This document shows, piece after piece, positions 1 to 64,000 of a DNA stretch of 64,000 bases. The stretch lies in assembly GCA_025462755.1 (NCBI GenBank), contig JAOAPF010000317.1, positions 1 through 64,000 of the forward strand, given 5' to 3'. This DNA is from Edaphobacter sp. (GTDB lineage: Bacteria > Acidobacteriota > Terriglobia > Terriglobales > Acidobacteriaceae). Made by a program: the position numbers and the translations under genes. The notes beneath the pieces were generated by a model that worked only from the letters and a program-made list of their open reading frames with translations, did not search any database and was not told where the DNA came from. Positions within the stretch are counted from its first letter, which is position 1. Each line of letters begins with the position of its first letter.

Positions 1-990
1 CCCCCTACTCCCTGCATTCTTCTCTCCGCCCACCTCGACACAGTCTTCCCCGCCCACACCCCCATAGAACCCGCAGAAGAAAAGGACACCGCACGCATCC
101 ACGCACCCGGCATCTGCGATAACGCCGCCGGCCTCACCGCGCTCCTGGCCATCGCCGCCGCATTACGCTACGCCAACATCACCCCGCCCATCCCCATCCT
201 CTTCGCCGCCAATGTAGGCGAAGAGGGCGAAGGTGACCTCCGCGGCATGCGCCACCTCTTCGAGCGCGGCCCCTATCGCCACCGTATCGCCGCCGCCATC
301 GCACTCGAAGGCGGCGGTACCTCCGCCGTCGTCACCCGCGCCCTCGGCAGCCTACGCTTCCGCATCACCATCACCGGCCCCGGCGGACACTCCTGGGCCG
401 ACGCCGGCACCCACAATCCCATCCTCCTCGTCAGCCAGGCCCTCGCCCGCATCGCCGCCCTCGAACTCCCCACGAATCCACTCACCACGATCAACGTGGG
501 CCACATCTCCGGCGGCACCTCCGTCAACTCCATCCCCGAGTCCGCCACCGCGCTCCTCGACATCCGCTCCGCCGACCCCGTCCAGCTCGTCGCCACCGCC
601 ACCTCTGTCCAACAGATCTTCGACGACATCGTCACTCCCGCCACCACACAAAAAACCACAATTCCACCACCAAAACTCCACATCGAAACCATCGGAAATC
701 GCCCCGCAGCCGCCCTGCCCGACGACTCCCCGCTGCTCCACACCCTCCGCGCCGTCGACCGCCACCTAACCCTCCGGACCGAACCCCGCCTCGGCTCCAC
801 CGACGCCAACATCCCTCTATCGCGCGGAGTCCCCGCCATAGCCATCGGCGGCGGAGGCCTCGGCGGAGGCATCCACACTCTCCAGGAGTGGTACGACCCC
901 ACCGGCCGCGAAACCGCCCTCCGCCGCATCCTCCTCACCCTCCTCGACACCGTACAAATCACCGCCGACTCCCACCCCACCCCTGTCTGA
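1..990 (+). CDS. M20-family metallopeptidase (PepT-like), 5' end outside window
   Basis: The reading frame is open from base 1, so the N-terminus lies outside the window; 329 residues are present. The frame opens with SAHLDTVFP, the M20 metal-ligand motif H-x-D, followed by GICDNAAGL (bridging Asp) and VGEEGEGDLRG (catalytic Glu pair). A dimerisation ('lid') domain follows, with GPGGHSWADAG and GGTSVNSIPESATALLDIRS, and the C-terminus carries a late metal-ligand region near GGGIHTLQEWYD. M20 enzymes use two zinc ions to hydrolyse peptide or amide bonds. The exact substrate cannot be read from sequence; tripeptidase or carboxypeptidase-like activity is most likely. The first ATG of the ORF track (247) is internal and not the start. 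Confidence 0.9.
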   Translation, partial: PPTPCILLSAHLDTVFPAHTPIEPAEEKDTARIHAPGICDNAAGLTALLAIAAALRYANITPPIPILFAANVGEEGEGDLRGMRHLFERGPYRHRIAAAIALEGGGTSAVVTRALGSLRFRITITGPGGHSWADAGTHNPILLVSQALARIAALELPTNPLTTINVGHISGGTSVNSIPESATALLDIRSADPVQLVATATSVQQIFDDIVTPATTQKTTIPPPKLHIETIGNRPAAALPDDSPLLHTLRAVDRHLTLRTEPRLGSTDANIPLSRGVPAIAIGGGGLGGGIHTLQEWYDPTGRETALRRILLTLLDTVQITADSHPTPV

Positions 991-1157
991 TCCCTATCAT
1001 CTTCGCTTCTCCAGCTTCACTTTTTCACTCTTCGCTTCTCCAGCCTTCGTCTTCGGCTCTCTAGCCGACGTCTCTTCTCACAGTCGTCACCACTTTCTAA
1101 GCTTGTCCTTCTGAGCGCAGAAGAACCCCCGCATTTCGTTTTGCCTCTGCCTCTGGC

Positions 1158-1199
1158 TTTGCTTCTGCCTTTGCTTCTGCCTTTGCTTCTGCCTTTGCC
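1158..1199. repeat. 12-bp tandem repeat TTTGCTTCTGCC, about 3.5 copies
   Basis: Three exact consecutive copies of TTTGCTTCTGCC are followed by a half copy. It lies in a 670-base gap (991-1660) with no credible gene. The gap also holds pyrimidine-rich sequence (CTTCGCTTCTCCAG twice near 1004-1045), a GC hairpin near 1262-1282 and a long intergenic repeat listed separately. The copies are contiguous, so this is not a CRISPR array. Confidence 0.8.
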
Positions 1200-1221
1200 T
1201 TTCTTGTTGTCATCCTCGAAG

Positions 1222-1495
1222 GAGATCTGCTGTTCTATTGCCCTTCTGCTTTTGGGATTAGAGCGGGGCTTTACCGCCCCGCGTCCAGCCGCCGCCAAGC
1301 GGCCACCGCTGTGCCGAAGGCACGAGCGAAGCCCGAAGGGCGAATCAACTGATTATCGTTGTTGCTTTTGCCGTTGCATTTATTTTTCGTGTTTTCCGCC
1401 CAGAAATCACTTGTCAAGTCCCCAAACCATCTAACCCCAACGCTCTCAGCCACATACGCATGGCATGTTTACCCCCGCCAATCCGCTACAATTAA
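1222..1495 (+). repeat. Long dispersed intergenic repeat, copy 1
   Basis: This stretch is related over about 270 bases to 51871-52081. Shared landmarks in the same order are AGATCTGCTGTT, an (A)GCCGxxGCCAAGCGG segment, a T-rich run, the block GCCCAGAAATCACTTGTCAAGTCCCC (1398-1423), and GCCAATCCGC followed by a -10-like TACAAT. A third copy of the central block lies inverted at 60998-61034. The TACAAT around 1489 could serve as the promoter -10 of the downstream amidohydrolase gene. Confidence 0.7.
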
Positions 1496-1660
1496 AGTAG
1501 CCCCTAAAATAACGAGACACGTTCTTTCTCATCTGAAATCAGGACCTTGCAGCTAAATGTCCGGAAATAGAGACTTTGGCACAAAAGTATACAGCTAAAC
1601 CGTCAAGTTTGAAGACTTTGCGCAAAATCCGACAGGTAGGGATATAACCGAAAGCGATAC

Positions 1661-3466
1661 ATGAAGCCTGTTAGACTCCACCTCGTGAAACCCCTCACTC
1701 TCAGCGCAATCCTCCTCCTGACCGCCGTCGCCCAGGCCCAGACCATGCCAGCCGACACGATCTACCTCCACGGCAACATCCTCACCGGTGCCCACCTCCG
1801 CCCCAACGACCCCTCACCAACCCCGGCCACGGTCACCGCGATCGCCATTACAAACGGAAAAATCATCGCCGCGGGAACCGACGGCGAGCTGCTCAAACTA
1901 AAGAGTCACAAGACAAAGGTCATCGACCTCCAGGGCGCCTTCGCGATGCCCGGCTTCAACGACGCCCACACCCACATCGGCGAAGCCGGCCGTCAAAAGC
2001 TGTCCGTCAACCTGGTCGGCGTCCACTCCCTCGCCGAGATGCAGCAGCGCATTCGCGCCTACGTCGCCACCGCGCAACCCGGCACCTGGATCCAGGGCGG
2101 AGGATGGGACCATACCCTCTGGCCAGACAGCAAACTCCCCTCCCGCACCGACCTCGACCTGGTCACCGCCGGCCACCCCGCCCTCTTGCGCCGCGTAGAC
2201 GGACACATGTCCGTAGCCAACTCCGCCGCCCTCGCCGCCGCCAACATCACCGCCGCCACCCCCGACCCCGCCGGCGCAAAGATCGACCGAGACGCATCCG
2301 GCAACCCCACCGGAATCCTCCGCGAAGCAGCCGCCTACGCCCTCGTCACGGTAAAAATTCCTCCGCCAAGCCTCGAACAACGCCGCCAGGCCCTCACCGT
2401 CGCCATCGCCGATATCCTCGCCAACGGCGTCACCAGCGTCCAGGACAACTCCGAGTGGGACGACTTCCTCGCCCTCGAAGAGCTCGAGCGTACCAACAAA
2501 CTCCCCCTCCGCATAGGCGAATGGATGGACTTCAACCAGCCCGTCGAGGTCCTCAAACAACGCCGCGCCAGCCACTCCAGCGACGATCTCCGCCTCCACC
2601 TGACCCAACTCAAGGGCTACATGGACGGCTCCCTCGGCTCCCGAACCGCCGCCATGCAAGAACCCTACTCCGACGACTCCGGAAACTCCGGACTCCCGCG
2701 CTACGAACAATCCAAGCTCAACCAGATGGCCGCCAAGCGCGCCGCCGCAGGCTTCCAACTGGGCTTCCACGCCATCGGAGACCGCGCCAATGCAATGGCC
2801 CTCAACGCCTTCGGAGTAGCCGATCAGGTCGCAACTCCCGCTCCCCAGCCGCTCGGAAACGGCCCTGACGCCCACGTGGTCACCAAGCCGGAGCAAGGCA
2901 CACCACCCCCCGCCGTCCTCCGCTTCCGGGTCGAACACGCCCAGGTTCTTCTCCCGAGCGACTTCGAGCGATTCGAAAAAGAAGGCGTCATCGCCTCCAT
3001 GCAACCCTCTCACCTGCTCACCGACATGAAATGGGCAACCGACCGCCTCGGCCCCGAACGCATCAAGTACGCCTACGCCTGGAAGTCCTTCCTCGACCAT
3101 CACGTCATTCTGGCCTTCGGCACCGACTACCCGGTCGAACTCATCAATCCCTTCCGCGGTCTCTACGCCGCCATCACCCGCCAAAACGAAGCCGGCACCC
3201 AGCCATTCCAGCCGCAGGAAAAGATCTCGCTCAACGAAGCGATCTACGCCTACACCCAGGCCTCCGCCTACGGCGAATTCCGTGAAAAAGTAAAAGGCCG
3301 CCTCGAACCCGGCTACCTCGGCGACCTCATCGTCCTCGACCGCGACATCACAGCCGCCTCACCTCAAGAACTCCTGCACACCAAAGTCCTCCGCACCGTC
3401 GTCAACGGCGAAACCGTCTACACAGCACCAGAGGCAACAGAACGCGCCACGAAGGCCCAAGACTAA
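1661..3466 (+). CDS. Secreted amidohydrolase (YtcJ-like, amidohydrolase_3)
   Basis: A 601-residue protein with a signal peptide (about residues 1-26, ending AQAQT), so probably periplasmic or exported. It has the amidohydrolase-superfamily layout: an N-terminal beta-sandwich strand set, then GFNDAHTHIGEAG with the HxH metal pair near residue 100, GFHAIGDRAN with a metal-ligand His near 365, and FGTDYPVE with the catalytic Asp near 490. The family hydrolyses C-N bonds such as N-formyl or cyclic amides; the substrate is unknown. The ATG at 1661 is the only start that gives an intact signal peptide. The next gene begins one base after its stop, suggesting co-transcription. Confidence 0.9.
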   Translation: MKPVRLHLVKPLTLSAILLLTAVAQAQTMPADTIYLHGNILTGAHLRPNDPSPTPATVTAIAITNGKIIAAGTDGELLKLKSHKTKVIDLQGAFAMPGFNDAHTHIGEAGRQKLSVNLVGVHSLAEMQQRIRAYVATAQPGTWIQGGGWDHTLWPDSKLPSRTDLDLVTAGHPALLRRVDGHMSVANSAALAAANITAATPDPAGAKIDRDASGNPTGILREAAAYALVTVKIPPPSLEQRRQALTVAIADILANGVTSVQDNSEWDDFLALEELERTNKLPLRIGEWMDFNQPVEVLKQRRASHSSDDLRLHLTQLKGYMDGSLGSRTAAMQEPYSDDSGNSGLPRYEQSKLNQMAAKRAAAGFQLGFHAIGDRANAMALNAFGVADQVATPAPQPLGNGPDAHVVTKPEQGTPPPAVLRFRVEHAQVLLPSDFERFEKEGVIASMQPSHLLTDMKWATDRLGPERIKYAYAWKSFLDHHVILAFGTDYPVELINPFRGLYAAITRQNEAGTQPFQPQEKISLNEAIYAYTQASAYGEFREKVKGRLEPGYLGDLIVLDRDITAASPQELLHTKVLRTVVNGETVYTAPEATERATKAQD

Positions 3467-3467
3467 G

Positions 3468-4394
3468 TTGCCGCATCGACTCAGCGCCTCCACTCTGGCC
3501 CACATCCTGCTCCTGGCAGTCGTGTTCGTCTGGGGAACCACCTTCGTCCTCGTCAAAGACGCCCTCCAGGACGCCTCCCCCCTCCTCTTCAACCTCCTCC
3601 GCATGGCCCTCGCATTCATCGCTCTTGCCATCGTGAACCGCCGCCAACTTCGCCACATCAACCGTCACGCCCTCTACTCCGGCTTGATCGTCGGCCTCTT
3701 CCTCGCAGCCGGCTATCAGTTCCAGACCACCGGTCTCGCCCGCACCACCCCCGCGAAATCCGCCTTCATCACCGGCTTGGTCGTCGTCTTCGTCCCTCTC
3801 TTCACCATGGTCCCAGCCCTTCGTTCCGCAAACACCCCACCCCCACGCTGGACCACCGCCATCGGAGCCCTTCTCGCCTTCTCCGGCCTGCTCCTTCTCA
3901 CAACCCCAGCCGGCACCTCGCCGCAAAACCTCTTCGTCAGCATTGGCCCTGGAGATCTCCTGACGCTGGCCTGCGCCATAGCCTTCGCCGGACACCTCCT
4001 GTCCCTCGCCCACACCTCGCACCAGGTCCCCACCGGCCAACTCGCGACTCTCCAGATCGGCGTAGCCGCTCTGATCATCGCGATCACGTTGCCCTTAGGC
4101 GGAAAACCTCATCTATCTCTCACCCCCCGACTTTTCGTAGCTCTCGCCGTTACCAGCCTCCTTGCCACCGCAGCCGCGTTCACCATCCAAAGCTGGTCCC
4201 AGCAGCACCTCCCACCGACTCACACCGCTATCCTCCTCACCCTCGAACCAGTATTCGCCTGCCTGACCTCGTACCTCGTACTGCATGAGCATCTTGGCAG
4301 CCGCTCTCTCCTGGGAGCATTGCTCATCCTCCTCGGAATCGCCGTCACTGAACTACTTTCCGCAGCCGTCCCACTCCCCACCCACCCGCCATAG
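3468..4394 (+). CDS. EamA/DMT-family permease
   Basis: A 308-residue integral membrane protein with about ten hydrophobic segments in two repeats, typical of the drug/metabolite transporter superfamily (EamA). The N-terminal segment VVFVWGTTFVLVKDAL matches the conserved start of EamA domain 1, and the second half repeats the pattern (AFTIQSWSQQHLPPTHTAILLTLEPVFACL). The start is TTG, one base after the amidohydrolase stop, so translation is probably coupled. Members export or import small metabolites; the substrate cannot be assigned, but the arrangement suggests a compound related to the amidohydrolase reaction (inference). Confidence 0.88.
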   Translation: MPHRLSASTLAHILLLAVVFVWGTTFVLVKDALQDASPLLFNLLRMALAFIALAIVNRRQLRHINRHALYSGLIVGLFLAAGYQFQTTGLARTTPAKSAFITGLVVVFVPLFTMVPALRSANTPPPRWTTAIGALLAFSGLLLLTTPAGTSPQNLFVSIGPGDLLTLACAIAFAGHLLSLAHTSHQVPTGQLATLQIGVAALIIAITLPLGGKPHLSLTPRLFVALAVTSLLATAAAFTIQSWSQQHLPPTHTAILLTLEPVFACLTSYLVLHEHLGSRSLLGALLILLGIAVTELLSAAVPLPTHPP

Positions 4395-4554
4395 GTTTCA
4401 GAAGACTTTTGCCCTTAATTTGCGTCTAACCCACCTGCGGAGTCGCTTTGTCCCAAGCGGATACAACAGGGCGGAACAGCGACTATACTTAAGATTCATG
4501 CCGTGCAATCGTCCGGCGCATAGAAACGCACAACAAATGAGGTCAGATCTACTG

Positions 4555-6213
4555 ATGGATACACCAAATAACACTCCCCCCACTTTGCTTGAGCGCATCC
4601 GCAGCCGCCGCCTCGCCACGACGTTCACTCTCCTCGCGACCTTGTCCGTAGGCATTCTCGCGGGCTCGGTTCTCACACGCAAGGTTAGCGGCAAAGAGCA
4701 GTCCAGCGTCAACTCCTCCGACGCCCGCCCTCTCATCGTTCCTTCCCCAGTGGCCCTCTCCAACGGCTTTTCGCAGATCGTCAAACAAGTCGGTCCCGCC
4801 GTCGTGAACATCAACACAGAGGAACTGCCCAAGCCCGCTGCCAAGCAGCGCAGACGCGGTGGTCAACGGCTTCCTCAGCCAAACAATCCAAATGGCGATG
4901 ACGACAACCAGCAGACTCCGGGCGATATGCAGGACTTCTTCAACCGCTTCTTCGGCGGACAGGGCGGTGACGATGGCGATGGGGGTGCCGGCGGAGAACG
5001 CCGTGCTCTCGGCTCCGGATTCATCGTCGATGGCCGCGGCTACATCATCACCAACAACCACGTGGTCGATAAAGCCGACAAGATTTACGTCAGGCTCTCC
5101 AGTGATCCCGACGATGCCGGCGACCCGGGCCGTGCTGCCACTGTAATCGGGGTCGATAAGGACACCGATATCGCCGTCATCAAGATTGACACGAAAGAAC
5201 CTCTTCCCACCGTCAAACTCGGCAATTCCGACGGCGCACAAGTAGGAGATTGGGTTCTCGCCATCGGCAGTCCTTTCTCGCTGTCGAAGACAGTAACCGC
5301 AGGCATCATCTCCGCCAAGAACCGCAGTATCGAAGAGGCCAGCGCCAACGGTGTCTCCCAGACGCAGTTCCAGAGGTTTATTCAAACCGATGCTGCCATT
5401 AACCCCGGTAACTCCGGAGGTCCGCTCGTCGACATGGCCGGTCAGGTTGTCGGCATGAACACTGCCATCTACACCCAGTCCATGGGCTCCCAGGGTGTTG
5501 GCTTCGCCATGCCCGCCAACATCATCGCAAGCGTCTACAACATGCTCATCGGACCCGAACATAAGGTCGTTCGCGGCTCCATTGGCATCCAGTTCCAAAC
5601 CGCGCAGTCGTCGGCAGTCGGTCGTGTTTATGGGTTTACGAACGGCGTGATCGTCGGCGTCGTCACCCCCAACGGTGGCGCTGCAAAGGCGGGCCTCCAA
5701 GCCGGCGACGTTCTCGTCTCGATAGACGGTCGCAATATCAAGGATGGCGACGATTTGGTGAATGATATCTCTGCTCGCCACGTCGGTTCAACCGTCAAGA
5801 TCGGTTACATGCGCGATGGGAAACAGAACACCGCGAACGTCGTCATCGGAGACCGTGCCAAGACCTACGCCGACATCACCGGCCAGCAGGACGAGCCGGC
5901 TGCGCCACAGGAAGCAGATGCCGGAGAAGGCAAGCTTGGTATCACCGTCGCAGCCATTCCTCCCGCAATAGTGGCAAAGACCGGCATCAAAGGCGGTGTG
6001 ATTATCACCAACGTTCGTCCCGGCTCCTTTGCCGACGAGATTGGCCTCGGCAAGAGCGCGATCATCACAGCAATCAACCGCAAACCAGTCACGGACGAAG
6101 CCAGTTATCGCGCTATCGTCTCGACGCTCAAATCCAAGGATGACGTTGTCTTTGTCATTCAGTCGCCCACCCAGAAGAACCTGAATTCCTACGTGGGCGG
6201 AACGCTTCCGTAG
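4555..6213 (+). CDS. HtrA/Do-family serine protease (DegP-like)
   Basis: An envelope quality-control protease of 552 residues from the chosen ATG. One N-terminal membrane segment (about residues 20-40, FTLLATLSVGILAGSVL) anchors or exports it. The trypsin-like domain carries the triad: His in NNHVVD, Asp in DKDTDIAVI, Ser in NPGNSGGPLVD. Two PDZ domains follow (GVIVGVVTPNGGAAKAGLQAGD and GVIITNVRPGSFADEIG). A Q/G/D-rich low-complexity insert precedes the protease domain. The ORF track start at 4285 overlaps the permease gene; ATG 4555, with GAGG upstream, gives the family-like N-terminus, and ATG 4537 is a possible alternative. Confidence 0.93.
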   Translation: MDTPNNTPPTLLERIRSRRLATTFTLLATLSVGILAGSVLTRKVSGKEQSSVNSSDARPLIVPSPVALSNGFSQIVKQVGPAVVNINTEELPKPAAKQRRRGGQRLPQPNNPNGDDDNQQTPGDMQDFFNRFFGGQGGDDGDGGAGGERRALGSGFIVDGRGYIITNNHVVDKADKIYVRLSSDPDDAGDPGRAATVIGVDKDTDIAVIKIDTKEPLPTVKLGNSDGAQVGDWVLAIGSPFSLSKTVTAGIISAKNRSIEEASANGVSQTQFQRFIQTDAAINPGNSGGPLVDMAGQVVGMNTAIYTQSMGSQGVGFAMPANIIASVYNMLIGPEHKVVRGSIGIQFQTAQSSAVGRVYGFTNGVIVGVVTPNGGAAKAGLQAGDVLVSIDGRNIKDGDDLVNDISARHVGSTVKIGYMRDGKQNTANVVIGDRAKTYADITGQQDEPAAPQEADAGEGKLGITVAAIPPAIVAKTGIKGGVIITNVRPGSFADEIGLGKSAIITAINRKPVTDEASYRAIVSTLKSKDDVVFVIQSPTQKNLNSYVGGTLP

Positions 6214-6224
6214 CTCAGTTCGGA

Positions 6225-6267
6225 GTACAAGTAGCGGCGCTGCTTCAACTTACGCCGCTACTTGTAC
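6225..6267. terminator. 15-bp perfect inverted repeat after htrA-like gene
   Basis: GTACAAGTAGCGGCG and its exact reverse complement flank a 13-base loop, 11 bases after the protease stop codon. The stem is strong enough to act as a transcription terminator or 3'-end stabiliser, although there is no T-run after it. Confidence 0.6.
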
Positions 6268-6424
6268 CCAACCAACTCGCCCAAATACGCGGCACAAAAG
6301 ATGTAGCTGAATTGGTCAACCTTTTGTTGCCATAAGCGATCCTATCCATATACTCTAGCCACACACAGCAATGGCTGGGTTTTGTGGATTTTGCTCGATA
6401 CTCGACCCAAGGTGATGTCCGATT

Positions 6425-6826
6425 ATGAAGTTTGGTAAAGCATTTCTGAGTTCGGCTCTGCTACTGTCCGCCTCGTTACCATGCTTGGCATCGACCCATG
6501 CGCGTCGTGGCCCTACCTCTCCTAAGCTCTTCAATAAGCGTTCGAAAGCGAGCAAACCCGCACCTCAGCGCGCAATCGACGACGCCCGTGCTTCCCAGAT
6601 TCAGACCTCACTGATCAAATCGGGTTATCTTTCCGGTCAGGCTTCAGGACATTGGGACGCCGGCACCGAAGCCGCCATGCAGAAATTCCAGAGCGATAAC
6701 GGCTGGCAGACGAAACTAATTCCCGACTCGCGCGCCATCATTAAGCTTGGTCTTGGACCAGCCCAGGACTCCAGTCAGAGCACCTCTGCAGCAACATCTC
6801 CCGTATCCGGCGTCATGTCCAAATAG
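6425..6826 (+). CDS. Secreted peptidoglycan-binding-domain protein
   Basis: A small exported protein of 133 residues. Residues 1-23 look like a signal peptide (SSALLLSASLPCLAS). A basic linker leads to one PG_binding_1 domain (about residues 58-105: IQTSLIKSGYLSGQASGHWDAGTEAAMQKFQSDNG), with the usual L-x-x-x-G-Y and A-x-x-x-F-Q pattern. No catalytic domain follows; the tail is Ser/Thr-rich. It probably binds cell wall in the periplasm. It is convergent with the flagellar operon end at 6863. Confidence 0.82.
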   Translation: MKFGKAFLSSALLLSASLPCLASTHARRGPTSPKLFNKRSKASKPAPQRAIDDARASQIQTSLIKSGYLSGQASGHWDAGTEAAMQKFQSDNGWQTKLIPDSRAIIKLGLGPAQDSSQSTSAATSPVSGVMSK

Positions 6827-6862
6827 AAGGTTTACTTCGCGTGTCATTCGCACCGACATCGA

Positions 6863-7876
6863 TCAACGTTGTCCGTGTGCTCCAAGGGTAAACACGTGGT
6901 CCTTCACATCCTCACTCGTTATCGGGAGATTGCCTGCCGCCCTCCCCAGAGCGCCGCTCTCCAGCCACATCCGGAGCCAATAATAATGATGTAGCCTCAC
7001 CAGACGTGACGCTACCGGCTGCTTCTGTTCCAGGATCGCAGTGATTTTTGCCTCCATCGCATCCTTATCTTCGACCGCTTCTAGCTTCATCTCCACCCCA
7101 TCGCAAGTGAGCAGCCTGCTTCGCGCAGCTTCGAACGAAGCACCTTCTACCACTCCACTCTCCACCTTCAACTCTGTCATCTGCTCTGTCGCAAACGCAG
7201 CCGAGGCATCCAATCGATCCGCAAAGCCCAGGTATAGTATCCGTGATCCCGCGACACGCAGAGGCAGCAGCCCAAATTTTTCGATAAACACCTTCGGCAG
7301 CACCAGAGCCATCGCCTCCGGAGAGAATCCCTCCGTCGTCAGCACCGGACATCCCCATTGCATACTCAGCCCACGCACGATCTGTTCCGCCTCCAGGCCG
7401 CATTCACTCATAAGCCATTCGCCGATTCGCCCCGTACCGCTCTCTCGCTGCGCCGCCAGCGCTTTTTGCAGTTGCGGGTGGGTAATCCATCCCTGCGCCA
7501 GCATCAACAAACCAAGTGGAACTCTGTGGCGATGCGGAGTTGGCGAAAGTGCTCCCCCATCCGCCAGTTCGCGCCGCACCGCTGTCCGTACCATTGCAAG
7601 CACGCAGCGCCCGCTGCAGCCCCACTGTGCTTCGAAGATCGGCCGTCGGCGATTTCGCCAGGGCATCGTCCATCCGTTCGTGCACTCTGCATTGCCGCAG
7701 GATCTCCGCTGCTGTACCTGCCTCAGCGATGCAGGCAGCCCCAAACCATCCAGGCCGGCAACGTTTTTCGACGGCCTGTATTCGTCCTCCTCCCAGGCCG
7801 TTCCATTGGTTATTCGTGTGTCTTGTATCAACGCATTGGCCTCTGTAACTCCGGTCTTCCTCATTAGAAAAGGCAT
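6863..7876 (-). CDS. MshEN-domain protein with Cys4 cluster, last gene of flagellar operon
   Basis: A 337-residue cytoplasmic protein. Its ATG lies 13 bases inside the end of fliN, so translation is probably coupled. Residues about 59-92 contain CGNAEC and CSGRC, a spacing compatible with a zinc ribbon. Residues about 120-240 match the MshEN/T2SSE N-terminal fold: PLGLLMLAQGWITHPQLQKALAAQ then RIGEWLMSECGLEAEQIVRGLSMQWG. In MshE-type ATPases this domain can bind cyclic di-GMP, but here the first motif has PLG instead of RLG. No Walker ATPase domain follows. A switch-associated second-messenger sensor or an adaptor is possible; the function is not established. Confidence 0.65.
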   Translation of the reverse strand: MPFLMRKTGVTEANALIQDTRITNGTAWEEDEYRPSKNVAGLDGLGLPASLRQVQQRRSCGNAECTNGWTMPWRNRRRPIFEAQWGCSGRCVLAMVRTAVRRELADGGALSPTPHRHRVPLGLLMLAQGWITHPQLQKALAAQRESGTGRIGEWLMSECGLEAEQIVRGLSMQWGCPVLTTEGFSPEAMALVLPKVFIEKFGLLPLRVAGSRILYLGFADRLDASAAFATEQMTELKVESGVVEGASFEAARSRLLTCDGVEMKLEAVEDKDAMEAKITAILEQKQPVASRLVRLHHYYWLRMWLESGALGRAAGNLPITSEDVKDHVFTLGAHGQR

Positions 7877-8172
7877 CGTATACTCTCCAGTCTCAGTTGC
7901 GGCGTCGCCACCTCGGTAATACGCAGGGCAAAGTTGCCGTTGACCACGACCACCTCGCCTCGTGCCACAATCCTGTCGCCGACTACCAGGTCGACGGGCT
8001 CCGACACATGCCTGTCCAACTCCACTACATCCCCTGGCCCCAGTTCCAGAACCTCGCGCAGGGGCATCTCACGCGAGCCGAACTGTAATGTTGCATCCAG
8101 CTCTATGTCGCACAGCAAACCGATTCCCGGATCAACTCCAACAACCTCATCCGTACCCGTCACCTTTTCCAT
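7864..8172 (-). CDS. fliN: Flagellar switch protein FliN
   Basis: FliN forms the lower C-ring of the flagellar switch, where CheY-P acts. The protein is one SpoA (surface presentation of antigens) domain: DIELDATLQFGSREMPLREVLELGPGDVVELDRHVSEPVDLVVGDRIVARGEVVVVNGNFALRIT. The ATG at 8172 is chosen over the TTG at 8190 because GAAAGGA lies seven bases upstream of it; this gives 102 residues. The gene follows fliM closely and overlaps the downstream MshEN gene. Confidence 0.95.
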   Translation of the reverse strand: MEKVTGTDEVVGVDPGIGLLCDIELDATLQFGSREMPLREVLELGPGDVVELDRHVSEPVDLVVGDRIVARGEVVVVNGNFALRITEVATPQLRLESIRCLF

Positions 8173-8186
8173 CACGTCGTCCTTTC

Positions 8187-9200
8187 TCAATTCACACTCA
8201 TCGTCTCGTCGATACTCTGGCCGCCCGAGGCGTCATTCTGATCGTCGTTGTCATTCGCATACTCAAGCTGCGCTCCGCGGTGCTCTCCCGTCCGCACCGG
8301 ATGCGCCCGTCCAAATTGCAACCCGCCTACGCGCAGCTCCGAGGTCGAATGCTTTGGCAGAGGAAGACGCAGAACTGTTCCTGGCTCTAGCGCCGCCAGT
8401 TCACTCGCTCGCAGACGCATCATAGGAAACTGCAGCACGGCGCCGATCTTCGCCTCTCCCATAAGCTCACGTATCCTTGCGTGAGCTTCCTTCGACCGTC
8501 TCTTCGGACGATCACCCTCAGAGATCAACCGCCGTAGAATCGCATTTAGAACAACCGCCGGCAGACACAGATTCATTGCACCCTGCGCCTCCGGCATCCG
8601 CGCCTCGAAGCTCACGCACAATGTCTTCTCTCCGGCAGTCAGCATCCGGGGCACCGTGGGCTCCGACTCCCGCTTCTCAAAAACGAACTCCAACCCGACC
8701 GACTGCCAGGCCAGGTTCAACTCCTGCACTGCCATCTGCACTACCGACGTCAGAATCGCTTCCTCGATATCAGTTAGTTCCCGCGTCGGCCATGCTCGCC
8801 CCACTCCGCCCAGCAGGACATCCACAATAGGCGATGCCAGTGCCAGCTCGAGCTCCAGGAGTCCTACTGCGCCTAGAGGCTCCAACCGAATGGAACAAAT
8901 GTAGCTGGGCGAGGAAAGCCGTTCGAGAAACTCGCTGAACGGCAACTGTTCCCCCGCGACCAATTTCATCTTGAATGGAGTCCGCAACCAGGCACTCATC
9001 GTGTGCATCAGGTTGCGTGCAAACAGATCGTTCACTGAGCTGATCGCCCGCATCTGATCGTTGCTGATCTGGCCCGCCCGGCTGTAGTCATACCGCTCCA
9101 GAAGAGCTTCACTTGCCAGTCCTGCTGTCGGCTCTGAGACGCTCGCCCCAGCAGCCGCAAACAGTGCATCAATGTCTCCCTGCCCTAGCTGCTTTCCCAT
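8187..9200 (-). CDS. fliM: Flagellar motor switch protein FliM
   Basis: A C-ring protein of 337 residues. It begins MGKQLGQGDIDALFAA, the conserved FliM N-terminal peptide that binds phosphorylated CheY in other species. A CheC-like middle domain (about 45-230) follows, then a C-terminal SpoA domain (IGAVLQFPMMRLRASELAALEPGTVLRLPL). The length is normal for the family. It lies 48 bases after fliA and just ahead of fliN in the switch-gene block. Confidence 0.95.
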   Translation of the reverse strand: MGKQLGQGDIDALFAAAGASVSEPTAGLASEALLERYDYSRAGQISNDQMRAISSVNDLFARNLMHTMSAWLRTPFKMKLVAGEQLPFSEFLERLSSPSYICSIRLEPLGAVGLLELELALASPIVDVLLGGVGRAWPTRELTDIEEAILTSVVQMAVQELNLAWQSVGLEFVFEKRESEPTVPRMLTAGEKTLCVSFEARMPEAQGAMNLCLPAVVLNAILRRLISEGDRPKRRSKEAHARIRELMGEAKIGAVLQFPMMRLRASELAALEPGTVLRLPLPKHSTSELRVGGLQFGRAHPVRTGEHRGAQLEYANDNDDQNDASGGQSIDETMSVN

Positions 9201-9248
9201 GCCTTCCCTTCTTTGGTTAGAGGTCTCTCATTAAGTTCAACGCACAGC

Positions 9249-10124
9249 CTACCGCTTCGAATTGTTCGACGTGACCCCCTCGGTCGAATTGCTACCGCGC
9301 AGAGTGGCAAGCGCCGTTCGCAGCCGCAAGACTGCCGAGGAATGAATCTGCGAAACCCTTGACTCCACGACGCCCAACGTCAGCCCGATCTCTTTCATGG
9401 TCAGTTCTTCGTAGTAATAGAGCGTCAGCACCATCCGTTCCTTCTCCGGCAGCTCGTCGATAGCGTCGGCGAGACGCTGTTTCATCTCGCCCTTCAAGCA
9501 ACGAAAGAGCGGATCGTCCTCGGGCGAGCCCGGAATATACGCCAGCTCTTCATCACCCGAATCCTCCGACCGTTCCATGTGCAAACTGCCAATCTCAAGC
9601 CCCTTCAGGTCGCCCAGCAGCAGCTGATACTCCGCGAGGGTCAACTCCATCTCCTTGGCAATCTCCTGCTCCGATGGCGCTCGACCCATCCGATGGGTTA
9701 CCGAACGTATCGCCTCCTCGACAGCCCGGCCCTTGCGCCGTAGTTCTCGTGGACTCCAGTCCAAAGTTCGCAACGAATCAAGAATCGCGCCGCGAATTCT
9801 GAACTGCGCGTAGCTCTTGAATTGCACTTTCTTCGTGTGGTCGAACTTTGAGAAGGCATCGATCAACCCGACGACGCCGGCCGAAACCAAATCGTCCAGC
9901 TCCACATGCTGCGGCAGCCGTTCATGGATTCTCCGTGCCAGAAAACGTACCGTCGGCAGGTGTTCCATCAGCACCAAATCCCGTTCCGTCGCGCTGCCAT
10001 CATCGATAGTTGCTGTCGCTTCCAGATCATTACCCGAAAATGGAGCGAACACCGCTGCCTTGGCCAACGCTGCGTCGTGCAATCCCTGCAAAATCTGTAC
10101 TGGAACCGAACTGTTTCTGCTCAT
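9249..10124 (-). CDS. fliA: Flagellar sigma factor FliA (sigma-28)
   Basis: An RNA polymerase sigma factor of the FliA/WhiG group, 291 residues from the chosen ATG. Region 2 is seen in LPTVRFLARRIHERLPQHVELDDLVSAGVVGLIDAFSKFD, followed by FKSYAQFRIRGAILDSLR. Region 3 and a region 4 helix-turn-helix (LTMKEIGLTLGVVESRVSQIHSSAVLRLR) complete it. ATG 10124 has GGGGAG six bases upstream and is preferred over TTG 10151. Candidate sigma-28 promoters occur before flgM and cheY in this window. FlgM, its expected anti-sigma factor, is encoded at 54.9 kb. Confidence 0.95.
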   Translation of the reverse strand: MSRNSSVPVQILQGLHDAALAKAAVFAPFSGNDLEATATIDDGSATERDLVLMEHLPTVRFLARRIHERLPQHVELDDLVSAGVVGLIDAFSKFDHTKKVQFKSYAQFRIRGAILDSLRTLDWSPRELRRKGRAVEEAIRSVTHRMGRAPSEQEIAKEMELTLAEYQLLLGDLKGLEIGSLHMERSEDSGDEELAYIPGSPEDDPLFRCLKGEMKQRLADAIDELPEKERMVLTLYYYEELTMKEIGLTLGVVESRVSQIHSSAVLRLRTALATLRGSNSTEGVTSNNSKR

Positions 10125-10182
10125 GACTTTCTCCCCTGTCCTCGTCTGCAATTACGTCCTCCTGTGTCGAATCGATACCGCT

Positions 10183-12306
10183 TCAGCCCACCGTTCCCAT
10201 ACTCCGTACCCGAATCTCTGGAGGAATCTCCCCCGGCGCCAGGACCGTCACCTTCGGCAGAAACGGCTCCAGCCAGCGCCGCACGTGATAACGGGCCGGA
10301 CTCGGACACAGAAGCACGGGCAGTGCCGAGGTGGATGCTCCTCCGGTTAGGCGTTTCACAGATTCCACCAACCGCTTCAAAAAGTCAGACGGCATACCCG
10401 CGGACCGACCTCCATCCCCCAGCAACAGCCCCGCACCCTGCGGATCGAACGTGTGCAGCAACTGGTTCTCGAGCGTCTGATCCAGCACAAGCACACGCAG
10501 CCCGCCGTCGCCGTCAAGCAGCGGATGAACCAACCCTCGTCCCAACGACTGCCGCACATTCTCCACCAGGTGCACGACGTTCTTCGACTGCTGTGCCGCC
10601 TCCACCAGGATCTCTAGAATCGCTCCCAAGTCACGAATGGAAACCTGTTCTCGCAGCAACTGCTGCAGCACACGCTGCACCTCGCCAAGGGTCATCAGCT
10701 TCGGCACCAACTCCTCTACAAGCTTCGGGTGCGACTCATTCATGCTGTCCAGCAGACGCTTCACCTCCTGCCTCCCCAGCAGTTCATGCGCATGTCTGCG
10801 GATCAGCTCACCAAGATGCGTTCCAATCACCGTTGTCTGATCCACCACCGAGTAACCCGTCGCCAACGCCTGCTCCTCCAGGCCCGGCTGAATCCACCGC
10901 GCCTGCACGCCAAAAGCCGGTTCTGTCGTCTCCACGCCAGGCAGCACCCGGGCCTTCGGATCCGCGTTCACCGCCAGCAGACAGTTCTGTTCCGTCTGCC
11001 AGCGCGCAATCTCAACTCCACGCAAACTCACCACGTACTCCCGAGGCTTGAGTCGCAAATTGTCCGTAATATGAACCGGCGGAACGATGAACCCAAGCTC
11101 CGTCGCGAGGTGCCGCCGCAGTGCGCGAACTCGGTTGAGCATCTGCCCGCCCTGCTTCTCATCCACCATCGGAATCAGCTGAAATCCGATCTCCAGCGTC
11201 AACTCATCCATCTTCAGCAGCGAAGCAAGATTCTCGCCCTTAGCCACATCAGCTGCCTTAGCCTTATCGCCGGTCGCGACCGCGCCTGCAGACTCCTCCG
11301 CCAATGCCAGGGAGGCATCCTTTGCCGCAGGCAGCCTACGCGCAATCAACCCCACGCCAACCGCCATCAGGACGAACGACAGCTTCGGCAATCCCGGAAT
11401 CAGAGCCAGCCCCAGCAGCACACCGCATGCAATCCAAAGCGTATTGCGCCCCCGCAGCAGCTGGGTTCCGAGTTCGTCGTCCAGCGACCCTGCAGAGGAA
11501 GCACGCGTCAACACCATGCCACCGGCGATAGAAACCAGCAGGCTTGGGATCATCGTCACTAGGCCATCGCCAACCGTCAAAATTGTATAGGTCTTCACCG
11601 CCGTGGCTAGATCCGTGCCATGCTGCAGCACGCCGATCAACAACCCCGCCACAATATTGATCGCGGTGATCAGAATTGTAGCCAGCGAGTCCCTCTGATT
11701 GAACTTCGCCGCGCCATCCATCGCGCCATAGAACTCCGCCTCGCGTGCAATCGCCTGCCGCCGTTTCCGCGCACCCTGCTCATCGATCAAGCCAGCGTTC
11801 ATGTCCGCATCGATGGCCATCTGCTTACCCGGCAGCGCATCGAGCGTAAATCTCGCCGTCACCTCAGCCGTCCTCACTGCGCCGTGGCTGACCACCAGAA
11901 ACTGAATTGCTATCAGCGCGAGAAAAAGCACCAGGCCCACGACATAGTTCCCACCTACGACAAACTGCCCGAAAGCCTCGATCACCGAACCTGCCGCGTG
12001 CGTCCCCTCCTGCCCATGCAGCAGAATCATCCGGCTCGAAGCCAGATTCAGCGACAACCGGAACAGTGTCAGCAAAAGCAGCAGCGTCGGAAACACCGAA
12101 AAATCCACCGCCCGCCGCACCTGCACCGCGGTCAAAAACACGATCACCGAAGCCGTAATTGAAGCGGCCAACAAAATATCCAGCACCATACTCGGCACCG
12201 GAATAATCATGACGAACACCATGCTGATTGCAGCCACAGGAAGCAGCAACGTCTGCAACTTCGCCACCTGAAAACCATCACTTTTCTTCATCACCATCTC
12301 ACTCAC
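10183..12306 (-). CDS. flhA: Flagellar export gate protein FlhA
   Basis: The inner-membrane core of the flagellar type III export gate, 707 residues. The N-terminal half has about eight membrane segments and the conserved cytoplasmic loop (RFTLDALPGKQMAIDADMNAGLIDEQGARKRRQ). The C-terminal half is the soluble ring-forming domain (PPVHITDNLRLKPREYVVSLRGVEIA). The GTG at 12306 overlaps the flhB stop; ATG 12297 or 12291 could be used instead. Its place after flhB and before fliA is common in bacteria. Confidence 0.96.
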   Translation of the reverse strand: MSEMVMKKSDGFQVAKLQTLLLPVAAISMVFVMIIPVPSMVLDILLAASITASVIVFLTAVQVRRAVDFSVFPTLLLLLTLFRLSLNLASSRMILLHGQEGTHAAGSVIEAFGQFVVGGNYVVGLVLFLALIAIQFLVVSHGAVRTAEVTARFTLDALPGKQMAIDADMNAGLIDEQGARKRRQAIAREAEFYGAMDGAAKFNQRDSLATILITAINIVAGLLIGVLQHGTDLATAVKTYTILTVGDGLVTMIPSLLVSIAGGMVLTRASSAGSLDDELGTQLLRGRNTLWIACGVLLGLALIPGLPKLSFVLMAVGVGLIARRLPAAKDASLALAEESAGAVATGDKAKAADVAKGENLASLLKMDELTLEIGFQLIPMVDEKQGGQMLNRVRALRRHLATELGFIVPPVHITDNLRLKPREYVVSLRGVEIARWQTEQNCLLAVNADPKARVLPGVETTEPAFGVQARWIQPGLEEQALATGYSVVDQTTVIGTHLGELIRRHAHELLGRQEVKRLLDSMNESHPKLVEELVPKLMTLGEVQRVLQQLLREQVSIRDLGAILEILVEAAQQSKNVVHLVENVRQSLGRGLVHPLLDGDGGLRVLVLDQTLENQLLHTFDPQGAGLLLGDGGRSAGMPSDFLKRLVESVKRLTGGASTSALPVLLCPSPARYHVRRWLEPFLPKVTVLAPGEIPPEIRVRSMGTVG

Positions 12307-13484
12307 ATCCCACCCCCAAAGCCACGCATCGCAACCATCTCCATCGTTCCGGCATTTCCTCTCGCATCAGCGCGCCCAGCGTCTTGCTGTTCTCTCTCTT
12401 TCGCGTGGCGGTCTCGACGCACGCGTTCCTCGACCTTCTGTCGGTACAAATAGGCCAGAATGCCAGCCACGGCTGCGTACAGCTCGAACGGAATCGATTG
12501 GCCCGGCTCGACCATCTTGTATAAACTCCGCGCCAGTGGAGGATTCTCGATGATCGGAATCCCCGCCCACCGTGCCTCTTCGCGAATCTCCGCGGCAAGC
12601 AGATCTCTCCCCTTCGCCAACACCGTTGGTGCCGACATCGTCTCGAAGCTGAATTCAAGAGCCACCGCATAGTGGGTCGGGTTGGTAATCACCACACTCG
12701 CCCGCGACATGTCCGCCTTCACCTTGCGCTTGCGCATCGCGCGCTGAATCTGCCGCACCTTCGCCTTGATCTGCGGATTTCCCATCGCATCCCGTATCTC
12801 TTCCCGCATCTCCTGCTTGCTCATCTTCAGCCGCTGGTTCCAACTCCTCCACTCGATCGCATAGTCCAGACCGGACCACGCCAGCGTCACCCAGGCCGCA
12901 TCGACCGCGAGCCCATACGCGGTCGAAAACGTCGCCGGCAATCGGACCAGGCTCATCACCGGCATCGGAATCATCAACGCCTTCGACGCCCCCCATCCCA
13001 GCACCACCATCACGGCCGCCGGCACCAACGACTTAGCCACTCGCGTAGCCGATCGCAAACTGAACAAATTCCCCAGGTTCGTCACTGGGTTCAACTTCGC
13101 AAATTTCAACTCCATCGCCCCGGGATTGATCTGCACACCACCGCTCTGTGCCACTCCCGAGAGCAGCGCCCCAACAAAACTTGCCGCTAATACCAATCCC
13201 ACGGGCAACAGCGCTGGTAAAAGCAACTGCCACACCGCCACAAGTAAAAGCTGTTCCCCGCCCTGTCTATCCACACCGTTCAGTCCCACGACTGCCGAGC
13301 GCAGGCTTCCGGCATACACTCTGCCCCAACTCGAAACAAATCCATTCGACAACGCCCCCAACACCATCACGCCGCCCAGCATCGCCATCGCGGACAGGAG
13401 TTCACGGCTGTGAACACTGTCGCCTCGCTCGCGCGCCTTCTTCTTTCTTAGCGGAGTAGCCTGTTCTGTTCCCTTATCGGCCAT
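12303..13484 (-). CDS. flhB: Flagellar export switch protein FlhB
   Basis: An inner-membrane protein that switches export specificity from rod/hook to filament substrates. It has four membrane segments, then a cytoplasmic domain carrying the autocleavage motif NPTH (VVITNPTHYAVALEFS). ATG 13484 (MADKGTEQATPLRKKKARERG, the family-typical start, with GGAGG ten bases upstream) is preferred over the ORF-track start at 13517; this gives 393 residues. The C-terminal tail is longer and more basic than usual. Confidence 0.95.
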   Translation of the reverse strand: MADKGTEQATPLRKKKARERGDSVHSRELLSAMAMLGGVMVLGALSNGFVSSWGRVYAGSLRSAVVGLNGVDRQGGEQLLLVAVWQLLLPALLPVGLVLAASFVGALLSGVAQSGGVQINPGAMELKFAKLNPVTNLGNLFSLRSATRVAKSLVPAAVMVVLGWGASKALMIPMPVMSLVRLPATFSTAYGLAVDAAWVTLAWSGLDYAIEWRSWNQRLKMSKQEMREEIRDAMGNPQIKAKVRQIQRAMRKRKVKADMSRASVVITNPTHYAVALEFSFETMSAPTVLAKGRDLLAAEIREEARWAGIPIIENPPLARSLYKMVEPGQSIPFELYAAVAGILAYLYRQKVEERVRRDRHAKEREQQDAGRADARGNAGTMEMVAMRGFGGGM

Positions 13485-13613
13485 TATGTCCAGCCTCCGC
13501 GTGAACCCAGCCAGCAAGGAGAGATTCGTCAGCCCACGTCATACGTAACCCGCCATCCAATCGCAAGACCCACACGATCCGCAGTGCTCTCCTCTTTGTC
13601 TCCGTGACAACTC

Positions 13614-14396
13614 TCATGCACGCACCAGCATCTTCGCCGCAGCGTCCAGCAACGCCGTAAAGTGACGTTCAATCCACCCCGGCCACACCGCCAGGCTTCC
13701 AATCAGGACTGCATAGGACACCATCGTCTTCAGCGGTATGCTCACCACCATCGCAGGCAGCTGCGGCGACAACCGCGCCACCAACGCGATCGTTACCTCA
13801 ACAGCCAGCGCCGCAGCCATCACAGGGGCCGCCAACTGCAGCCCCGCCAGAAAAATTCCACTCGCCATCATCGTCAGCGCAACACCGGTCTTTGCCTGCA
13901 TCACAGCCTGACCCACCGGAACCGCAGAAAAGCTTCGCACTACAGCCGCCAGCACGGTCCGGTCCAGTCCAGATCCGATAATCACTAGCACGCCCAGCCA
14001 GCCCAGCATCTGCCCCAGTACTGCCGTCTCGATCATCGAATTTGGGTCCAGCAGATTCACCAGCGAAAAACTGAACTGCAGGCCCAGCAGCGTCCCCGCA
14101 AACGTCAGTGCCTCGTTCAACAGCGTCAGAGAAAGTCCGAAGACGAGTCCCACGCCAAGCTCTCCCAGGACGGCCCGCGTATCGAGCACCGCCCGCGCCC
14201 CTGGCACCGTTGCGACCGCCGGAGCCAGCAGAATCGTCATCGCGAAGACAAATCCAACCTTGATCCGCGGAGCAATCGCCGGCGAAGAGAAGACCGGACA
14301 AAACACCATCAGTCCGCTCAGCCGCACCATCACCAGCAATGCTGCCGTTAGATACTGCGGCCAGTCTTCGATCAATCCGCTCAGTTCCCGATTCAT
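13614..14396 (-). CDS. fliR: Flagellar export protein FliR
   Basis: A 260-residue polytopic protein of the export gate, which assembles with FliP and FliQ into the substrate channel. It shows the family pattern of six or so hydrophobic segments with MVRLSGLMVFCPVFSSPAIAPRIKVGFVFAMTILLAP near the N-terminus and GLQFSFSLVNLLDPNS in the middle. Six bases separate it from fliQ. A 129-base gap to flhB follows. Confidence 0.94.
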   Translation of the reverse strand: MNRELSGLIEDWPQYLTAALLVMVRLSGLMVFCPVFSSPAIAPRIKVGFVFAMTILLAPAVATVPGARAVLDTRAVLGELGVGLVFGLSLTLLNEALTFAGTLLGLQFSFSLVNLLDPNSMIETAVLGQMLGWLGVLVIIGSGLDRTVLAAVVRSFSAVPVGQAVMQAKTGVALTMMASGIFLAGLQLAAPVMAAALAVEVTIALVARLSPQLPAMVVSIPLKTMVSYAVLIGSLAVWPGWIERHFTALLDAAAKMLVRA

Positions 14397-14402
14397 GCCG
14401 TC

Positions 14403-14672
14403 CTATCCCAGGTACTTGTGAAAGCCGGTAAACAAATGCACCGTGAAACTCACCAAACGGTGCACCATCCAGGGCAGTACCGCCACGGTGACGACGAACA
14501 CCACCACCAGCCTCGGCACCGCCGTCAACGTCTGCTCTTGCACACTGGTCAGCGTCTGTAGCAGGCTCACTGCAAGGCTTACCAGGGCCGCCGTCACCAG
14601 CAGCGGAGCGCTCAGCATCATGGCCTCAATCAACAGCCTGCGCATGATCTCCACCGTCTGGTCCGGTCCCAT
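14403..14672 (-). CDS. fliQ: Flagellar export protein FliQ
   Basis: A two-helix membrane protein of the export channel. ATG 14672 with GGAGG six bases upstream gives 89 residues, the normal length, and begins MGPDQTVEIMRRLLIEAMMLSAPLLVTAALVSLAVSLLQTLTSVQEQTLTAVPR, which contains the conserved Q-E-Q-T segment. The ORF-track start at 14699 would add nine residues without a better ribosome site. Confidence 0.95.
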   Translation of the reverse strand: MGPDQTVEIMRRLLIEAMMLSAPLLVTAALVSLAVSLLQTLTSVQEQTLTAVPRLVVVFVVTVAVLPWMVHRLVSFTVHLFTGFHKYLG

Positions 14673-14703
14673 CTCCTGCCTCCGCTCAACTAAATCCAAA
14701 GTG

Positions 14704-15621
14704 TTAGAAACTCTTAATTAACTGGTCCGCCAGAAGATTCCAGCCGTCGACCATCACAAACAAAAGAACCTTCAGAGGTGTCGAGATCACCACCGGAGGC
14801 AGCTGCATCATGCCGATCGAGGTCGTCACACTGGCCACAACTAGGTCCACCAGCAGAAACGGAAGAAACAACACCGCGCCAATCTGGAACCCAGCCTTCA
14901 ACTCGCTCAGGATGTAGGCCGGCACCACCACCTGAATCGGCAGGTCTTCCTTCCGATTCGGACGCACGGCCATCCCTGCCGATGCAAACACCGCCAGATC
15001 TTTCTCCCGGGCATATCGCAGCATGTACCGTTTTACGGGTGCCACACCGAGGTCCATAGCCTGCTCCCCGGTAATCGTTCCCGCGCTATAGGGAGCCACG
15101 GCGGTCCGCTCCACTTCCAATAGCACAGGCTGAATCAGAAACCACGTCATCATCAGCGCCAGCCCCATCAACACCTGATTCGATGGAGCGGTCTGTGTCC
15201 CCAACGCCTGGCGGAGAAAGTGAAACACCACCAGCAGACGCACCAGCGGAGTCATCGACAACAGGAGCGCCGGCAACAACGTCAACAGTGTCAGCCCCAC
15301 AACAATCGACCACGGCACGCTCTTGCTACCCGCAAGGTCTGACGCAATCGAATCGTTGATCTTGGCTCCGCTCGCATTCGCCGAAAGGCCTACATTTGCA
15401 ACCGAATTGTGCGCCTTCACACTGTTTTTTCTTGGATTGGAAGCCGCTCGACCATACTCGGACGGGGAGCCTAACATATGCCGGCTCAACCCAAATGACT
15501 TGGGCGCCGTCACTGTGGTCACGACCTGCGCTCCATGTGTCTGGGCGTCGGCGAAGGGCAAAGGCGCCATCAACCCAGCCACGACGCACACCAACGATCG
15601 CAATCTCAGCGCTATTGGCAT
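14704..15621 (-). CDS. fliP: Flagellar export protein FliP
   Basis: A core subunit of the export channel, 305 residues. It has a cleavable-type signal sequence (residues 1-26, ending FADAQ), then an extra 50-residue polar region, and the conserved body with LTLLPALLLSMTPLVRLLVVFHFLRQALGTQTAPSNQVLMGLALMMTWF and SELKAGFQIGAVLFLPFLLVDLVVASV. It is longer than the usual 240-260 residues because of the N-terminal linker. It overlaps fliO by ten bases. Confidence 0.96.
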   Translation of the reverse strand: MPIALRLRSLVCVVAGLMAPLPFADAQTHGAQVVTTVTAPKSFGLSRHMLGSPSEYGRAASNPRKNSVKAHNSVANVGLSANASGAKINDSIASDLAGSKSVPWSIVVGLTLLTLLPALLLSMTPLVRLLVVFHFLRQALGTQTAPSNQVLMGLALMMTWFLIQPVLLEVERTAVAPYSAGTITGEQAMDLGVAPVKRYMLRYAREKDLAVFASAGMAVRPNRKEDLPIQVVVPAYILSELKAGFQIGAVLFLPFLLVDLVVASVTTSIGMMQLPPVVISTPLKVLLFVMVDGWNLLADQLIKSF

Positions 15622-15953
15622 GTCTCATCCAGACCTTTCGCCACAAAATCCAGCGAGACCTCAGCCTTCAACCGCACAATCGTCTCGACGCTCTCCATGC
15701 CACCGCCCACCAAAAAGCTCTCTCCAGCACAAGTCACCAGCATCAGCTGCCTCTTCCCTCCAAGCGACAGCGTCTCCACAAGCCGCAATTGTTTTTGTTG
15801 CATCTCACGTTGGCCACGCCAGCCTCGCAGCAGTCCAAGCAAAAAGCCCGCAAATCCCTGCACCTCAGAACCTCCAGACGTCGCCACATCGCTCACGTTT
15901 CTCCGACCTGCGCCTTGCAAAACTCGCATTCCATCACCTCGATCCACAAGCAT
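15612..15953 (-). CDS. fliO: FliO-like flagellar assembly protein
   Basis: A short protein (113 residues) directly before fliP, the usual place of fliO. The C-terminal half has the FliO pattern: LRLVETLSLGGKRQLMLVTCAGESFLVGGGMESVETIVRLK. A short hydrophobic stretch (GFAGFLLGLLRG) precedes it and could be the membrane anchor. FliO helps assemble the FliP ring. An alternative ATG at 15929 has GAGG seven bases upstream and would give 105 residues. Assignment rests on position and the C-terminal pattern. Confidence 0.78.
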   Translation of the reverse strand: MLVDRGDGMRVLQGAGRRNVSDVATSGGSEVQGFAGFLLGLLRGWRGQREMQQKQLRLVETLSLGGKRQLMLVTCAGESFLVGGGMESVETIVRLKAEVSLDFVAKGLDETCQ

Positions 15954-16014
15954 TCCATCCCGTCCTGGTGACGGCTTTCATGCCACTCTCGTCTGCGTCA
16001 TCTGGTCGATTCCT

Positions 16015-16350
16015 TTACCCCAGCCGCGTCAATCGCAAAGCAACCGTCTGAGCCTGCACTTCGAACTCACTCCAGCCCAACTGCGTCTGACCAACCATCA
16101 CAGGCACGTCGTCAGTAGCCGGCGAGAGACTTTCAAAGACCTGCCCCTCTTTCAGCGCCAGTAAATCTCTTACCCTGAAGCGGAGTACAACACCTGTCCG
16201 CAGCGTCACACGCAACTGCGCCAACGTTTCCCAGTACGGATGCCCCTCGATCCGCATCATCCACGGCGTCTTCGGAACTGCCCGCATCAAATCCACATTC
16301 GCGGCCGTTGCAGCCTGTGCACTCCGCCTTGCCAGCTCTGTTCCTGTCAT
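16015..16350 (-). CDS. Second SpoA-domain (FliN-like) protein
   Basis: A 111-residue protein with one SpoA domain in its C-terminal two thirds: LRVTLRTGVVLRFRVRDLLALKEGQVFESLSPATDDVPVMVGQTQLGWSEFEVQAQTVALRLTRL. It is distinct from the FliN at 7.9 kb and sits between fliL and fliO. In organisms with two FliN-type subunits the extra one may share the C-ring with FliN, as FliY does, but the FliY CheC domain is absent here. The role is inferred from fold and location. Confidence 0.8.
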   Translation of the reverse strand: MTGTELARRSAQAATAANVDLMRAVPKTPWMMRIEGHPYWETLAQLRVTLRTGVVLRFRVRDLLALKEGQVFESLSPATDDVPVMVGQTQLGWSEFEVQAQTVALRLTRLG

Positions 16351-16395
16351 CGTCCTCTCCGTCTCTCACTTGCCCTTCAACGTCAGACCTGCGTG

Positions 16396-16989
16396 CTAGC
16401 GCTGTACCAGAAAGTCGGTAAAGAAAATCTCCTCCACTTTCAAATCAGCGTTACGCTCGGCCAGAGTTGCCTTCAGCTCAATCTTCAAATGTTCTTTTCC
16501 ATCCGGGGCCAGCAGACCATCCGCAGTCTGTCGTCCCAGCACAGTCAGCGCGGTGTCCCGCACCGCTGCGACACTATCCTCGGTGCCGTTGTCATCCTTG
16601 TTTTTTTCGCCGTTGACCTTTGCGCCCTTCTTGTCGACCACATCCGCTACCCGCAGAGTCAAGGCAACCCGTAGATAGGAACTGCCACCCGCATCAGCCA
16701 GGTTCACCAGGAGCGGCTCCAGCACCATAGCGTGTGTCGCACTCAAGGCAAAGACCTCTGGCTTTTGCGCTGCCCCACCTTGCACCGGCAATCGGCCTGT
16801 ATGGGCAAGGTAATAAACGCCGCCTCCGACACCCAGCGTCGCAATCACCACGCCAGCCACCACCGCAATCAGCAGCTGGACGACTGGAAACTTCGCCGCA
16901 ACGGGAACCGTGACAGGAGCAGGAGCGGAAGCAGGAGCAGGAGAGGGCGCAGGAGAAGCACCAGCCAGAACTGTAGGAGAGGTAGCCAT
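16396..16989 (-). CDS. fliL: Flagellar basal-body-associated protein FliL
   Basis: A single-pass inner-membrane protein near the stator ring, 197 residues from ATG 16989. A Pro/Ala-rich cytoplasmic head (about residues 8-32) precedes one membrane helix (VVQLLIAVVAGVVIATLGVGGGVYYL) and a periplasmic domain ending in VEEIFFTDFLVQR, the typical FliL C-terminus. The TTG at 16998 is a weaker alternative. There is no clear ribosome site, and a sigma-54-type promoter motif lies only 16 bases upstream, so the transcript may be nearly leaderless. Confidence 0.9.
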   Translation of the reverse strand: MATSPTVLAGASPAPSPAPASAPAPVTVPVAAKFPVVQLLIAVVAGVVIATLGVGGGVYYLAHTGRLPVQGGAAQKPEVFALSATHAMVLEPLLVNLADAGGSSYLRVALTLRVADVVDKKGAKVNGEKNKDDNGTEDSVAAVRDTALTVLGRQTADGLLAPDGKEHLKIELKATLAERNADLKVEEIFFTDFLVQR

Positions 16990-17004
16990 TATGGCCAAAC
17001 AAAG

Positions 17005-17020
17005 TGCAAGCCTCTGGCCA
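17005..17020 (-). promoter_or_regulatory. Putative sigma-54 promoter of fliL block
   Basis: Read on the minus strand the site is TGGCCAGAGGCTTGCA, matching the sigma-54 consensus TGGCACG-N4-TTGCA at TGGC and the whole TTGCA element, with the required GG-N10-GC spacing. It ends 16 bases before the fliL ATG, at the point where the array resumes after the only large gap inside it. Confidence 0.6.
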
Positions 17021-17123
17021 ACACGACAGGTCCGAACATTAGCGAATCTTCAGGATGGAAGAGCTGAAAGCCGTAGCCGCACCTACGTCCTTGGCTCCAC
17101 AAAAGCAACCGGGGCGGCCAGCC

Positions 17124-17152
17124 GGTGAGACCCATACTCTGGTCTCGCACCC
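17124..17152 (-). other. Hairpin between flgE and fliL
   Basis: On the minus strand GGTG-C-GAGACC pairs with GGTCTC-ACC around a seven-base loop, 32 bases after the flgE stop. No T-run follows. It could be a 3' stabiliser or weak terminator that separates the flgB-flgE part from the fliL part of the array. Confidence 0.4.
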
Positions 17153-17183
17153 GCTAAGCCGCCTCGGCCCCCTTCGATCTTCC

Positions 17184-18419
17184 CTACCGAACCATCGACA
17201 ACACATCCTGCGAGATCGTATCGAACGTCGTTATTGTCTTCGAGTTCGCCTCGAACGCCCGCTGCGCCACAATCAGATTAGAAAACTCTGTTGAGATGTT
17301 GACGTTCGACTGCTCGAGCGCCCCATCAACCACTGTACCTCGGCCGCCGGCGCTGGCCACACCTACAGTCGCAAGTCCAGAGGCAGCGGTCGTCATGAAA
17401 TTGTTACCGCCCGAAGCCGTCAACCCGGCTGTATTAGCCACCGTAGCCACTGCAAGCTGCCCGACCGTCAAAGTACGGCCATTGCTGAAATTCGCCGTGA
17501 TCACACCAGCGGAGTCAACAACAAAGCTCTGGTACACGCCGCTGGTAAACCCATCCTGGCTTTGCGCCGTATTGCTCGAAGCGGCGGCAAGCTGTGAGAT
17601 CGTAGGAGTTCCGCTGCTGTTATTCAGGTTCCAGTTGAAGCTAAGATCGCTCGCTCCATCGGCGAGCGTGGGAAACGTAATGTTATTCACACTCCCTGTT
17701 GGCGACACCAGGTTCCCCGACGTATCGAAGGTCAGCGTCCCGGTATTATTCGAAGGTACTCCAGTCGCATCGCCCGCTGGCAGCGCCACCGAATAGCTCC
17801 AGGTATTGGTTCCCGTTTTGGTGTAACTCACCGTCGCCTGGTGGCTTTGGCCCAACGAGTCGAAGATCGTCACCGGCGTCGAATACGGAGTGCCCGCGGT
17901 AGCATTCGAATTCAAGTTCGTAGTGATGGAGAAGTTCTGAGTAGCCTGAGCGCCTTCATTCAGGCCAACCGGTATCGTGATCGGTGACAGGCTGGAGTTC
18001 TGGTTCACCACGCCATTCACCGCGCCGTACCCCATCACCTGTTGCCCATCCTGCGTAATCAAACTGCCGCTCGAACTCAGCTGAAAGTTGCCCGCGCGTG
18101 TTAGCGACTGCACTCCGCCCTGCTGCACGACAAAGAAGCCATTGCCAGCCAACGCCATATCCGCCGAATTTGACGACGAATCCGGCAAAATAGTCCCCTC
18201 GGTAAAGTTAGTGCCTGTTCCCGAAACCTTGGTTCCTGCTCCTAGCTGAATCGCATCGCCTGATCCGGACTGTCCTATCTGCTGATAAAACAGAGTTTCA
18301 AACGAGGTCGTCTGGCCTTTGAATGCTGTCGTGTTGAGGTTCGCCAAATTGTTGCCGATTGTGTTCAGTGCGACTGAATTGGCCTGCAATCCAGACAACG
18401 CTATCGAAAAATTTCCCAT
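17184..18419 (-). CDS. flgE: Flagellar hook protein FlgE
   Basis: The hook subunit, 411 residues. It starts MGNFSIALSGLQANSVALNTIGNNLANLNTTAFKG, the conserved rod/hook N-terminal helix, and ends with FSNLIVAQRAFEANSKTITTFDTISQDVLSMVR. The middle carries the FlgE domain (GNGFFVVQQGGVQSLTRAGNF). Length is typical. The start is supported by GGAGAGA close upstream. It follows flgD with a 112-base gap. Confidence 0.96.
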   Translation of the reverse strand: MGNFSIALSGLQANSVALNTIGNNLANLNTTAFKGQTTSFETLFYQQIGQSGSGDAIQLGAGTKVSGTGTNFTEGTILPDSSSNSADMALAGNGFFVVQQGGVQSLTRAGNFQLSSSGSLITQDGQQVMGYGAVNGVVNQNSSLSPITIPVGLNEGAQATQNFSITTNLNSNATAGTPYSTPVTIFDSLGQSHQATVSYTKTGTNTWSYSVALPAGDATGVPSNNTGTLTFDTSGNLVSPTGSVNNITFPTLADGASDLSFNWNLNNSSGTPTISQLAAASSNTAQSQDGFTSGVYQSFVVDSAGVITANFSNGRTLTVGQLAVATVANTAGLTASGGNNFMTTAASGLATVGVASAGGRGTVVDGALEQSNVNISTEFSNLIVAQRAFEANSKTITTFDTISQDVLSMVR

Positions 18420-18530
18420 CGTCTCTCTCCTTGGTCTTCCTGGTTACGGTTCTGTTTGTTGTTGCGCGTTTGGTCGCGCAAATCCAACTCAGTCAGTTCT
18501 CTGAGCCGCGGATCACCGCTGCAAATCCGT

Positions 18531-18926
18531 TCAGCCTGTTGTCGTCGAACTTCCCGTTCCTGAAGTACCTGTCGGCGGCGTGCTGGTGGTCCCGGAGATC
18601 GCGGTGTCGAGCGTTCCGATACCTTGGTTGATCGAGATCAACTGCTCCAGGCTATTCACCTGTGTCAGTTGGGTGATGTATTGATTCGGATCCGTCGGTT
18701 GAGTGGGATCCTGGTTCTGCAACTCACTCACCAGCAGCGTAAGAAAATCATTCGATGTAATAGTCGACGAACTTGTAGTACTGCTCGTGCTAGCGGTTGA
18801 GGTTGTCGATGTCGTTGTGTCCTTCGGCGTCGCCTGTACCGCACGTCGCGAAGACAGCGCAGAAGCCACCGTGCTCGCTGCCGATGTTCCTGATGTTCCA
18901 ATCGAACTAAGCTGTGACAAATCCAT
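18531..18926 (-). CDS. flgD: Hook-capping protein FlgD, short form
   Basis: The scaffold needed to assemble the hook. It has a Ser/Thr-rich head and the conserved N-terminal motif FLTLLVSELQNQDPTQPTDPNQYITQLTQVNSLEQL. At 131 residues it stops soon after this region and lacks the C-terminal Ig-like and tudor-like domains of the roughly 220-residue enteric protein; short forms are known in several phyla. Start ATG 18926 with GAGGAGAA upstream. Confidence 0.92.
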   Translation of the reverse strand: MDLSQLSSIGTSGTSAASTVASALSSRRAVQATPKDTTTSTTSTASTSSTTSSSTITSNDFLTLLVSELQNQDPTQPTDPNQYITQLTQVNSLEQLISINQGIGTLDTAISGTTSTPPTGTSGTGSSTTTG

Positions 18927-18968
18927 TGTTTGTTCTCCTCAGTTAAAATTTCGTTCCACGTGTCCGTT

Positions 18969-20645
18969 TCACGCCCGGACGCTCAACCAGTTCCCGCCGT
19001 TTGCATACACTGCAAGCGGCAACGATCCGTTTTCGTCAACCCCATGCGAGCTCCGATACGACACTGTCTCGTCAGAGCCGTTCAATGTCGGGCTCTGACC
19101 TTGGCGTTCCCCGTCATCGCTTCTTTGTGGTGTCTGTCCACCAGCACCATCCGTCCCTGAAGAGCTTCGCGCGTCAGACCCGGCTGCCGATGGGGCATGA
19201 ACGGTAACTGCATTCACCGCAACCTTCTCCTCCTGCAGATAAGCGGTCAACGCAGGCAACTCACGGTGCAGCATCTCCTGCCCAGCAGACGACCCCGCCG
19301 AGACCGATGCATTCACAACACCTCCGTCCACCATCTCTGCACGAACCTTCAACCAACCGTGAGTCCCGTTTTGTATACCAACCTCAAGAGACGTCGGCGT
19401 TGCCCCCAGCATCCGAGGTACCCCATCCATCGATTGTGGAAATACACCAGCCCCATCCTGCTCTGCCGATCCAGCCGGCAAGCCTGCCATGTGAGACCCC
19501 GCATCTCCAGCTAACATTTTTATCGGGGCTAACTCTCCTGGAGTATTGCTGGAGACACCAGCCGTCGGCACAATGCCCGTCGAATGAAACAAAGCCGTAC
19601 CAGACTCACGCGGAGCTTGTGCCTTATTCTCGCCATCACTAACGCCCGCCATCGTGACTGCTGATATTCGCAGCGGGCTTATGTCTGTCTTTAAAGTCGC
19701 AACCGGATCGCTTCCCGCAGTCACCGTCATTGCGCGATCAGCCACGCCGGGGTTAGCTCCAGACGCGATATCCAGACGAGCCTGACCACTTACGGTGATA
19801 GGAGAAGTTCCGTTTGCAGGATTAGTCGCCGATGAGGCTACCTTGCCAGAAACGTCCGTTTTATTGCTGATCGCACCCTGCAGCGCGGCTGTGGGCGCAA
19901 CCACCTGCCCCACAACAGGAGTTGCGCCTTCCGTCGAAATCACCGCGACAGGTTTAGGCTCAAGCGCAACAGCATCCCCGAGTTTCCTAGCCGTCTTCTG
20001 TACCGTCTTTTGGCCCGACGAACTCTCCTGTGCCTTTACAAGCTTCCTCGAGGAGACACCCTCACCTACCTTCTCTGCAGTTTCTGTCCGTCTCTGAACG
20101 ACAGGACTGCCGCCACTCAACACCGACGGCAAAGGCCGGGTTCCATCGTGCGGTTGAGGTGTTTCAATAGTCGTCCCAGAAGCCGCCGCGTCAGCAACGG
20201 AAGAAACGTCGTCTGTAGTTCCCTCCACCTGTGCTGGAAACTCAGCCTTCTTCGTCCCGGCATCATTCGCGGTTATGTTCTCTTGCGAGCCGCTCACAGG
20301 CGTTCCCTGCTGCGGAACGATTCTTCCCGCAACAGTGCCCTTCAACTCGCCGTTAGGAGGCATCTCCTGAGCCCCAATCGAGTTCTCCTTCACTCCACTC
20401 GATTTCTCCGCAACTTCTTCCAATATCTTCGTAGGTGTTGTGTCCTTCAACCCAGGCAGCACAGCCGCCAGGTCGTCTACGGCGTTTTTTCCTTGAGACG
20501 AGGCGGGCACCCCAACACTCTCATTGAAACTCTTTGCGAAGGAGAAGTTTCCCAGCTCTCCCTGACCTGAAAACAGATCGCCCGTCGCGGGGCTTACCTT
20601 GGTCTGTTCCACGCCAGCCATCATCGAAATCGCCGCGCTCATCAT
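18969..20645 (-). CDS. fliK: Flagellar hook-length control protein (FliK-like)
   Basis: A 558-residue protein between fliJ and flgD, the usual position of fliK. The long N-terminal part is low-complexity, Ser/Thr/Ala/Val-rich and without membrane segments, as expected for a secreted molecular ruler. The C-terminal region (GIQNGTHGWLKVRAEMVDGGVVNASVSAGSSAGQEMLHRELPALTAYLQEE) fits the Flg_hook domain that contacts FlhB. ATG 20645 with GAGG seven bases upstream replaces the ORF-track start at 20768, which would lie within fliJ. Confidence 0.85.
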   Translation of the reverse strand: MMSAAISMMAGVEQTKVSPATGDLFSGQGELGNFSFAKSFNESVGVPASSQGKNAVDDLAAVLPGLKDTTPTKILEEVAEKSSGVKENSIGAQEMPPNGELKGTVAGRIVPQQGTPVSGSQENITANDAGTKKAEFPAQVEGTTDDVSSVADAAASGTTIETPQPHDGTRPLPSVLSGGSPVVQRRTETAEKVGEGVSSRKLVKAQESSSGQKTVQKTARKLGDAVALEPKPVAVISTEGATPVVGQVVAPTAALQGAISNKTDVSGKVASSATNPANGTSPITVSGQARLDIASGANPGVADRAMTVTAGSDPVATLKTDISPLRISAVTMAGVSDGENKAQAPRESGTALFHSTGIVPTAGVSSNTPGELAPIKMLAGDAGSHMAGLPAGSAEQDGAGVFPQSMDGVPRMLGATPTSLEVGIQNGTHGWLKVRAEMVDGGVVNASVSAGSSAGQEMLHRELPALTAYLQEEKVAVNAVTVHAPSAAGSDARSSSGTDGAGGQTPQRSDDGERQGQSPTLNGSDETVSYRSSHGVDENGSLPLAVYANGGNWLSVRA

Positions 20646-20713
20646 TACTATTCCTCGCCCATCTCGCAACAAATGCATTTGCAATCCATGGCCCAAACCC
20701 AATGTTGCAATTA

Positions 20714-21196
20714 TTAGAAGGCCTTCATCGGCTGCTTGTCTCTGTTCCTCTCCCGCGCCTCCGCCCATCGTCTCCGCGCCAAAAATCCGTCATCGGAAGC
20801 TGCTTGCAAGAGACGCCCTTCTTTAATCTCCATTCGTACCGCGATATCGTCGAAGACACTTTTAATCTGCTCTCTCTTCAGACGGCTCGCCACATACTGC
20901 TCCCTGGCCGCTTCATTCAGTTCCTCGCGCTCTAGACGAATCTGTTCCAACCCCCGCTGTCTCCGCGCAGAAGTCTCCTGCTGGGTTTCGGCCATGATCC
21001 AACTCAACCGATCTCCTGCGAGCAAGGCTCCGCAGCCATTGATCCGAGCCGCCCGCGCTACCTCCTGCTCTGCCCGGATAACCTGCTGTGCCTCACGAAC
21101 TGCCGCCGTCATCCGCTGCAGTTCCGTCGAATGCATCTCTTCGACAGCGGCATACAAGGCTACCAGCCGTTGCATCGTCTCCAATCGGGTCTGCAT
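20714..21196 (-). CDS. fliJ: Flagellar export protein FliJ
   Basis: A 160-residue, highly charged, almost fully helical protein that should form a long coiled-coil hairpin. FliJ is the central stalk of the FliI ATPase ring and links it to FlhA. It follows fliI by four bases, its standard neighbour. Sequence conservation in this family is low; the call rests on length, coiled-coil character and position. Confidence 0.87.
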   Translation of the reverse strand: MQTRLETMQRLVALYAAVEEMHSTELQRMTAAVREAQQVIRAEQEVARAARINGCGALLAGDRLSWIMAETQQETSARRQRGLEQIRLEREELNEAAREQYVASRLKREQIKSVFDDIAVRMEIKEGRLLQAASDDGFLARRRWAEARERNRDKQPMKAF

Positions 21197-21199
21197 CGT

Positions 21200-22537
21200 C
21201 TAAAGTTCCATCGCATTAAGCTGCGCAACGCTCTCCTGCATCGTCACGCATTCGTCGCTTCGCTGTTCAAGAAACTCGCGCAGCAGAGGCATCGCCCGTA
21301 TCGCTCGATCCAAGTCGTCATCTGTCCCTGCTTTATACGCGCCAATACGAATCAGGTCCTCCGACCGAGCATGCGCCGCGAGCAGCCTGCGCACCGTGGC
21401 GGCCTGTACTCTGTGGTCCGGCATCGTCACCGCAGGCATCAAACGACTCAAAGAATCCAACACATTCACGGGCGGATACCATCCTCCCGCCGCCATCGAC
21501 CGCGATAACACCACGTGCCCATCCAGCAGCGAGCGCACTGAATCCACCACCGGATCCTGCTGATCGTCTCCCTCCATCAACACCGTATAAAAAGCCGTGA
21601 TACTTCCGTTGCGAAAGTTCCCCGCGCGTTCCACGAGCTTCGCAAGCCGTGCAAACACTGACGGTGTATATCCCTTACTCGCCGGGGGTTCCCCCGCTGC
21701 CAGCCCAATCTCGCGTGCAGCCATCGCATACCGCGTCAACGAATCGAGCACCAGCAACACATGTTTCCCGCGAGCTGCATAAAACTCCGCAACCGACGTA
21801 GCTGCCATCGCTGCCCGCATGCGCAGCAGAGGACTCTGATCCGAAGTCGACACCAGCACCACAGATCGCCTCCGTCCCTCCTCACCCAGAGAATCCTCCA
21901 CAAACTCCCGCACCTCTCGACCCCGTTCGCCAACGAGCCCCACGACCGTCAGATCCGCCGCAGTATTCCGCGCCATCATTCCAATCAACGTGCTCTTTCC
22001 CACGCCCGACCCGCCAAAGATCCCCACGCGCTGCCCACGTCCAACGGTCAGCATTCCGTCCAGCACTCGAAGCCCAGTCTGCAATGGCTCTCTGATCGCC
22101 TCACGCTCCATCGGATGTGGTACTGTGCCGTCGAGCGGCCACATCGCCGCCACTCGTGGCGCCGGCAGCCCATCCAGCGGCGCACCCAATGCATCGACAA
22201 TCCGCCCTTCCATCTCTGTCCCGACGGCAATTCCCGGCGTCACTCCCATTGCCAAGACCGTGTCCCCATATCGAATCCCTTGGGTCGCCTTCAGCGGCAT
22301 CGCCAACACATGTCGCCCGCGAAACCCGATCACCTCGGCACGATGTCTTTCGCCATCTCCATCGACTATCTCGCAGCACTCGCCCACCGAACAAAGCGGG
22401 CCCTCAGCTTCCACCGTCTGTCCATTGGCTTCGACCACCCGCCCACTCCATCGCCAGGCCGGCCTATCCGCCAATTGCGTCAGATACGGAACCAGTACCG
22501 CAGAAACCGCCGACGTCACAACCCCCGGTTCACCCAT
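21200..22537 (-). CDS. fliI: Flagellum-specific ATPase FliI
   Basis: The hexameric export ATPase, 445 residues from ATG 22537, which overlaps the fliH stop (TGATG). Walker A is GGSGVGKSTLIG, Walker B is HVLLVLDSLTRYAMA, and the F1-type signature region GYTPSVFARLAKLVERAG is present. The N-terminal beta-barrel precedes residue 90. Length and motifs are normal. Confidence 0.96.
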   Translation of the reverse strand: MGEPGVVTSAVSAVLVPYLTQLADRPAWRWSGRVVEANGQTVEAEGPLCSVGECCEIVDGDGERHRAEVIGFRGRHVLAMPLKATQGIRYGDTVLAMGVTPGIAVGTEMEGRIVDALGAPLDGLPAPRVAAMWPLDGTVPHPMEREAIREPLQTGLRVLDGMLTVGRGQRVGIFGGSGVGKSTLIGMMARNTAADLTVVGLVGERGREVREFVEDSLGEEGRRRSVVLVSTSDQSPLLRMRAAMAATSVAEFYAARGKHVLLVLDSLTRYAMAAREIGLAAGEPPASKGYTPSVFARLAKLVERAGNFRNGSITAFYTVLMEGDDQQDPVVDSVRSLLDGHVVLSRSMAAGGWYPPVNVLDSLSRLMPAVTMPDHRVQAATVRRLLAAHARSEDLIRIGAYKAGTDDDLDRAIRAMPLLREFLEQRSDECVTMQESVAQLNAMEL

Positions 22538-23271
22538 CACGCCGGCCTCTGCTGCATCAGATCGAAGAACCCACGTTCAATCTCCTCCAGCTGCGCGCTC
22601 ACACCCAGCTCGACCCGGCCCACATTCGTATCAAGCACGCACTCTCCCGCAGCCAGCCGTTCATCTCCCACAACCTGCAGCGAAGACGCCGGCCTCGCCA
22701 CAAAAATCTCTCTCCACATCTCCACCGCGCTCACGGGCACCCGCAACACCGTCACGCTATCTTCGGCCACCTTCTCCAGTGCGACTCGTACCACCCCAGT
22801 CAGCAACAATGGATCGATCTTCGCTTCACGATGCAGCACGCGAGCAGCAATGGCCAGGGCAAGTTTCACTACCTCAGTTTCGACTCCCGCAAAGTACCGC
22901 GCCCGCTCTCGAATAAACTCCTCGCAAGCCTTCAAGACAGCCTTGCGCTCCACAGCAATCCCGTCTTCCAACTCCTGTTGCCACTCAAGGCGCGCCTCAG
23001 CCCTCGCTTCGTTCCGCGCTAGTTTCATCTGCGCGGACATCTGTTCCGCCTGGGACCGCAAGCGTCCATCGAGCGCTGCCACTTCCTCCTTCAGCAGGAC
23101 TTCCGTCTCATCCGCCGTAACTTCCGCCACAACCTCGGGCTGCCCCAACGGCAAAAACTCAAGCCGCGATACCTCTCGCACTCCTCCACCTAACAACCTC
23201 ACGGGCATCCCAACAACAGAGGCTCGGCCACTAGGCTTCGCTGCTCGCTTCTCAGACGGCGAGATCATCAT
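22537..23271 (-). CDS. fliH: Flagellar assembly protein FliH
   Basis: A regulator of FliI, 244 residues. A variable N-terminal part leads to a long helical section rich in E/R/Q/A (RLRSQAEQMSAQMKLARNEARAEARLEWQQELEDG) and a C-terminal domain related to the V-ATPase E subunit (VVKLALAIAARVLHREAKID). It overlaps fliG by 20 bases and fliI by one codon. Confidence 0.9.
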   Translation of the reverse strand: MMISPSEKRAAKPSGRASVVGMPVRLLGGGVREVSRLEFLPLGQPEVVAEVTADETEVLLKEEVAALDGRLRSQAEQMSAQMKLARNEARAEARLEWQQELEDGIAVERKAVLKACEEFIRERARYFAGVETEVVKLALAIAARVLHREAKIDPLLLTGVVRVALEKVAEDSVTVLRVPVSAVEMWREIFVARPASSLQVVGDERLAAGECVLDTNVGRVELGVSAQLEEIERGFFDLMQQRPA

Positions 23272-24340
23272 CGACCTCCATCTTCAAAATCATCTTGCCT
23301 TCACTCTCCAGTTGCCGTGCCAGCGCCAGCAACTCCTGCTGAGCCATCCCAACATCTCGCATCCGCACCGGCCCCATTACCTCCATGTCTTCCTTCAGCA
23401 TCTCCACGGCGCGCGAACTCATTGCCTTGAAGAGGTGCGCCTTCACATTTTCCTTCCCACCCTTCAATGCCATTGCCAGAACCTTTTTATCTGCAGCACT
23501 CACAAACTCGCGGATGCTCTCTGCCGGCACAGTCACCAAGTCTTCAAACACAAACATCAGCTCGCGTATGCCAATTGCCACTTTTGGTTCGCTCTGTTCA
23601 ATCTCCTCCAGAATTCCCCTGCTCTCCGTCTGATTCAGCCGGTTCAACAACTCCGCCACCGCCTTAAAGCCCGAGTAGGATTTCCTGCCGCTCGAACCCA
23701 TCTTTTCCATTCGCTTATGCAAGGCCATCGCCACCGTCTGCGCCATCTCCGGCGAGAACTGCCGCATCTCTGCCAGCCTCCGCACCACATCCACTCGCAT
23801 GGCCCCTTGCAGGTTCATCAGCACCATCGACGCGCGCTTTGCATCCAGATGTGCCAGCACCAGCGCCACCGTCTGTGAATGTTCGTTCTCCAGAAACTTG
23901 CTCAAATGCAGTGGGTCCATGTCTTGCAGCTTCGCCATATCGCCCGTACTGCGTTCGCGAATCTTCTTCACTTGCTGCAACAGTTCTTCAGCCCGGGTAG
24001 GGCCAAAGGCCTCCGTTAGAAGCCTCAATGCATAATCGGTTCCACCGCGCACCATGTATTGCTGTGTCTCCAGCAGCCCATAGAACTCCGTCAACACCTG
24101 AGTCAACTGCGCAGCCGGAACATCGCCCAGCTTTGTAATCTCCTCGGTCACCCGCTGCACATCGCTCTCAGACAGACTCTGAAACAGCGTCTTCGCCAGG
24201 TCATCTCCAATTGCGACCATCAGAATTGCGGCTTTTCGCAGTCCTGGTATCGCTGCCGGTACAAACCCGGCGTTCGGTGTCAAGAGCAAGGGATTCTGCC
24301 GCATCGCCTCCGCTCCTGAAAATTGTGTCGCTGTTCCCAT
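23252..24340 (-). CDS. fliG: Flagellar motor switch protein FliG
   Basis: The torque-generating C-ring subunit, 362 residues. GLRKAAILMVAIGDDLAKTLFQSL opens the N-terminal domain that binds FliF. A middle armadillo region (LEQ-like NEHSQTVALVLAHLDAKRASMVL) and a C-terminal domain with the charged torque helix (SIREFVSAADKKVLAMALKGGKENVKAHLFKAMSSRAVEMLKEDMEVMGPVRMRDV) follow. The ATG overlaps the fliF stop as TAATG. Confidence 0.96.
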   Translation of the reverse strand: MGTATQFSGAEAMRQNPLLLTPNAGFVPAAIPGLRKAAILMVAIGDDLAKTLFQSLSESDVQRVTEEITKLGDVPAAQLTQVLTEFYGLLETQQYMVRGGTDYALRLLTEAFGPTRAEELLQQVKKIRERSTGDMAKLQDMDPLHLSKFLENEHSQTVALVLAHLDAKRASMVLMNLQGAMRVDVVRRLAEMRQFSPEMAQTVAMALHKRMEKMGSSGRKSYSGFKAVAELLNRLNQTESRGILEEIEQSEPKVAIGIRELMFVFEDLVTVPAESIREFVSAADKKVLAMALKGGKENVKAHLFKAMSSRAVEMLKEDMEVMGPVRMRDVGMAQQELLALARQLESEGKMILKMEVDDDLAV

Positions 24341-26130
24341 TAGTCTCTCTCCTCGGAAGACCCGATCCAGGCTTCTAGCAACCGCGTGCTCTGCGCCGGC
24401 TCTCGTCGAATATGCTCCGATACGTGTTCAAAAATTCCTTGCTGCAATTGGTGTGTCTTGCTCTTCGGCCTCGGCAGAAACACCTCCTCAGCCGGGTCAT
24501 TGTGTGGTGCCGTGATCTCTTCTCGTTCTTCAAAGACACTCGTAGTTCCCGTTTCTGCCGCCAACAACATCGGCTCCCGCAGCGTCGCCGTCACCTGGCT
24601 CGCCACCGGCCGCAGCACAAACAGCACCAGAAGCACACCGCACATTCCAATCACCGCGGTCCGCATCAGCCCCGGTTGCGTATGCAGCAGCCCGCGCATC
24701 TCCTCCATCCACTTGTCCATCACCGGCGGCTTCACTTCAGGAGCATTCGTGCTGAAGCTAACGTTTTGCATCACCACCTGGTCTCCCCGCCGCGCATCGT
24801 ACCCGATGGCAGCCTGCGCCAGCTCCTCCAGGCGACGCATTTCCTCCGCGCTTCGCGGCTTCCACACCAAGTGCTCCAGCTTGCCCACGCCGTCAATCGT
24901 GCTGCGATCGTTCACTACAACCGCCGCCGACACCCGCCGCACCCGTCCCGGCCCGTGCTCAGAATGCACCAGGTGTTTTGTAACTCCATAGGTCCCGTTC
25001 TCTTCGCGCAAACTCTGGCTCTGCCCGGCATTCTGTTGCGGATAGACCGGCAACATCTGCTTCTGCAATAGCGGCGGCGTTCCCGGCGCAGCGGCTGCCT
25101 CCGATCCCGCTACAGCTCCCTCCGGCGAACCCGCGGGAGAGTTACTCGCGGTCCCCGGAACCCCGGAAGGCACCCCACGTCCGGTAGACACTTGTTCACT
25201 CTTATGCATGCTCAGCGTCGCTACTTCGTTGGGGTCATACACTTCGTCAGTCCGTTCTTCGCTACCTTCGTCATAACTCACATTCACTGTAGCTCGCACA
25301 TTCTCGCGCCCTGCCAGCGGCTCCAGCATCGCCACCAACTTCGCTTCCATTGCCTGCTCCGCATCAGCCTCGGCTGCATTACTCGACCGTTGCTTAAAGT
25401 TCACTCGTCCATCCGCATCCACCAACGTCACCTGATCGACGCTGAGGTTCTCAACTGATCCAGCCACCAGGCTGCGAATGGCATCCGCCTGCTCCGGGTC
25501 CACCGATGCCCGCTTCAGCTTCAACACCACGGAAGCCTTCGCCACTTTTTCCTCCGCGGCAAACAGCGAAGCCTGCGGCAACACCAGATGCACCCGCGCC
25601 GACTTCACCACCCCTAATGTCCCGATCGTGTGCTCTAACTCTCCTTCCAGCGCTCGCTGATAGTTCACGCGCTCATCAAACTCACTTCCTACCCAGTTCG
25701 GCTTATCGAAAAGCTCAAACCCCAGCCGCCCCGTCTGCGGCATACCCTTCGCCGCCACCTCCATACGCGCCTTGTCGAGCATCTCCGCCGGCACCTGGAT
25801 TCCAGATCCGTCCACTGTCGTCTCATACCGAATTCCCGCAGCCGCCAGCTCCTGCGACACCTGCTGCACGTCCTTACCATCAAGCCCGCTGAACAACACC
25901 CGCCAGTCCGGCCGTCCCGCAAACCAGATCATCCCGGCACACATCGCAGCCAGAAACACCCCGGACGCAATCAACCAAGTGCGCTTCCCGGCGGGCATTG
26001 CCATCAACCGCTCACGCATGGCCGCAGCCATCGCAAGAGCCTTCTCCGCCGGACCGCCGCCAGCCAAACCTGCGCCGCCCTCCCCCGCCCTCTGCATCCC
26101 CGCCCCGCCAACCTGTTCCGTCTCAGCCAT
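24340..26130 (-). CDS. fliF: MS-ring protein FliF
   Basis: The 596-residue membrane base of the flagellum. A first membrane helix (about residues 48-68, TWLIASGVFLAAMCAGMIWFAG) precedes the ring-building motifs (RVHLVLPQASLFAAEEKVAKASVVLKLKR). A second membrane helix (TAVIGMCGVLLVLFVLRPVA) leads to the cytoplasmic tail that binds FliG. A Pro/Gly/Ser-rich insert around residue 315-355 is variable. The length is normal. Confidence 0.96.
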   Translation of the reverse strand: MAETEQVGGAGMQRAGEGGAGLAGGGPAEKALAMAAAMRERLMAMPAGKRTWLIASGVFLAAMCAGMIWFAGRPDWRVLFSGLDGKDVQQVSQELAAAGIRYETTVDGSGIQVPAEMLDKARMEVAAKGMPQTGRLGFELFDKPNWVGSEFDERVNYQRALEGELEHTIGTLGVVKSARVHLVLPQASLFAAEEKVAKASVVLKLKRASVDPEQADAIRSLVAGSVENLSVDQVTLVDADGRVNFKQRSSNAAEADAEQAMEAKLVAMLEPLAGRENVRATVNVSYDEGSEERTDEVYDPNEVATLSMHKSEQVSTGRGVPSGVPGTASNSPAGSPEGAVAGSEAAAAPGTPPLLQKQMLPVYPQQNAGQSQSLREENGTYGVTKHLVHSEHGPGRVRRVSAAVVVNDRSTIDGVGKLEHLVWKPRSAEEMRRLEELAQAAIGYDARRGDQVVMQNVSFSTNAPEVKPPVMDKWMEEMRGLLHTQPGLMRTAVIGMCGVLLVLFVLRPVASQVTATLREPMLLAAETGTTSVFEEREEITAPHNDPAEEVFLPRPKSKTHQLQQGIFEHVSEHIRREPAQSTRLLEAWIGSSEERD

Positions 26131-26162
26131 CTCGCCTCAGCGTCTCTCGAAAGATCCAAATC

Positions 26163-26498
26163 CTAAAACTGCATGCCCATCATCTGCTGGTAGGCGCCAA
26201 CCGCCTTGTTGCGGACCTGTAGAGCCAACTCAAACGCCATATCCGCCTTCTGAGTCGCAATCATTGCGTCATGAATCTCCACGCCCGAGCCATTCAGCAG
26301 CCCTGTCACGGCCTGGGATGCCTTCTGATTCAAGAGACTCGTCTGCTTCACCATCGCCTGCAACATCCCCGCAAACGGCACGCCCGCAGCAGCACCTGTG
26401 TTCGAAGCAGCAACACCAGAATCACTTAGGAAACCGTCGTCCACGGTCGCCGAACTCGACCCACTCAACACCGCAAAACCAGCAGACAATCCAATCAC
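26163..26498 (-). CDS. fliE: Flagellar rod-MS ring junction protein FliE
   Basis: A 111-residue adaptor joining the MS ring to the rod. The C-terminal part has the family pattern SLLNQKASQAVTGLLNGSGVEIHDAMIATQKADMAFELALQVRNKAVGAYQQMMGMQF. The start is GTG with GGAGGG in front of it. It lies between flgC and fliF, its usual position. Confidence 0.94.
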   Translation of the reverse strand: MIGLSAGFAVLSGSSSATVDDGFLSDSGVAASNTGAAAGVPFAGMLQAMVKQTSLLNQKASQAVTGLLNGSGVEIHDAMIATQKADMAFELALQVRNKAVGAYQQMMGMQF

Positions 26499-26544
26499 AA
26501 TCCCTCCTCAACCTCTTGCATGTTTTTCGTACGTACGGCATTCG

Positions 26545-27066
26545 TTATTTTAAAAGATCAAGCGAAGCATTAACCATGCCCTTCTCCGCCGTGATCGCCG
26601 AAGCATTCATCCCATACGACCGTGTCGCCCCCATCAGGTCCACCATCTCCGTCAGTGGGTTGATGTCCGGATACGCCACAAACCCGTCTGCCCCGGCATC
26701 TGGATGCTGCGGGTCATACCTCAGCAGCGGCGCACTTGTGTCACTGATCACTCCCGCCACACCAACACCACCAGGCGCTCCATTCGCAGCCGTCAAGCCG
26801 CCACCCAAACCAAAGCCTCCAGCAAGCGTGCGATTAAATCCATTTCCAAAGGATCCACTCGAACCGCCATTCATCTGATTCACCAGCGACTCCTGAAAAC
26901 TCCCACCGCTCTCAGCCTCGAACACCACATGATGCCGCTGATACGGCCCGCCATCCGGTGTCCGCGTCGTCTCCGCATTCGCCATATTCGAAGCCACCAC
27001 CTCGGCCCGCACTCGCTCCGCCTGCAGCGCCGACGCACTCACATCCATCACGCCAAAGAGATTCAC
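26545..27066 (-). CDS. flgC: Proximal rod protein FlgC
   Basis: A rod subunit of 173 residues. It begins MNLFGVMDVSASALQAERVRAEVVASNMANAETTRTPDGGPYQRHHVVF and ends with the paired helix YPDINPLTEMVDLMGATRSYGMNASAITAEKGMVNASLDLLK, both diagnostic. It is longer than the common 135-150 residues because of a Gly-rich central insert (about residues 65-100). Confidence 0.96.
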   Translation of the reverse strand: MNLFGVMDVSASALQAERVRAEVVASNMANAETTRTPDGGPYQRHHVVFEAESGGSFQESLVNQMNGGSSGSFGNGFNRTLAGGFGLGGGLTAANGAPGGVGVAGVISDTSAPLLRYDPQHPDAGADGFVAYPDINPLTEMVDLMGATRSYGMNASAITAEKGMVNASLDLLK

Positions 27067-27068
27067 GG

Positions 27069-27437
27069 TTATTTCCCATCCATGTGGATTGCACCCATCA
27101 CACTCGAAAACTCATGCTTTAAAAGTTGCACCCCAAGCTTGAACCGCAGCTGCGCCTTGGCGAGTTGTAAACCCTCGCGGTCCATCGACACGTTGTTTCC
27201 ATCCGGCCGCGCGACCAGGCCATCAACATCCTGTGCCGCAACCTGCAGACCCTCAAGGCCCGCAGCGCCGGCACTGTCGTTCAACTGCCGCGCAAACTCC
27301 TGCTCAAAGTCGAACCCCTGCGTCTTGTATCCCGGCGTATCCACATTGGCCATGTTGCTGGCTGTCAGCTGCAACTGCCGGCTGGTCAGATCCAGGTACT
27401 GTCCCAGTGCATCGCTCATTGCGGTTGTCGTCTGCAC
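27069..27437 (-). CDS. flgB: Proximal rod protein FlgB
   Basis: The first gene of the long array. It contains the rod-protein pattern LTSRQLQLTASNMANVDTPGYKTQGFDFEQEF. GTG 27437 has GAGG seven bases upstream and gives 122 residues, the normal length; the ORF-track start at 27479 would run through the promoter motif. A sigma-54-type site ends 26 bases before this start. Confidence 0.94.
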   Translation of the reverse strand: MQTTTAMSDALGQYLDLTSRQLQLTASNMANVDTPGYKTQGFDFEQEFARQLNDSAGAAGLEGLQVAAQDVDGLVARPDGNNVSMDREGLQLAKAQLRFKLGVQLLKHEFSSVMGAIHMDGK

Positions 27438-27462
27438 GCCGTCACCTCTACGCAATGACATA

Positions 27463-27478
27463 TGCAGTCTTGCAACCA
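27463..27478 (-). promoter_or_regulatory. Putative sigma-54 promoter of flgB operon
   Basis: On the minus strand the site is TGGTTGCAAGACTGCA: TGG and TGCA match the -24/-12 elements with exact GG-N10-GC spacing. It lies directly after the terminator of the sigma-54 activator gene and before flgB, which leaves room for a leader of roughly 15 bases. Confidence 0.65.
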
Positions 27479-27480
27479 AA

Positions 27481-27505
27481 GAAAAGCGCCCTCAAATGAG
27501 AGCGC
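27481..27505 (-). terminator. Rho-independent terminator after sigma-54 activator gene
   Basis: On the minus strand GCGCTCTC-ATTT-GAGGGCGC forms an eight-pair stem with a tetraloop, followed by TTTTCTTT. It ends 37 bases after the activator stop and separates the regulatory operon from the flgB operon. Confidence 0.8.
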
Positions 27506-27541
27506 TCTTATTCACATCCGATTTTTGTTCTGCCGAAAAAC

Positions 27542-28924
27542 TCAACCCCGTGTAGCTCGCCGCAACCGAATCTCGTCTACCCCAATCTCCATCCGGTCTC
27601 CGGCAAGAATCGCGCCCCGCTCGAGCACGTGCATCAGCTCACGCACATTTCCCGGCCAGCTATGTTCGTGAAGCTTCGCCATTGCCTCTGCTGTCAACTT
27701 CTTCCGCGGCATCTCCTGTCCCATCTGTTCCAGGAAATGCTCAGCCAACATGCTCAAATCCTCCATCCTGTCCCTCAACGAAGGAACCTCCACCGGAAAT
27801 ACCGCCAGCCGATGATAAAGATCCAACCGAAACGTTCGCTCCATTCCAACACTCGAAGCCAGCTTTTCCAACGGCTGATGCGTCGCCGCAATCACCCTCA
27901 CATCAACACGCATCGTCTCGTTATCACCCACGCGCTGCAACTCGCCGCACTCAAGAAACCGCAGCATCTTCGACTGCAACGCCATCGGCATCTCTCCGAT
28001 CTCATCCAGGAACAAAGTCCCGCCATGCGCCGCCTCGATACGCCCCGTACGCGACTGCACCGCTCCTGTAAAAGCCCCACGGGTATGACCAAACAACTCA
28101 GCTTCCAGCAAAGCCTCAGGAATTGCCGCGCAGTTCAACACAGCAAAAGGTTTACCAGCCCGCTCGCTCAAACGATGCAGCGCTCGCGCCACCACCTCTT
28201 TGCCCGTTCCTGTCTCTCCCTCAATCAGCACGGTCGTCGACCGTGGCGCCACCAGCCGGATCAGCCGCGCCAGCTCCCGCATCGGCTCACTTCCACCAAC
28301 CATCTCTGGCAACATTACCTCTTTCTGCATCGCTGGCCGAGCTACTTCGGGACGTCCCATCAAAACCGAAAGCGCCTGCCGCGCCGAATCTAGACGAACC
28401 TCGTCATCCTTAGTGCGCGATTCCTCCGGATCGAAATCCCTCCGCATCGGAGAAGAAACCCGCATCGGCGCTCTCAACCCGGCCCCCATCATAGCCACCG
28501 GCACCGCCTCCGGTGCCGTAGCCCAAACCGAGGTATCGTTCAGCGAAGCGTTCTGCGCCTCACGCAACGAATGCAGCAACTCATGCCGCCGCGGACTCCG
28601 CGCTCCACCATCCGCACCGCCGTCCACACGCAGAAGCTCCATCGCCGGATACAGCATTCGAATCACAGTCGCAAACTCCCCCACCTCCAGGTCCGGCAGC
28701 CAGCTATCGACCAGCAGCGCCTCTGACCGCGAATCCTCCAACTGTGCCATCGCCTCCGCACCGCCCGCCGCCTCGCGTACCTGCCACCGCAAACCCGTCA
28801 GCGAAGCGCGCAGCCTCTGCCGCAACCCCGCGTCCGCGCTCGCCACCACAACCGTACGCATAGGCGCCGTTTCCATCGCATCTTCGTTCAAAACCACGTC
28901 CCGTCCCATATTCATGCCGCTCAT
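27542..28924 (-). CDS. Sigma-54-dependent activator lacking a DNA-binding domain
   Basis: A 460-residue bacterial enhancer-binding-type protein. Residues about 22-110 resemble a receiver domain with a candidate phosphate-acceptor Asp in LLVDSWLPDL, but the usual acidic pair after strand 1 is degraded (VVVASADAG). The AAA+ domain is complete: Walker A GETGTGKEV, the sigma-54 loop GAFTGA, Walker B GGTLFLDEIGEMP, and arginine-finger region. The protein ends at EIRLRRATRG without the Fis-type helix-turn-helix. FlgR of Helicobacter and Campylobacter is a known HTH-less flagellar activator. The ATG at 28924 overlaps the upstream stop (ATGA). Its best target is the flgB promoter next door. Confidence 0.88.
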   Translation of the reverse strand: MSGMNMGRDVVLNEDAMETAPMRTVVVASADAGLRQRLRASLTGLRWQVREAAGGAEAMAQLEDSRSEALLVDSWLPDLEVGEFATVIRMLYPAMELLRVDGGADGGARSPRRHELLHSLREAQNASLNDTSVWATAPEAVPVAMMGAGLRAPMRVSSPMRRDFDPEESRTKDDEVRLDSARQALSVLMGRPEVARPAMQKEVMLPEMVGGSEPMRELARLIRLVAPRSTTVLIEGETGTGKEVVARALHRLSERAGKPFAVLNCAAIPEALLEAELFGHTRGAFTGAVQSRTGRIEAAHGGTLFLDEIGEMPMALQSKMLRFLECGELQRVGDNETMRVDVRVIAATHQPLEKLASSVGMERTFRLDLYHRLAVFPVEVPSLRDRMEDLSMLAEHFLEQMGQEMPRKKLTAEAMAKLHEHSWPGNVRELMHVLERGAILAGDRMEIGVDEIRLRRATRG

Positions 28925-29208
28925 CGTATCCTCTCGTCGTCTGTATCCGCCATCACTTGCTGCAACATCGCCCGCATCGTCCCAATCGTCTGGTTCATCC
29001 GCGCACACTCCTGCAACCCCTCCCGAATCGCCTCACGCATCGCATCCGGCTCACCGAGCAGGTCTCCCATCGCCAGCCGGCACTGCAGCACCGTTAGTGG
29101 CTGGCAAAGACCATGCAGCGCTACATCGATCCGCTCGACCAAATCCTCTTGAACGACCCTCTGCACAACCTCACTCACCGGCAAACGCCACACCCACGGG
29201 ATATTCAC
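28921..29208 (-). CDS. Stand-alone DHp-like (HisKA-like) protein
   Basis: A 95-residue helical protein. ALHGLCQPLTVLQCRLAMGDLL resembles the H-box of histidine kinases (H-E-L-R-x-P-L-T), with His in the phospho-acceptor position and a second helix after it. No ATP-binding domain follows. It could be a phosphotransfer protein or a dimerising modulator between the two regulators that flank it. The start is uncertain: GTG 29208 overlaps the OmpR gene by 38 bases, and GTG 29178 would give an eight-base overlap and 85 residues. Confidence 0.6.
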   Translation of the reverse strand: MNIPWVWRLPVSEVVQRVVQEDLVERIDVALHGLCQPLTVLQCRLAMGDLLGEPDAMREAIREGLQECARMNQTIGTMRAMLQQVMADTDDERIR

Positions 29209-29914
29209 TCACCCGCGCCACCATCCTTCCCCCGGCGCCCATCCGGTATCCCTCGCCCCGCACCGTCTCGATCACGGGACATGCCTCATTGCCATCCGCA
29301 CCCACCGCCCCCAGCTTTCTCCGCAGGTAGTTCACATACACGTCCACCACGTTGGTTCCTGCGTCCGGAGACATCTGCCAAACCTCGCGCAGCAACTCAC
29401 TCCGGGTGCAACACCGCCCGCGCCGCATCAGCAAAAACTCCAGCAAGGAAAACTCCTTGACCGTAAGCTCCACCAATCGCCCATTCCTCACCACCTTCCG
29501 CTCCATGCGGTTCATTTCAACATCGCCATGCCGCAACACCGGATCGGCAAACTGCTCCCGCCGCCGCAGCAGCGCACGGCAACGTGCCGTCAGCTCATGA
29601 AAGCTGAAGGGCTTCAACAGACAATCATCTGCTCCCAGGTTGAGGCACTTCACTCGCTCGTCCACGTGGCTGCGTCCCGTCAGCACCAGCACGGCGGTCT
29701 CATCAAACCGCCCGCGCATCTCTTCCAGCACTTCAGTCCCGTCTTTCTTCGGAAGGCTAAGGTCGAGCACAATCAGGTCCGGACGATGCTCCGCAGCATG
29801 AACCAGCGCCGCCTCTCCATCTCCCACCCAGCTCACGTCATGGCCCTCGAGCTTTAGTCCCTTTTGCAGAAACAAGCCAAGAGCCGCATCATCTTCAACG
29901 ATCAGAACTCGCAT
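29171..29914 (-). CDS. OmpR/PhoB-family response regulator
   Basis: A DNA-binding regulator of 247 residues. The receiver domain (1-115) has MRVLIVEDDAALG, phospho-acceptor Asp in IVLDLSLPKKDG, Thr in VLVLTGRS, and Lys in CLLKPFS. The winged-helix domain (about 130-230) has VRNGRLVELTVKEFSLLEFLLMRRGRCCTRSELLREVWQ and NVVDVYVNYLRRKLG. All catalytic positions are present. No full histidine kinase is adjacent; the next gene encodes only a DHp-like protein. It heads the regulatory operon that ends before flgB. Confidence 0.92.
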   Translation of the reverse strand: MRVLIVEDDAALGLFLQKGLKLEGHDVSWVGDGEAALVHAAEHRPDLIVLDLSLPKKDGTEVLEEMRGRFDETAVLVLTGRSHVDERVKCLNLGADDCLLKPFSFHELTARCRALLRRREQFADPVLRHGDVEMNRMERKVVRNGRLVELTVKEFSLLEFLLMRRGRCCTRSELLREVWQMSPDAGTNVVDVYVNYLRRKLGAVGADGNEACPVIETVRGEGYRMGAGGRMVARVSEYPVGVAFAGE

Positions 29915-30169
29915 TTTGTCATCTCCAAAGCAGAAGGTCTTCAGTACTGCAGGTCACATTACCAATTCGGTCGTGTAATTACCTTGGTTCATCCCTCGCG
30001 TTTTCACAAGCGCTCTTTGCAAACTTTTGCGCACTCTATTTCAAAATGGGAATTTCTCAAGAACTCCCATCGACCAACTGGCGACAACTCGCTCCTTCAC
30101 CTTCCCCACAGCCTTTCGTTGCCAAATCCGGGACATGGGAATCAAGTCGGTTAGCAGCAATCAAGCGCA

Positions 30170-30210
30170 GCGAATAAAAGACTTGCAATTCGCCTTTTAT
30201 TCGCTACAAT
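30170..30210 (+). promoter_or_regulatory. lexA promoter overlapped by 11-bp inverted repeat
   Basis: GCGAATAAAAG (30170-30180) and CTTTTATTCGC (30194-30204) form a perfect inverted repeat with a 13-base spacer. It overlaps a promoter TTGCAA-N16-TACAAT (-10 at 30205-30210). This is the geometry of an autoregulatory operator. The motif differs from the E. coli (CTGT-N8-ACAG) and Bacillus SOS boxes. Confidence 0.6.
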
Positions 30211-30217
30211 CATGCGC

Positions 30218-30823
30218 ATGGCAATCACGCGGCGGCAAAAAGAAGTCATCGACTTCCTGTCCAGCTTCACCCAGAAGAACGGATACTCCCCTTCCTACGA
30301 AGAGATCGCCAGCGGTCTGGGTCTCAGTTCCCTCGCCACCGTGCACAAACACGTCACCAATTTGCAAAACAAGGGCCTGCTTCAGCGCGCGCACAATCGC
30401 AGCCGTTCCATCGATGTTCTCCCCGTCCGCAGCGGTAAAAAAGGCTCCGATCGCCTTCCTCTTCTGGGCCGCATCGCAGCCGGCCAGCCCGTGGAAGCCA
30501 TCGAAACCGCGGAGAGCATCTCTCTGTCGGACATCATCGGCAACCGGGAGGTCTTCGCCCTCGAAGTACGCGGCGACTCCATGCGCGATGAGCACATCGT
30601 CTCTGGAGACTACGTCTTGGTCGAGCGCACTCGCACCGCCCGTGAAGGTGAGATCATCGTCGCCCTCATAGACGGTGCCGACGCCACGCTCAAGCGCTTC
30701 TATCGCGAAGGCAGCATGATCCGACTGCAACCATCCAACACCGAAATGTCCCCCATCTACGCCCCTGCCGCCAACGTCAGCATCCAGGGCAAGGTTCTCG
30801 GCGTCCTCCGCAAATACGCCTGA
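30218..30823 (+). CDS. lexA: SOS repressor LexA
   Basis: A 201-residue protein with an N-terminal winged-helix (RRQKEVIDFLSSFTQKNGYSPSYEEIASGLGLSSLATVHKHVTNLQNKG) and a C-terminal S24 peptidase domain. The self-cleavage site is Ala-Gly in RIAAGQP, the nucleophile Ser is in GDSM and the Lys general base in ATLKRF. ATG 30218 lies eight bases after the -10 element, so the mRNA may be leaderless; ATG 30212 is the ORF-track alternative. LexA represses DNA-damage genes until RecA filaments trigger cleavage. Confidence 0.95.
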   Translation: MAITRRQKEVIDFLSSFTQKNGYSPSYEEIASGLGLSSLATVHKHVTNLQNKGLLQRAHNRSRSIDVLPVRSGKKGSDRLPLLGRIAAGQPVEAIETAESISLSDIIGNREVFALEVRGDSMRDEHIVSGDYVLVERTRTAREGEIIVALIDGADATLKRFYREGSMIRLQPSNTEMSPIYAPAANVSIQGKVLGVLRKYA

Positions 30824-30833
30824 CACTTCCCCG

Positions 30834-30913
30834 CTAAATTCACATGAAATTTAGCAGATAGCACTCCCCAAAGTAGCCATTCCTTTCCTCTCAGTGAACG
30901 TCCAAAATTGGAC
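30834..30913. promoter_or_regulatory. Two palindromes in the lexA-adaptor gap
   Basis: GCTAAATT-N7-AATTTAGC lies just after lexA (30834-30856), and the perfect palindrome GTCCAAAATTGGAC at 30900-30913. The gap between lexA and the next gene is 211 bases with no ORF. The second palindrome could be an operator for the adaptor gene starting at 31035. No known regulator site is recognised. Confidence 0.4.
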
Positions 30914-31034
30914 ACGGAAGTATCTCTGCGTCCTTGCAACAACTTTCTCCCCCGTCTATGGAACCGCGCAGCATCTTCTTGCGTAATCACACTCCGAGAC
31001 GCCTCACCAACCAGAAAGATATGGGAGCACCCCC

Positions 31035-32243
31035 TTGGCTACACAGCGCAAAAACAAACGTAAAGTCTGGTTATGGACCGGTCTCATCGTCCTCGTAGCA
31101 GCCGTAGCTCTGGGCATCGCAGTCAGCGCCCGCGGCAACACGACTAAATTTGAGCCCTCCCAACTCGCCAAGGCCGAGTTCGGCGACATCGCCCGCTCCG
31201 TCGTCGCCACAGGCAAGGTTCAGCCCATCACCAAGGTTGAGGTCAAATCCAAAGCCTCCGGCATCGTCACCCGTCTCGACACCGACATCAACGCTCAAGT
31301 CAAGCAAGGTCAGGTCCTCGCCCAACTGGACCAGCAGGAGATCCTCGCTCAGGTAGCTGCGCAAAAGGCCCAGCTCAACGCCGCAGAATCCAATGCCCGC
31401 GCCGCCGCCGCCGCCATCCAGTACGACAAGGTCAGCGCCGAAGCCCCGGACCTGCCAATGTACAAGAACACCTACGAACGCAATATGGCGATGTCGAAAC
31501 AGGGCGTCGTCTCCCTGCAATCGCTCGATGACGCACAGCAGAGGTACCTCGCCGCCGTCAACACCCGCGACAAAGCCGTCTCACAAATTAATGTCGACAC
31601 CTCCAAGCTCCGCCAAGCTCAGGCCCAGGTCGCTCAGAACCAGGCCTCTCTCAAGCAACTTGAAGAGCAGCTCAGTTACACCACCGTCACCTCACCCATG
31701 GATGGCACCATTCTCTCCCGCGACGTCGAGATCGGCGACGCTGTCAGCTCCATCCTTGTCCTCGGCTCCACCGCCACTCTCGTTATGACCATCGGCGACA
31801 TCACCCAGGTTTACGTCCAGGGAAAAGTAGACGAGTCCGACATCGGCAAGGTCTACCTCGGCCAGGCCGCTCGCATCAAGGTCGAATCCTTCAAGGACAA
31901 AGCCTTCGTTGGCAAAGTAACCAAGATCGCTCCCCTCGGCGTCGAAAAGGACAACGTCACCACATTCGAGGTCCGTGTCTCCATCGACAACCCCGGCGGC
32001 GAACTCAAAGCCAACATGACGGCCAACGCCGAGATCCTTCTTGAAGAGCACAAAAAGGTTCTCACCGTCCCCGAGCAGGCAGTTCTCTACGACAAGGATC
32101 GCAACGCCTCCGTCGAAGTCCCTGATCCGAAGACGAAGAACGGCCGGCGCAAAGTCGATATCAAGGCCGGCATCTCCAACGGCACCAAAACCGAGGTCCT
32201 CGCCGGCCTGAAATCCGGCGACACTGTCATCCTTCAGCAATAA
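31035..32243 (+). CDS. MacA/HlyD-type periplasmic adaptor subunit
   Basis: A membrane-fusion protein of 402 residues. One N-terminal membrane helix (about residues 9-30, VWLWTGLIVLVAAVALGIAVSA) anchors it. The barrel-sandwich/lipoyl part (VEVKSKASGIVTRLDTDINAQVKQGQVLAQLDQQE), a coiled-coil hairpin (about 95-205) and the second lipoyl half (SYTTVTSPMDGTILSRDVEIGDAVSS) follow. The TTG start has GGGAG seven bases upstream; no in-frame ATG fits. A MacB-type ABC transporter or RND pump would be the partner but neither is adjacent; a DUF4097 gene follows instead. Confidence 0.88.
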   Translation: MATQRKNKRKVWLWTGLIVLVAAVALGIAVSARGNTTKFEPSQLAKAEFGDIARSVVATGKVQPITKVEVKSKASGIVTRLDTDINAQVKQGQVLAQLDQQEILAQVAAQKAQLNAAESNARAAAAAIQYDKVSAEAPDLPMYKNTYERNMAMSKQGVVSLQSLDDAQQRYLAAVNTRDKAVSQINVDTSKLRQAQAQVAQNQASLKQLEEQLSYTTVTSPMDGTILSRDVEIGDAVSSILVLGSTATLVMTIGDITQVYVQGKVDESDIGKVYLGQAARIKVESFKDKAFVGKVTKIAPLGVEKDNVTTFEVRVSIDNPGGELKANMTANAEILLEEHKKVLTVPEQAVLYDKDRNASVEVPDPKTKNGRRKVDIKAGISNGTKTEVLAGLKSGDTVILQQ

Positions 32244-32360
32244 GCTCTGCTGCGGCCAGCAACCAGTTTTCAGTTCGCATCCGAGGAACACCTCCAGCAA
32301 TCTTCTCGAAGGGGCCAGCATCCAAACCGCAACCACCAGAGTCGACTAAAGGAAATCCCC

Positions 32361-33230
32361 ATGACAATTAAGACCATCAAAGTCCTCGCCACCACCACCG
32401 CCGCGACCCTCGCCCTCGCCGCCACCGCCTTCGCCGCCGACGGCAACTTCGTCCGCACTCTCAATGTCGGCGGCACTCCCAACGTCTCGGTCTCCACCGG
32501 CTCCGGCTATATCCATCTCAATCCCGGATCGGGCGACCAGGTCAACATCGTCGCCCATCTCCGCTCCAGCCACGGCTGGATGAGCGGCGGCAACGACGTC
32601 GACAGCCGCATTCAGCAGATCGTCAACAACCCGCCCATCGTCCAGAACGGCAACGAAATCACCATCGGCGAACGCCATAATACCGACCTCTACCGCAACA
32701 TCAGCATCGACTACGACATCACTCTCCCCAAATCGTCTGCGATTAACGCGTCTACCGGCTCCGGCGATGTGCAGATCCAGGACGTCGGCGCCACCATCAA
32801 GGCCCAAAGCGGCTCCGGCTCCGTCCGGGCTCACGGCATTCAAGGTGCAGCGACCCTGGGCACCGGATCGGGCGATATTGAACTCCAACAGACTGGGCCC
32901 GGCGATGTTAAAGCCGAGACCGGCAGCGGCAGCATTCGCCTCAACGGCCTCTCCGGCGCCCTCAGAGCCAGCACAGGCAGCGGTGACATCGAAGCTGCCG
33001 GCCAACCCACCACAGACTGGAAGCTCAGTACAGGCAGCGGCTCCGTCCGTCTCGTCGTCGGCAACGCCCACTTCAACCTCGACGCCGATACCGGCTCCGG
33101 CAGCGTCAACGTCTCGCAGCCGATCACCATGCAAGGCAGTCTCAACCGTCACCACGTAAGCGGCGTCGTCAACGGCGGCGGTCCCACCATTCGCGTCGGT
33201 ACCGGCTCCGGCGATATTCAAATCAAATAA
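32361..33230 (+). CDS. Exported DUF4097-type beta-repeat protein
   Basis: A 289-residue protein with a signal peptide (residues 1-24, ending AFAAD). The mature part is a series of short beta repeats built on TGSGDIxxxx or GSGSVxx, typical of the DUF4097 right-handed beta-helix family. No enzymatic residues are evident. These proteins are common in the envelope of acidobacteria and other phyla, with unknown role. It probably shares a transcript with the adaptor gene 117 bases upstream. Confidence 0.85.
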   Translation: MTIKTIKVLATTTAATLALAATAFAADGNFVRTLNVGGTPNVSVSTGSGYIHLNPGSGDQVNIVAHLRSSHGWMSGGNDVDSRIQQIVNNPPIVQNGNEITIGERHNTDLYRNISIDYDITLPKSSAINASTGSGDVQIQDVGATIKAQSGSGSVRAHGIQGAATLGTGSGDIELQQTGPGDVKAETGSGSIRLNGLSGALRASTGSGDIEAAGQPTTDWKLSTGSGSVRLVVGNAHFNLDADTGSGSVNVSQPITMQGSLNRHHVSGVVNGGGPTIRVGTGSGDIQIK

Positions 33231-33274
33231 CCGCAATTCGAGTCAGCGGCGGCCCACAAAGCCGTCGCTTGTGC

Positions 33275-33949
33275 TCAATCCGCGAGCGTCACGCGGCCAG
33301 TTCCCAGGTCATAGCTCCCGCTCACGATCTTCAAACCATCGTTCTTGATCGCCTTCGCGATTACGGTCGAGCTCTCCCTCAACACTTGTGCCTGATAGGC
33401 TGCATTCATCTTCACCGCCAACGGAACGTCCCCTTTCGCTCCCCGTATCCCAGGCATCAGATGCTGATACAAAACGCTGATCTGCCCCGGTACCTCCTTG
33501 GCCGCAACCGCCGCGCTAACCGCTCCGCAGTTTGTATGCCCAATCACCACCAGGGCTTTCACGCCAAGCGCAGCCACCGCATACTCCAGACTCGCCATAA
33601 TCTCCGGTGTCACAATATTGCCTGCCACTCGCGAGACAAATACATGCCCTATCGTCTGATCGAACAGAATCTCCACCGGCACTCGTGAGTCAGCGCACGC
33701 CAGCACTGCGGCAAAGGGCTCCTGCTTCAGCACCGTCTTCTCTTTCAGAATCTTCAGGTCCTCAGGAAACGATGTAATCTTCCCAGCGATGAACCGTTCA
33801 TTGCCCTCCATCAACTCCCGTATAGCCGCTTCGCCCGTCAACGTCGACTGCGCTAACGCCCTTACGCCGCCTCCTGCCACCACACCAGCCGCTGCCAGCC
33901 CTGCAACAAACTGCCGTCGCGTCCAATCCCCAGCCGTCACTCTATGCAT
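33275..33949 (-). CDS. Beta-class carbonic anhydrase, exported by Tat
   Basis: Interconverts CO2 and bicarbonate with a zinc ion. The metal ligands are Cys and Asp in ACADSRVPVE and His and Cys in GHTNCGAV. The N-terminus carries a twin-arginine signal (TRRQFVAGLAAAGVVAGG, residues 9-27, cleavage near ALAQ), so the enzyme is probably periplasmic. ATG 33949 with GGAGG four bases upstream gives 224 residues; the ORF-track start at 33991 would put 14 residues before the signal. Confidence 0.9.
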   Translation of the reverse strand: MHRVTAGDWTRRQFVAGLAAAGVVAGGGVRALAQSTLTGEAAIRELMEGNERFIAGKITSFPEDLKILKEKTVLKQEPFAAVLACADSRVPVEILFDQTIGHVFVSRVAGNIVTPEIMASLEYAVAALGVKALVVIGHTNCGAVSAAVAAKEVPGQISVLYQHLMPGIRGAKGDVPLAVKMNAAYQAQVLRESSTVIAKAIKNDGLKIVSGSYDLGTGRVTLAD

Positions 33950-34004
33950 GGTGCCTCCGTTCCCAAGAAGCTTACACCCCGACCCAATCAATTACCCTTA
34001 AACA

Positions 34005-34733
34005 ATGCTCATCGCTCCATCTCCCCGCCTCCTCGTCTTCGACCTCGACGGCACCCTCATCGACTCCCGCACCGACCTCTGCAACTCCGTCAACGCCACC
34101 CTGGCCCACTTCGGCAAGTCCGAGCTCCCGGACGCCGTCATCGCCAGCTACATCGGCGACGGAGCCTCCCTGCTCGTCCGCCGGGCCTTCGGCGATCCCG
34201 AGGGCGACATCCATGACGAAGAATATGTAACCGAAGCACTCACATTTTTTCTGGACTACTACCGCATCCACAAGCTCGACTACACCTTCCTCTATCCCGG
34301 CGTTCTCGAATCCCTCAAAGCCATCCGTGCCGCACACCCCGAGATGCTCATGGCCGTCCTGACCAACAAGCCCGTCAACCCCTCCCGCGACATCTGCGAA
34401 CACTTCGGCCTCTCGCATTTCTTCTTCCAGAACTACGGCGGCAACAGCTTCCACACCAAAAAACCCGACCCTCACGGTCTCGAAAGTCTCGTCGCCGAAG
34501 CCAGCGCCATCGCAGGCCACGCCATCGCTCCCGCCGAAACCATCATGATCGGCGACACCGACGTCGACGTCATCACCGCCCGCAACTGCGGCGCCCGCAG
34601 CATCGGCTGCACCTTCGGCCTAAAGCCCCACTCCCTGGCGGACGCCCCACCCGATCACCTGGCCTACACCCCGACCGACTGGCTCCGCCTCCTAGGCATC
34701 AACAGCCCTACTGCCCCGTCTCAAACCGCTTGA
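34005..34733 (+). CDS. gph: HAD-family phosphoglycolate phosphatase (Gph-like)
   Basis: A haloacid-dehalogenase-fold phosphatase of 242 residues. Motif I is FDLDGTLIDS, motif II is AVLTNKP, and motif IV is IMIGDTDVDVITA. A four-helix cap (about 18-90) fits the Gph subfamily, which removes 2-phosphoglycolate made during oxidative DNA repair. Substrate is inferred from family. The last 26 bases overlap the convergent M28 peptidase gene. Confidence 0.85.
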   Translation: MLIAPSPRLLVFDLDGTLIDSRTDLCNSVNATLAHFGKSELPDAVIASYIGDGASLLVRRAFGDPEGDIHDEEYVTEALTFFLDYYRIHKLDYTFLYPGVLESLKAIRAAHPEMLMAVLTNKPVNPSRDICEHFGLSHFFFQNYGGNSFHTKKPDPHGLESLVAEASAIAGHAIAPAETIMIGDTDVDVITARNCGARSIGCTFGLKPHSLADAPPDHLAYTPTDWLRLLGINSPTAPSQTA

Positions 34734-36378
34734 AGAAGCTCGTATCCAGATAATGCTGCCTCGCAGGATCATCCGCCACCGCTCTCGCTAGATCGGCAAA
34801 GAAGTCATTGAACTGCGCAGCGGCTACAAGGTCCACAGGCTGCGTCAGATCATCATCGGTCGAGTGATACCGCTGGGCCAGCCAACCCCTCCACGCCTTG
34901 TACTCCGGCGAATCCTTGGTCCAGCCAAACTTCATCGCCAGTGCCGGCACTCCGGCCTGCACAAAGCTGTACTGGTCCGTGCGGATAAACGAGTTCCGGT
35001 CCGGCTCCGGATCAGGCGCAATCACAATCCCGTGCTCGGCGCCCACCTTCCTTGCATCCTCCCCCAGCGTCGACTCGTCCAGTCCCTGCACATGCAGCTT
35101 TTTCAACGCAAACAGAGGCATAAACATATCCAGATTCAAATCCGCATCGATCGCACTCTCTGGAACCGTAGGATGTCCAGCAAAGTATCGCGATCCCAGC
35201 AACCCCTTCTCCTCCGCCGTAAAAATCACAAACAAGACTGACCGCTTCGGCCTCGTCTTCGCCTGACTCAGCTTCTTCGCCGTCTCCAGAACCGTAGCCA
35301 CACCCGAGGCATCATCCATCGCGCCGCTGTAGATTGTCTTCCCATTGATCGGAGCACCAACGCCAAGATGATCCAGATGCGCGGACACCAGCACATACTG
35401 CTTCGAAAGCGCAGGGTCAGATCCCTTCAGCTTCCCAACAATGTTTGGCGACACGACATGCGAAGTCTCTCCCACCACCGTCGCCGTCACGCTCTTCCCC
35501 AGACCAAAGTGAGGCAGAGGCTTCTGCGCATCCGCCAGCGCCAGCATCTCCGCAAACGTATGTCCCGTTCCCGCAAAAAGCTTCTCCGCCTGCGCCGGAT
35601 TGAACGTCGCCGAAAACATAGTCTTGTGCTCATCCGCCAGTGCAGGATGCTTCGCCGCCACAGCATCCGCATCGGGAGCGGGCGACAATCGCATACCCGG
35701 CTGCGATGCACTGCTCGCCATCCGCTGCCATCCAAAGTCCATAGACTTCGGTGTCGGTATCGAAATCGTCCCCACCGCGCCCGCCTCACGCAGCGCCCTG
35801 GCCAATGGCGAGGTCCGCGCGAACGACTTCAGCGCCCCCGGCAGATCCGCCGGACCACCGTTGATGTACACCACAACCTTGCCTTTCAACGATGACACCG
35901 GCACCTCAGCCGAATTGAAATCGTCATACTTCGACTCCGGCAGATGCAGCCCATACCCAATAAACACCAGCGGCGCATCCACCTTCCCCACCTGCGCCGA
36001 TCGTGAGCCGAGGATCGCGTCCTCACCCAGCACCAGCGGCGTCACCTTCCCATCCACCACCACGTTCATCGACGACTTACTCGCAATCACCCGCTGTACG
36101 TCAAAATGCACTGGCTGGTAATAGCCACCATCCACACCCGCCGGCGTCAATCCGTAAGCCTTGAACTGATCGACCACATACGCCGCGGCCCTCAGATAGT
36201 CTTCACTCCCCGTCAGCCGCCCATTCATCGAAGGGTCGGCAAGCTTCTGCACATGCGCCCACCACACCTTGCCCTGCGCCTCGTCGTTCGAGCTCGCCGC
36301 GCCCGTCTGCGCCCACATCAAAAACCCACTGATCCCGCCGGCCAGTGCAGCAACGAAAGCAAAGCGAACCATACGCAT
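34708..36378 (-). CDS. Secreted M28-family metallopeptidase
   Basis: An aminopeptidase-like protein of 556 residues. A signal peptide (about 1-26) is followed by a PA domain insert (about 90-250). The di-zinc catalytic domain has VSAHLDHLG, GAMDDASGVATVLE, FTAEEKGLLGSRYF and a final His in RYHSTDDD. Members remove N-terminal residues from peptides in the periplasm or medium. The start is ATG 36378 and the gene is divergent from the FAD monooxygenase. Confidence 0.9.
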   Translation of the reverse strand: MRMVRFAFVAALAGGISGFLMWAQTGAASSNDEAQGKVWWAHVQKLADPSMNGRLTGSEDYLRAAAYVVDQFKAYGLTPAGVDGGYYQPVHFDVQRVIASKSSMNVVVDGKVTPLVLGEDAILGSRSAQVGKVDAPLVFIGYGLHLPESKYDDFNSAEVPVSSLKGKVVVYINGGPADLPGALKSFARTSPLARALREAGAVGTISIPTPKSMDFGWQRMASSASQPGMRLSPAPDADAVAAKHPALADEHKTMFSATFNPAQAEKLFAGTGHTFAEMLALADAQKPLPHFGLGKSVTATVVGETSHVVSPNIVGKLKGSDPALSKQYVLVSAHLDHLGVGAPINGKTIYSGAMDDASGVATVLETAKKLSQAKTRPKRSVLFVIFTAEEKGLLGSRYFAGHPTVPESAIDADLNLDMFMPLFALKKLHVQGLDESTLGEDARKVGAEHGIVIAPDPEPDRNSFIRTDQYSFVQAGVPALAMKFGWTKDSPEYKAWRGWLAQRYHSTDDDLTQPVDLVAAAQFNDFFADLARAVADDPARQHYLDTSFFKRFETGQ

Positions 36379-36482
36379 TTAGCATCTCCAAAGAAAAAGG
36401 GAATGCGTCGAATCTAGCACGTCCCCTGCAATTCACGACGCTTTTTGACGCATTTCCCAGCCCTTGTTACCCTCATCCCACC

Positions 36483-37703
36483 ATGAGCTCAACCGGAAAC
36501 CGGCTCTCGACCACCTGCTGCATCATCGGCGGAGGCCCCGCCGGCATCATGCTCGGTTTCCTTCTAGCCCGCCACGGCATCGCCGTCACCGTCCTCGAAA
36601 AATACAAAGATTTCTTCCGCGACTTCCGCGGCGATACCATCCATCCCTCCACTCTCGAACTGCTGTACGAGCTGGGTCTCCTCGAAAAGTTCCTTGCACT
36701 ACCTCACTCACAGATCAGCGGCCTCACCGCCATCATCGGCGGTCGCCGCTTCAAAATCTCAGACTTCAGCCACCTCCCCACCCACGCCAAATTCATCGCA
36801 CTAATGCCCCAATGGGACTTCCTCAACTTCCTTTCCACCGAAGCGGCCCGCTTTCCCTCCTTCAAGCTCCGCATGGGCTGGGAAGCCACGGGCCTCATCC
36901 AAACAAACGACGGCACCACCACCGGTGTACTGGCCAACACTCCAGACGGCCCCGTCGAGATCCGAGCCGCACTCACCGTCGGCTGCGATGGCCGCCACGC
37001 CATCTCGCGCGACGCCGCACATCTCCCTCTCATCGACGAGGGTGTCCCCATAGACATTCTCTGGCTCCGCATTGCACGCCAGCCGTCTGACCCGGAAAAC
37101 GCACTCGGCTACTTCAACTACGGCCGTTTCATCATTCTCATCAATCGCAACGATTACTTCCAGATCGGCTACCTCATCCCCAAAGGCGCCTTTCCCCAGA
37201 TCCAGCAAGAAGGCATCTCCGCCTTCCAGCAGAGCATTGAGCGCATCGTCCCCTTCCTCGCCGGTCGCGCCGCCGAGATCGATTCATGGGACAAAGTGAA
37301 GCTCCTCACAATTCAAGTAAACCGTCTGCAGGACTGGTGCTCCCCTGGCCTGCTCTGCATAGGCGACGCAGCCCATGCGATGTCCCCGGTTGGCGGAATC
37401 GGCATCAACATCGCCCTTCAGGACGCAGTCGCCGCCGCCAACATCCTCACCGAGTCCATCCTCACCAGCGGCGCCACCGTACACGATCTGCAACGAGTCC
37501 AGCACTACCGCGAGAGCGCCGTGCGGAACACACAACGAGTGCAGGTCTTCGCCCACCGCATCCTCTCCCGCGCCCTTCAAAGCACCGGCCCCGTCACCCC
37601 ACCCCTGGCGCTTCGCATCGTCACCAGGATTCCCGGCTTCCAATACCTAACCGGACGCTTCATCGGCATGGGTCTGCAACCCCAGCACGTCAGGAAAATG
37701 TAG
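36483..37703 (+). CDS. FAD-dependent monooxygenase (PHBH-type)
   Basis: A flavoprotein of 406 residues. The Rossmann motif CIIGGGPAGIMLGFLLARHG lies at about residues 13-32, the DG-like motif in VGCDGRHAISR, and the second FAD motif LLCIGDAAHAMSPVGGIGINIALQDA near 290. This arrangement is typical of aromatic hydroxylases and tetracycline-modifying or UbiH-like enzymes. The substrate is unknown. ATG 36483 begins just before the Rossmann strand; the ORF-track start at 36345 would extend into the divergent M28 promoter. Confidence 0.88.
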   Translation: MSSTGNRLSTTCCIIGGGPAGIMLGFLLARHGIAVTVLEKYKDFFRDFRGDTIHPSTLELLYELGLLEKFLALPHSQISGLTAIIGGRRFKISDFSHLPTHAKFIALMPQWDFLNFLSTEAARFPSFKLRMGWEATGLIQTNDGTTTGVLANTPDGPVEIRAALTVGCDGRHAISRDAAHLPLIDEGVPIDILWLRIARQPSDPENALGYFNYGRFIILINRNDYFQIGYLIPKGAFPQIQQEGISAFQQSIERIVPFLAGRAAEIDSWDKVKLLTIQVNRLQDWCSPGLLCIGDAAHAMSPVGGIGINIALQDAVAAANILTESILTSGATVHDLQRVQHYRESAVRNTQRVQVFAHRILSRALQSTGPVTPPLALRIVTRIPGFQYLTGRFIGMGLQPQHVRKM

Positions 37704-37734
37704 CGTCCTGAGTTGATGATTCACCCCATGATGT

Positions 37735-37781
37735 GTCATCCCGACCGAAGCGAAGCGGAGTGGAGGGATCTGCTGTTGCTT
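37735..37781. repeat. Dispersed repeat of CATCCCGA-CGAAGCG / GATCTGCTGTTGCTT type
   Basis: The 140-base gap between the monooxygenase and the histidine phosphatase contains CATCCCGACCGAAGCGAAGCGGAGTGGAGG followed by GATCTGCTGTTGCTT. Related sequence occurs at 1222-1234, 40507-40560, 40990-41040, 41223-41260 and 51871-51888. Confidence 0.6.
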
Positions 37782-37843
37782 CGGCTTGCATCAGCATAGA
37801 TGTTCCAACTGACTGCGACGTCCTTCAGACTCACCGCCCCGCC

Positions 37844-38431
37844 CTACTCAAACCCACGATTCCAGCTCTGGATCACGCGCGTCTCCCGCTCCCATCCCAG
37901 CACACTCACGCTTCCCGTCCCCAGCGCGAACAAGGCTCCCCCCCTCGCATCCAACCCGATCCAACGCGCGGCCAGAATCCTCAAAATATGCGCATGAGCA
38001 AACAGCGCCACCTTACCTCCATCAGGAGCCGCCGCCAAAGCCCGCGCAATCACCCCATCCGCGCGCTGCCCAACATGCTCCACCGTCTCCCCACCCACAA
38101 TCTCGTTCTTCCAAACCGACCACCCCGGAATCTCCGCCTGAATCTCCTTAGTAGTCTTTCCCTCATAAATCCCATAATCCCACTCCCTCAACCCGTCATC
38201 GACCTTGGCCACATCGCCAAACCCGGCAATCGCACACGTCTCCCGCGCCCGCTGCATCGGACTCACAAACACCGCATCAAACTTCGTCCCCTTCAGATAA
38301 TCCCGCAGCTCCTCCGCCCGCTTCCGCCCATGCTCAGTCAGCGGAATATCCGTACGGCTGGTATGCTGCCCACTCGCACTCCACGCCGTCTCCCCATGCC
38401 GCACCAGCCACAGCTCAGTTCCTAAAGCCAT
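37844..38431 (-). CDS. Histidine phosphatase family protein
   Basis: A 195-residue protein of the phosphoglycerate-mutase superfamily. The catalytic motif is [12 protein letters not shown] (residues 7-17), followed by [12 protein letters not shown], a second Arg in SPMQRARET, and a late His in FAHAHILR. The active site is complete, so it is probably an active phosphatase, for example on sugar phosphates or cofactor precursors. Specific substrate not assignable. It is divergent from uvrB, 63 bases away. Confidence 0.88.
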
Positions 38432-38494
38432 CCAGTTCCTCCGTTTTCTACTCCATACTCCCTACACCCTATTCCCTGCCTTTATCCTACAGAG

Positions 38495-40483
38495 ATGGAC
38501 TTCCAGCTCTCCACCACCTACAAGCCCCAGGGCGACCAGCCCCGAGCCATCGCCGAACTCATCTCCGGCATTCACGCCGGAGAAAAGGACCAGGTCCTCC
38601 TCGGCGTCACCGGCTCCGGCAAGACCTTCACCATGGCCAAGGTCATCGAGGAGTTGCAGCGCCCCGCTCTCATCCTCGCGCACAACAAGACCCTCGCCGC
38701 CCAGCTCTACCACGAGTTCAAAACCTTCTTCCCTAACAACGCAGTCGAGTACTTCGTCTCCTACTACGACTACTACCAACCCGAAGCCTACATCCCCGCC
38801 GGCGACCTCTTCATTGAAAAAGAATCCACCATCAACGAAGAATTAGACAAACTTCGTCTCGCCGCCACCCGCAGCCTCTTCGAACGCCGCGACGCCATCA
38901 TCGTCAGCTCCGTCTCCTGCATCTACGGCCTCGGTTCACCCGAAGCCTACTACGGCATGCTGATGCTCCTCGAAAAAGGCCAGCGCATCAAACGCGAAGA
39001 CATCACCCGCCGCCTCGTTGAAATCCTCTACGACCGCAACGACGTCGACTTCCGCCGCGGCACCTTCCGCGTCCGCGGCGACATCATCGAGATCTACCCC
39101 ACCTACGACGAAAACGCCTACCGCATCGAACTCTTCGGCGACGAAATCGATTCCCTCTCCCAGATCGATCCCCTCTTCGGCACCGTTCGCCAGAAGTACT
39201 CCCGCCTCCCCATCTACCCCAAGTCCCACTACGTCGTCCTACCCGAGCGCAAGACCACCGCCATGGCCACCATCATCGAAGAGATGGAGTGGTGGGAAAA
39301 GGAACTCGAAACCCAGGGCCGCCTAGTCGAATCCCAGCGCATCCACCAGCGCACCCGCTTCGACCTCGAGATGATCAAATCCGTAGGCTACTGCCACGGC
39401 ATCGAAAACTACTCCCGCCACTTCTCCGGCCGCCTCCCCGGCGAACCCCCACCCACGCTCCTCGACTACTTCCCCCAGGACTACCTCCTCTTCATCGACG
39501 AGTCCCACGTCACCGTCCCTCAACTCCACGGCATGTGGCACGGCGACCGCAGCCGCAAACAAAACCTCGTCGACTACGGCTTCCGCCTCCCCAGTGCCAT
39601 GGACAACCGCCCCCTCCGCTTCGAAGAGTTCGAATCACGCACGGGCCAGATCATCTACGTCTCCGCAACCCCCGGCCCCTACGAACTCACCAAATCCGCC
39701 GGAGTCGTCGTCGAACAGATCATCCGCCCCACCGGCCTCATCGACCCCATAGTAGAGATCCGCCCCATCAAAGGCCAGATCGACGACCTACTCGCCGAGA
39801 TCCGCGACCGCACCGAAAAAAATCAGCGCGTCCTCGTCACCACCCTCACCAAGCGCATGTCCGAAGACCTCGCCAGCTACTACACCGAAGTAGGCGTCCG
39901 CTGCCGCTACATGCACTCCGAGATCGAAACCCTCGAACGCATCAAACTCCTCCGCGACCTCCGCAAAGGAGAGTACGACGTCCTCATCGGCATCAATCTC
40001 CTCCGCGAAGGCCTCGATCTTCCGGAGGTGTCATTGGTAGCAATTTTGGATGCTGACAAAGAAGGTTTCCTCCGCTCCCAAGGCTCCCTCATCCAAACCA
40101 TAGGCCGAGCCGCCCGCCACATTGAAGGTCGCGCCATCCTCTACGCCGACAAGATGACCGACTCCATGCAGCGCGCCATCGACGAAACCAACCGCCGCCG
40201 CGAAAAGCAGGAAGCCTACAACGAAGAAAACGGCATCACCCCACAATCCATCATCCGACCCCTCGAAATGGGTCTAGCCGGAATCCTCAAAGCCGACTAC
40301 GCCGACCTCACCGACGAAGCCGAAGGCATGCCGGACTTCGTCACCCAACAAGAGCTCGACACCTACATCGGCAAACTAGAATCCGACATGCGCGAAGCCG
40401 CCAAAAAGTTCGAATTCGAAAAGGCCGCCAAACTCCGCGACACAGTAAAAGAACTCCGCACCAAAGAATTCTTGTTTAGTTAG
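38495..40483 (+). CDS. uvrB: Excinuclease ABC subunit UvrB
   Basis: The damage-verification helicase of nucleotide excision repair, 662 residues. Walker A is [12 protein letters not shown], the beta-hairpin region [16 protein letters not shown] inserts between strands, DESHVTVPQ is motif II, and [27 protein letters not shown] and QTIGRAAR are motifs V and VI. The C-terminal UVR domain ([20 protein letters not shown]) binds UvrC. Length is normal. Two extra degenerate copies of its last 60 bases lie 0.6-0.9 kb downstream. No LexA-like inverted repeat is seen upstream. Confidence 0.98.
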
Positions 40484-40611
40484 AGCGATATAAGAAAATT
40501 CAGCATCCTGAGCGAACCCTGAGCTTGTCGAAGGGGCAGTCAAGGAGCCCGAAGATCTAAACTCACCAAGAAACATCAAGCCTTTTCCACTCAGAGCTTA
40601 AAACGATCAAA

Positions 40612-40932
40612 ATGAAACCCGGCTACACCTACATCATGGGCAGTCCCACCGGAACCCTCTACGTAGGCGCAACCAGCGACATCTACACCCGCATTCAACA
40701 ACACAAAGACGGCACCTTCGAAGGCTTCTCCAGGCAATACAACTGCACCCGCCTCCTCTACTACGAACAGCACGAAGACATAACCCAATCCATAGCCCGC
40801 GAAAAGCAACTAAAAGGCTGGCGTCGTGAAAAGAAGTTAAACCTCATCCGCGCCCAAAACCCAGACTTCAAAGACCTCGCCGAAACCTGGGGCTGGAAGC
40901 TCATCACCGCCAACGAAAAAATGAACCCCTAA
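40612..40932 (+). CDS. GIY-YIG nuclease-family protein
   Basis: A small protein of 106 residues. The GIY-YIG motif appears as YTYIMGSPTGTLYVGATSD, with the first G lost and the second element as YVG. Downstream conserved positions are R in YTRIQQHK, Y in LLYYE and the terminal basic helix AREKQLKGWRREKKLNLI. The family (DUF-type GIY-YIG, YhbQ-like) is often present in many copies next to repeats. Nuclease activity has not been shown for most members. Confidence 0.87.
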   Translation: MKPGYTYIMGSPTGTLYVGATSDIYTRIQQHKDGTFEGFSRQYNCTRLLYYEQHEDITQSIAREKQLKGWRREKKLNLIRAQNPDFKDLAETWGWKLITANEKMNP

Positions 40933-41033
40933 AAGCCCATTACCCGGCCAGTCCGCTTTGTCCTCTTTCAGCCCACCCCCAAGCCCGTCATCCTGAGCGA
41001 AGCAGATCACAGTCTTATCGTGATCTGTGCAGT

Positions 41034-41430
41034 CGAAGGACCCCGAAGGTCTATACTCACCACAACCGCTCAACCCTTTTCAACCAAAATGCAGTAGCCT
41101 AACGCAGCCGCCCCCAAACTCCGCGACACCGTCAAAGAACTCCGCACCAAAGAATTCCTCCTCAGCTGACGTCATTGCCTTTGCTGGTGTCTCTATCTCT
41201 CTCACCATACAAAAAAGTCGCCATCCTGAGCGGAGCGTAGCGCAGCCGAAGGACCCCGAAGGTCTATACTCACCACAACCGCTCAACCCTTTTCAACCAA
41301 AATGCAGTAGCCTAACGCAGCCGCCGCCAAACTCCGCAACACAATAAACAACTCCGCACCAAAGAATTCCTCCTCAGCTGACGTCATTGCCTTTGCTGTT
41401 GTCTCTATCTCTCACCATACACAAAGGCGG
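41034..41430. repeat. 213-bp tandem repeat containing copies of the uvrB 3' end
   Basis: Unit 1 spans 41034-41246 and unit 2 starts at 41247 with the same CGAAGGACCCCGAAGGTCTATACTCACC and runs to about 41430, slightly degenerate. Each unit contains a copy of the uvrB tail (41108-41169 and 41321-41381), encoding [17 protein letters not shown]-stop in unit 1. Both copies end CTCCTCAGCTGA whereas uvrB ends TTGTTTAGTTAG, so the copies are closer to each other than to the resident gene. The 570-base gap 40933-41501 holds this array and no credible gene. Confidence 0.85.
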
Positions 41431-41490
41431 GTGGCCCATTCACCCTCTTGGGTGCCCCATTCATGCCCTCGCACTTGGGGCATGAGTGGG
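41426..41490. repeat. GGGTGGCCCA / GGGTGCCCCAT repeat with hairpin
   Basis: GGCGGGTGGCCCATTCACCCTCTTGGGTGCCCCATTCATG shares both core motifs with 61110-61165 and 62307-62364. It is followed by CCCATTCATGCCC pairing with GGGCATGAGTGGG around a short loop. Confidence 0.6.
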
Positions 41491-41501
41491 AACCACCAAA
41501 G

Positions 41502-41835
41502 CTAAGCCCGCCCCAGCAGCAGACAAGTCTCTTCATCTTCCTGAAGGAAGCCGCGGATCATGTCCTGCGCGGAAAGCAGGATTTCCACATCCCGTGGAAC
41601 AATTCCCGAGCCGTATCCAGATAATCTTCGGCGGGTCTTTCTCTAGAACACTACGCGCAGCAAAATCGGAGTCCTTGGACACAATCGCAAACCCATGCAA
41701 TTCGGCATAATCCCACACCTCGGAATCGTTAGCGCCACCCAGGTTCAGGTTATGAACATGATCCGACGCCGGATAGAGATCGGACAGCAAATCCATCACC
41801 CGCGGAGAAAGGTTCTCATCCAACAGCAGCTTCAC
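41502..41835 (-). pseudogene. DUF5615 PIN-like toxin, frameshifted
   Basis: The first 82 residues fit DUF5615 (PIN-like, Mut7-C related): MKLLLDENLSPRVMDLL, NLGGANDSEVWDYAE, FAIVSKDSDFAARSV, PKIIWIRLGNCST. After CST the frame reads GCGNPAFRAG to a stop at 41533. Shifting by one base at ACGGGATGTGG restores the family-like tail DVEILLSAQDMIRGFLQEDEE to a stop at 41502. A one-base insertion or two-base deletion near 41600 is the simplest cause. The gene starts four bases inside the end of the DUF433 gene, the usual toxin-antitoxin coupling. Confidence 0.75.
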
Positions 41836-42056
41836 GCCACCAGGGTCTCTGATTTCCGTTCGCGATCCGCCGCAAAAGCCAGACAGGCACGAATATCGTC
41901 TTCCGTCAGATACGGAAAGTCGTTAAGAATCTCCCCATGCGTCATCCCCGACGCGAGGTATCCCAGCACATCGCCAACGGTGACGCGTAGCCCCCGAATG
42001 CAAGGCTTGCCGCTGCGCTTGCCCGGTTCCATCGTGATGATCTGCGAATAATCCAT
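41832..42056 (-). CDS. DUF433-family antitoxin
   Basis: A protein of 74 residues from ATG 42056 (MDYSQIITMEPGKRSGKPCIRGLRVTVGDVLGYLASGMTHGEILNDFPYLTEDDIRACLAFAADRE). This is the full DUF433 helix-turn-helix fold, commonly paired with DUF5615 PIN-like proteins. It probably represses its own operon and neutralises the toxin. Since the toxin is frameshifted, the antitoxin may now be an orphan. The ORF-track start at 42098 adds a hydrophobic stretch not typical of the family. Confidence 0.85.
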   Translation of the reverse strand: MDYSQIITMEPGKRSGKPCIRGLRVTVGDVLGYLASGMTHGEILNDFPYLTEDDIRACLAFAADRERKSETLVA

Positions 42057-42193
42057 TGAATTAGAGTAAAGCGACGAGAAGGCACAGTAAAGAGACAATT
42101 GATTCGCCAGTGCACTGAAGGCTATGACACATCACGCAACCACCGTATCTCTAACTTCAGCAATCACTTACAATGATTTCCACCGCCAAAAGC

Positions 42194-42223
42194 TTGACTC
42201 ACCCAGATATAATTGACTTATAG
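42194..42223 (+). promoter_or_regulatory. Putative promoter of the leader RNA upstream of the CYYHH gene
   Basis: TTGACT (42194-42199) and an 18-base spacer to TTATAG (42218-42223) form a sigma-70-like promoter. A second TTGACT occurs at 42213 and a TATAAT at 42208, so exact elements are uncertain. Confidence 0.45.
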
Positions 42224-42233
42224 AGTAAAGATT

Positions 42234-42264
42234 GAGCCCGGCCACGCGCCGGGCTCTCGCTTTT
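42234..42264 (+). terminator. GC-rich hairpin with T-run in leader
   Basis: GAGCCCGGC-CACGC-GCCGGGCTC is a perfect nine-pair stem, followed by TCGCTTTT. It lies about 10 bases after the promoter and before the gene at 42383, so it could end a very short RNA or attenuate transcription. Confidence 0.5.
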
Positions 42265-42271
42265 AACCCAC

Positions 42272-42348
42272 AAAAGGCTTAGATCCAGACTTGGTATGCA
42301 CCAAAAACATACCGAAGTCCAGACCTAAGCCTTTTCAGCACTGGACTT
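42272..42348 (+). other. Long hairpin with competing alternative stem
   Basis: AAAAGGCTTAGATCCAGACTTGGTATG (42272-42298) pairs with 42308-42335 along about 28 positions with few mismatches and a nine-base loop. The right arm also contains AAGTCCAG (42315-42322), which is exactly complementary to CTGGACTT at 42341-42348. The two structures exclude each other. They lie just ahead of the ribosome site GGGGAGGGGG of the 42383 gene. Confidence 0.6.
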
Positions 42349-42382
42349 TACGCAAAAAAGTATCCCGGGGAGGGGGTTACTC

Positions 42383-42772
42383 ATGAACAAGACCATCGAA
42401 GTCATCAAGGACATCCGCACTCTCTGCACCCACATCTTCGAAGGAGGCCACCGATGCGCCTCGCCCGCCCTCCAGCGAGAAGCCTTCTGCTACTACCACC
42501 ACCCCACCCGCAAACGCCTCCCAACCCCCAGCCGGCGCCGCAGTCGCCGCCAATCCTTCGACCTCCTACTCCCCTCCGGCCAGTCAGACCTCCAGCACGC
42601 CGTCTACGAAGTAATTCGCCGTCTCGCCGCCAACCAGATCAGCACCCGCCACGCTGGCCTGATCCTCAACGCCATTCACAATGCCAGCCGGAACTCGCCA
42701 CAAGTCACAAATCCTTCACCGCACCAACCTGCGCCACGAAACAGTAAGATCAACACCCAGAGGCATAAATGA
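42383..42772 (+). CDS. Cys/His-rich small protein of unknown function
   Basis: A 129-residue basic protein. Residues 12-35 contain TLCTHIFEGGHRCASPALQREAFCYYHH, a C-x8-C-x9-C-x3-H pattern suggesting a single zinc site. The remainder is Arg/Ser/Pro-rich and probably disordered. I do not recognise a named family; similar short CxxxxxRCxxPAL-xxxFCYYH proteins seem common in acidobacteria (recollection, not checked). A very strong GGGGAGGGGG ribosome site and a structured leader precede it. The last four bases overlap the following hydrolase ATG, so they are co-translated. Confidence 0.7.
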   Translation: MNKTIEVIKDIRTLCTHIFEGGHRCASPALQREAFCYYHHPTRKRLPTPSRRRSRRQSFDLLLPSGQSDLQHAVYEVIRRLAANQISTRHAGLILNAIHNASRNSPQVTNPSPHQPAPRNSKINTQRHK

Positions 42773-43560
42773 TCATCATCAACGACGAACACGTAACCCT
42801 GGACACCCCCAGCGGCCCCATGCGAACCCACATCGTTCGCCCCGCCGCACCCGGCCGCTATCCCGGCATCCTCTTCTACTCAGAAATCTTTCAAATCACC
42901 GCGCCCATCCGCCGCACAGCCGCCATGCTAGCCGGCCACGGCTACATCGTCGCCATGCCCGAGATCTACCACGAGTCCGAACCCGCCGGCACCATCCTCG
43001 CCTACGATCAGGCCGGCTCCGACCGTGGCAACTTCCTAAAAACCGACAAGCCCGTCGCAGCTTATGACGCCGACGCGCGCGCGGTCCTCGACCACCTCGC
43101 TGCCCGCCCCGACTGCACCGGCCACCTCGGCGCCATGGGCATCTGCATTGGCGGCCACCTCGCCTTCCGCGCCGCCATGAACCCCGACGTCAAAGCCACC
43201 GCCTGCTTCTACGCCACCGACATTCACAAGCGCGGCCTCGGCAAAGGAATGCACGACGACTCCCTCGACCGCGCCGCCGAAATCAAAGGCGAACTCCTCA
43301 TGATCTGGGGGCGCCAGGACCCCCACATCCCCACTGAAGGCCGCATGGCCGTCCTCGCGCGTCTCAACGAAATCGGCACACGTCTCTCATGGCACGAGGT
43401 CAACGGAGCCCACGCCTTCATGCGCGACGAGGGCATCCGCTACGACCCCGAACTCGCCTACAGCCTCTACGGCGAAGTCTTCGATCTCTTCCACCGCAAA
43501 CTAGGCGAAGGCGATCTCGCCGCTCAATCCACTGCCGCTTCCACCGAAACCCGGCACTAA
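42769..43560 (+). CDS. Dienelactone hydrolase-family protein
   Basis: An alpha/beta hydrolase of 263 residues. The nucleophile elbow is GICIGGH (Cys as nucleophile, as in dienelactone hydrolase), the acid is Asp in GRQDPHIP and the catalytic His is in NGAHAFMRDEG. The family opens lactone or ester bonds, including in chlorocatechol degradation. A substrate cannot be assigned. A second member of the family is at 49.1 kb. Confidence 0.88.
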   Translation: MIIINDEHVTLDTPSGPMRTHIVRPAAPGRYPGILFYSEIFQITAPIRRTAAMLAGHGYIVAMPEIYHESEPAGTILAYDQAGSDRGNFLKTDKPVAAYDADARAVLDHLAARPDCTGHLGAMGICIGGHLAFRAAMNPDVKATACFYATDIHKRGLGKGMHDDSLDRAAEIKGELLMIWGRQDPHIPTEGRMAVLARLNEIGTRLSWHEVNGAHAFMRDEGIRYDPELAYSLYGEVFDLFHRKLGEGDLAAQSTAASTETRH

Positions 43561-43592
43561 ATATTTGTGTAAGTGAAGACGTAGAGCTGGAA

Positions 43593-44003
43593 CTATCGCC
43601 AGCTAACCGCAAGATGCCATCGCAACTTCCTGTCCATCGTCCTCTCCAGGACATGCGCATACTCCAGCAGCTCCGAAAGCACCTGCTCACCCTCTGTCCC
43701 CAACTGCTGCGGATCGGCCTCCAGCGTCATCAAAAGCGCCCGGACTGTTTTCAACCCATCCTCCGGCGAATACCACTGCGGCGGCGGCAACCGTCGCATC
43801 AACTCCTGATTTCCCGCACCCTCTTCAATCAGAAGTGACATCGAATTCTCGTCTGCAGAAAAGAACTCAATCAGCGGTCGAACTCCCAACCGAAGCGCCA
43901 GCCGCTCCAGCGCATCTTCATGCCGGGCCAGCGAGCGCCCGTTCACGAAGATATCGAACCCAGGGTCCTCGCCCTCAACCACGATGTACATCGAAGCTGC
44001 CAT
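43593..44003 (-). CDS. Conserved-looking protein of unknown function
   Basis: A cytoplasmic, acidic protein of 136 residues from ATG 44003. It begins MAASMYIVVEGEDPGFDIFVNGRSLARHEDALERLALRLGVRPLIEFFSADE and has a central PPPQWYSPEDGLKTVRALLMTLEADP followed by a C-terminal helix. There is no signal peptide or membrane segment. No family is recognised. It lies 39 bases downstream of the membrane-protein gene on the same strand and may be part of its operon. Confidence 0.7.
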   Translation of the reverse strand: MAASMYIVVEGEDPGFDIFVNGRSLARHEDALERLALRLGVRPLIEFFSADENSMSLLIEEGAGNQELMRRLPPPQWYSPEDGLKTVRALLMTLEADPQQLGTEGEQVLSELLEYAHVLERTMDRKLRWHLAVSWR

Positions 44004-44042
44004 TGTTTGAAGTGTAACGCGCAAAGGGCCCCCCGAAAAGTA

Positions 44043-44960
44043 TCACCGGAGAGACAGGACCGTCCCCTCCTCCCCCGCCTTCAAGAACAAAAGCATCCCT
44101 CCGCCAGCAGCCAGCAAAGCCGTCCCAAACCCCATCCTCACCGTCCACTCGGGTCGCATCACAACGTAACTCTCCAGCACTGTCAACAAGGGAATCACCA
44201 GATAGCGGGCAGCAAAACGAATAGGGGGCATCTCGCGCAGCAGCCACACAATCAGCAATACCTCAGCCACATCTACCAGATCTACCAGCGACGCAATCGA
44301 CATTACCGAAGCCAGGTCGTTACCTCGCCATAGAAGGTCTTCACGAACAGCACTCCAAACCAGCAAGAACGCAGCATTGGCCACTCCCACAACAGCAATC
44401 GCATCCGCAAAGGCAACCCCGCGTAGCAATCGGTACAGCCCGACGCTCGAAAGCCCCACGAGAACGACAGCGGCACAGACAATAGACTGCATCGTCCGCC
44501 CACGCGCAGAGGCCGAAAACTGCAGCGGCAGCAACAGCAACAGCCCGCCCAGTCCTGCCAACGCCGGCATCAGGAACAGCCTTGCGCCGCGTTCCTCCCT
44601 CCCTGCCGATTCGCCAGCCGCAACCGCAACCGCCATCACCACCACCACCACCACAGGAACCAAAGCAAACAGCGCAGACCGGCTGATCGCCGGCACACTG
44701 CCCCGAGCATACTCAGCAACCACCATTGGAACTCCAAAAAATCCCACAGCCGCCGCAGCCAACCGCACATACAGAGGAGCCATTCGTCGAGACCACATTC
44801 TGCGGCCAGCAAACAGCAGCGCAAATAGCCCAATGACACCGAAGACAATTCCCTGCTGCTCTAACAGCGGCAAACCATCTGACATCTCACGCGAGATCGC
44901 CCACGACGTCCCCGACAGGACGCAAAGCACCACAAAGGCAATCCATATAGTCCATCGCAT
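44043..44960 (-). CDS. Polytopic membrane protein of unknown function
   Basis: A 305-residue protein with about nine or ten hydrophobic segments spread over its length (for example MRWTIWIAFVVLCVLSGTSWAI and ALFALVPVVVVVVMAVAVAAG). The alternating pattern recalls the DMT/EamA superfamily, but diagnostic motifs are not clear. It follows the MBL hydrolase gene on the same strand. Function unknown. Confidence 0.72.
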   Translation of the reverse strand: MRWTIWIAFVVLCVLSGTSWAISREMSDGLPLLEQQGIVFGVIGLFALLFAGRRMWSRRMAPLYVRLAAAAVGFFGVPMVVAEYARGSVPAISRSALFALVPVVVVVVMAVAVAAGESAGREERGARLFLMPALAGLGGLLLLLPLQFSASARGRTMQSIVCAAVVLVGLSSVGLYRLLRGVAFADAIAVVGVANAAFLLVWSAVREDLLWRGNDLASVMSIASLVDLVDVAEVLLIVWLLREMPPIRFAARYLVIPLLTVLESYVVMRPEWTVRMGFGTALLAAGGGMLLFLKAGEEGTVLSLR

Positions 44961-44995
44961 GACTAACAGACTCCAGTCTCAGCCTGAATTAGAAA

Positions 44996-45940
44996 TCACT
45001 TCCATACATGAGGAATGGAGCCAGCCGGGGCATGAGAGGTCAGTTCAAGGTAAACAGTCTCAATGTCCTGTTGCAAACCATCAGGACGATTCGGAACCCA
45101 GTTCCTGTCGCTCTCCGGCAGCTTAATGTGCATCTCGGCCGGCGTCTTCCCCGCATCGGTCTGTAGCTTTACCTCGCCGTAGATATCCCGTAGAAACTGC
45201 GCCTGTCCCGACAGTATCTCCGCGCCACCCGCCGCCCCATGACCAGGCAATACGTGAAGCGGCCTCAGCGCCAACGCCTTATCAAGAACTTCAGGCCAAT
45301 TCGCAATGTTGGCGTCGAGAAGTTTATTCCTCGGCCCATTCACCGCCGCATCCCCGGTACACAGCACCTGCTCCTTTGGCAGCCACACATAGCCGTCGCC
45401 CGGAGTATGCCCCCAACCTAGAAAAATAAACCAAACCTCCCGAGTTTTGTCCTTCAGCACAAACGTATCGCCGTCAATAATCTTCTGCGGCCTTTGAACA
45501 TCGGCTTCGCCTGTCTCTCGAACATCCTCCCGCTTCGTCATCGCAACCTGCCATCGCGCAGGCTCCCACCGATCCATCTCGGTCTCCACTCCGCGGAAAG
45601 CGACCGTAGTCGCTCCTGCCGCCGTCCACACCGAATTGCCATACGAATGGTCACCATGGGCATGCGTGTCGAAGACATAGCGAACCGGTTTCATCGACAA
45701 GCTCTTGGAAATAGTCAGCAGCTCCTTCGCTCGTGCCGGATAGTTCGCATCCACAACGATCAGATAGCTCTGCATCTCAATGATTGTCGTATTGCTATAT
45801 CCCTTACTCGAATCGCCAACCAGAAACCATACACCGTCGCTGATCTTCTGCGGAGCAGCATTCTGCCCAGAAGCCCCTCGCACAAGACAAAGCACCAGCA
45901 CCGCAAGAAACAGCCGCCGCCATTCGAAGCAGCAATCCAC
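44996..45940 (-). CDS. Exported metallo-beta-lactamase-fold hydrolase
   Basis: A 314-residue protein with an N-terminal signal (RRLFLAVLVLCLVRGASGQ). The zinc motif is THAHGDHSYG (H-x-H-x-D-H), with further ligands in HTPGDGY, GDAAVNGP and LPGHGAAGG. The GTG at 45940 is the first start after the pnp stop that preserves the signal; the ORF-track version from 46330 would run 300 bases into pnp in another frame and is rejected. Substrate unknown; class B3-like or other secreted MBL hydrolases are possible. Confidence 0.83.
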   Translation of the reverse strand: MDCCFEWRRLFLAVLVLCLVRGASGQNAAPQKISDGVWFLVGDSSKGYSNTTIIEMQSYLIVVDANYPARAKELLTISKSLSMKPVRYVFDTHAHGDHSYGNSVWTAAGATTVAFRGVETEMDRWEPARWQVAMTKREDVRETGEADVQRPQKIIDGDTFVLKDKTREVWFIFLGWGHTPGDGYVWLPKEQVLCTGDAAVNGPRNKLLDANIANWPEVLDKALALRPLHVLPGHGAAGGAEILSGQAQFLRDIYGEVKLQTDAGKTPAEMHIKLPESDRNWVPNRPDGLQQDIETVYLELTSHAPAGSIPHVWK

Positions 45941-46016
45941 ACCGCGAACTCTGCCTGCAACAAAGACACAAAGACCGCGCGAATGCGCGGCCCCTGTGGT
46001 AAGTGGTGATGAAACT

Positions 46017-48425
46017 CTAACGATTGCCGCCACCCTGAGGACCACCAGAGCCCGAACCCGGTCTCCGTCCACCGCGACGACGCCTGCCGCCCGGCCGTCT
46101 CTGTCCACCAGGTCCGTTAGCTCCCTGGCCCCCCGCAACCGCCGCGACTGCAGGAACACCATCGGCACGGTTGAAGTTCGGCTCTTCAGTCGACTCTTCG
46201 CCCTCTTCGTCGAAATCATCCCCGTCTTCATCGACCTCATCCGAAACCTGCTCCGCGTGAGGCGCAACAGCAGCACCCGCTTCGACGCGTCCTGCATCCA
46301 TGCCAACCTGACCAGGCTCCGGCAGGCCAAGCTTCGCGCGCTGCTCCCGCAGAACCGCCTTCCTCGAAAGCTTAATCCGATTGCCTTCGATAGCCAGTAC
46401 CTTCACCAGAATCTGATCACCTTCACGAAGCTCGTCTTTCACTTCCTTCACGCGATGTTCCGCGATCTCCGAAACGTGTAGCAAGCCATCCGTCCCAGGG
46501 AAGATCTCAACAAACGCGCCGAACTCAGCCAGACGAACCACCTTGCCCAGATACGTCTTTCCAATCTCAGGAACAGCCGTAAGATCGCTGATCATCTGGA
46601 TCGCCCGCGCAAGACCATCGGCATCGCTCGAAGCCACATTGACCCGCCCCGTATCGTCGACATCGATCTTCACACCAGTCGCATCGATGATTCCGCGAAT
46701 CACCTTGCCTCCCGGCCCGATCAGGTCACGTATCTTGTCCGTTGGAATCTGAATGGTATGAATACGCGGTGCAAACTGCGACTTCTCCTCGCTCGCATTC
46801 GCGATAACCCCATCCATCGTATCCAGCAGGAACAGCCTGCCATGCCGCGCCTGCTCGAGAGCCTCACGCATAATCTGCGGAGTGATCCCCATGATCTTGA
46901 TGTCCATCTGCAGAGCGGTAATTCCCTTCCGCGTACCGGCAACCTTGAAGTCCATGTCACCGTAGTGATCTTCAGCGCCGGCGATGTCTGTCAGAATGGC
47001 GTAGCTTTCGCCCTCCTTGACCAGACCCATCGCAACACCCGCGACCGAACCCTTGATCGGAATGCCCGCCTGCATCAACGCAAGCGAAGCACCGCACACC
47101 GTCGCCATCGAAGACGATCCATTCGATTCCAGAATGTCCGAAACCACCCGTAACGTATACGGCGACTCGTCCTCTGCTGGCAACACGGCTTCAATGGCCC
47201 TGTACGCCAGGGCGCCATGACCGATCTCGCGCCGGCCGACGCCGCTCATACGTCCAACCTCGCCCACGGAGAACGGAGGGAAGTTATAGTGCAGCATGAA
47301 ACGTCGCTTCTGCTCGCCCTCGTAGCTCTCAAGTCGCTGCGCATCATCGGTCGTTCCCAGCGTTGCGCTCACCAGCGCCTGCGTCTCACCACGGGTAAAC
47401 AGCGCCGACCCGTGAACCCGCGGAAGCACACCAACCTCAATCGTGACGTCGCGAATCTTATCGAACGCCCGATGATCCGGCCGGATCCTCTCCTTCAGAA
47501 CTTGTTCACGGAAGATGTTCTCGCGCAGCAGCTCAAAGTATTTGCTTAGTTTCTTCGCCGCCTCAGAATCACCCTCGGGCAGATCCTTCTTTAGTTCATC
47601 CTTGATCGCCTTCACCAGCGCATAGCTCTCAAACTTCGGGTGCTTCTGCGTATCGAGAGCGTCCTTCAACCTCGCACCGATCTTTGCGTTCAACTCATTT
47701 AGATATTCATGGTCGATCACAACCGCGCCCACGAGCCGCTTCGGCTTCCCGGCCCGGCTGACCAGGTCCTCAATCCCAGCACAAATCTTCTTGATCTGTA
47801 CATGCGCAAACTCGATCGCGTCGACGACCCGTCCCTCTGCAATCTCCTTCGCCCCCGACTCGATCATCACAATGCCGTCCTTCGTACCGACGACCATAAT
47901 GTTCAACGTGCCCTTCGCCCGCTCCTCATAGGTGGGGTTCACCACAAACTGATCGTCCACAATCCCAATCCGCACCGCACCCACCGGCCCATGAAAAGGA
48001 ATGTCGCTCAACGCCAAAGCGCAACTCGCCCCGTTGATGCCCAGCACATCCGGGTCATTCTCCTTGTCAGCGGAGTACACAAACGCAACCACCTGAGTCT
48101 CATTGCGGAACGCCTCAGGAAACAGCGGACGAATCGGCCGATCGATTTGGCGGCTCGTCAGAATCTCCTTCTCACTCGGGCGTCCCTCACGCTTGATAAA
48201 CCCGCCAGGAATACGGCCACCCGCATAGGTGAACTCGCGATACTCCACAGTCAGCGGAAAGAAATCGATGCCCTCTTTCGGATCCGGCGAAGCCACAGCC
48301 GTTGCTAGAACTACATTGTCCCCACTGGTTGTGAGTGCCGCGCCGGGGGCCTGTTTCGCCATGCGTCCGGTCTCGAATTTAATTTGCTTGCCGCCGGCAA
48401 GCTCAACTGTCACATCCTGTTTCAT
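46017..48425 (-). CDS. pnp: Polyribonucleotide nucleotidyltransferase (PNPase)
   Basis: The 3'-5' phosphorolytic exoribonuclease, 802 residues. Two RNase PH domains are visible (FFPLTVEYREFTYAGGRIPGGFIKREGRPSEKEILTSRQIDRPIRPLFP and RIRPDHRAFDKIRDVTIEVGVLPRVHGSALFTRGETQAL). A KH domain (IRDLIGPGGKVIRGIIDATGVKIDVDD) and an S1 domain (KTYLGKVVRLAEFGAFVEIFPGTDGLLHVSEI) follow. An acidic then Arg/Gly-rich tail of about 90 residues extends the C-terminus. It lies downstream of rpsO, its usual partner. Confidence 0.98.
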   Translation of the reverse strand: MKQDVTVELAGGKQIKFETGRMAKQAPGAALTTSGDNVVLATAVASPDPKEGIDFFPLTVEYREFTYAGGRIPGGFIKREGRPSEKEILTSRQIDRPIRPLFPEAFRNETQVVAFVYSADKENDPDVLGINGASCALALSDIPFHGPVGAVRIGIVDDQFVVNPTYEERAKGTLNIMVVGTKDGIVMIESGAKEIAEGRVVDAIEFAHVQIKKICAGIEDLVSRAGKPKRLVGAVVIDHEYLNELNAKIGARLKDALDTQKHPKFESYALVKAIKDELKKDLPEGDSEAAKKLSKYFELLRENIFREQVLKERIRPDHRAFDKIRDVTIEVGVLPRVHGSALFTRGETQALVSATLGTTDDAQRLESYEGEQKRRFMLHYNFPPFSVGEVGRMSGVGRREIGHGALAYRAIEAVLPAEDESPYTLRVVSDILESNGSSSMATVCGASLALMQAGIPIKGSVAGVAMGLVKEGESYAILTDIAGAEDHYGDMDFKVAGTRKGITALQMDIKIMGITPQIMREALEQARHGRLFLLDTMDGVIANASEEKSQFAPRIHTIQIPTDKIRDLIGPGGKVIRGIIDATGVKIDVDDTGRVNVASSDADGLARAIQMISDLTAVPEIGKTYLGKVVRLAEFGAFVEIFPGTDGLLHVSEIAEHRVKEVKDELREGDQILVKVLAIEGNRIKLSRKAVLREQRAKLGLPEPGQVGMDAGRVEAGAAVAPHAEQVSDEVDEDGDDFDEEGEESTEEPNFNRADGVPAVAAVAGGQGANGPGGQRRPGGRRRRGGRRPGSGSGGPQGGGNR

Positions 48426-48490
48426 GTTGCCTCTCTTCTCTCGGTTTCATTCGATTAAGCTTGAATCGCGTCATCCGCCAAGCGGGCGCG

Positions 48491-48540
48491 AAAAAGTGCA
48501 GCTCCCCTTCGCGGCTACTTGGCCGCCAGAGAACTGCACT
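48491..48540 (-). terminator. rpsO-pnp intercistronic terminator
   Basis: On the minus strand AGTGCAGTTCTC pairs with the region ending CTGCACT, enclosing an inner GGCGGC/GCCGC stem, and is followed by TTTTT. It lies about 185 bases after the rpsO stop and 65 before pnp. The E. coli rpsO-pnp junction also has a terminator, so partial readthrough control is plausible. The rest of the 300-base gap holds no gene. Confidence 0.75.
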
Positions 48541-48724
48541 GGTATAGATCGTTTAGGGTCGTGCACTCGTCAGAGCCACAAACCGCGAACACAACGCCAG
48601 CCGCTCCCATTGTCAGCAACTCCAGCGACAAGGTCTTGCCTGACCTTGCACGAATGTTGCAGCCGATTGTGAACGGGCCGTGTGTACTTCCATAGTTTGG
48701 GCGGTATCTCCGGAGATGCTGCGG

Positions 48725-48991
48725 TTACTTGCGGATTCCCAGTTTGCCGATGACCTCGCGGTAGCGGTCTGCGTCGCACTTCTTCAGGTAATCCAGCAAA
48801 CGTCGCCGCTTGCTCACAAGCATCAAGAGTCCCCGGCGCGAACCGTGGTCCTTCTTGTGCTCCTTGAAGTGTTCCGTCAACTCGCCGATGCGTTCGCTTA
48901 AAATAGCGATCTGAACCTCAGGGCTCCCGGTATCGGAGTCGTGGGTACGGAACTTTGCAATAATGTCTGTCTTTTTAGCGGATGCCAACAC
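48725..48991 (-). CDS. rpsO: Ribosomal protein S15
   Basis: A 30S subunit protein of 88 residues that binds the three-way junction of 16S rRNA. The whole sequence matches S15: [58 protein letters not shown]. The start codon is GTG; the next codon TTG is a less likely alternative. It precedes pnp on the same strand. Confidence 0.97.
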
Positions 48992-49109
48992 AGCTTTTTT
49001 CTGCTCCTGATTCTTCTAGTCCACTCTAAGTGTCTACATAAGGATAGCACCGCGAGACCAAGGGGGCAATCAACCCCGGCGCGAAAACGCTCCAACCTCT
49101 GCAGAGAAC

Positions 49110-49799
49110 TCAGGCGATATGGGTCTTCAGAAAAGCCAGAGTCCGCTCCCTGGCCAGCTTCGCAGCAGCAGCGTTGTAGTGCGCTGGATCGACATCGCGA
49201 TTAAACGCATGCCCTGCGCCCTCATAGACAAAGATCTCCACCTCAGGATGCGCCGCTCGAACCGCCTCAACCTGATCCTTCCCGATGTGATCGTCGTTCG
49301 CTCCGAAATGAATCATCACCGGGCAGCTAGGTTCTTCCTTTGCAACCGACCCAATCCCACCCGGATAGTAGCAAACGCAGCACGAAGGCTGCATCTTCAA
49401 CTTCTCCCCGCGAGTCGCAGTCAGCCAGCTTACTAGGCCGCCATAGCAAAACCCAATAACGCCAATGCCCTTCCCGGTTTTCTTCGCCTCACCATAAGCC
49501 GCAGCAACATCCAGCAACGTTACGTCCGGATTCAACTTCGGGTACAACTCCATGGCCCGCTTCTGATCAGCCCCGTCATACTTCAACTCCAGGCCGGGCT
49601 CAAAACGATCGAAGATGGCAGGCGCAATCACCAGGAATCCATCATTGGCATACCCATCTGCAACGCTGCGGATATGGGCATTGACGCCATAAATCTCCTG
49701 GATCAGAACCAGCGCGCCAATCGGCTCACCCTTGGGGTTCGCCACGTACGCGCTCAGCTCATGACCATCGCTTGCCTTCAACTTGATCCAATCGCTCAT
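49110..49799 (-). CDS. Dienelactone hydrolase-family protein (second copy)
   Basis: An alpha/beta hydrolase of 229 residues, the typical size of dienelactone hydrolase. The nucleophile elbow is GFCYGG, the acid Asp lies in GANDDHIG and the catalytic His in GAGHAFNRD. No signal peptide. It is not closely similar to the copy at 42.8 kb apart from the motifs. Substrate unknown. Confidence 0.9.
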   Translation of the reverse strand: MSDWIKLKASDGHELSAYVANPKGEPIGALVLIQEIYGVNAHIRSVADGYANDGFLVIAPAIFDRFEPGLELKYDGADQKRAMELYPKLNPDVTLLDVAAAYGEAKKTGKGIGVIGFCYGGLVSWLTATRGEKLKMQPSCCVCYYPGGIGSVAKEEPSCPVMIHFGANDDHIGKDQVEAVRAAHPEVEIFVYEGAGHAFNRDVDPAHYNAAAAKLARERTLAFLKTHIA

Positions 49800-50320
49800 G
49801 TCTTCATCATAGCGACTGCGCCTGTTATTTTGTGTCTGCCGGCTGTCAAATAAAAGTAAAACAGCGCCCCCAAAAACACCGCGGTCAAACTAAATTACGA
49901 CAAGATCAAACTGATTTAATACGGCCTCCCGCTAAGATGTCTCCCCGGAATCCGAGTAACTCCTCATCGCACGAGTCCAACGAAGAAACCGGAAGAACTG
50001 TCTCTTCTCCTTCCAGAAAAGTTTCCAGAAGTCGCGAGCCCGCACCGTGTCTGCCTTCTGGCCCGAATAAGTTTCCAGCCGCCACCGTAGATAGGGGCTC
50101 CGCCATGGCCGCAACCGGTAGCCGCGCGTCGCATTCCACAGAAATCTCAACTCTTCAACCATTCCAGCCGCCTCCCCTCAGTATAGGCACAGCTGTTTCC
50201 ACCAAATGGAATACCATTGGATCGAAGAAAGGAGTAGTTTTCTACATAGCCCTGAAACTCCCTGACCCCGGGAGTGGAAGTTTTCGAATCAACGCCACAC
50301 CGACTCGTACACCCTGCGCT

Positions 50321-51793
50321 ATGACTCGACTGCAAGAAGCATCTGCGTTAAGACCTCAACCTCAGCATCCTGTGGGCGAAGATCCATTTCGCAGCGGAGC
50401 GCCTCTACCCGACGCCACCCGTCGTCCTGCAACTTTCCCTGCCAATATCTGGTCGTTGGTTGCTACCGGCTGCGTCTCCGCGGCGACGGTCACAAGCCTG
50501 TTCTCCCGGCTGCCGGAGTCGCACACGCTCTCACTGCCCACGATCCTCGTTCGCTCCATCGAATACATCGCTCTCGCAGCAGCGGGAGGAGCCATTGGAA
50601 CCTCAATCCCATGGTTCTTCCTCAATGCAAAGCCAGCATTCAGCCTCACCTACTTGTCAAAGATTGTCGCCGTTGGCTGGATATTCTTCCCCTGCATCAT
50701 CTTGTTCTATCACCGTCGATCGCCGTTGCTGTTCCTGGTTCTCACCCTCGCCACCATCGCATCCGCGTTCAGTCTCCGCCGCCTCTTTCCAGCGACCAAC
50801 GAGCAAGAAAGAAAACCCCCAGCCTGGTACACCAGCGAACTGCCAAGCCTATATGGCCTGCCCATACCGGCCTTCCGTCCCATGCCCGCGTTCTTCATAG
50901 CAATATGTGCCCAGGCGGCACTCATCCTCGCCGTCTCGGATCGACCATTGCTGGCGGGCATCTTCCTATCGATCTGCCTGTCTCTGCTGGTATGGCGATG
51001 GAGCGCGCTGGACGCGAGCGCCGTAAAACAGTTTGCCGGCAGGAGACAGTCCGTCCTGCTCTCTGCATTCGCCATCTGCTTCACAGTGCTCGCACTCCTT
51101 CCCTGGGTCACGGGAAACCCGCATAGCTCCAAAGAGGTACCTCGTAGGCCCGCCCTCATCACTCATGAATCGAGGGAATCGGACGTACCTGGCTCCGACT
51201 ATGTCGGCATCATCTTATGGCCGCCGCCCATAAAAAAGACTGAGATCGTGCCGCCCAGGCCGCACGAAACTTCGTTCGCAATCGGAAAGGCATCCCAACC
51301 AGTAGTGATTCCATTTGACGGACAATACTGGTACTTCAAAGCGCCCAACAGAAGACCTGGCGCACGTGCTCACATAGCTCACGGAAGGGCTACCTCTGTA
51401 AACGTGCACTCGACCGATTCTGCGCCTCTGTTGATGGAGGCCCATCAGAATCTGGGCACGTCCGTCGACCTCGAATGCTGCAGCGAGATCGACGTTGCCA
51501 TTACAAATGCTGACGTCCGCCCCGGAACAATTGCGCTGGGGATCCGTCTCGCGGATTCAACTTCCATCGGAGAGCCATCCCAGTACCTTGGGGAACGAGC
51601 AATTGTATCCAGCAGAGCTGCGCAGATTCCCCTGAGCCGTCCTTCAGTCGAAGAGGTACTGCGATTCCCCATCCCACGACCAACAACAATCCGTAGATTT
51701 AATAAAATCACCATCGTCTTTTTATCTGCCAGAGAACGTGCGCGAGCCGGCGCAAAAGTCTCCATCCAAAGCTTTACCCTCATCCCCAAATAG
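50321..51793 (+). CDS. Membrane protein of unknown function (DYVGIILWPPP type)
   Basis: From ATG 50321 the protein has 490 residues. About seven membrane segments occupy residues 40-260. The C-terminal 220 residues are soluble and probably periplasmic or extracytoplasmic, with SDYVGIILWPPPIKKTEIVPP, FDGQYWYFKAPNRRPGARAHIAHGRATSVNVHSTD and CCSEIDVAITNADVRPGTIALGIRLADST. I recall similar proteins from acidobacteria but no function. The open frame extends to 49832, but those extra 163 residues are low-complexity and have no clear start; the 520-base stretch 49800-50320 is otherwise empty. Confidence 0.7.
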   Translation: MTRLQEASALRPQPQHPVGEDPFRSGAPLPDATRRPATFPANIWSLVATGCVSAATVTSLFSRLPESHTLSLPTILVRSIEYIALAAAGGAIGTSIPWFFLNAKPAFSLTYLSKIVAVGWIFFPCIILFYHRRSPLLFLVLTLATIASAFSLRRLFPATNEQERKPPAWYTSELPSLYGLPIPAFRPMPAFFIAICAQAALILAVSDRPLLAGIFLSICLSLLVWRWSALDASAVKQFAGRRQSVLLSAFAICFTVLALLPWVTGNPHSSKEVPRRPALITHESRESDVPGSDYVGIILWPPPIKKTEIVPPRPHETSFAIGKASQPVVIPFDGQYWYFKAPNRRPGARAHIAHGRATSVNVHSTDSAPLLMEAHQNLGTSVDLECCSEIDVAITNADVRPGTIALGIRLADSTSIGEPSQYLGERAIVSSRAAQIPLSRPSVEEVLRFPIPRPTTIRRFNKITIVFLSARERARAGAKVSIQSFTLIPK

Positions 51794-51870
51794 AAGCCGG
51801 GCCGCAGAAACTCCCTCCCGGCGGGCACAAGTTCACGAGCTGCAGAAAAGCCTCTGTTTTCTTATTCAAA

Positions 51871-52081
51871 AGAGATCTGCTGTTGCTTTCGGATTTAGTG
51901 TAGCTTCAGCCGAAGCCAAGCGGGAACGGATAAGCTATTCATTCTCATACGTTTGCTGTTCCAGTATTTTTATTTTGCAATTTTCTGCCCAAAAACCACA
52001 TGTCAAGCCCAAGAACCGCTTAAGCCTTTCCCTTTCATGTAGATCCGTGTGGCATTTTAGTTATGGCCAATCCGCTATACT
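51871..52081 (+). repeat. Long dispersed intergenic repeat, copy 2
   Basis: Shares ordered landmarks with 1222-1495, including GAGATCTGCTGTT, GCCGAAGCCAAGCGGGAAC, GCCCAAAAACCACATGTCAAGCCC (51987-52010) and GGCCAATCCGC followed by a -10-like TATACT at 52076-52081. The 490-base gap 51794-52283 holds only this and the following hairpin module. Confidence 0.7.
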
Positions 52082-52115
52082 AGATATAGATCGAAACAAG
52101 CAAGAGCTAGCGGAA

Positions 52116-52190
52116 AAGTAAGCCCCGGACACGTTCGGGGCTAACTTATTGATATAAAGGATTTTGGACGCAACACCTTTATTATGAATA
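52116..52190 (+). other. Promoter-hairpin module, copy 2
   Basis: After TATACT comes the hairpin AAGT-A-AGCCCCG-N8-CGGGGCT-A-ACTT and then CCTTTATTATGAATA (52176-52190). The same order, AAACAAGC, AGCCCCG hairpin, CCTTTATTATGAATA, occurs inverted at 60835-60946. ATAAAGG and CCTTTAT around 52155-52182 can form a second stem. Confidence 0.6.
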
Positions 52191-52273
52191 TTTTGCATAC
52201 GGAGACACCGCGCAAGCTGCTGAATACAAGGAGTTTGCGCGCGGGCAAGGGGGGTACCCCCCAGAGTCTGTAA
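52184..52273 (+). CDS. Possible 29-residue small ORF
   Basis: ATG inside the conserved TTATTATGAATA of the hairpin module opens MNILHTETPRKLLNTRSL to a TAA. It includes the 14-base palindrome GGGGGGTACCCCCC (52249-52262). The other copy of the module opens only a 14-codon frame, so conservation of a peptide is not supported. No clear ribosome site. Confidence 0.15.
   Translation: MNILHTETPRKLLNTRSLRAGKGGTPQSL
52207..52262. terminator. Stem-loops downstream of flgL
   Basis: CGCGCAA (near 52210) pairs with TTGCGCG (near 52235), and GGGGGGTACCCCCC forms a perfect palindrome at 52249-52262. They lie 20-75 bases after the flgL stop (minus strand). No T-run is present. Confidence 0.35.
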
Positions 52274-52283
52274 GAGGAAGGAT

Positions 52284-53183
52284 CTACTTCATAAGGCTAA
52301 AAAGGTTGGAGCTCCCTAGTGCATTAATGACACTGAGAAGAGCCTGATGCTGGGTCTCAGCCGTGGACAGTTGGGTCGCTACCGCAGCGGGGTCCGCCGA
52401 AACCAGATTGCTCTGTGCCACCTTCAATTGGCTCTCCTCCGTCTGGGTATACGTACTTGTCGCCTGCAGCCGGCTCAAAGCGCTATCGAGCGTGCTCCGC
52501 TGGGACGACAGTTGCCCCAGCGATGTGGTCAACGCGTTGGTATCTGCCGTAAGCGCAGCAGTCGTCGCGCCAGCGGAAAAATCAGAGATCAACTGGTTCA
52601 ATGCCCCCAACACACCCGAGCCTGCCGCACCAAAGACAGCGGACCCGGGAAGATTGACCTGGATCTGCTGCCCGCTCGGGGTCTGGACGTACTGGACGTT
52701 GGAGTCGCCGTTATAAGTCGCCGTAGCAGGATTAGTGGAGGTGTCCAGCGTGAACGGAGGTGCCGATCCCTGGCTTCCGCCGAACAGGTACTGCCCCTGA
52801 TAGCTCGTGTTGGCGAGCGAGAGCACCTGGTCGCGAATCCCGCTCAGCGCTTGAGCGACACTGGCAAGATTGCTGGCATTGAGCGTTCCATTATTTCCGC
52901 CAACAGCAGTCGACAACGCAGAAGTAATCTGGGTCACAACCTCGCCCAGCGTCGAATCGGTGACCTGCATCCGAGAAGCTTGGTTGGAGGCAGTCTGAAC
53001 AAAAGTATCGTCCTTCGCAATCGAGCTGCCCAGCAGAGTGCTCTGCGCCACTGCAACCGGACCGTCCGAGAGCGAAGCGACGCGCAATCCGCTGGACAAT
53101 TCGGACGTGAGCGTAATTTCCTGTTGGGTCGACTGATTGAGCGCCGCCGCCAGGTTGCTAAGGTAATTCGGATCGACTCGCAT
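52284..53183 (-). CDS. flgL: Hook-filament junction protein FlgL
   Basis: A 299-residue structural protein joining hook and filament. The N-terminal flagellin-like helix is MRVDPNYLSNLAAALNQSTQQEITLTSELSSGLRVASLSDGPVAVAQSTLL, and the C-terminal helix TEESQLKVAQSNLVSADPAAVATQLSTAETQHQALLSVINAL. The middle domain is variable. Length is normal. It follows flgK and ends the second flagellar array. Confidence 0.94.
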   Translation of the reverse strand: MRVDPNYLSNLAAALNQSTQQEITLTSELSSGLRVASLSDGPVAVAQSTLLGSSIAKDDTFVQTASNQASRMQVTDSTLGEVVTQITSALSTAVGGNNGTLNASNLASVAQALSGIRDQVLSLANTSYQGQYLFGGSQGSAPPFTLDTSTNPATATYNGDSNVQYVQTPSGQQIQVNLPGSAVFGAAGSGVLGALNQLISDFSAGATTAALTADTNALTTSLGQLSSQRSTLDSALSRLQATSTYTQTEESQLKVAQSNLVSADPAAVATQLSTAETQHQALLSVINALGSSNLFSLMK

Positions 53184-53236
53184 GATACTGCTCCTGAGTT
53201 TCAGTCTGGAATTCGGTAGCGACTCATCGCCGCCTT

Positions 53237-54640
53237 TTAGTTCACGGCCGTCTGTACGCCAAGGTTGATGGCGCTCGCCATGATGGAGTTGGCGATGTTG
53301 AACACTTGGGACGCCGCCTGATAAGCGCGCTGATACTGGGTCAGATTAGACGCCTCCTGGTCCAGAGAAACGCCGGATAGCGAATCTCTCTGGGTCGTCA
53401 GCTGCGTGAGTGTCGTCTGCTGTGCGCTATTGTTCGTCGCCGCAGCAGCGGTATCGCTGCCGATCTGACCGAGAAAGGAAGCAAAATATCCCAAAGCTGT
53501 CTGGCCGTTCACAAGATTGGCGGTCGACAGATTGGCCAGAGCCGAAGCATTTGTGTTCCCGGCAGATCCTTCCCCTGTCCCAGCCGCCGCAACCGCCTTT
53601 GGATTGGCCGTTGCAACCTGAATCAGCGCCGCAGCTCCAATCGGAACAGGCGGAAGGCTGAAGAGCGCCGCGCCAGGATTTCCATTACCATCGACTCCCA
53701 GCGCGTTCTGCTGGTTCACCCGAGTTCCAACAGCAAAAGCCAGACTGTCGAGCGCACTCTGGTAACTTGGCAACTGATGGTCTCGCGCCAGCAAGACGCC
53801 GCCTAGATCGCCACCCGCAAGATTGGAGGTCACATCCTGCCCCCCCACTCCCGCAAGGATGTGGGTTGTTCCTCCCACCGGCGTTGTGCTCAAAGCAAAC
53901 GCCTGGCTGCCGCTGACCAGTACCGCTCCGCCGCTGGTCGTCAGGGTGATGCCGTTATTCTCAGTTGAAATTTGATCCAACCCGACCAGCTTAGACAGTT
54001 GCGCGATTGCCTGCTGTCGCTGATCCTCAAGAGTACCAGCATCAGCGTTGGGACTCAGAGCCGTGATCTGAGTATTGAGCGAAGCAATTGTCTTTGTGAG
54101 TGAGTTCACCTGACTCACATCGCCGATGACCTGTTGATTGAGACTCGTAGACACTTGCGTGAGCTGATTGGATGCCGAATTGAAGGCCGCCGCCAAAGTA
54201 TTGGCCGCCGTCAGCACACTCTGCCGCGTCGCTGTATCGGAAGGATTGCCCGCTAACGAAGAGAGTGAACTGAAGAACGAATCGATCGCCGTGCCGAGCA
54301 CCGTCGAACTTGCGGAGCTCGTCGTTGAGCTCAGGCCAAAGATGTTCTGGATCTTCTGTAAGGCGGATTCGAGCGCGCCGGACTGCGCCTGGGTCTGAGT
54401 CTGTTGCTGCACCTGTTGTTCAAGAACCCGGTCTCTCTGCGAAGTAGCGCTCGCCATGACACCCGAGCCATACGTACCCCCACTGAGCGTGACCGCGTCA
54501 ACCGATTGAAAGCTGACGACCTGGCGGGTGTAGCCTGCAGTGTTCTGATTTGCAACGTTGTTCCCTGTCACATTCAGGGCTTCCTGGTTAGCCCTGAGGG
54601 CTTGTTGAGCTATATCCATTAGTGACGTTATTGTGCCCAT
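53237..54640 (-). CDS. flgK: Hook-filament junction protein FlgK
   Basis: A 467-residue junction protein. It begins MGTITSLMDIAQQALRANQEALNVTGNNVANQNTAGYTRQVVSFQS and ends GVSLDQEASNLTQYQRAYQAASQVFNIANSIMASAINLG, both diagnostic. The Ser/Thr/Gln-rich middle is typical. The first 13 bases overlap the end of flgN. Confidence 0.96.
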   Translation of the reverse strand: MGTITSLMDIAQQALRANQEALNVTGNNVANQNTAGYTRQVVSFQSVDAVTLSGGTYGSGVMASATSQRDRVLEQQVQQQTQTQAQSGALESALQKIQNIFGLSSTTSSASSTVLGTAIDSFFSSLSSLAGNPSDTATRQSVLTAANTLAAAFNSASNQLTQVSTSLNQQVIGDVSQVNSLTKTIASLNTQITALSPNADAGTLEDQRQQAIAQLSKLVGLDQISTENNGITLTTSGGAVLVSGSQAFALSTTPVGGTTHILAGVGGQDVTSNLAGGDLGGVLLARDHQLPSYQSALDSLAFAVGTRVNQQNALGVDGNGNPGAALFSLPPVPIGAAALIQVATANPKAVAAAGTGEGSAGNTNASALANLSTANLVNGQTALGYFASFLGQIGSDTAAAATNNSAQQTTLTQLTTQRDSLSGVSLDQEASNLTQYQRAYQAASQVFNIANSIMASAINLGVQTAVN

Positions 54641-54888
54641 TGTTTCCTCATGTTTCTGGCATGGAGACGCGTGAGTGCGTCCAGGTTGGCCTGACAGTTT
54701 TGAAGAACGATTTCGAGCAATCGTCTCTTCGTAAGAATCAGCCCCGCGGCATCGGGTTCAAATTTCTCGCGGAACTCTGCGAGTGTGACGATCTGCTGCT
54801 TCAAAGCATCCAGCGCGTCTGAATCTAGATCGCGGAGAGCCGTAACGGTTTCATCGAGGATGCCTGCTAAAGCCTCATTGATGGTCAT
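54628..54888 (-). CDS. flgN: FlgN-like export chaperone
   Basis: An 86-residue helical protein between flgM and flgK, the standard site of flgN. It has DAAGLILTKRRLLEIVLQNCQANLDALTRLHARN, a pattern seen in FlgN chaperones that escort FlgK and FlgL to the export gate. It is shorter than enteric FlgN (about 140 residues). The call rests on helical content and position. Confidence 0.75.
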   Translation of the reverse strand: MTINEALAGILDETVTALRDLDSDALDALKQQIVTLAEFREKFEPDAAGLILTKRRLLEIVLQNCQANLDALTRLHARNMRKQWAQ

Positions 54889-54890
54889 AC

Positions 54891-55199
54891 TTAGCCCAAC
54901 AAGGATTGGATGATCTTGTCAGCAACATTCGACGATGACACGATGTAGTTTCCAGCAGCGATCGCCTGCTGCAAGGATGCGACCTTTGCCGATCGTGCAT
55001 CCGAGCCTTCCAAAGCTTGAGCGACAAGGCCTCCGGTCGAGCTTAGGTTTGCTTGATCAACCTGTCCCACATTGGCGACCGATCCGCTCGCTCCCGAAAC
55101 GCTATCCGGTGCGCTAACCTGTGTCGCCGGGTTGGCCTGGGATGATGTGACCGAGTTGATCGTCGGCTGCAGACTATTGATTCCGCTTGCGTAACTCAT
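54891..55199 (-). CDS. flgM: Anti-sigma-28 factor FlgM
   Basis: A 102-residue protein with a disordered Ser-rich N-terminus and the conserved sigma-binding C-terminus DARSAKVASLQQAIAAGNYIVSSSNVADKIIQSLL. FlgM holds FliA inactive until it is exported through the completed hook. Start ATG 55199 with GGAGG upstream. A strong sigma-28 promoter motif lies 24 bases before it. Confidence 0.93.
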   Translation of the reverse strand: MSYASGINSLQPTINSVTSSQANPATQVSAPDSVSGASGSVANVGQVDQANLSSTGGLVAQALEGSDARSAKVASLQQAIAAGNYIVSSSNVADKIIQSLLG

Positions 55200-55222
55200 G
55201 TTGACCTCCGTCTACTTGAAAT

Positions 55223-55249
55223 GTATCGGCGCATAACCCGGAAACTTTA
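55223..55249 (-). promoter_or_regulatory. Sigma-28 (FliA) promoter of flgM-flgN-flgK-flgL
   Basis: On the minus strand the site reads TAAAGTTT-N11-GCCGATAC, matching the FliA consensus TAAAGTTT-N11-GCCGATAA at all but the last base. It places transcription about 17 bases before the flgM ATG. Confidence 0.85.
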
Positions 55250-55253
55250 GTAA

Positions 55254-55568
55254 CTAGGAGATTTTCCTTTGGGAATTTCGCTGATATTCAAGTGTCACTT
55301 TCGAGACGATTTGTTTCGCTATTCCGAAACCGCCCCCTTGAGAGATCGCGTTCGCGATGGACTCGGTTCCAAAACTACTTATCGTGTCAGAGGCTGTATC
55401 GTCGTTCTTCTCCTCGCCTCCCCAACTACTCTGTCCATGTTGCATGGGCTTTAGCAACTCCTGCAACATCGTTGCCTCAAACTGCTGAGCGGAATCGACT
55501 AGTTTGGCCTGCCTTTGCACTTCAGCTGTAGCCGGTGGCTGGCTGGTAGTATCGGCGCCGATCTTCAT
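55254..55568 (-). CDS. flgJ: Rod-binding protein FlgJ, N-terminal form
   Basis: A 104-residue protein with the rod-binding motif DSAQQFEATMLQELLKPMQ and FGTESIANAISQGGGFGIAKQIV. It lacks the muramidase domain fused to FlgJ in enterobacteria, so a separate peptidoglycan hydrolase must open the wall for the rod. Such short FlgJ proteins are usual outside gamma- and beta-proteobacteria. It overlaps flgI by four bases. Confidence 0.9.
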   Translation of the reverse strand: MKIGADTTSQPPATAEVQRQAKLVDSAQQFEATMLQELLKPMQHGQSSWGGEEKNDDTASDTISSFGTESIANAISQGGGFGIAKQIVSKVTLEYQRNSQRKIS

Positions 55569-56740
55569 AGCACTTCAATCTCCGCTTCCAGGGCCCCAGC
55601 AGACTTCATCGCTTGAAGAATCGAGATCACGTCACGCGCCGAGGCACCGATCGTCTGCAGACTGCGGACCAGGTCATCCACTGTTGCCCCTTGTTTTAGC
55701 TCAATCCGACTAACAGGTTTGTCCTGCGCCTGGATTGTTGTCTGTTGGACGACCTGCGTCGTACCACCGGACGAGAAAGCATTCGGCTGCGATACCTGAA
55801 ACTCACTCACCACATTGACAGCGAGTCCACCATGCAGGATAGAGACCGGCTGTAAGACAACCGTCCCTCCGATAACGACGGTTCCAGTGCGTTCGTTGAC
55901 GACGACCTTTGCCCGGGGAAAGACAGGCACCTCAATCGACTCAACCTGCGCTAGCAAGGCGGGAATCTCTTCACCGTTGGCGACCGACAGCTCGACTCGC
56001 CTGCTATCAAGAACGTGGGCAGCGGGACGTCCCAGAGCGTGATTGATTGCGAGAGCCATGGCCTCGGCACTTCGAAAATCGGCATCGTTCAGTAAGAGTG
56101 AAAACTGGCTTTTGCCCCCCAATTCCAGTGGCACTCCGCGTTCCACCATGGCCCCGAAAGGAACTCGAGCTGTATTCGGATGGTTGAATTGTTTCGTGTT
56201 GCCGTTAGCGGTCACCGAATACCCGCCTACGACAAGCGAGCCCTGTGCCTGGGCATAGATCTTGCCATCTGCTCCATAAAGAGGAGTCATCAAAAGCAGG
56301 CCGCCTTCGAGACTCCTCGCATCGCCTGCAGAAGAGACCGTAATATCAAGCTTAGTACCAGAGCGTGCGAAGGGTGGTAAAGTTGCCGAGACAAAAACCG
56401 CGGCCAAATTTTGGACGCGAATCGACGCTGCCGGAACACTCACTCCCATTCGAAGTAGCATAGAAGCCAGCGTTTGTATCGGGAAGGTTGTTTGCTGGCT
56501 ATCACCCGTGCCTTGCAGACCTACAACAATTCCATATCCAACGAGTTGATTATCGCGGATACCCTCGATCGAGGAGATGTCCTTGATCCGTGCCTGCCTT
56601 GGTGTTGACGGATCCGAGGCAAAAGCATGGGGAGCAAAAATCAAGAGCATCGTAAGCGCCCGCCCGCTCCAAAGATAGGCGCTGCTGACACAGATCTCGA
56701 GTGCTTTTGACATCTTCGATTCGCTAACTTGAGCCCACAT
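55565..56740 (-). CDS. flgI: Flagellar P-ring protein FlgI
   Basis: The 391-residue periplasmic subunit of the P-ring, the bushing in the peptidoglycan. A signal peptide is followed by the typical ARIKDISSIEGIRDNQLVGYGIVVGLQGTGDSQQTTFPIQTLASMLLRMGV and ends TVDDLVRSLQTIGASARDVISILQAMKSAGALEAEIEVL. The start may be a later ATG (about residue 10). Together with FlgH it implies a diderm envelope. Confidence 0.96.
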   Translation of the reverse strand: MWAQVSESKMSKALEICVSSAYLWSGRALTMLLIFAPHAFASDPSTPRQARIKDISSIEGIRDNQLVGYGIVVGLQGTGDSQQTTFPIQTLASMLLRMGVSVPAASIRVQNLAAVFVSATLPPFARSGTKLDITVSSAGDARSLEGGLLLMTPLYGADGKIYAQAQGSLVVGGYSVTANGNTKQFNHPNTARVPFGAMVERGVPLELGGKSQFSLLLNDADFRSAEAMALAINHALGRPAAHVLDSRRVELSVANGEEIPALLAQVESIEVPVFPRAKVVVNERTGTVVIGGTVVLQPVSILHGGLAVNVVSEFQVSQPNAFSSGGTTQVVQQTTIQAQDKPVSRIELKQGATVDDLVRSLQTIGASARDVISILQAMKSAGALEAEIEVL

Positions 56741-56749
56741 AGTTCCCCA

Positions 56750-57583
56750 CTAGAAGATCAATACTTTTTGCAGAAGCCGAACGAGAATGTTCTGGCGATG
56801 AGTGTAGTCATTGATAATTCCCTTCCCGCGCACTTCCAACTCGAGACTTGAAATGGCGGTCGACAGAACCTGGTTTTGCTGAGAGATATCTTCCGGTCGA
56901 ACCAATCCGCGCAGGATGATGGTCTGTGTTTGCTGGCTGAACTCTACCTGCCTGGCAGCTTCAATCACGAGCGTGCCGTTTGAGAGCACTTCGATCACTT
57001 GGCCTCCGAACGTTGTACTTAAGCTGGAATTCGTCGCGCTTGCTCCTTGCGCATTCAGTCCGGATGACGATGTCTGATTAACCAAATTCTGGAGTGCGTT
57101 GCCTGCGTGTAAAGTTCCGAATAGGCCTGAAACAGCAGAGCTCGCGTTAGAAGCCCGCGAGTTTTTTACCGTACCATCCGTAGAAGCTGCAAGGCTCTCT
57201 GAGACCACAACTGAAATCAGATCATGAGGCCGCATAGCCCGCACGTCAGTAGCCATACGAGTGAGCCGCCCGCTGTCGGTCCAGACCGAACCGGGAACAG
57301 CTTGAACATTGGAATTTTCCGCTCGCACCCGGTCTAGGTATGACGCTAAGGATGCGGCCGCGACATTCGGCTTTGGCTCAATTATTTTGTGGATGGCCTC
57401 AGCCTGTCCTCTCAACGAAGTGGTCGCCAATAACGAAAGCAATAGGACGGCGGTGGTCATGGCAAGAAAGCGTGGCCCTCGGTCGGGTGGCTGAAGTGTA
57501 ACTGCTACAAGTTCGATCAAGGCGCTGTCGTACGACTGCCAAAGGCTCGTGTTGAACGGCAAATCCATCAATATCAATCTCAT
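56750..57583 (-). CDS. flgH: Flagellar L-ring protein FlgH
   Basis: A 277-residue outer-membrane ring protein. After an exported N-terminus it has GSVWTDSGRLTRMATDVRAMRPHDLISVVVSES, and the C-terminal half shows LSNGTLVIEAARQVEFSQQTQTIILRGLVRPEDISQQNQVLSTAISSLELEVRGKGIINDYTHRQNILVRLLQKVLIF, diagnostic of FlgH. No clear lipobox Cys is seen, unlike the enteric lipoprotein. It overlaps flgA by four bases. Confidence 0.93.
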   Translation of the reverse strand: MRLILMDLPFNTSLWQSYDSALIELVAVTLQPPDRGPRFLAMTTAVLLLSLLATTSLRGQAEAIHKIIEPKPNVAAASLASYLDRVRAENSNVQAVPGSVWTDSGRLTRMATDVRAMRPHDLISVVVSESLAASTDGTVKNSRASNASSAVSGLFGTLHAGNALQNLVNQTSSSGLNAQGASATNSSLSTTFGGQVIEVLSNGTLVIEAARQVEFSQQTQTIILRGLVRPEDISQQNQVLSTAISSLELEVRGKGIINDYTHRQNILVRLLQKVLIF

Positions 57584-58134
57584 CTTGATTGCATCTCCAC
57601 ATCCAACGGTCCTCGAATGACGCCGGAGAACTGTTTCGGTATAGATAGATCGTCTGTGTTCCAGCGCAGCAGACGCACTCGTATGGTCTTACCCAACCCA
57701 CCACTCTCTTCCGATATTCCAGGAACTTCGATACGCAGAACGCCTTCCTGCCTCCACAATCGAACGACGTCGCCGGCCCGCACCAAAGGATCTGTCCTAA
57801 AGCCGCTGGTCACAGCACTCTCCATCTCTCGAGTCGAAGGAAGCGAGCTTGCTCCATTCGCTGGGAGCGCCAACACAGGCCACTCGGGATGATCACAACG
57901 AGATATCATCGCCCATCTCCGTCCTAGCACTTGGTCCGCCTGGATCCTCGTCACTCGGTAGCCGTCGTTCTCCGAGAGTGGAGAGAACGAAGAGTTCGCT
58001 ATGAGTGCGTCGATTGCTGCGCGTGGCGTGCTATAGCATGCGGCGCGCGACCAACTGGTCATGGACATTCCTTGTAGCATGACCGAAGAGACGATGCCGA
58101 CGCGTATCGGCCAGGAACAACAAACATTGCTCAT
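57580..58134 (-). CDS. flgA: P-ring assembly chaperone FlgA
   Basis: A 184-residue periplasmic chaperone, divergent but placed before flgH. The C-terminal SAF-like region is visible: TDPLVRAGDVVRLWRQEGVLRIEVPGISEESGGLGKTIRVRLLRWNTDDLSIPKQFSGVIRGPLDVEM. The N-terminus has a possible signal. The order flgF-flgG-flgA-flgH-flgI is standard and supports the call. Confidence 0.85.
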   Translation of the reverse strand: MSNVCCSWPIRVGIVSSVMLQGMSMTSWSRAACYSTPRAAIDALIANSSFSPLSENDGYRVTRIQADQVLGRRWAMISRCDHPEWPVLALPANGASSLPSTREMESAVTSGFRTDPLVRAGDVVRLWRQEGVLRIEVPGISEESGGLGKTIRVRLLRWNTDDLSIPKQFSGVIRGPLDVEMQSR

Positions 58135-58142
58135 AACGCTTC

Positions 58143-58931
58143 CTACCGGATAAGACCGTTGATCTGTGAGTACATATCGTCCGCGACATGAATTACTTTG
58201 GAGTTGCTCTCATAGGCGCGCTGCGCCAGGATCATCTGTACAAACTCGGCGACGACATCGACATTAGAGTTTTCCAGATAACCTTGCTGCAAGGTACCCA
58301 TTCCGCTGGTTCCTCCCGGCGCATCAATTATGGGGTTTCCAGAAGACTCCGTTTGCTGCAGCAAGTTGCCACCGATAGAGTTCAATCCTCCTGGATTGGC
58401 GAAGGTTGCCAACTGGATCGTGCCAAGCTGTGCAGCATTCGTCTGACCCGGAAGAGTCGCCGATACGATTCCATATTGGGAGATCGTAATGTTGGTTGCA
58501 TTCGAAGGAATGCTGATCGCAGGCAGGACTGTATCGCCGTTCGCGGTCACGAGCGTTCCCTGACTATTCGGATGGAAGTTTCCTGCTCTGGTGTAAGCAA
58601 TCGTTCCGTCGGGCCGAGATATCTGGAAGAAGCCTGCGCCTTGAATCGCCAGGTCAAGCGGACCGTTCGTCTGGTTGAAATTACCCTGCGTCATGATCAC
58701 TTCGCTGGTTGCGGATTTGGTTCCTAGGCCGACTTGCAAGCCGGCTGAAAGGGTCTGTTGGGTCTGTGCAGAACCTGGAGTGATGAGGTTCTGATAGATC
58801 ATGTCCTGAAACTGCACCTGACGCTGGTGAAAGCCCGTCGTTGCAGAGTTCGCGAGATTATTTGCTACCGTGTCCAGATTGGTTTGCTGGGCGCTCATTC
58901 CGCTTGCTGCTGTGTATAAGGCTCGGATCAT
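58143..58931 (-). CDS. flgG: Distal rod protein FlgG
   Basis: The main rod subunit, 262 residues. It begins MIRALYTAASGMSAQQTNLDTVANNLANSATTGFHQRQVQFQDMIYQ and ends LENSNVDVVAEFVQMILAQRAYESNSKVIHVADDMYSQINGLIR, both diagnostic of FlgG. Length is exact for the family. Confidence 0.97.
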   Translation of the reverse strand: MIRALYTAASGMSAQQTNLDTVANNLANSATTGFHQRQVQFQDMIYQNLITPGSAQTQQTLSAGLQVGLGTKSATSEVIMTQGNFNQTNGPLDLAIQGAGFFQISRPDGTIAYTRAGNFHPNSQGTLVTANGDTVLPAISIPSNATNITISQYGIVSATLPGQTNAAQLGTIQLATFANPGGLNSIGGNLLQQTESSGNPIIDAPGGTSGMGTLQQGYLENSNVDVVAEFVQMILAQRAYESNSKVIHVADDMYSQINGLIR

Positions 58932-58959
58932 TTCATTGCTCCTAATCTCGTGATTTGCG

Positions 58960-59715
58960 TCAGACTCGGGGAAGATCCTCTGAGGCTGTCTTGTCGAAAT
59001 CGTTGTTGAACACGCTGAGTGCTTTCTGCATCATCTCCGCCTGTCGTTGGACGAGCACTAACTGCATGGTCCCGTGAACGGCGTCTTCGTTGGCTCCTTC
59101 TACAGAACCTTGTTCGATCAAAGCGCTTGCCGGAATCGGCTTTGCTCCATTCGCATAGAAACGATTTGCACCTTCCGCGGTTAGAACCGATTTTTCGGCG
59201 AAGTCGAAGGCCCCCACCCTGCCTGCGATCACACTGCCGCCTGTTGTAGAGACGGAGATGCTGCCGCCTGGGGCGACGTAGATGGTGCCGGTGGGGATAG
59301 TGATGGGCTTCTGGTTGGCGTCGAGCACGGGTTCGCCCTGGGCGGTCTGAAGGACTCCGGTGGAGGAACGGGAGAAGGCACCATCTCGTGTGTATCTGAC
59401 TCCGCGGGATGTCTGGATGGCGAAGAAGCCCTGGCCTTCGAGGGCAAGGTCGAGCGGATTGCCGGTGGCTTTGATCTCTCCCTGGCCGAGATCGAGGCGG
59501 TTTCCGCCGAGGACGCCGAAGCCGTTTACGGCCTGGCCTACCTGCGAGGCAGTTTCAGGGTCCTGATCGACGCCTCCGGCGAGGACGCCGCTGAAGTAAT
59601 CGCGTTGTGCGCGGAAGCCGGCGGTTCCGGCGTTGGCCAGGTTGTTAGCTGCGGTGTCGAGCGCTTGAGTGCGCGCCAGGAGACCTGTGTATGCTGCGTA
59701 GAGTCCGCTGTCCAT
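58960..59715 (-). CDS. flgF: Proximal rod protein FlgF
   Basis: A 251-residue rod protein heading the second array. N-terminus MDSGLYAAYTGLLARTQALDTAANNLANAGTAGFRAQRDYF and C-terminus VEGANEDAVHGTMQLVLVQRQAEMMQKALSVFNNDFDKTASEDLPRV fit FlgF/FlgG. There is no ribosome site before the ATG, and the sigma-54-type motif ends only 13 bases upstream. Confidence 0.94.
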   Translation of the reverse strand: MDSGLYAAYTGLLARTQALDTAANNLANAGTAGFRAQRDYFSGVLAGGVDQDPETASQVGQAVNGFGVLGGNRLDLGQGEIKATGNPLDLALEGQGFFAIQTSRGVRYTRDGAFSRSSTGVLQTAQGEPVLDANQKPITIPTGTIYVAPGGSISVSTTGGSVIAGRVGAFDFAEKSVLTAEGANRFYANGAKPIPASALIEQGSVEGANEDAVHGTMQLVLVQRQAEMMQKALSVFNNDFDKTASEDLPRV

Positions 59716-59727
59716 GCCACTGGCTTA

Positions 59728-59743
59728 TGCAGTTGGGTGGCCG
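59728..59743 (-). promoter_or_regulatory. Putative sigma-54 promoter of flgF operon
   Basis: On the minus strand the site is CGGCCACCCAACTGCA, GG-N10-GC with TGCA at the -12 element. Transcription would begin about two bases before the flgF ATG, so the mRNA would be almost leaderless. The site shares a 145-base divergent region with the cheY promoter. Confidence 0.55.
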
Positions 59744-59785
59744 AAGTTCGTGACTCACGGGTTAGAAGACGCTAAGGCGTTCGCT

Positions 59786-59812
59786 CAAGGTTTGGTGACA
59801 GCTTGCCGATAC
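59786..59812 (+). promoter_or_regulatory. Sigma-28 promoter of cheY-cheX
   Basis: CAAGGTTT-N11-GCCGATAC matches the FliA consensus TAAAGTTT-N11-GCCGATAA with exact spacing and a nearly perfect -10 element. It lies 48 bases before the TTG start of cheY. Confidence 0.75.
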
Positions 59813-59860
59813 TGACTTCAGACCAGATGCAGTCTGGATGTTGAGGTTGGGGAGGGTTGG

Positions 59861-60250
59861 TTGCGAGCTCTAATTGTTGATGATTCGGCGGTGATGCGGA
59901 AGGTAATTGAGCGGGCGCTGGGGCAGGCCGGGCTGGAACTCACGGAGGTCTTGCAGGCCTCGAATGGTGAGGAGGCACTCCAGATGTTACGGGACAATCA
60001 AAGTGCTTCTACTCCTCTGGCGTTGATCCTGAGCGACATCAATATGCCGGTGATGGACGGATTGCAGTTTCTGGAGACCAGGCGTCAGGAGAATCTGGCG
60101 CAGGGCGTTCCGGTGGTGATGATTACGACCGAGGGCAATGAGGCGTTCGTTCTGCGCGCCATTGCTGCGGGTGCTCAGGGTTATATTTGCAAGCCGTTTA
60201 CTGCGGAGCAGGTGAAGGTGCGTGTGTTGCCGTTGCTCCGGGCGGCTTAG
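59861..60250 (+). CDS. CheY-like single-domain response regulator
   Basis: A 129-residue receiver domain. It has ALIVDDSAVMRKVI (acidic pair), phospho-acceptor Asp in ILSDINMPVMDG, Thr in MITTEGN and Lys in ICKPFT, the complete set for phosphorylation. No output domain. The start is TTG with GGAGG five bases upstream. The neighbours (sigma-28 promoter, CheX phosphatase gene, flagellar array) indicate a role in switching motor direction by binding FliM/FliN. Confidence 0.93.
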   Translation: MRALIVDDSAVMRKVIERALGQAGLELTEVLQASNGEEALQMLRDNQSASTPLALILSDINMPVMDGLQFLETRRQENLAQGVPVVMITTEGNEAFVLRAIAAGAQGYICKPFTAEQVKVRVLPLLRAA

Positions 60251-60305
60251 CCGCTTCCGTGATTGCTTTGCTGCATTTCAAATTTGAAGTGGGAAGAGGA
60301 CAGGC

Positions 60306-60758
60306 GTGACCAAGGAGCAGGATGAGGCAATGACTCGGCTCGACTCGGCCGTCTCGGAGGTATTTGAGACGATGCTGGAGCGAAGCTGCGATCCTTTGGA
60401 GGGCGAGGTCGATACGGTCGAAGGCCGGATCGTGGCGAGGATTCAATTTACCGGAGCGGTCGATGGCGAGTGTCTGTTATATGCGAGCCAGGCGACGGCA
60501 TCGGTGACGGCGGAGGTTTTGCTGGGAACTCCCTCCGAACCTCACGATCCTATGGTGGACGATGCGATCGGAGAGTTGTGCAACATGATCGCCGGCGGCT
60601 GGAAGAGCAAACTTGCCTCTCCCGACTCGAACTGCATGATTTCGACTCCTGCGGTGACCAGGCAAGGGCTAGAGGGATATCAGCCGAAGTTCGGGACTAA
60701 GTTCAGCCGCAATTACTCCTTTCAGGGAAATGTGTTTGGGGTTGTGCTGGCGTTCTGA
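60306..60758 (+). CDS. cheX: CheX-type CheY-P phosphatase
   Basis: A 150-residue protein of the CheC/CheX/FliY family. The phosphatase motif E-x-x-N is seen in DDAIGELCNMIAGGWKSKL, with one such helix as in CheX rather than two as in CheC. It should dephosphorylate the CheY-like protein encoded 55 bases upstream. Start GTG with GAAGAGGACAGGC upstream. Confidence 0.88.
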   Translation: MTKEQDEAMTRLDSAVSEVFETMLERSCDPLEGEVDTVEGRIVARIQFTGAVDGECLLYASQATASVTAEVLLGTPSEPHDPMVDDAIGELCNMIAGGWKSKLASPDSNCMISTPAVTRQGLEGYQPKFGTKFSRNYSFQGNVFGVVLAF

Positions 60759-60834
60759 AGCTGCACTCCTCTCCTCCTCGAAATTGTGTAAAATCCTCAT
60801 AAGAGAAGACTTACTTTCAGACTTTTTCTGCAAG

Positions 60835-61034
60835 TATTCATAATAAAGGGTTCACAGTACAAAGGCTTCTTTCTAAAGAGGTTAGCCCCGGAGGGATGTC
60901 TTTATCCCTGCGGGGCTCGCTTGTTTTGAAGTATATACACAGTATAACATTTGGGACCTAACTAATTTTCACGTGGATGTACTTGCTGGCTAATGAGTTA
61001 GGTGGTTTCGGGGCCTGACATGCGATTTTTGGGC
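60835..61034 (-). repeat. Promoter-hairpin module and dispersed repeat, copy 3
   Basis: Read on the minus strand: GGCCCAAAAATCGCATGTCAGGCCCCGAAACCACC (61034-60998), TATACT (60946-60941), AAACAAGC, the hairpin AGCCCCG-CAGGGAT-loop-ATCCCTC-CGGGGCT (60917-60884), and CCCTTTATTATGAATA (60849-60835). The same order occurs at 51987-52190. The 650-base gap 60759-61407 holds only repeats. Confidence 0.65.
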
Positions 61035-61109
61035 CAAAAACGGGGAAAAATAATTTGGGGATTGATTCCGAAGATAAGAAAAGCGGTTCGCGCGTAGGGC
61101 GGATGCCCA

Positions 61110-61165
61110 CGTCGCGAAGATGGGGCACCCAAACTTGTGGTTATCCAGACCTGGGCCACCCGTCC
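61110..61165 (+). repeat. Left arm of ~56-bp inverted repeat
   Basis: CGTCGCGAAGATGGGGCACCC followed by AGACCTGGGCCACCCGTCC. The reverse complement of both segments in the same arrangement lies at 62307-62364. A related unit is at 41426-41464. Confidence 0.7.
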
Positions 61166-61407
61166 ATGACCACTTACATCGATGCCGGATCAAGTACAGG
61201 ACACGTCGCTTACCAAAACACCTGGTACCCGGCCCATCGAGTGAAGGTAGCGAACACTACTCTCTACCTGTTACACACCGCCCAATAGCGATACATGTTG
61301 CATAGCGGAATGCCTAACAGGACTCCGCCCTGAAGTGATTGGTTCGAGCCCTACGAAATCGATCCACTAAAACAAGAAACTCCCCTAACAGGGGAGCAAG
61401 GGTCAAA

Positions 61408-62233
61408 ATGAAATCCAAAAAGCAACTTCTCTTCCTATTACTCATAGTGTGGATGGCCGCAGTCACTCGAACGTACGCTCAGACAAGCGAGGTTGAGAAC
61501 CTTCCACGATCTTGAGGCCATGGACGCAGGAACGCCGGCCACTTTTGACAAAGCCGATCCCGTACTCGAACGACTTGTGCGATCAAATAGGGAAAACGTG
61601 GTACGGTCCCTACCAGTGATTTTCCAGGCAACCAGCGACCCTCATGTGTCCGTCCGCCGTGTAGCTGCCATGGCTTTATATCGGATAACGACGCGGCCTG
61701 ACGGTCAGGCATTGCTCTCGGCAGAGACCGCAACCTTCGCCGCGCTTCTCGCTGACACAGATATTCCAATTAGAAGAATCAGCATTTTGGCGATAGCCAC
61801 TTTGCGACCGAACGCCAGTTCGCCCCTCGTGCCACTTCTCAAGACTTACCTCGCCAGGCAGGACGCCGTTTCGACCATTGGCCCGGCTGTGGCTACAGTG
61901 CTGATGCAAGCTGCCCCGAACGACGCCGATAGTACCAACGCTGTTGTGCATTTCATGAGACCTCAGGATCAAACCTCAGCGAGCCGAGGTGTCTTACTGA
62001 ACGCGATCATGCATGTTGCAAAATCCCACAGCCGCGAGATCGGAAAGGAAGTGGCTGGCTACGCGGATGATCCCGACGAACAGACGAGTACCCTTGCAAT
62101 TGAAACTCTTCAATCGATGGGGAAGGATGTGGTCCTAGATAATCAGCAGTCCCTTTCCCGAATTGCGTCGGATACCAGAAGGACGCCGAACGTGCGCGCC
62201 GCCGCGACAAAGGCACTCTCGGCAGCTCCTTAA
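61408..62233 (+). pseudogene. Exported HEAT-repeat protein, frameshifted near its N-terminus
   Basis: ATG 61408 opens a signal peptide (MKSKKQLLFLLLIVWMAAVTRTYAQTSEVENLPRS) that stops at 61509. From about 61493 a second frame continues for 240 codons with helical HEAT-like repeats (SDPHVSVRRVAAMALYRI, TDIPIRRISILAIATL, TRRTPNVRAAATKAL). A single frameshift near 61485-61510 would join them into one exported protein of about 275 residues. The ORF-track TTG start at 61493 is probably not real. A small hairpin (CTCCCC-TAACA-GGGGAG) precedes the ATG. The product is flanked by an inverted repeat. Confidence 0.65.
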
Positions 62234-62306
62234 AGTTGAAGTCGGCGGAAACTCATCACGGCAAAAGACACCGCGGGCTAAAACCCAGATTCAAAAGATG
62301 GCAAAT

Positions 62307-62364
62307 GGGCGGGTGGCCCAGGTCTAACTACAGCAACAAAACCGGGTGCCCCATCTTCGCGACG
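62307..62364 (-). repeat. Right arm of ~56-bp inverted repeat
   Basis: GGCGGGTGGCCCAGGTCT and GGGTGCCCCATCTTCGCGACG are the reverse complements of the two segments at 61147-61165 and 61110-61130. The rest of the 514-base gap 62234-62747 holds ATTCCCA-AAA-TGGGAAT at 62508-62524 and a stem-loop listed separately, but no gene. Confidence 0.7.
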
Positions 62365-62643
62365 GTCTCATCGTCGCTAAGGTGGGCCATTTTCGTGGTA
62401 GCGAAAATCCCGATACTCTAAACTAGCCTATGCCGCTAGGACCAACCTGGTTCAATCCGTGAATCTTCTTTCATGAACTGATTCGGCGCAGAAGTGAGAA
62501 CCGTATTATTCCCAAAATGGGAATCGCTGAAAAATAAATCCGGGAAAAGTGGAAAATTTTCGAACCTGAAAAATGACCGTCAACTTACCAGCTTTCACCA
62601 GCAATCCACCACAAATTCACCATCGAAAAACCACGTTCTGCAC

Positions 62644-62676
62644 CCCGTTTTTGCCAAAACCCCCAGCAAAAACGGG
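62644..62676. terminator. 11-bp inverted repeat downstream of the 62.7-kb gene
   Basis: CCCGTTTTTGC and GCAAAAACGGG are perfect complements around an 11-base spacer, 72 bases after the stop of the minus-strand gene. There is no external T-run. It probably serves as a 3'-end structure. Confidence 0.45.
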
Positions 62677-62747
62677 TAAACCAGCGCCAAAAAAAATACT
62701 ACAAAAGCGTCCCCTATTCGGGTAGATTTGCCGGCGTGTGACGGTTA

Positions 62748-63707
62748 TTACTTGACTACGGACTGGAAGAGCGGCGAGGTGAGGAGACTGGCGAACTGGC
62801 TGTCGGAGGAGGAGTAGGCCACGGTCAGGGTTCCTGAGTTGGAGTCGATCGTCGTCTGTTCGAGGGCGGACTTCTCGAGGGGTGAGCCTGAGGTCTTCCG
62901 CATGATCGATACGCCCTTCAACAGCGTCGCGGCGGTGGCAGCGGTCATGGTGTCCGACATGACGACGGCCATGTCGAACTTGACGCCGTTCTGGAAGTCC
63001 ATCGTGTAGCGGCTGCTCTTCATGCGATTTTTTACGGTGTCGTAGTCGGCAAGTTGGGCGGCGTCGCCGAGGACGCTCTTCATCATGGTCTGGGTGCCCT
63101 TGGCGTCTAGCAGACTCCATACAGCCTTCGAGTCGACGACACCCATCTCGTTGACCATATCGCCGTTCGTGAGGAAATCGGGCACCATGCCGTCACGTGC
63201 GTCCATGGCTTCCTTAACCGAGTCCTTGTCGCCGAAGACCATGGTGGTCTGGTTGAGGAAGACGACGCTCATGCCGTTGGACCCCATGGGGTAGATGCTG
63301 TTGTTGCGGAGAACGACGGGCTTGGTCTTAGTCTTGGTGAAGTTGGCCATGATCTCGCGGGTGTGGAACTGGCCCTGGGCGATGCCGACGATGCGGGTTC
63401 CCTGCCCCTGCTGATCACGGAAGGCGGCGAAGGCCAGTACGTCAGCGTCCTGATCGACTTTGAGGCCGGAGCTCTTGAGAGCTGTTTCGAGGCGCTTGAG
63501 TTCTGGAGGAAGGACGCGGTCTTTGAGTTCCATGGCCGCGGGAGAGTTCTGCATGGCATGGTAGTCCACGACGATGAGCTGCTGAATGTCTTTGGGGATC
63601 GCTGACTTGGCGTCGCTCGAGAGCTGTGCTGCGGATGCGAATGTGGGGGCCAGGATGGTCGCGATGGCGACGGCCGCAGTGAAGAGGTTCTGCTTGATTG
63701 AGGTCAT
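62748..63707 (-). CDS. Exported protein of unknown function
   Basis: A 319-residue protein with a signal peptide (MTSIKQNLFTAAVAIATILAPTFASA, residues 1-26). The mature part is soluble with alternating strands and helices (PKDIQQLIVVDYHAMQNSPAAMELKDRVLPPELKRLETALKSSGLKVDQDADVLAFAAF, FGDKDSVKEAMDARDG, SDTMTAATAATLLKG). It has no obvious catalytic motif. The pattern resembles secreted proteins annotated only as hypothetical in acidobacteria. Codon use has more G-ending codons than most genes in the window. Confidence 0.8.
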   Translation of the reverse strand: MTSIKQNLFTAAVAIATILAPTFASAAQLSSDAKSAIPKDIQQLIVVDYHAMQNSPAAMELKDRVLPPELKRLETALKSSGLKVDQDADVLAFAAFRDQQGQGTRIVGIAQGQFHTREIMANFTKTKTKPVVLRNNSIYPMGSNGMSVVFLNQTTMVFGDKDSVKEAMDARDGMVPDFLTNGDMVNEMGVVDSKAVWSLLDAKGTQTMMKSVLGDAAQLADYDTVKNRMKSSRYTMDFQNGVKFDMAVVMSDTMTAATAATLLKGVSIMRKTSGSPLEKSALEQTTIDSNSGTLTVAYSSSDSQFASLLTSPLFQSVVK

Positions 63708-63925
63708 AGTTCCCTTTGCTCCTTGAGCTACTACAAGTGTAGCGTCAGTGTTTCTATTGTTTCGTGAATACGCTCAAGTATCAAGACTGGTTGGGGTGAT
63801 GCTTGGTTAGCAGGCTTGCTACTTTCGTGTTACCTGGCGAGATCTGGATGTGGGTTTGCTGAAGTTGTCGCTCAATTGGATTGTCAATGGCGATCGGTTG
63901 ATTTTGCAGTCGCGGTCGATTGTGA

Positions 63926-64000
63926 TTACGGCCATGCGATGGGGGCGCTGAGCTTGCGCTCCAATACCTTGCCATCGGGGTCGAAGCCGGTGATCTGGCG
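63926..64000 (-). CDS. C-terminal fragment of a gene running off the window
   Basis: Reading from the window edge on the minus strand gives RQITGFDPDGKVLERKLSAPIAWP and then TAA. Only 24 codons are visible, so family and even coding status are uncertain. The 218-base stretch 63708-63925 has no clear gene; the 64-residue ORF at 63781-63975 overlaps this frame and looks like a shadow. Confidence 0.35.
   Translation of the reverse strand, partial: RQITGFDPDGKVLERKLSAPIAWP

Follow-up and report, generated by a model that had tools for sequence, protein, structure and literature searches.

Several described systems resemble parts of the locus examined here. REP/REPIN elements and their RAYT partners (PMC3116915, PMC2817692) are likewise high-copy intergenic hairpin elements with a partner gene adjoining copies; in the REP survey, Granulicella aggregans appears in the count table only. 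BOX elements of pneumococcus (PMC3049150) and Correia-type MITEs (PMC10969869) are interspersed, intergenic and found near genes, and the Acido-1 and Acido-Lenti-1 RNAs (RF01686, RF01687; PMC2864571) are candidate structured RNAs of Acidobacteria. Promoter-proximal attenuators built on an intrinsic terminator share a further layout with the locus, in which a promoter is followed after about 20 nt by a GC hairpin with a T-rich tail and then by a gene. Correia elements, too, can carry promoters.

The window, a 64,000-nt stretch of an Edaphobacter sp. contig (JAOAPF010000317.1), contains a leader upstream of a small Cys/His protein gene. A preliminary description had reported a promoter, a nine-pair GC hairpin with T-run, a longer hairpin and an alternative pairing in this leader, and the two hairpins and the alternative pairing are all present where it had placed them. 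The parts of the leader are listed below, where R1 denotes a search model built from the -10 box and the first hairpin (P1).

42192-42382, + strand: element copy, from promoter to G-run (R1 66.3 bits at 42192-42271)
42208-42213, + strand: -10 box TATAAT, putative promoter of the element (in 71 aligned leaders, the TAnnnT columns vary little or not at all)
42234-42256, + strand: P1, terminator-shaped hairpin of 9 bp with a 5-nt loop (covariation at 7/7 scored pairs)
42272-42335, + strand: P2, long imperfect hairpin (outer arms 42272-42285/42322-42335, inner GGTATG/CATACC)
42315-42322, + strand: AAGTCCAG, 5' partner in the alternative pairing
42341-42348, + strand: CTGGACTT, 3' partner in the alternative pairing (its GACTTTACGC end is part of a conserved GAAGACTTTGCRC unit)
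42364-42376, + strand: terminal G-run CCCGGGGAGGGGG, at the Shine-Dalgarno position before the ATG at 42383
42383-42772, + strand: Cys/His gene, 129 aa, DUF5763-like (below cut-off)

The arms of P1 are GAGCCCGGC and GCCGGGCTC (42234-42242/42248-42256), followed by the tail TCGCTTTTAA, with an A-rich stretch on the 5' side and a T-rich tail (42257-42266) on the 3' side. P1 has the GC-rich stem and T-run of an intrinsic terminator, with a T-run that is moderate and interrupted (TCGCTTTT) and with sequence before the stem that is about equally A-rich, so that P1 could serve the opposite strand. It is the sole sense-strand terminator-like site in 1.2 kb, a span in which shuffled sequences yield 1.4 +/- 1.2 such sites by chance. 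The 21-nt arms of P2 (42272-42292/42315-42335) are 86% complementary, and AAGTCCAG and CTGGACTT share an exact 8-nt complementarity. The leader as a whole folds at -67 kcal/mol, compared to -47 +/- 4.3 kcal/mol for shuffled sequences (z -4.69; 0/200 shuffles as stable). The promoter stands in part: the TATAAT box lies upstream, TTGACT at 42194 is separated from it by no more than 8 nt and is therefore not a standard -35, and a sigma-70 scan returned no promoter match. A leader peptide was considered and rejected, since the short ATG ORF at about 42297 lacks a Shine-Dalgarno sequence and its frame is lost in orthologue L115. Immediately upstream of the leader lies a divergent pair of DUF5615/PIN_10-like and DUF433 genes (41533-42098, - strand), probably a toxin-antitoxin-type module. 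Downstream, a dienelactone hydrolase family ORF (42769-43560, + strand) shares its first 4 nt (ATGA) with the 3' end of the Cys/His ORF, and a neighbour of the same family likewise follows the Cys/His gene in orthologue L011.

Approximately 165 regions upstream of genes of the Cys/His family were read for the order of their parts, and a recurrent arrangement emerged: TAnnnT, some 20 A/G-rich nucleotides, P1, a T-rich tail, a variable middle, a unit of either GAAGACTTTG or AATATTTT, a G-run and the start codon, with the G-run just 5' of the start codon in nearly all of 53 aligned leaders. The P1 region was also found again before one paralogue in its own genome by plain DNA search. P1 stem sequences are highly diverse and keep their pairing, as in GCCCGGC/GCCGGGC, AGAGGCGCGGGG/CTCCGCGCCTCT, GGCCAGACG/CGTCTGGCC and AGAGCGCAGCC/GGCTGCGCTCT. 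Across 71 leaders, 91.3% of P1 cells are paired (82.0 +/- 0.9 in shuffles), and changes on both sides of a pair occur in 54 cells compared to 15.5 in shuffles, affecting 7/7 scored pairs at a level that 0/500 shuffles reach. G:U outnumbers A:C by 31:5 in these family leaders, part of the G:U being due to the T-rich base of the stem; this excess favours the leader-sense strand as the one forming a structured RNA. The leader is thus conserved before orthologues and many paralogues, and the covariation analysis that the preliminary description had called for gives a strong signal for P1, so that the outcome it had named as speaking against its proposal, a lack of conservation or of covariation, is not what was found.

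The second half of that proposal fared less well. It held that the leader is a gene-specific attenuator or riboswitch-like element in which the gene product or a metal chooses between P2 and the AAGTCCAG/CTGGACTT pairing. A structured leader conserved before family genes agrees with it, as do a P2 that is strong in 14/45 leaders (re-paired controls: 6.7%) and built from stems of several kinds, and the retention of an AAGTC/GACTT core in 30/45 leaders with compensatory AAGTA/TACTT in two sequences. That core, however, is for the most part either nearly invariant or broken, with a C-U mismatch in 8 sequences, and its covariation is weak: 203/225 cells are paired compared to 198.4 +/- 1.8 in shuffles, a value reached by 39/2000 of them. 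The nearest orthologues have CTAGACTT or CTAGATTT in place of CTGGACTT. Many members lack P2, and of the closest relatives L115 has a perfect and L011 a decayed version. The idea that P2 is a universal helix was rejected, as it occurs in part of the family leaders and is erratic in stand-alone copies; an H-type pseudoknot of AAGUC with GACUU was rejected for its weak covariation. P1 has no conserved competing partner across the leaders, and in L023 and L131 the start region follows directly after it. Judging from the aligned leaders, P1 is under clear constraint and P2 in some lineages only, and a two-state, mutually exclusive pairing is not supported as a conserved property of these leaders. 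What survives of the attenuator layout is a covarying P1 before one set of genes; a conserved terminator/antiterminator pair was not found, and the arrangement is not restricted to leaders. Taken as a whole, the earlier interpretation is partly supported, and a gene-specific attenuator working by such a switch we consider improbable.

A repeat of approximately 250-300 bp is present in dozens to hundreds of copies in acidobacterial genomes, and the leader is one of these. R1 returned 945 matches at E<=1e-3 in 62 congeneric genomes, compared to 148 Cys/His genes, and 62-125 matches per genome at E<=10 in five genomes, with zero copies in several complete congeners. In the wider family, R1 copies occur in 45/150 genomes and 29/79 genera, the genus used for training being the best covered. 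The parts follow one another as a TGTCAAGCCC box, the -10 box, P1, A/T-rich units (either AATATTTT or GAAGACTTTG) and the terminal G-run. The left boundary is sharp: conservation sets in with TGTCAAGCCC, some 92 nt upstream of the -10 box, and the G-run forms the right end. The copies contain no coding sequence and are many and dispersed, as MITEs are, and inspection of the R1 matches revealed complete copies without any Cys/His gene. Two further copies lie in the window itself.

1412-1650, + strand: second copy, with TGTCAAG at 1412, -10 box TACAAT at 1487 and GAAGACTTTGCGC at about 1611 (R1 27.1 bits, E 0.0015)
52000-52262, + strand: third copy, with TGTCAAG at 52001, -10 box TATACT at 52076 and P1 at 52121-52142 (R1 23.2 bits, E 0.0084)

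The former has a degenerate P1 and G-run and precedes an amidohydrolase ORF (1661-3466). The latter carries AATATTTTGC, then GGGGGGTACCCCCC at 52249-52262, and is convergent with a FlgL-like ORF (52284-53183, - strand). Elsewhere, in L229, a copy and its Cys/His gene lie slightly beyond the 5S rRNA gene of an rRNA operon. A second palindromic repeat (GGGTGCCCCATCCT...AGGGTGGG) is frequent before family genes in genomes G119 and G096 (L056, L059, L061, L065, L066, L075).

We placed 40 copies in two single-contig genomes (G158 and G166) using simple longest-ORF gene calls. Most lie beside unrelated genes, and the right-hand call is convergent in 25/40 and codirectional in 15/40, two of the latter being family genes. 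Contamination of the window's own draft genome was rejected as a cause because the same copies sit in these single-contig genomes. Since dozens of copies lie elsewhere than before Cys/His genes, and many face a convergent gene, we regard the leader as a copy of a dispersed element rather than as a gene-specific attenuator. The 16/40 placed copies that lie between convergent gene calls could be taken to mean that P1 is a bidirectional terminator of the ordinary intergenic kind and that the rest is shared background, with no element at all. The A-richness before P1 and the T-richness after it would fit such a role; in a different genus, a similar hairpin also lies at the end of a gene (L024). 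This reading is already contradicted, and we hold it to be very improbable: at unrelated loci, P1 is conserved as part of about 250-300 bp that also keep the -10 region, TGTCAAG box, units and G-run, several complete congeners lack any copy, and the gene upstream of the leader in the window is divergent. Furthermore, 10/10 R1 matches in protein-poor genomes resemble element copies, 9/10 with the TGTCAAG box, which indicates that R1 is specific and does not collect plain terminators.

The same contexts bear on whether the copies form a family of stand-alone small RNAs, either about 50 nt in length with P1 as their end or longer, or of RNAs antisense to convergent neighbours. Besides the copies' own -10 box and leader-sense G:U bias, the 25/40 copies facing the 3' end of a convergent gene speak for this, as does the junction in G158, where the stop codon follows directly after the last G in 8/18 convergent cases and lies within 0-3 nt in 12/18. 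The sequence after P1 is nevertheless highly variable, and the copies in G166 lie 12-40 nt away from the stop codons of their neighbours, so that we consider RNAs of this kind rather unlikely.

Copies vary between close species. Of 24 genomes inspected, only G158 and G169 carry the element behind dnaB; the copy in G169 is of another subtype in the same orientation as that of G158 (L272, L289), and in one of the 22 genomes without an element at this site the DnaB segment is 99% identical. Similarly, an element lies behind an RND outer-membrane gene in G158 and is absent in four relatives, all of which conserve the gene over its full 3' part; an ordinary hairpin takes its place in one of them. 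Presence and absence at orthologous sites, as expected of MITEs, is hence seen at the level of species, with diverged flanking intergenic DNA. These flanks are too diverged to provide a clean empty site, and the copies probably arose by insertion. The variable presence, the high copy number, the lack of ORFs and the well-defined left end would all suit a selfish MITE-like element moved by an unrelated transposase, with the Cys/His gene merely profiting from its promoter and G-run. Neither terminal inverted repeats nor target duplications could be clearly made out at the copies, however, and no parent element was identified; by eye, the ends TGTCAAGCCCCC and GGGGGAGGGGG have in common only a C/G run. 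The strong covariation of P1 between diverged copies, the near-constant link to one gene family and the co-distribution with it argue against a purely selfish element, which we judge unlikely.

That link is most evident within the genus, where P1 lies upstream of 72/76 family genes with enough upstream sequence, 62 by script, to which inspection by eye adds about 10 (8 cases and the identical pair L172/L173). Outside the genus, an automatic scan associates P1 with 14/91 family genes. The protein family is present in 53/62 congeneric genomes, often in multiple copies, with several paralogues in the genome of the window, and genomes with more element copies also tend to have more copies of the protein (Spearman 0.71, not adjusted for phylogeny). 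The nine genomes without a match to the window protein (P0001) have 0, 0, 0, 0, 0, 0, 2, 4 and 4 element copies (median 0), compared to a median of 14. By profile search, the family is truly missing from seven of these nine; of the other two, one retains a remnant containing a stop and the second a broken copy. Copies are present without an intact protein in G173, G180 and G201, and hence persist in its absence. In L186, L190 and L014/L182, the family genes are degenerate or truncated with element sequence still in front. This co-distribution is indicative of a mobile or regulatory system of unknown kind, of which the Cys/His family is likely to be the partner protein.

The protein itself bears out the earlier suggestion that the ORF encodes a putative zinc-binding product: it has the pattern CxH..C..CxxH, and across the family C15, C25, C36 and H39 are invariant and H17 nearly so, accompanied by a two-helix part. 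P0001 reaches no Pfam or NCBIfam cut-off (DUF5763 12.1 bits, cut-off 26.3), and some family members weakly resemble DUF5763 (PF19067) and zf-primase (PF09329), with best E values of 9e-5 and 5e-4, respectively. From these weak similarities, the protein may be supposed to bind nucleic acids. It has no catalytic motif and no HUH/tyrosine transposase domain by Pfam or PHROGs, and searches against PHROGs, PADLOC, PDB, plasmids and phages gave zero matches; a phage or plasmid origin was accordingly rejected. The predicted structure is poor (pLDDT 70, pTM 0.43), with two confident helices only, and Foldseek found nothing below E 3 with it.

Taken together, these data make it fairly probable, in our estimation, that the leader is a copy of a high-copy interspersed element of the Acidobacteriaceae with the Cys/His family as its likely partner. 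To the observed structure, copy number, contexts, presence/absence pattern and co-distribution we add a mechanism that we infer. RNA polymerase would start about 20 nt before P1, which would form once some 45 nt had been made and would lower or condition read-through as a promoter-proximal attenuation; read-through transcripts would be translated via the G-run as a Shine-Dalgarno sequence. The zinc-finger-like product would bind the element, as DNA or RNA, thereby controlling its own gene, and would act on other copies as a regulator or mobility factor. A conserved ligand-type switch would not be needed. A more specific version, which we put forward tentatively as doubtful, is that the small zinc-finger protein recognises the promoter-hairpin-G-run copies, spreads or silences them and sets them right at the stop codons of unrelated genes, as new 3' ends or antisense promoters, while its own gene stands under one copy.

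If the element reading is true, this leader is a way into a family that has no Rfam entry, counts about 1000 detected copies in a single genus of soil bacteria and brings with it a candidate partner protein as well as a covarying hairpin and a stop-codon junction that is precise and unexplained. It would become testable how such repeats spread, whether the copies reset transcription ends and antisense promoters genome-wide, and what role a very common multi-copy zinc-finger family of Acidobacteria plays.

In relation to known systems, neither the element in the window nor 20 copy-bearing loci gave an Rfam match above the cut-off of the family concerned, and matches of the leader at relaxed thresholds were rejected as chance hits of microRNA type only. 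The literature covered, on acidobacterial repeats, DUF5763 and Correia/BOX analogues and with most subscription journals outside its scope, does not describe the element. The Cys/His family has a short zinc-finger-like Cys/His pattern in common with DUF5763 and zf-primase and differs from both in its extra two-helix part. Unlike promoter-proximal attenuators, P1 lacks a conserved antiterminator, and the element also occurs where no sense gene follows. BOX and Correia elements differ from it in sequence, host phylum, composition and partner gene, and terminal inverted repeats were not clearly seen here. The 20-40 nt palindrome, GTAG tag and RAYT HUH/tyrosine partner by which REP/RAYT systems are recognised are not those of this element, which in contrast to REP/REPIN spans about 250-300 bp, combines a single GC hairpin with a promoter and a G-run, and has a Cys/His protein for its likely partner. 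The best overall reading is that it represents a new family of interspersed elements.
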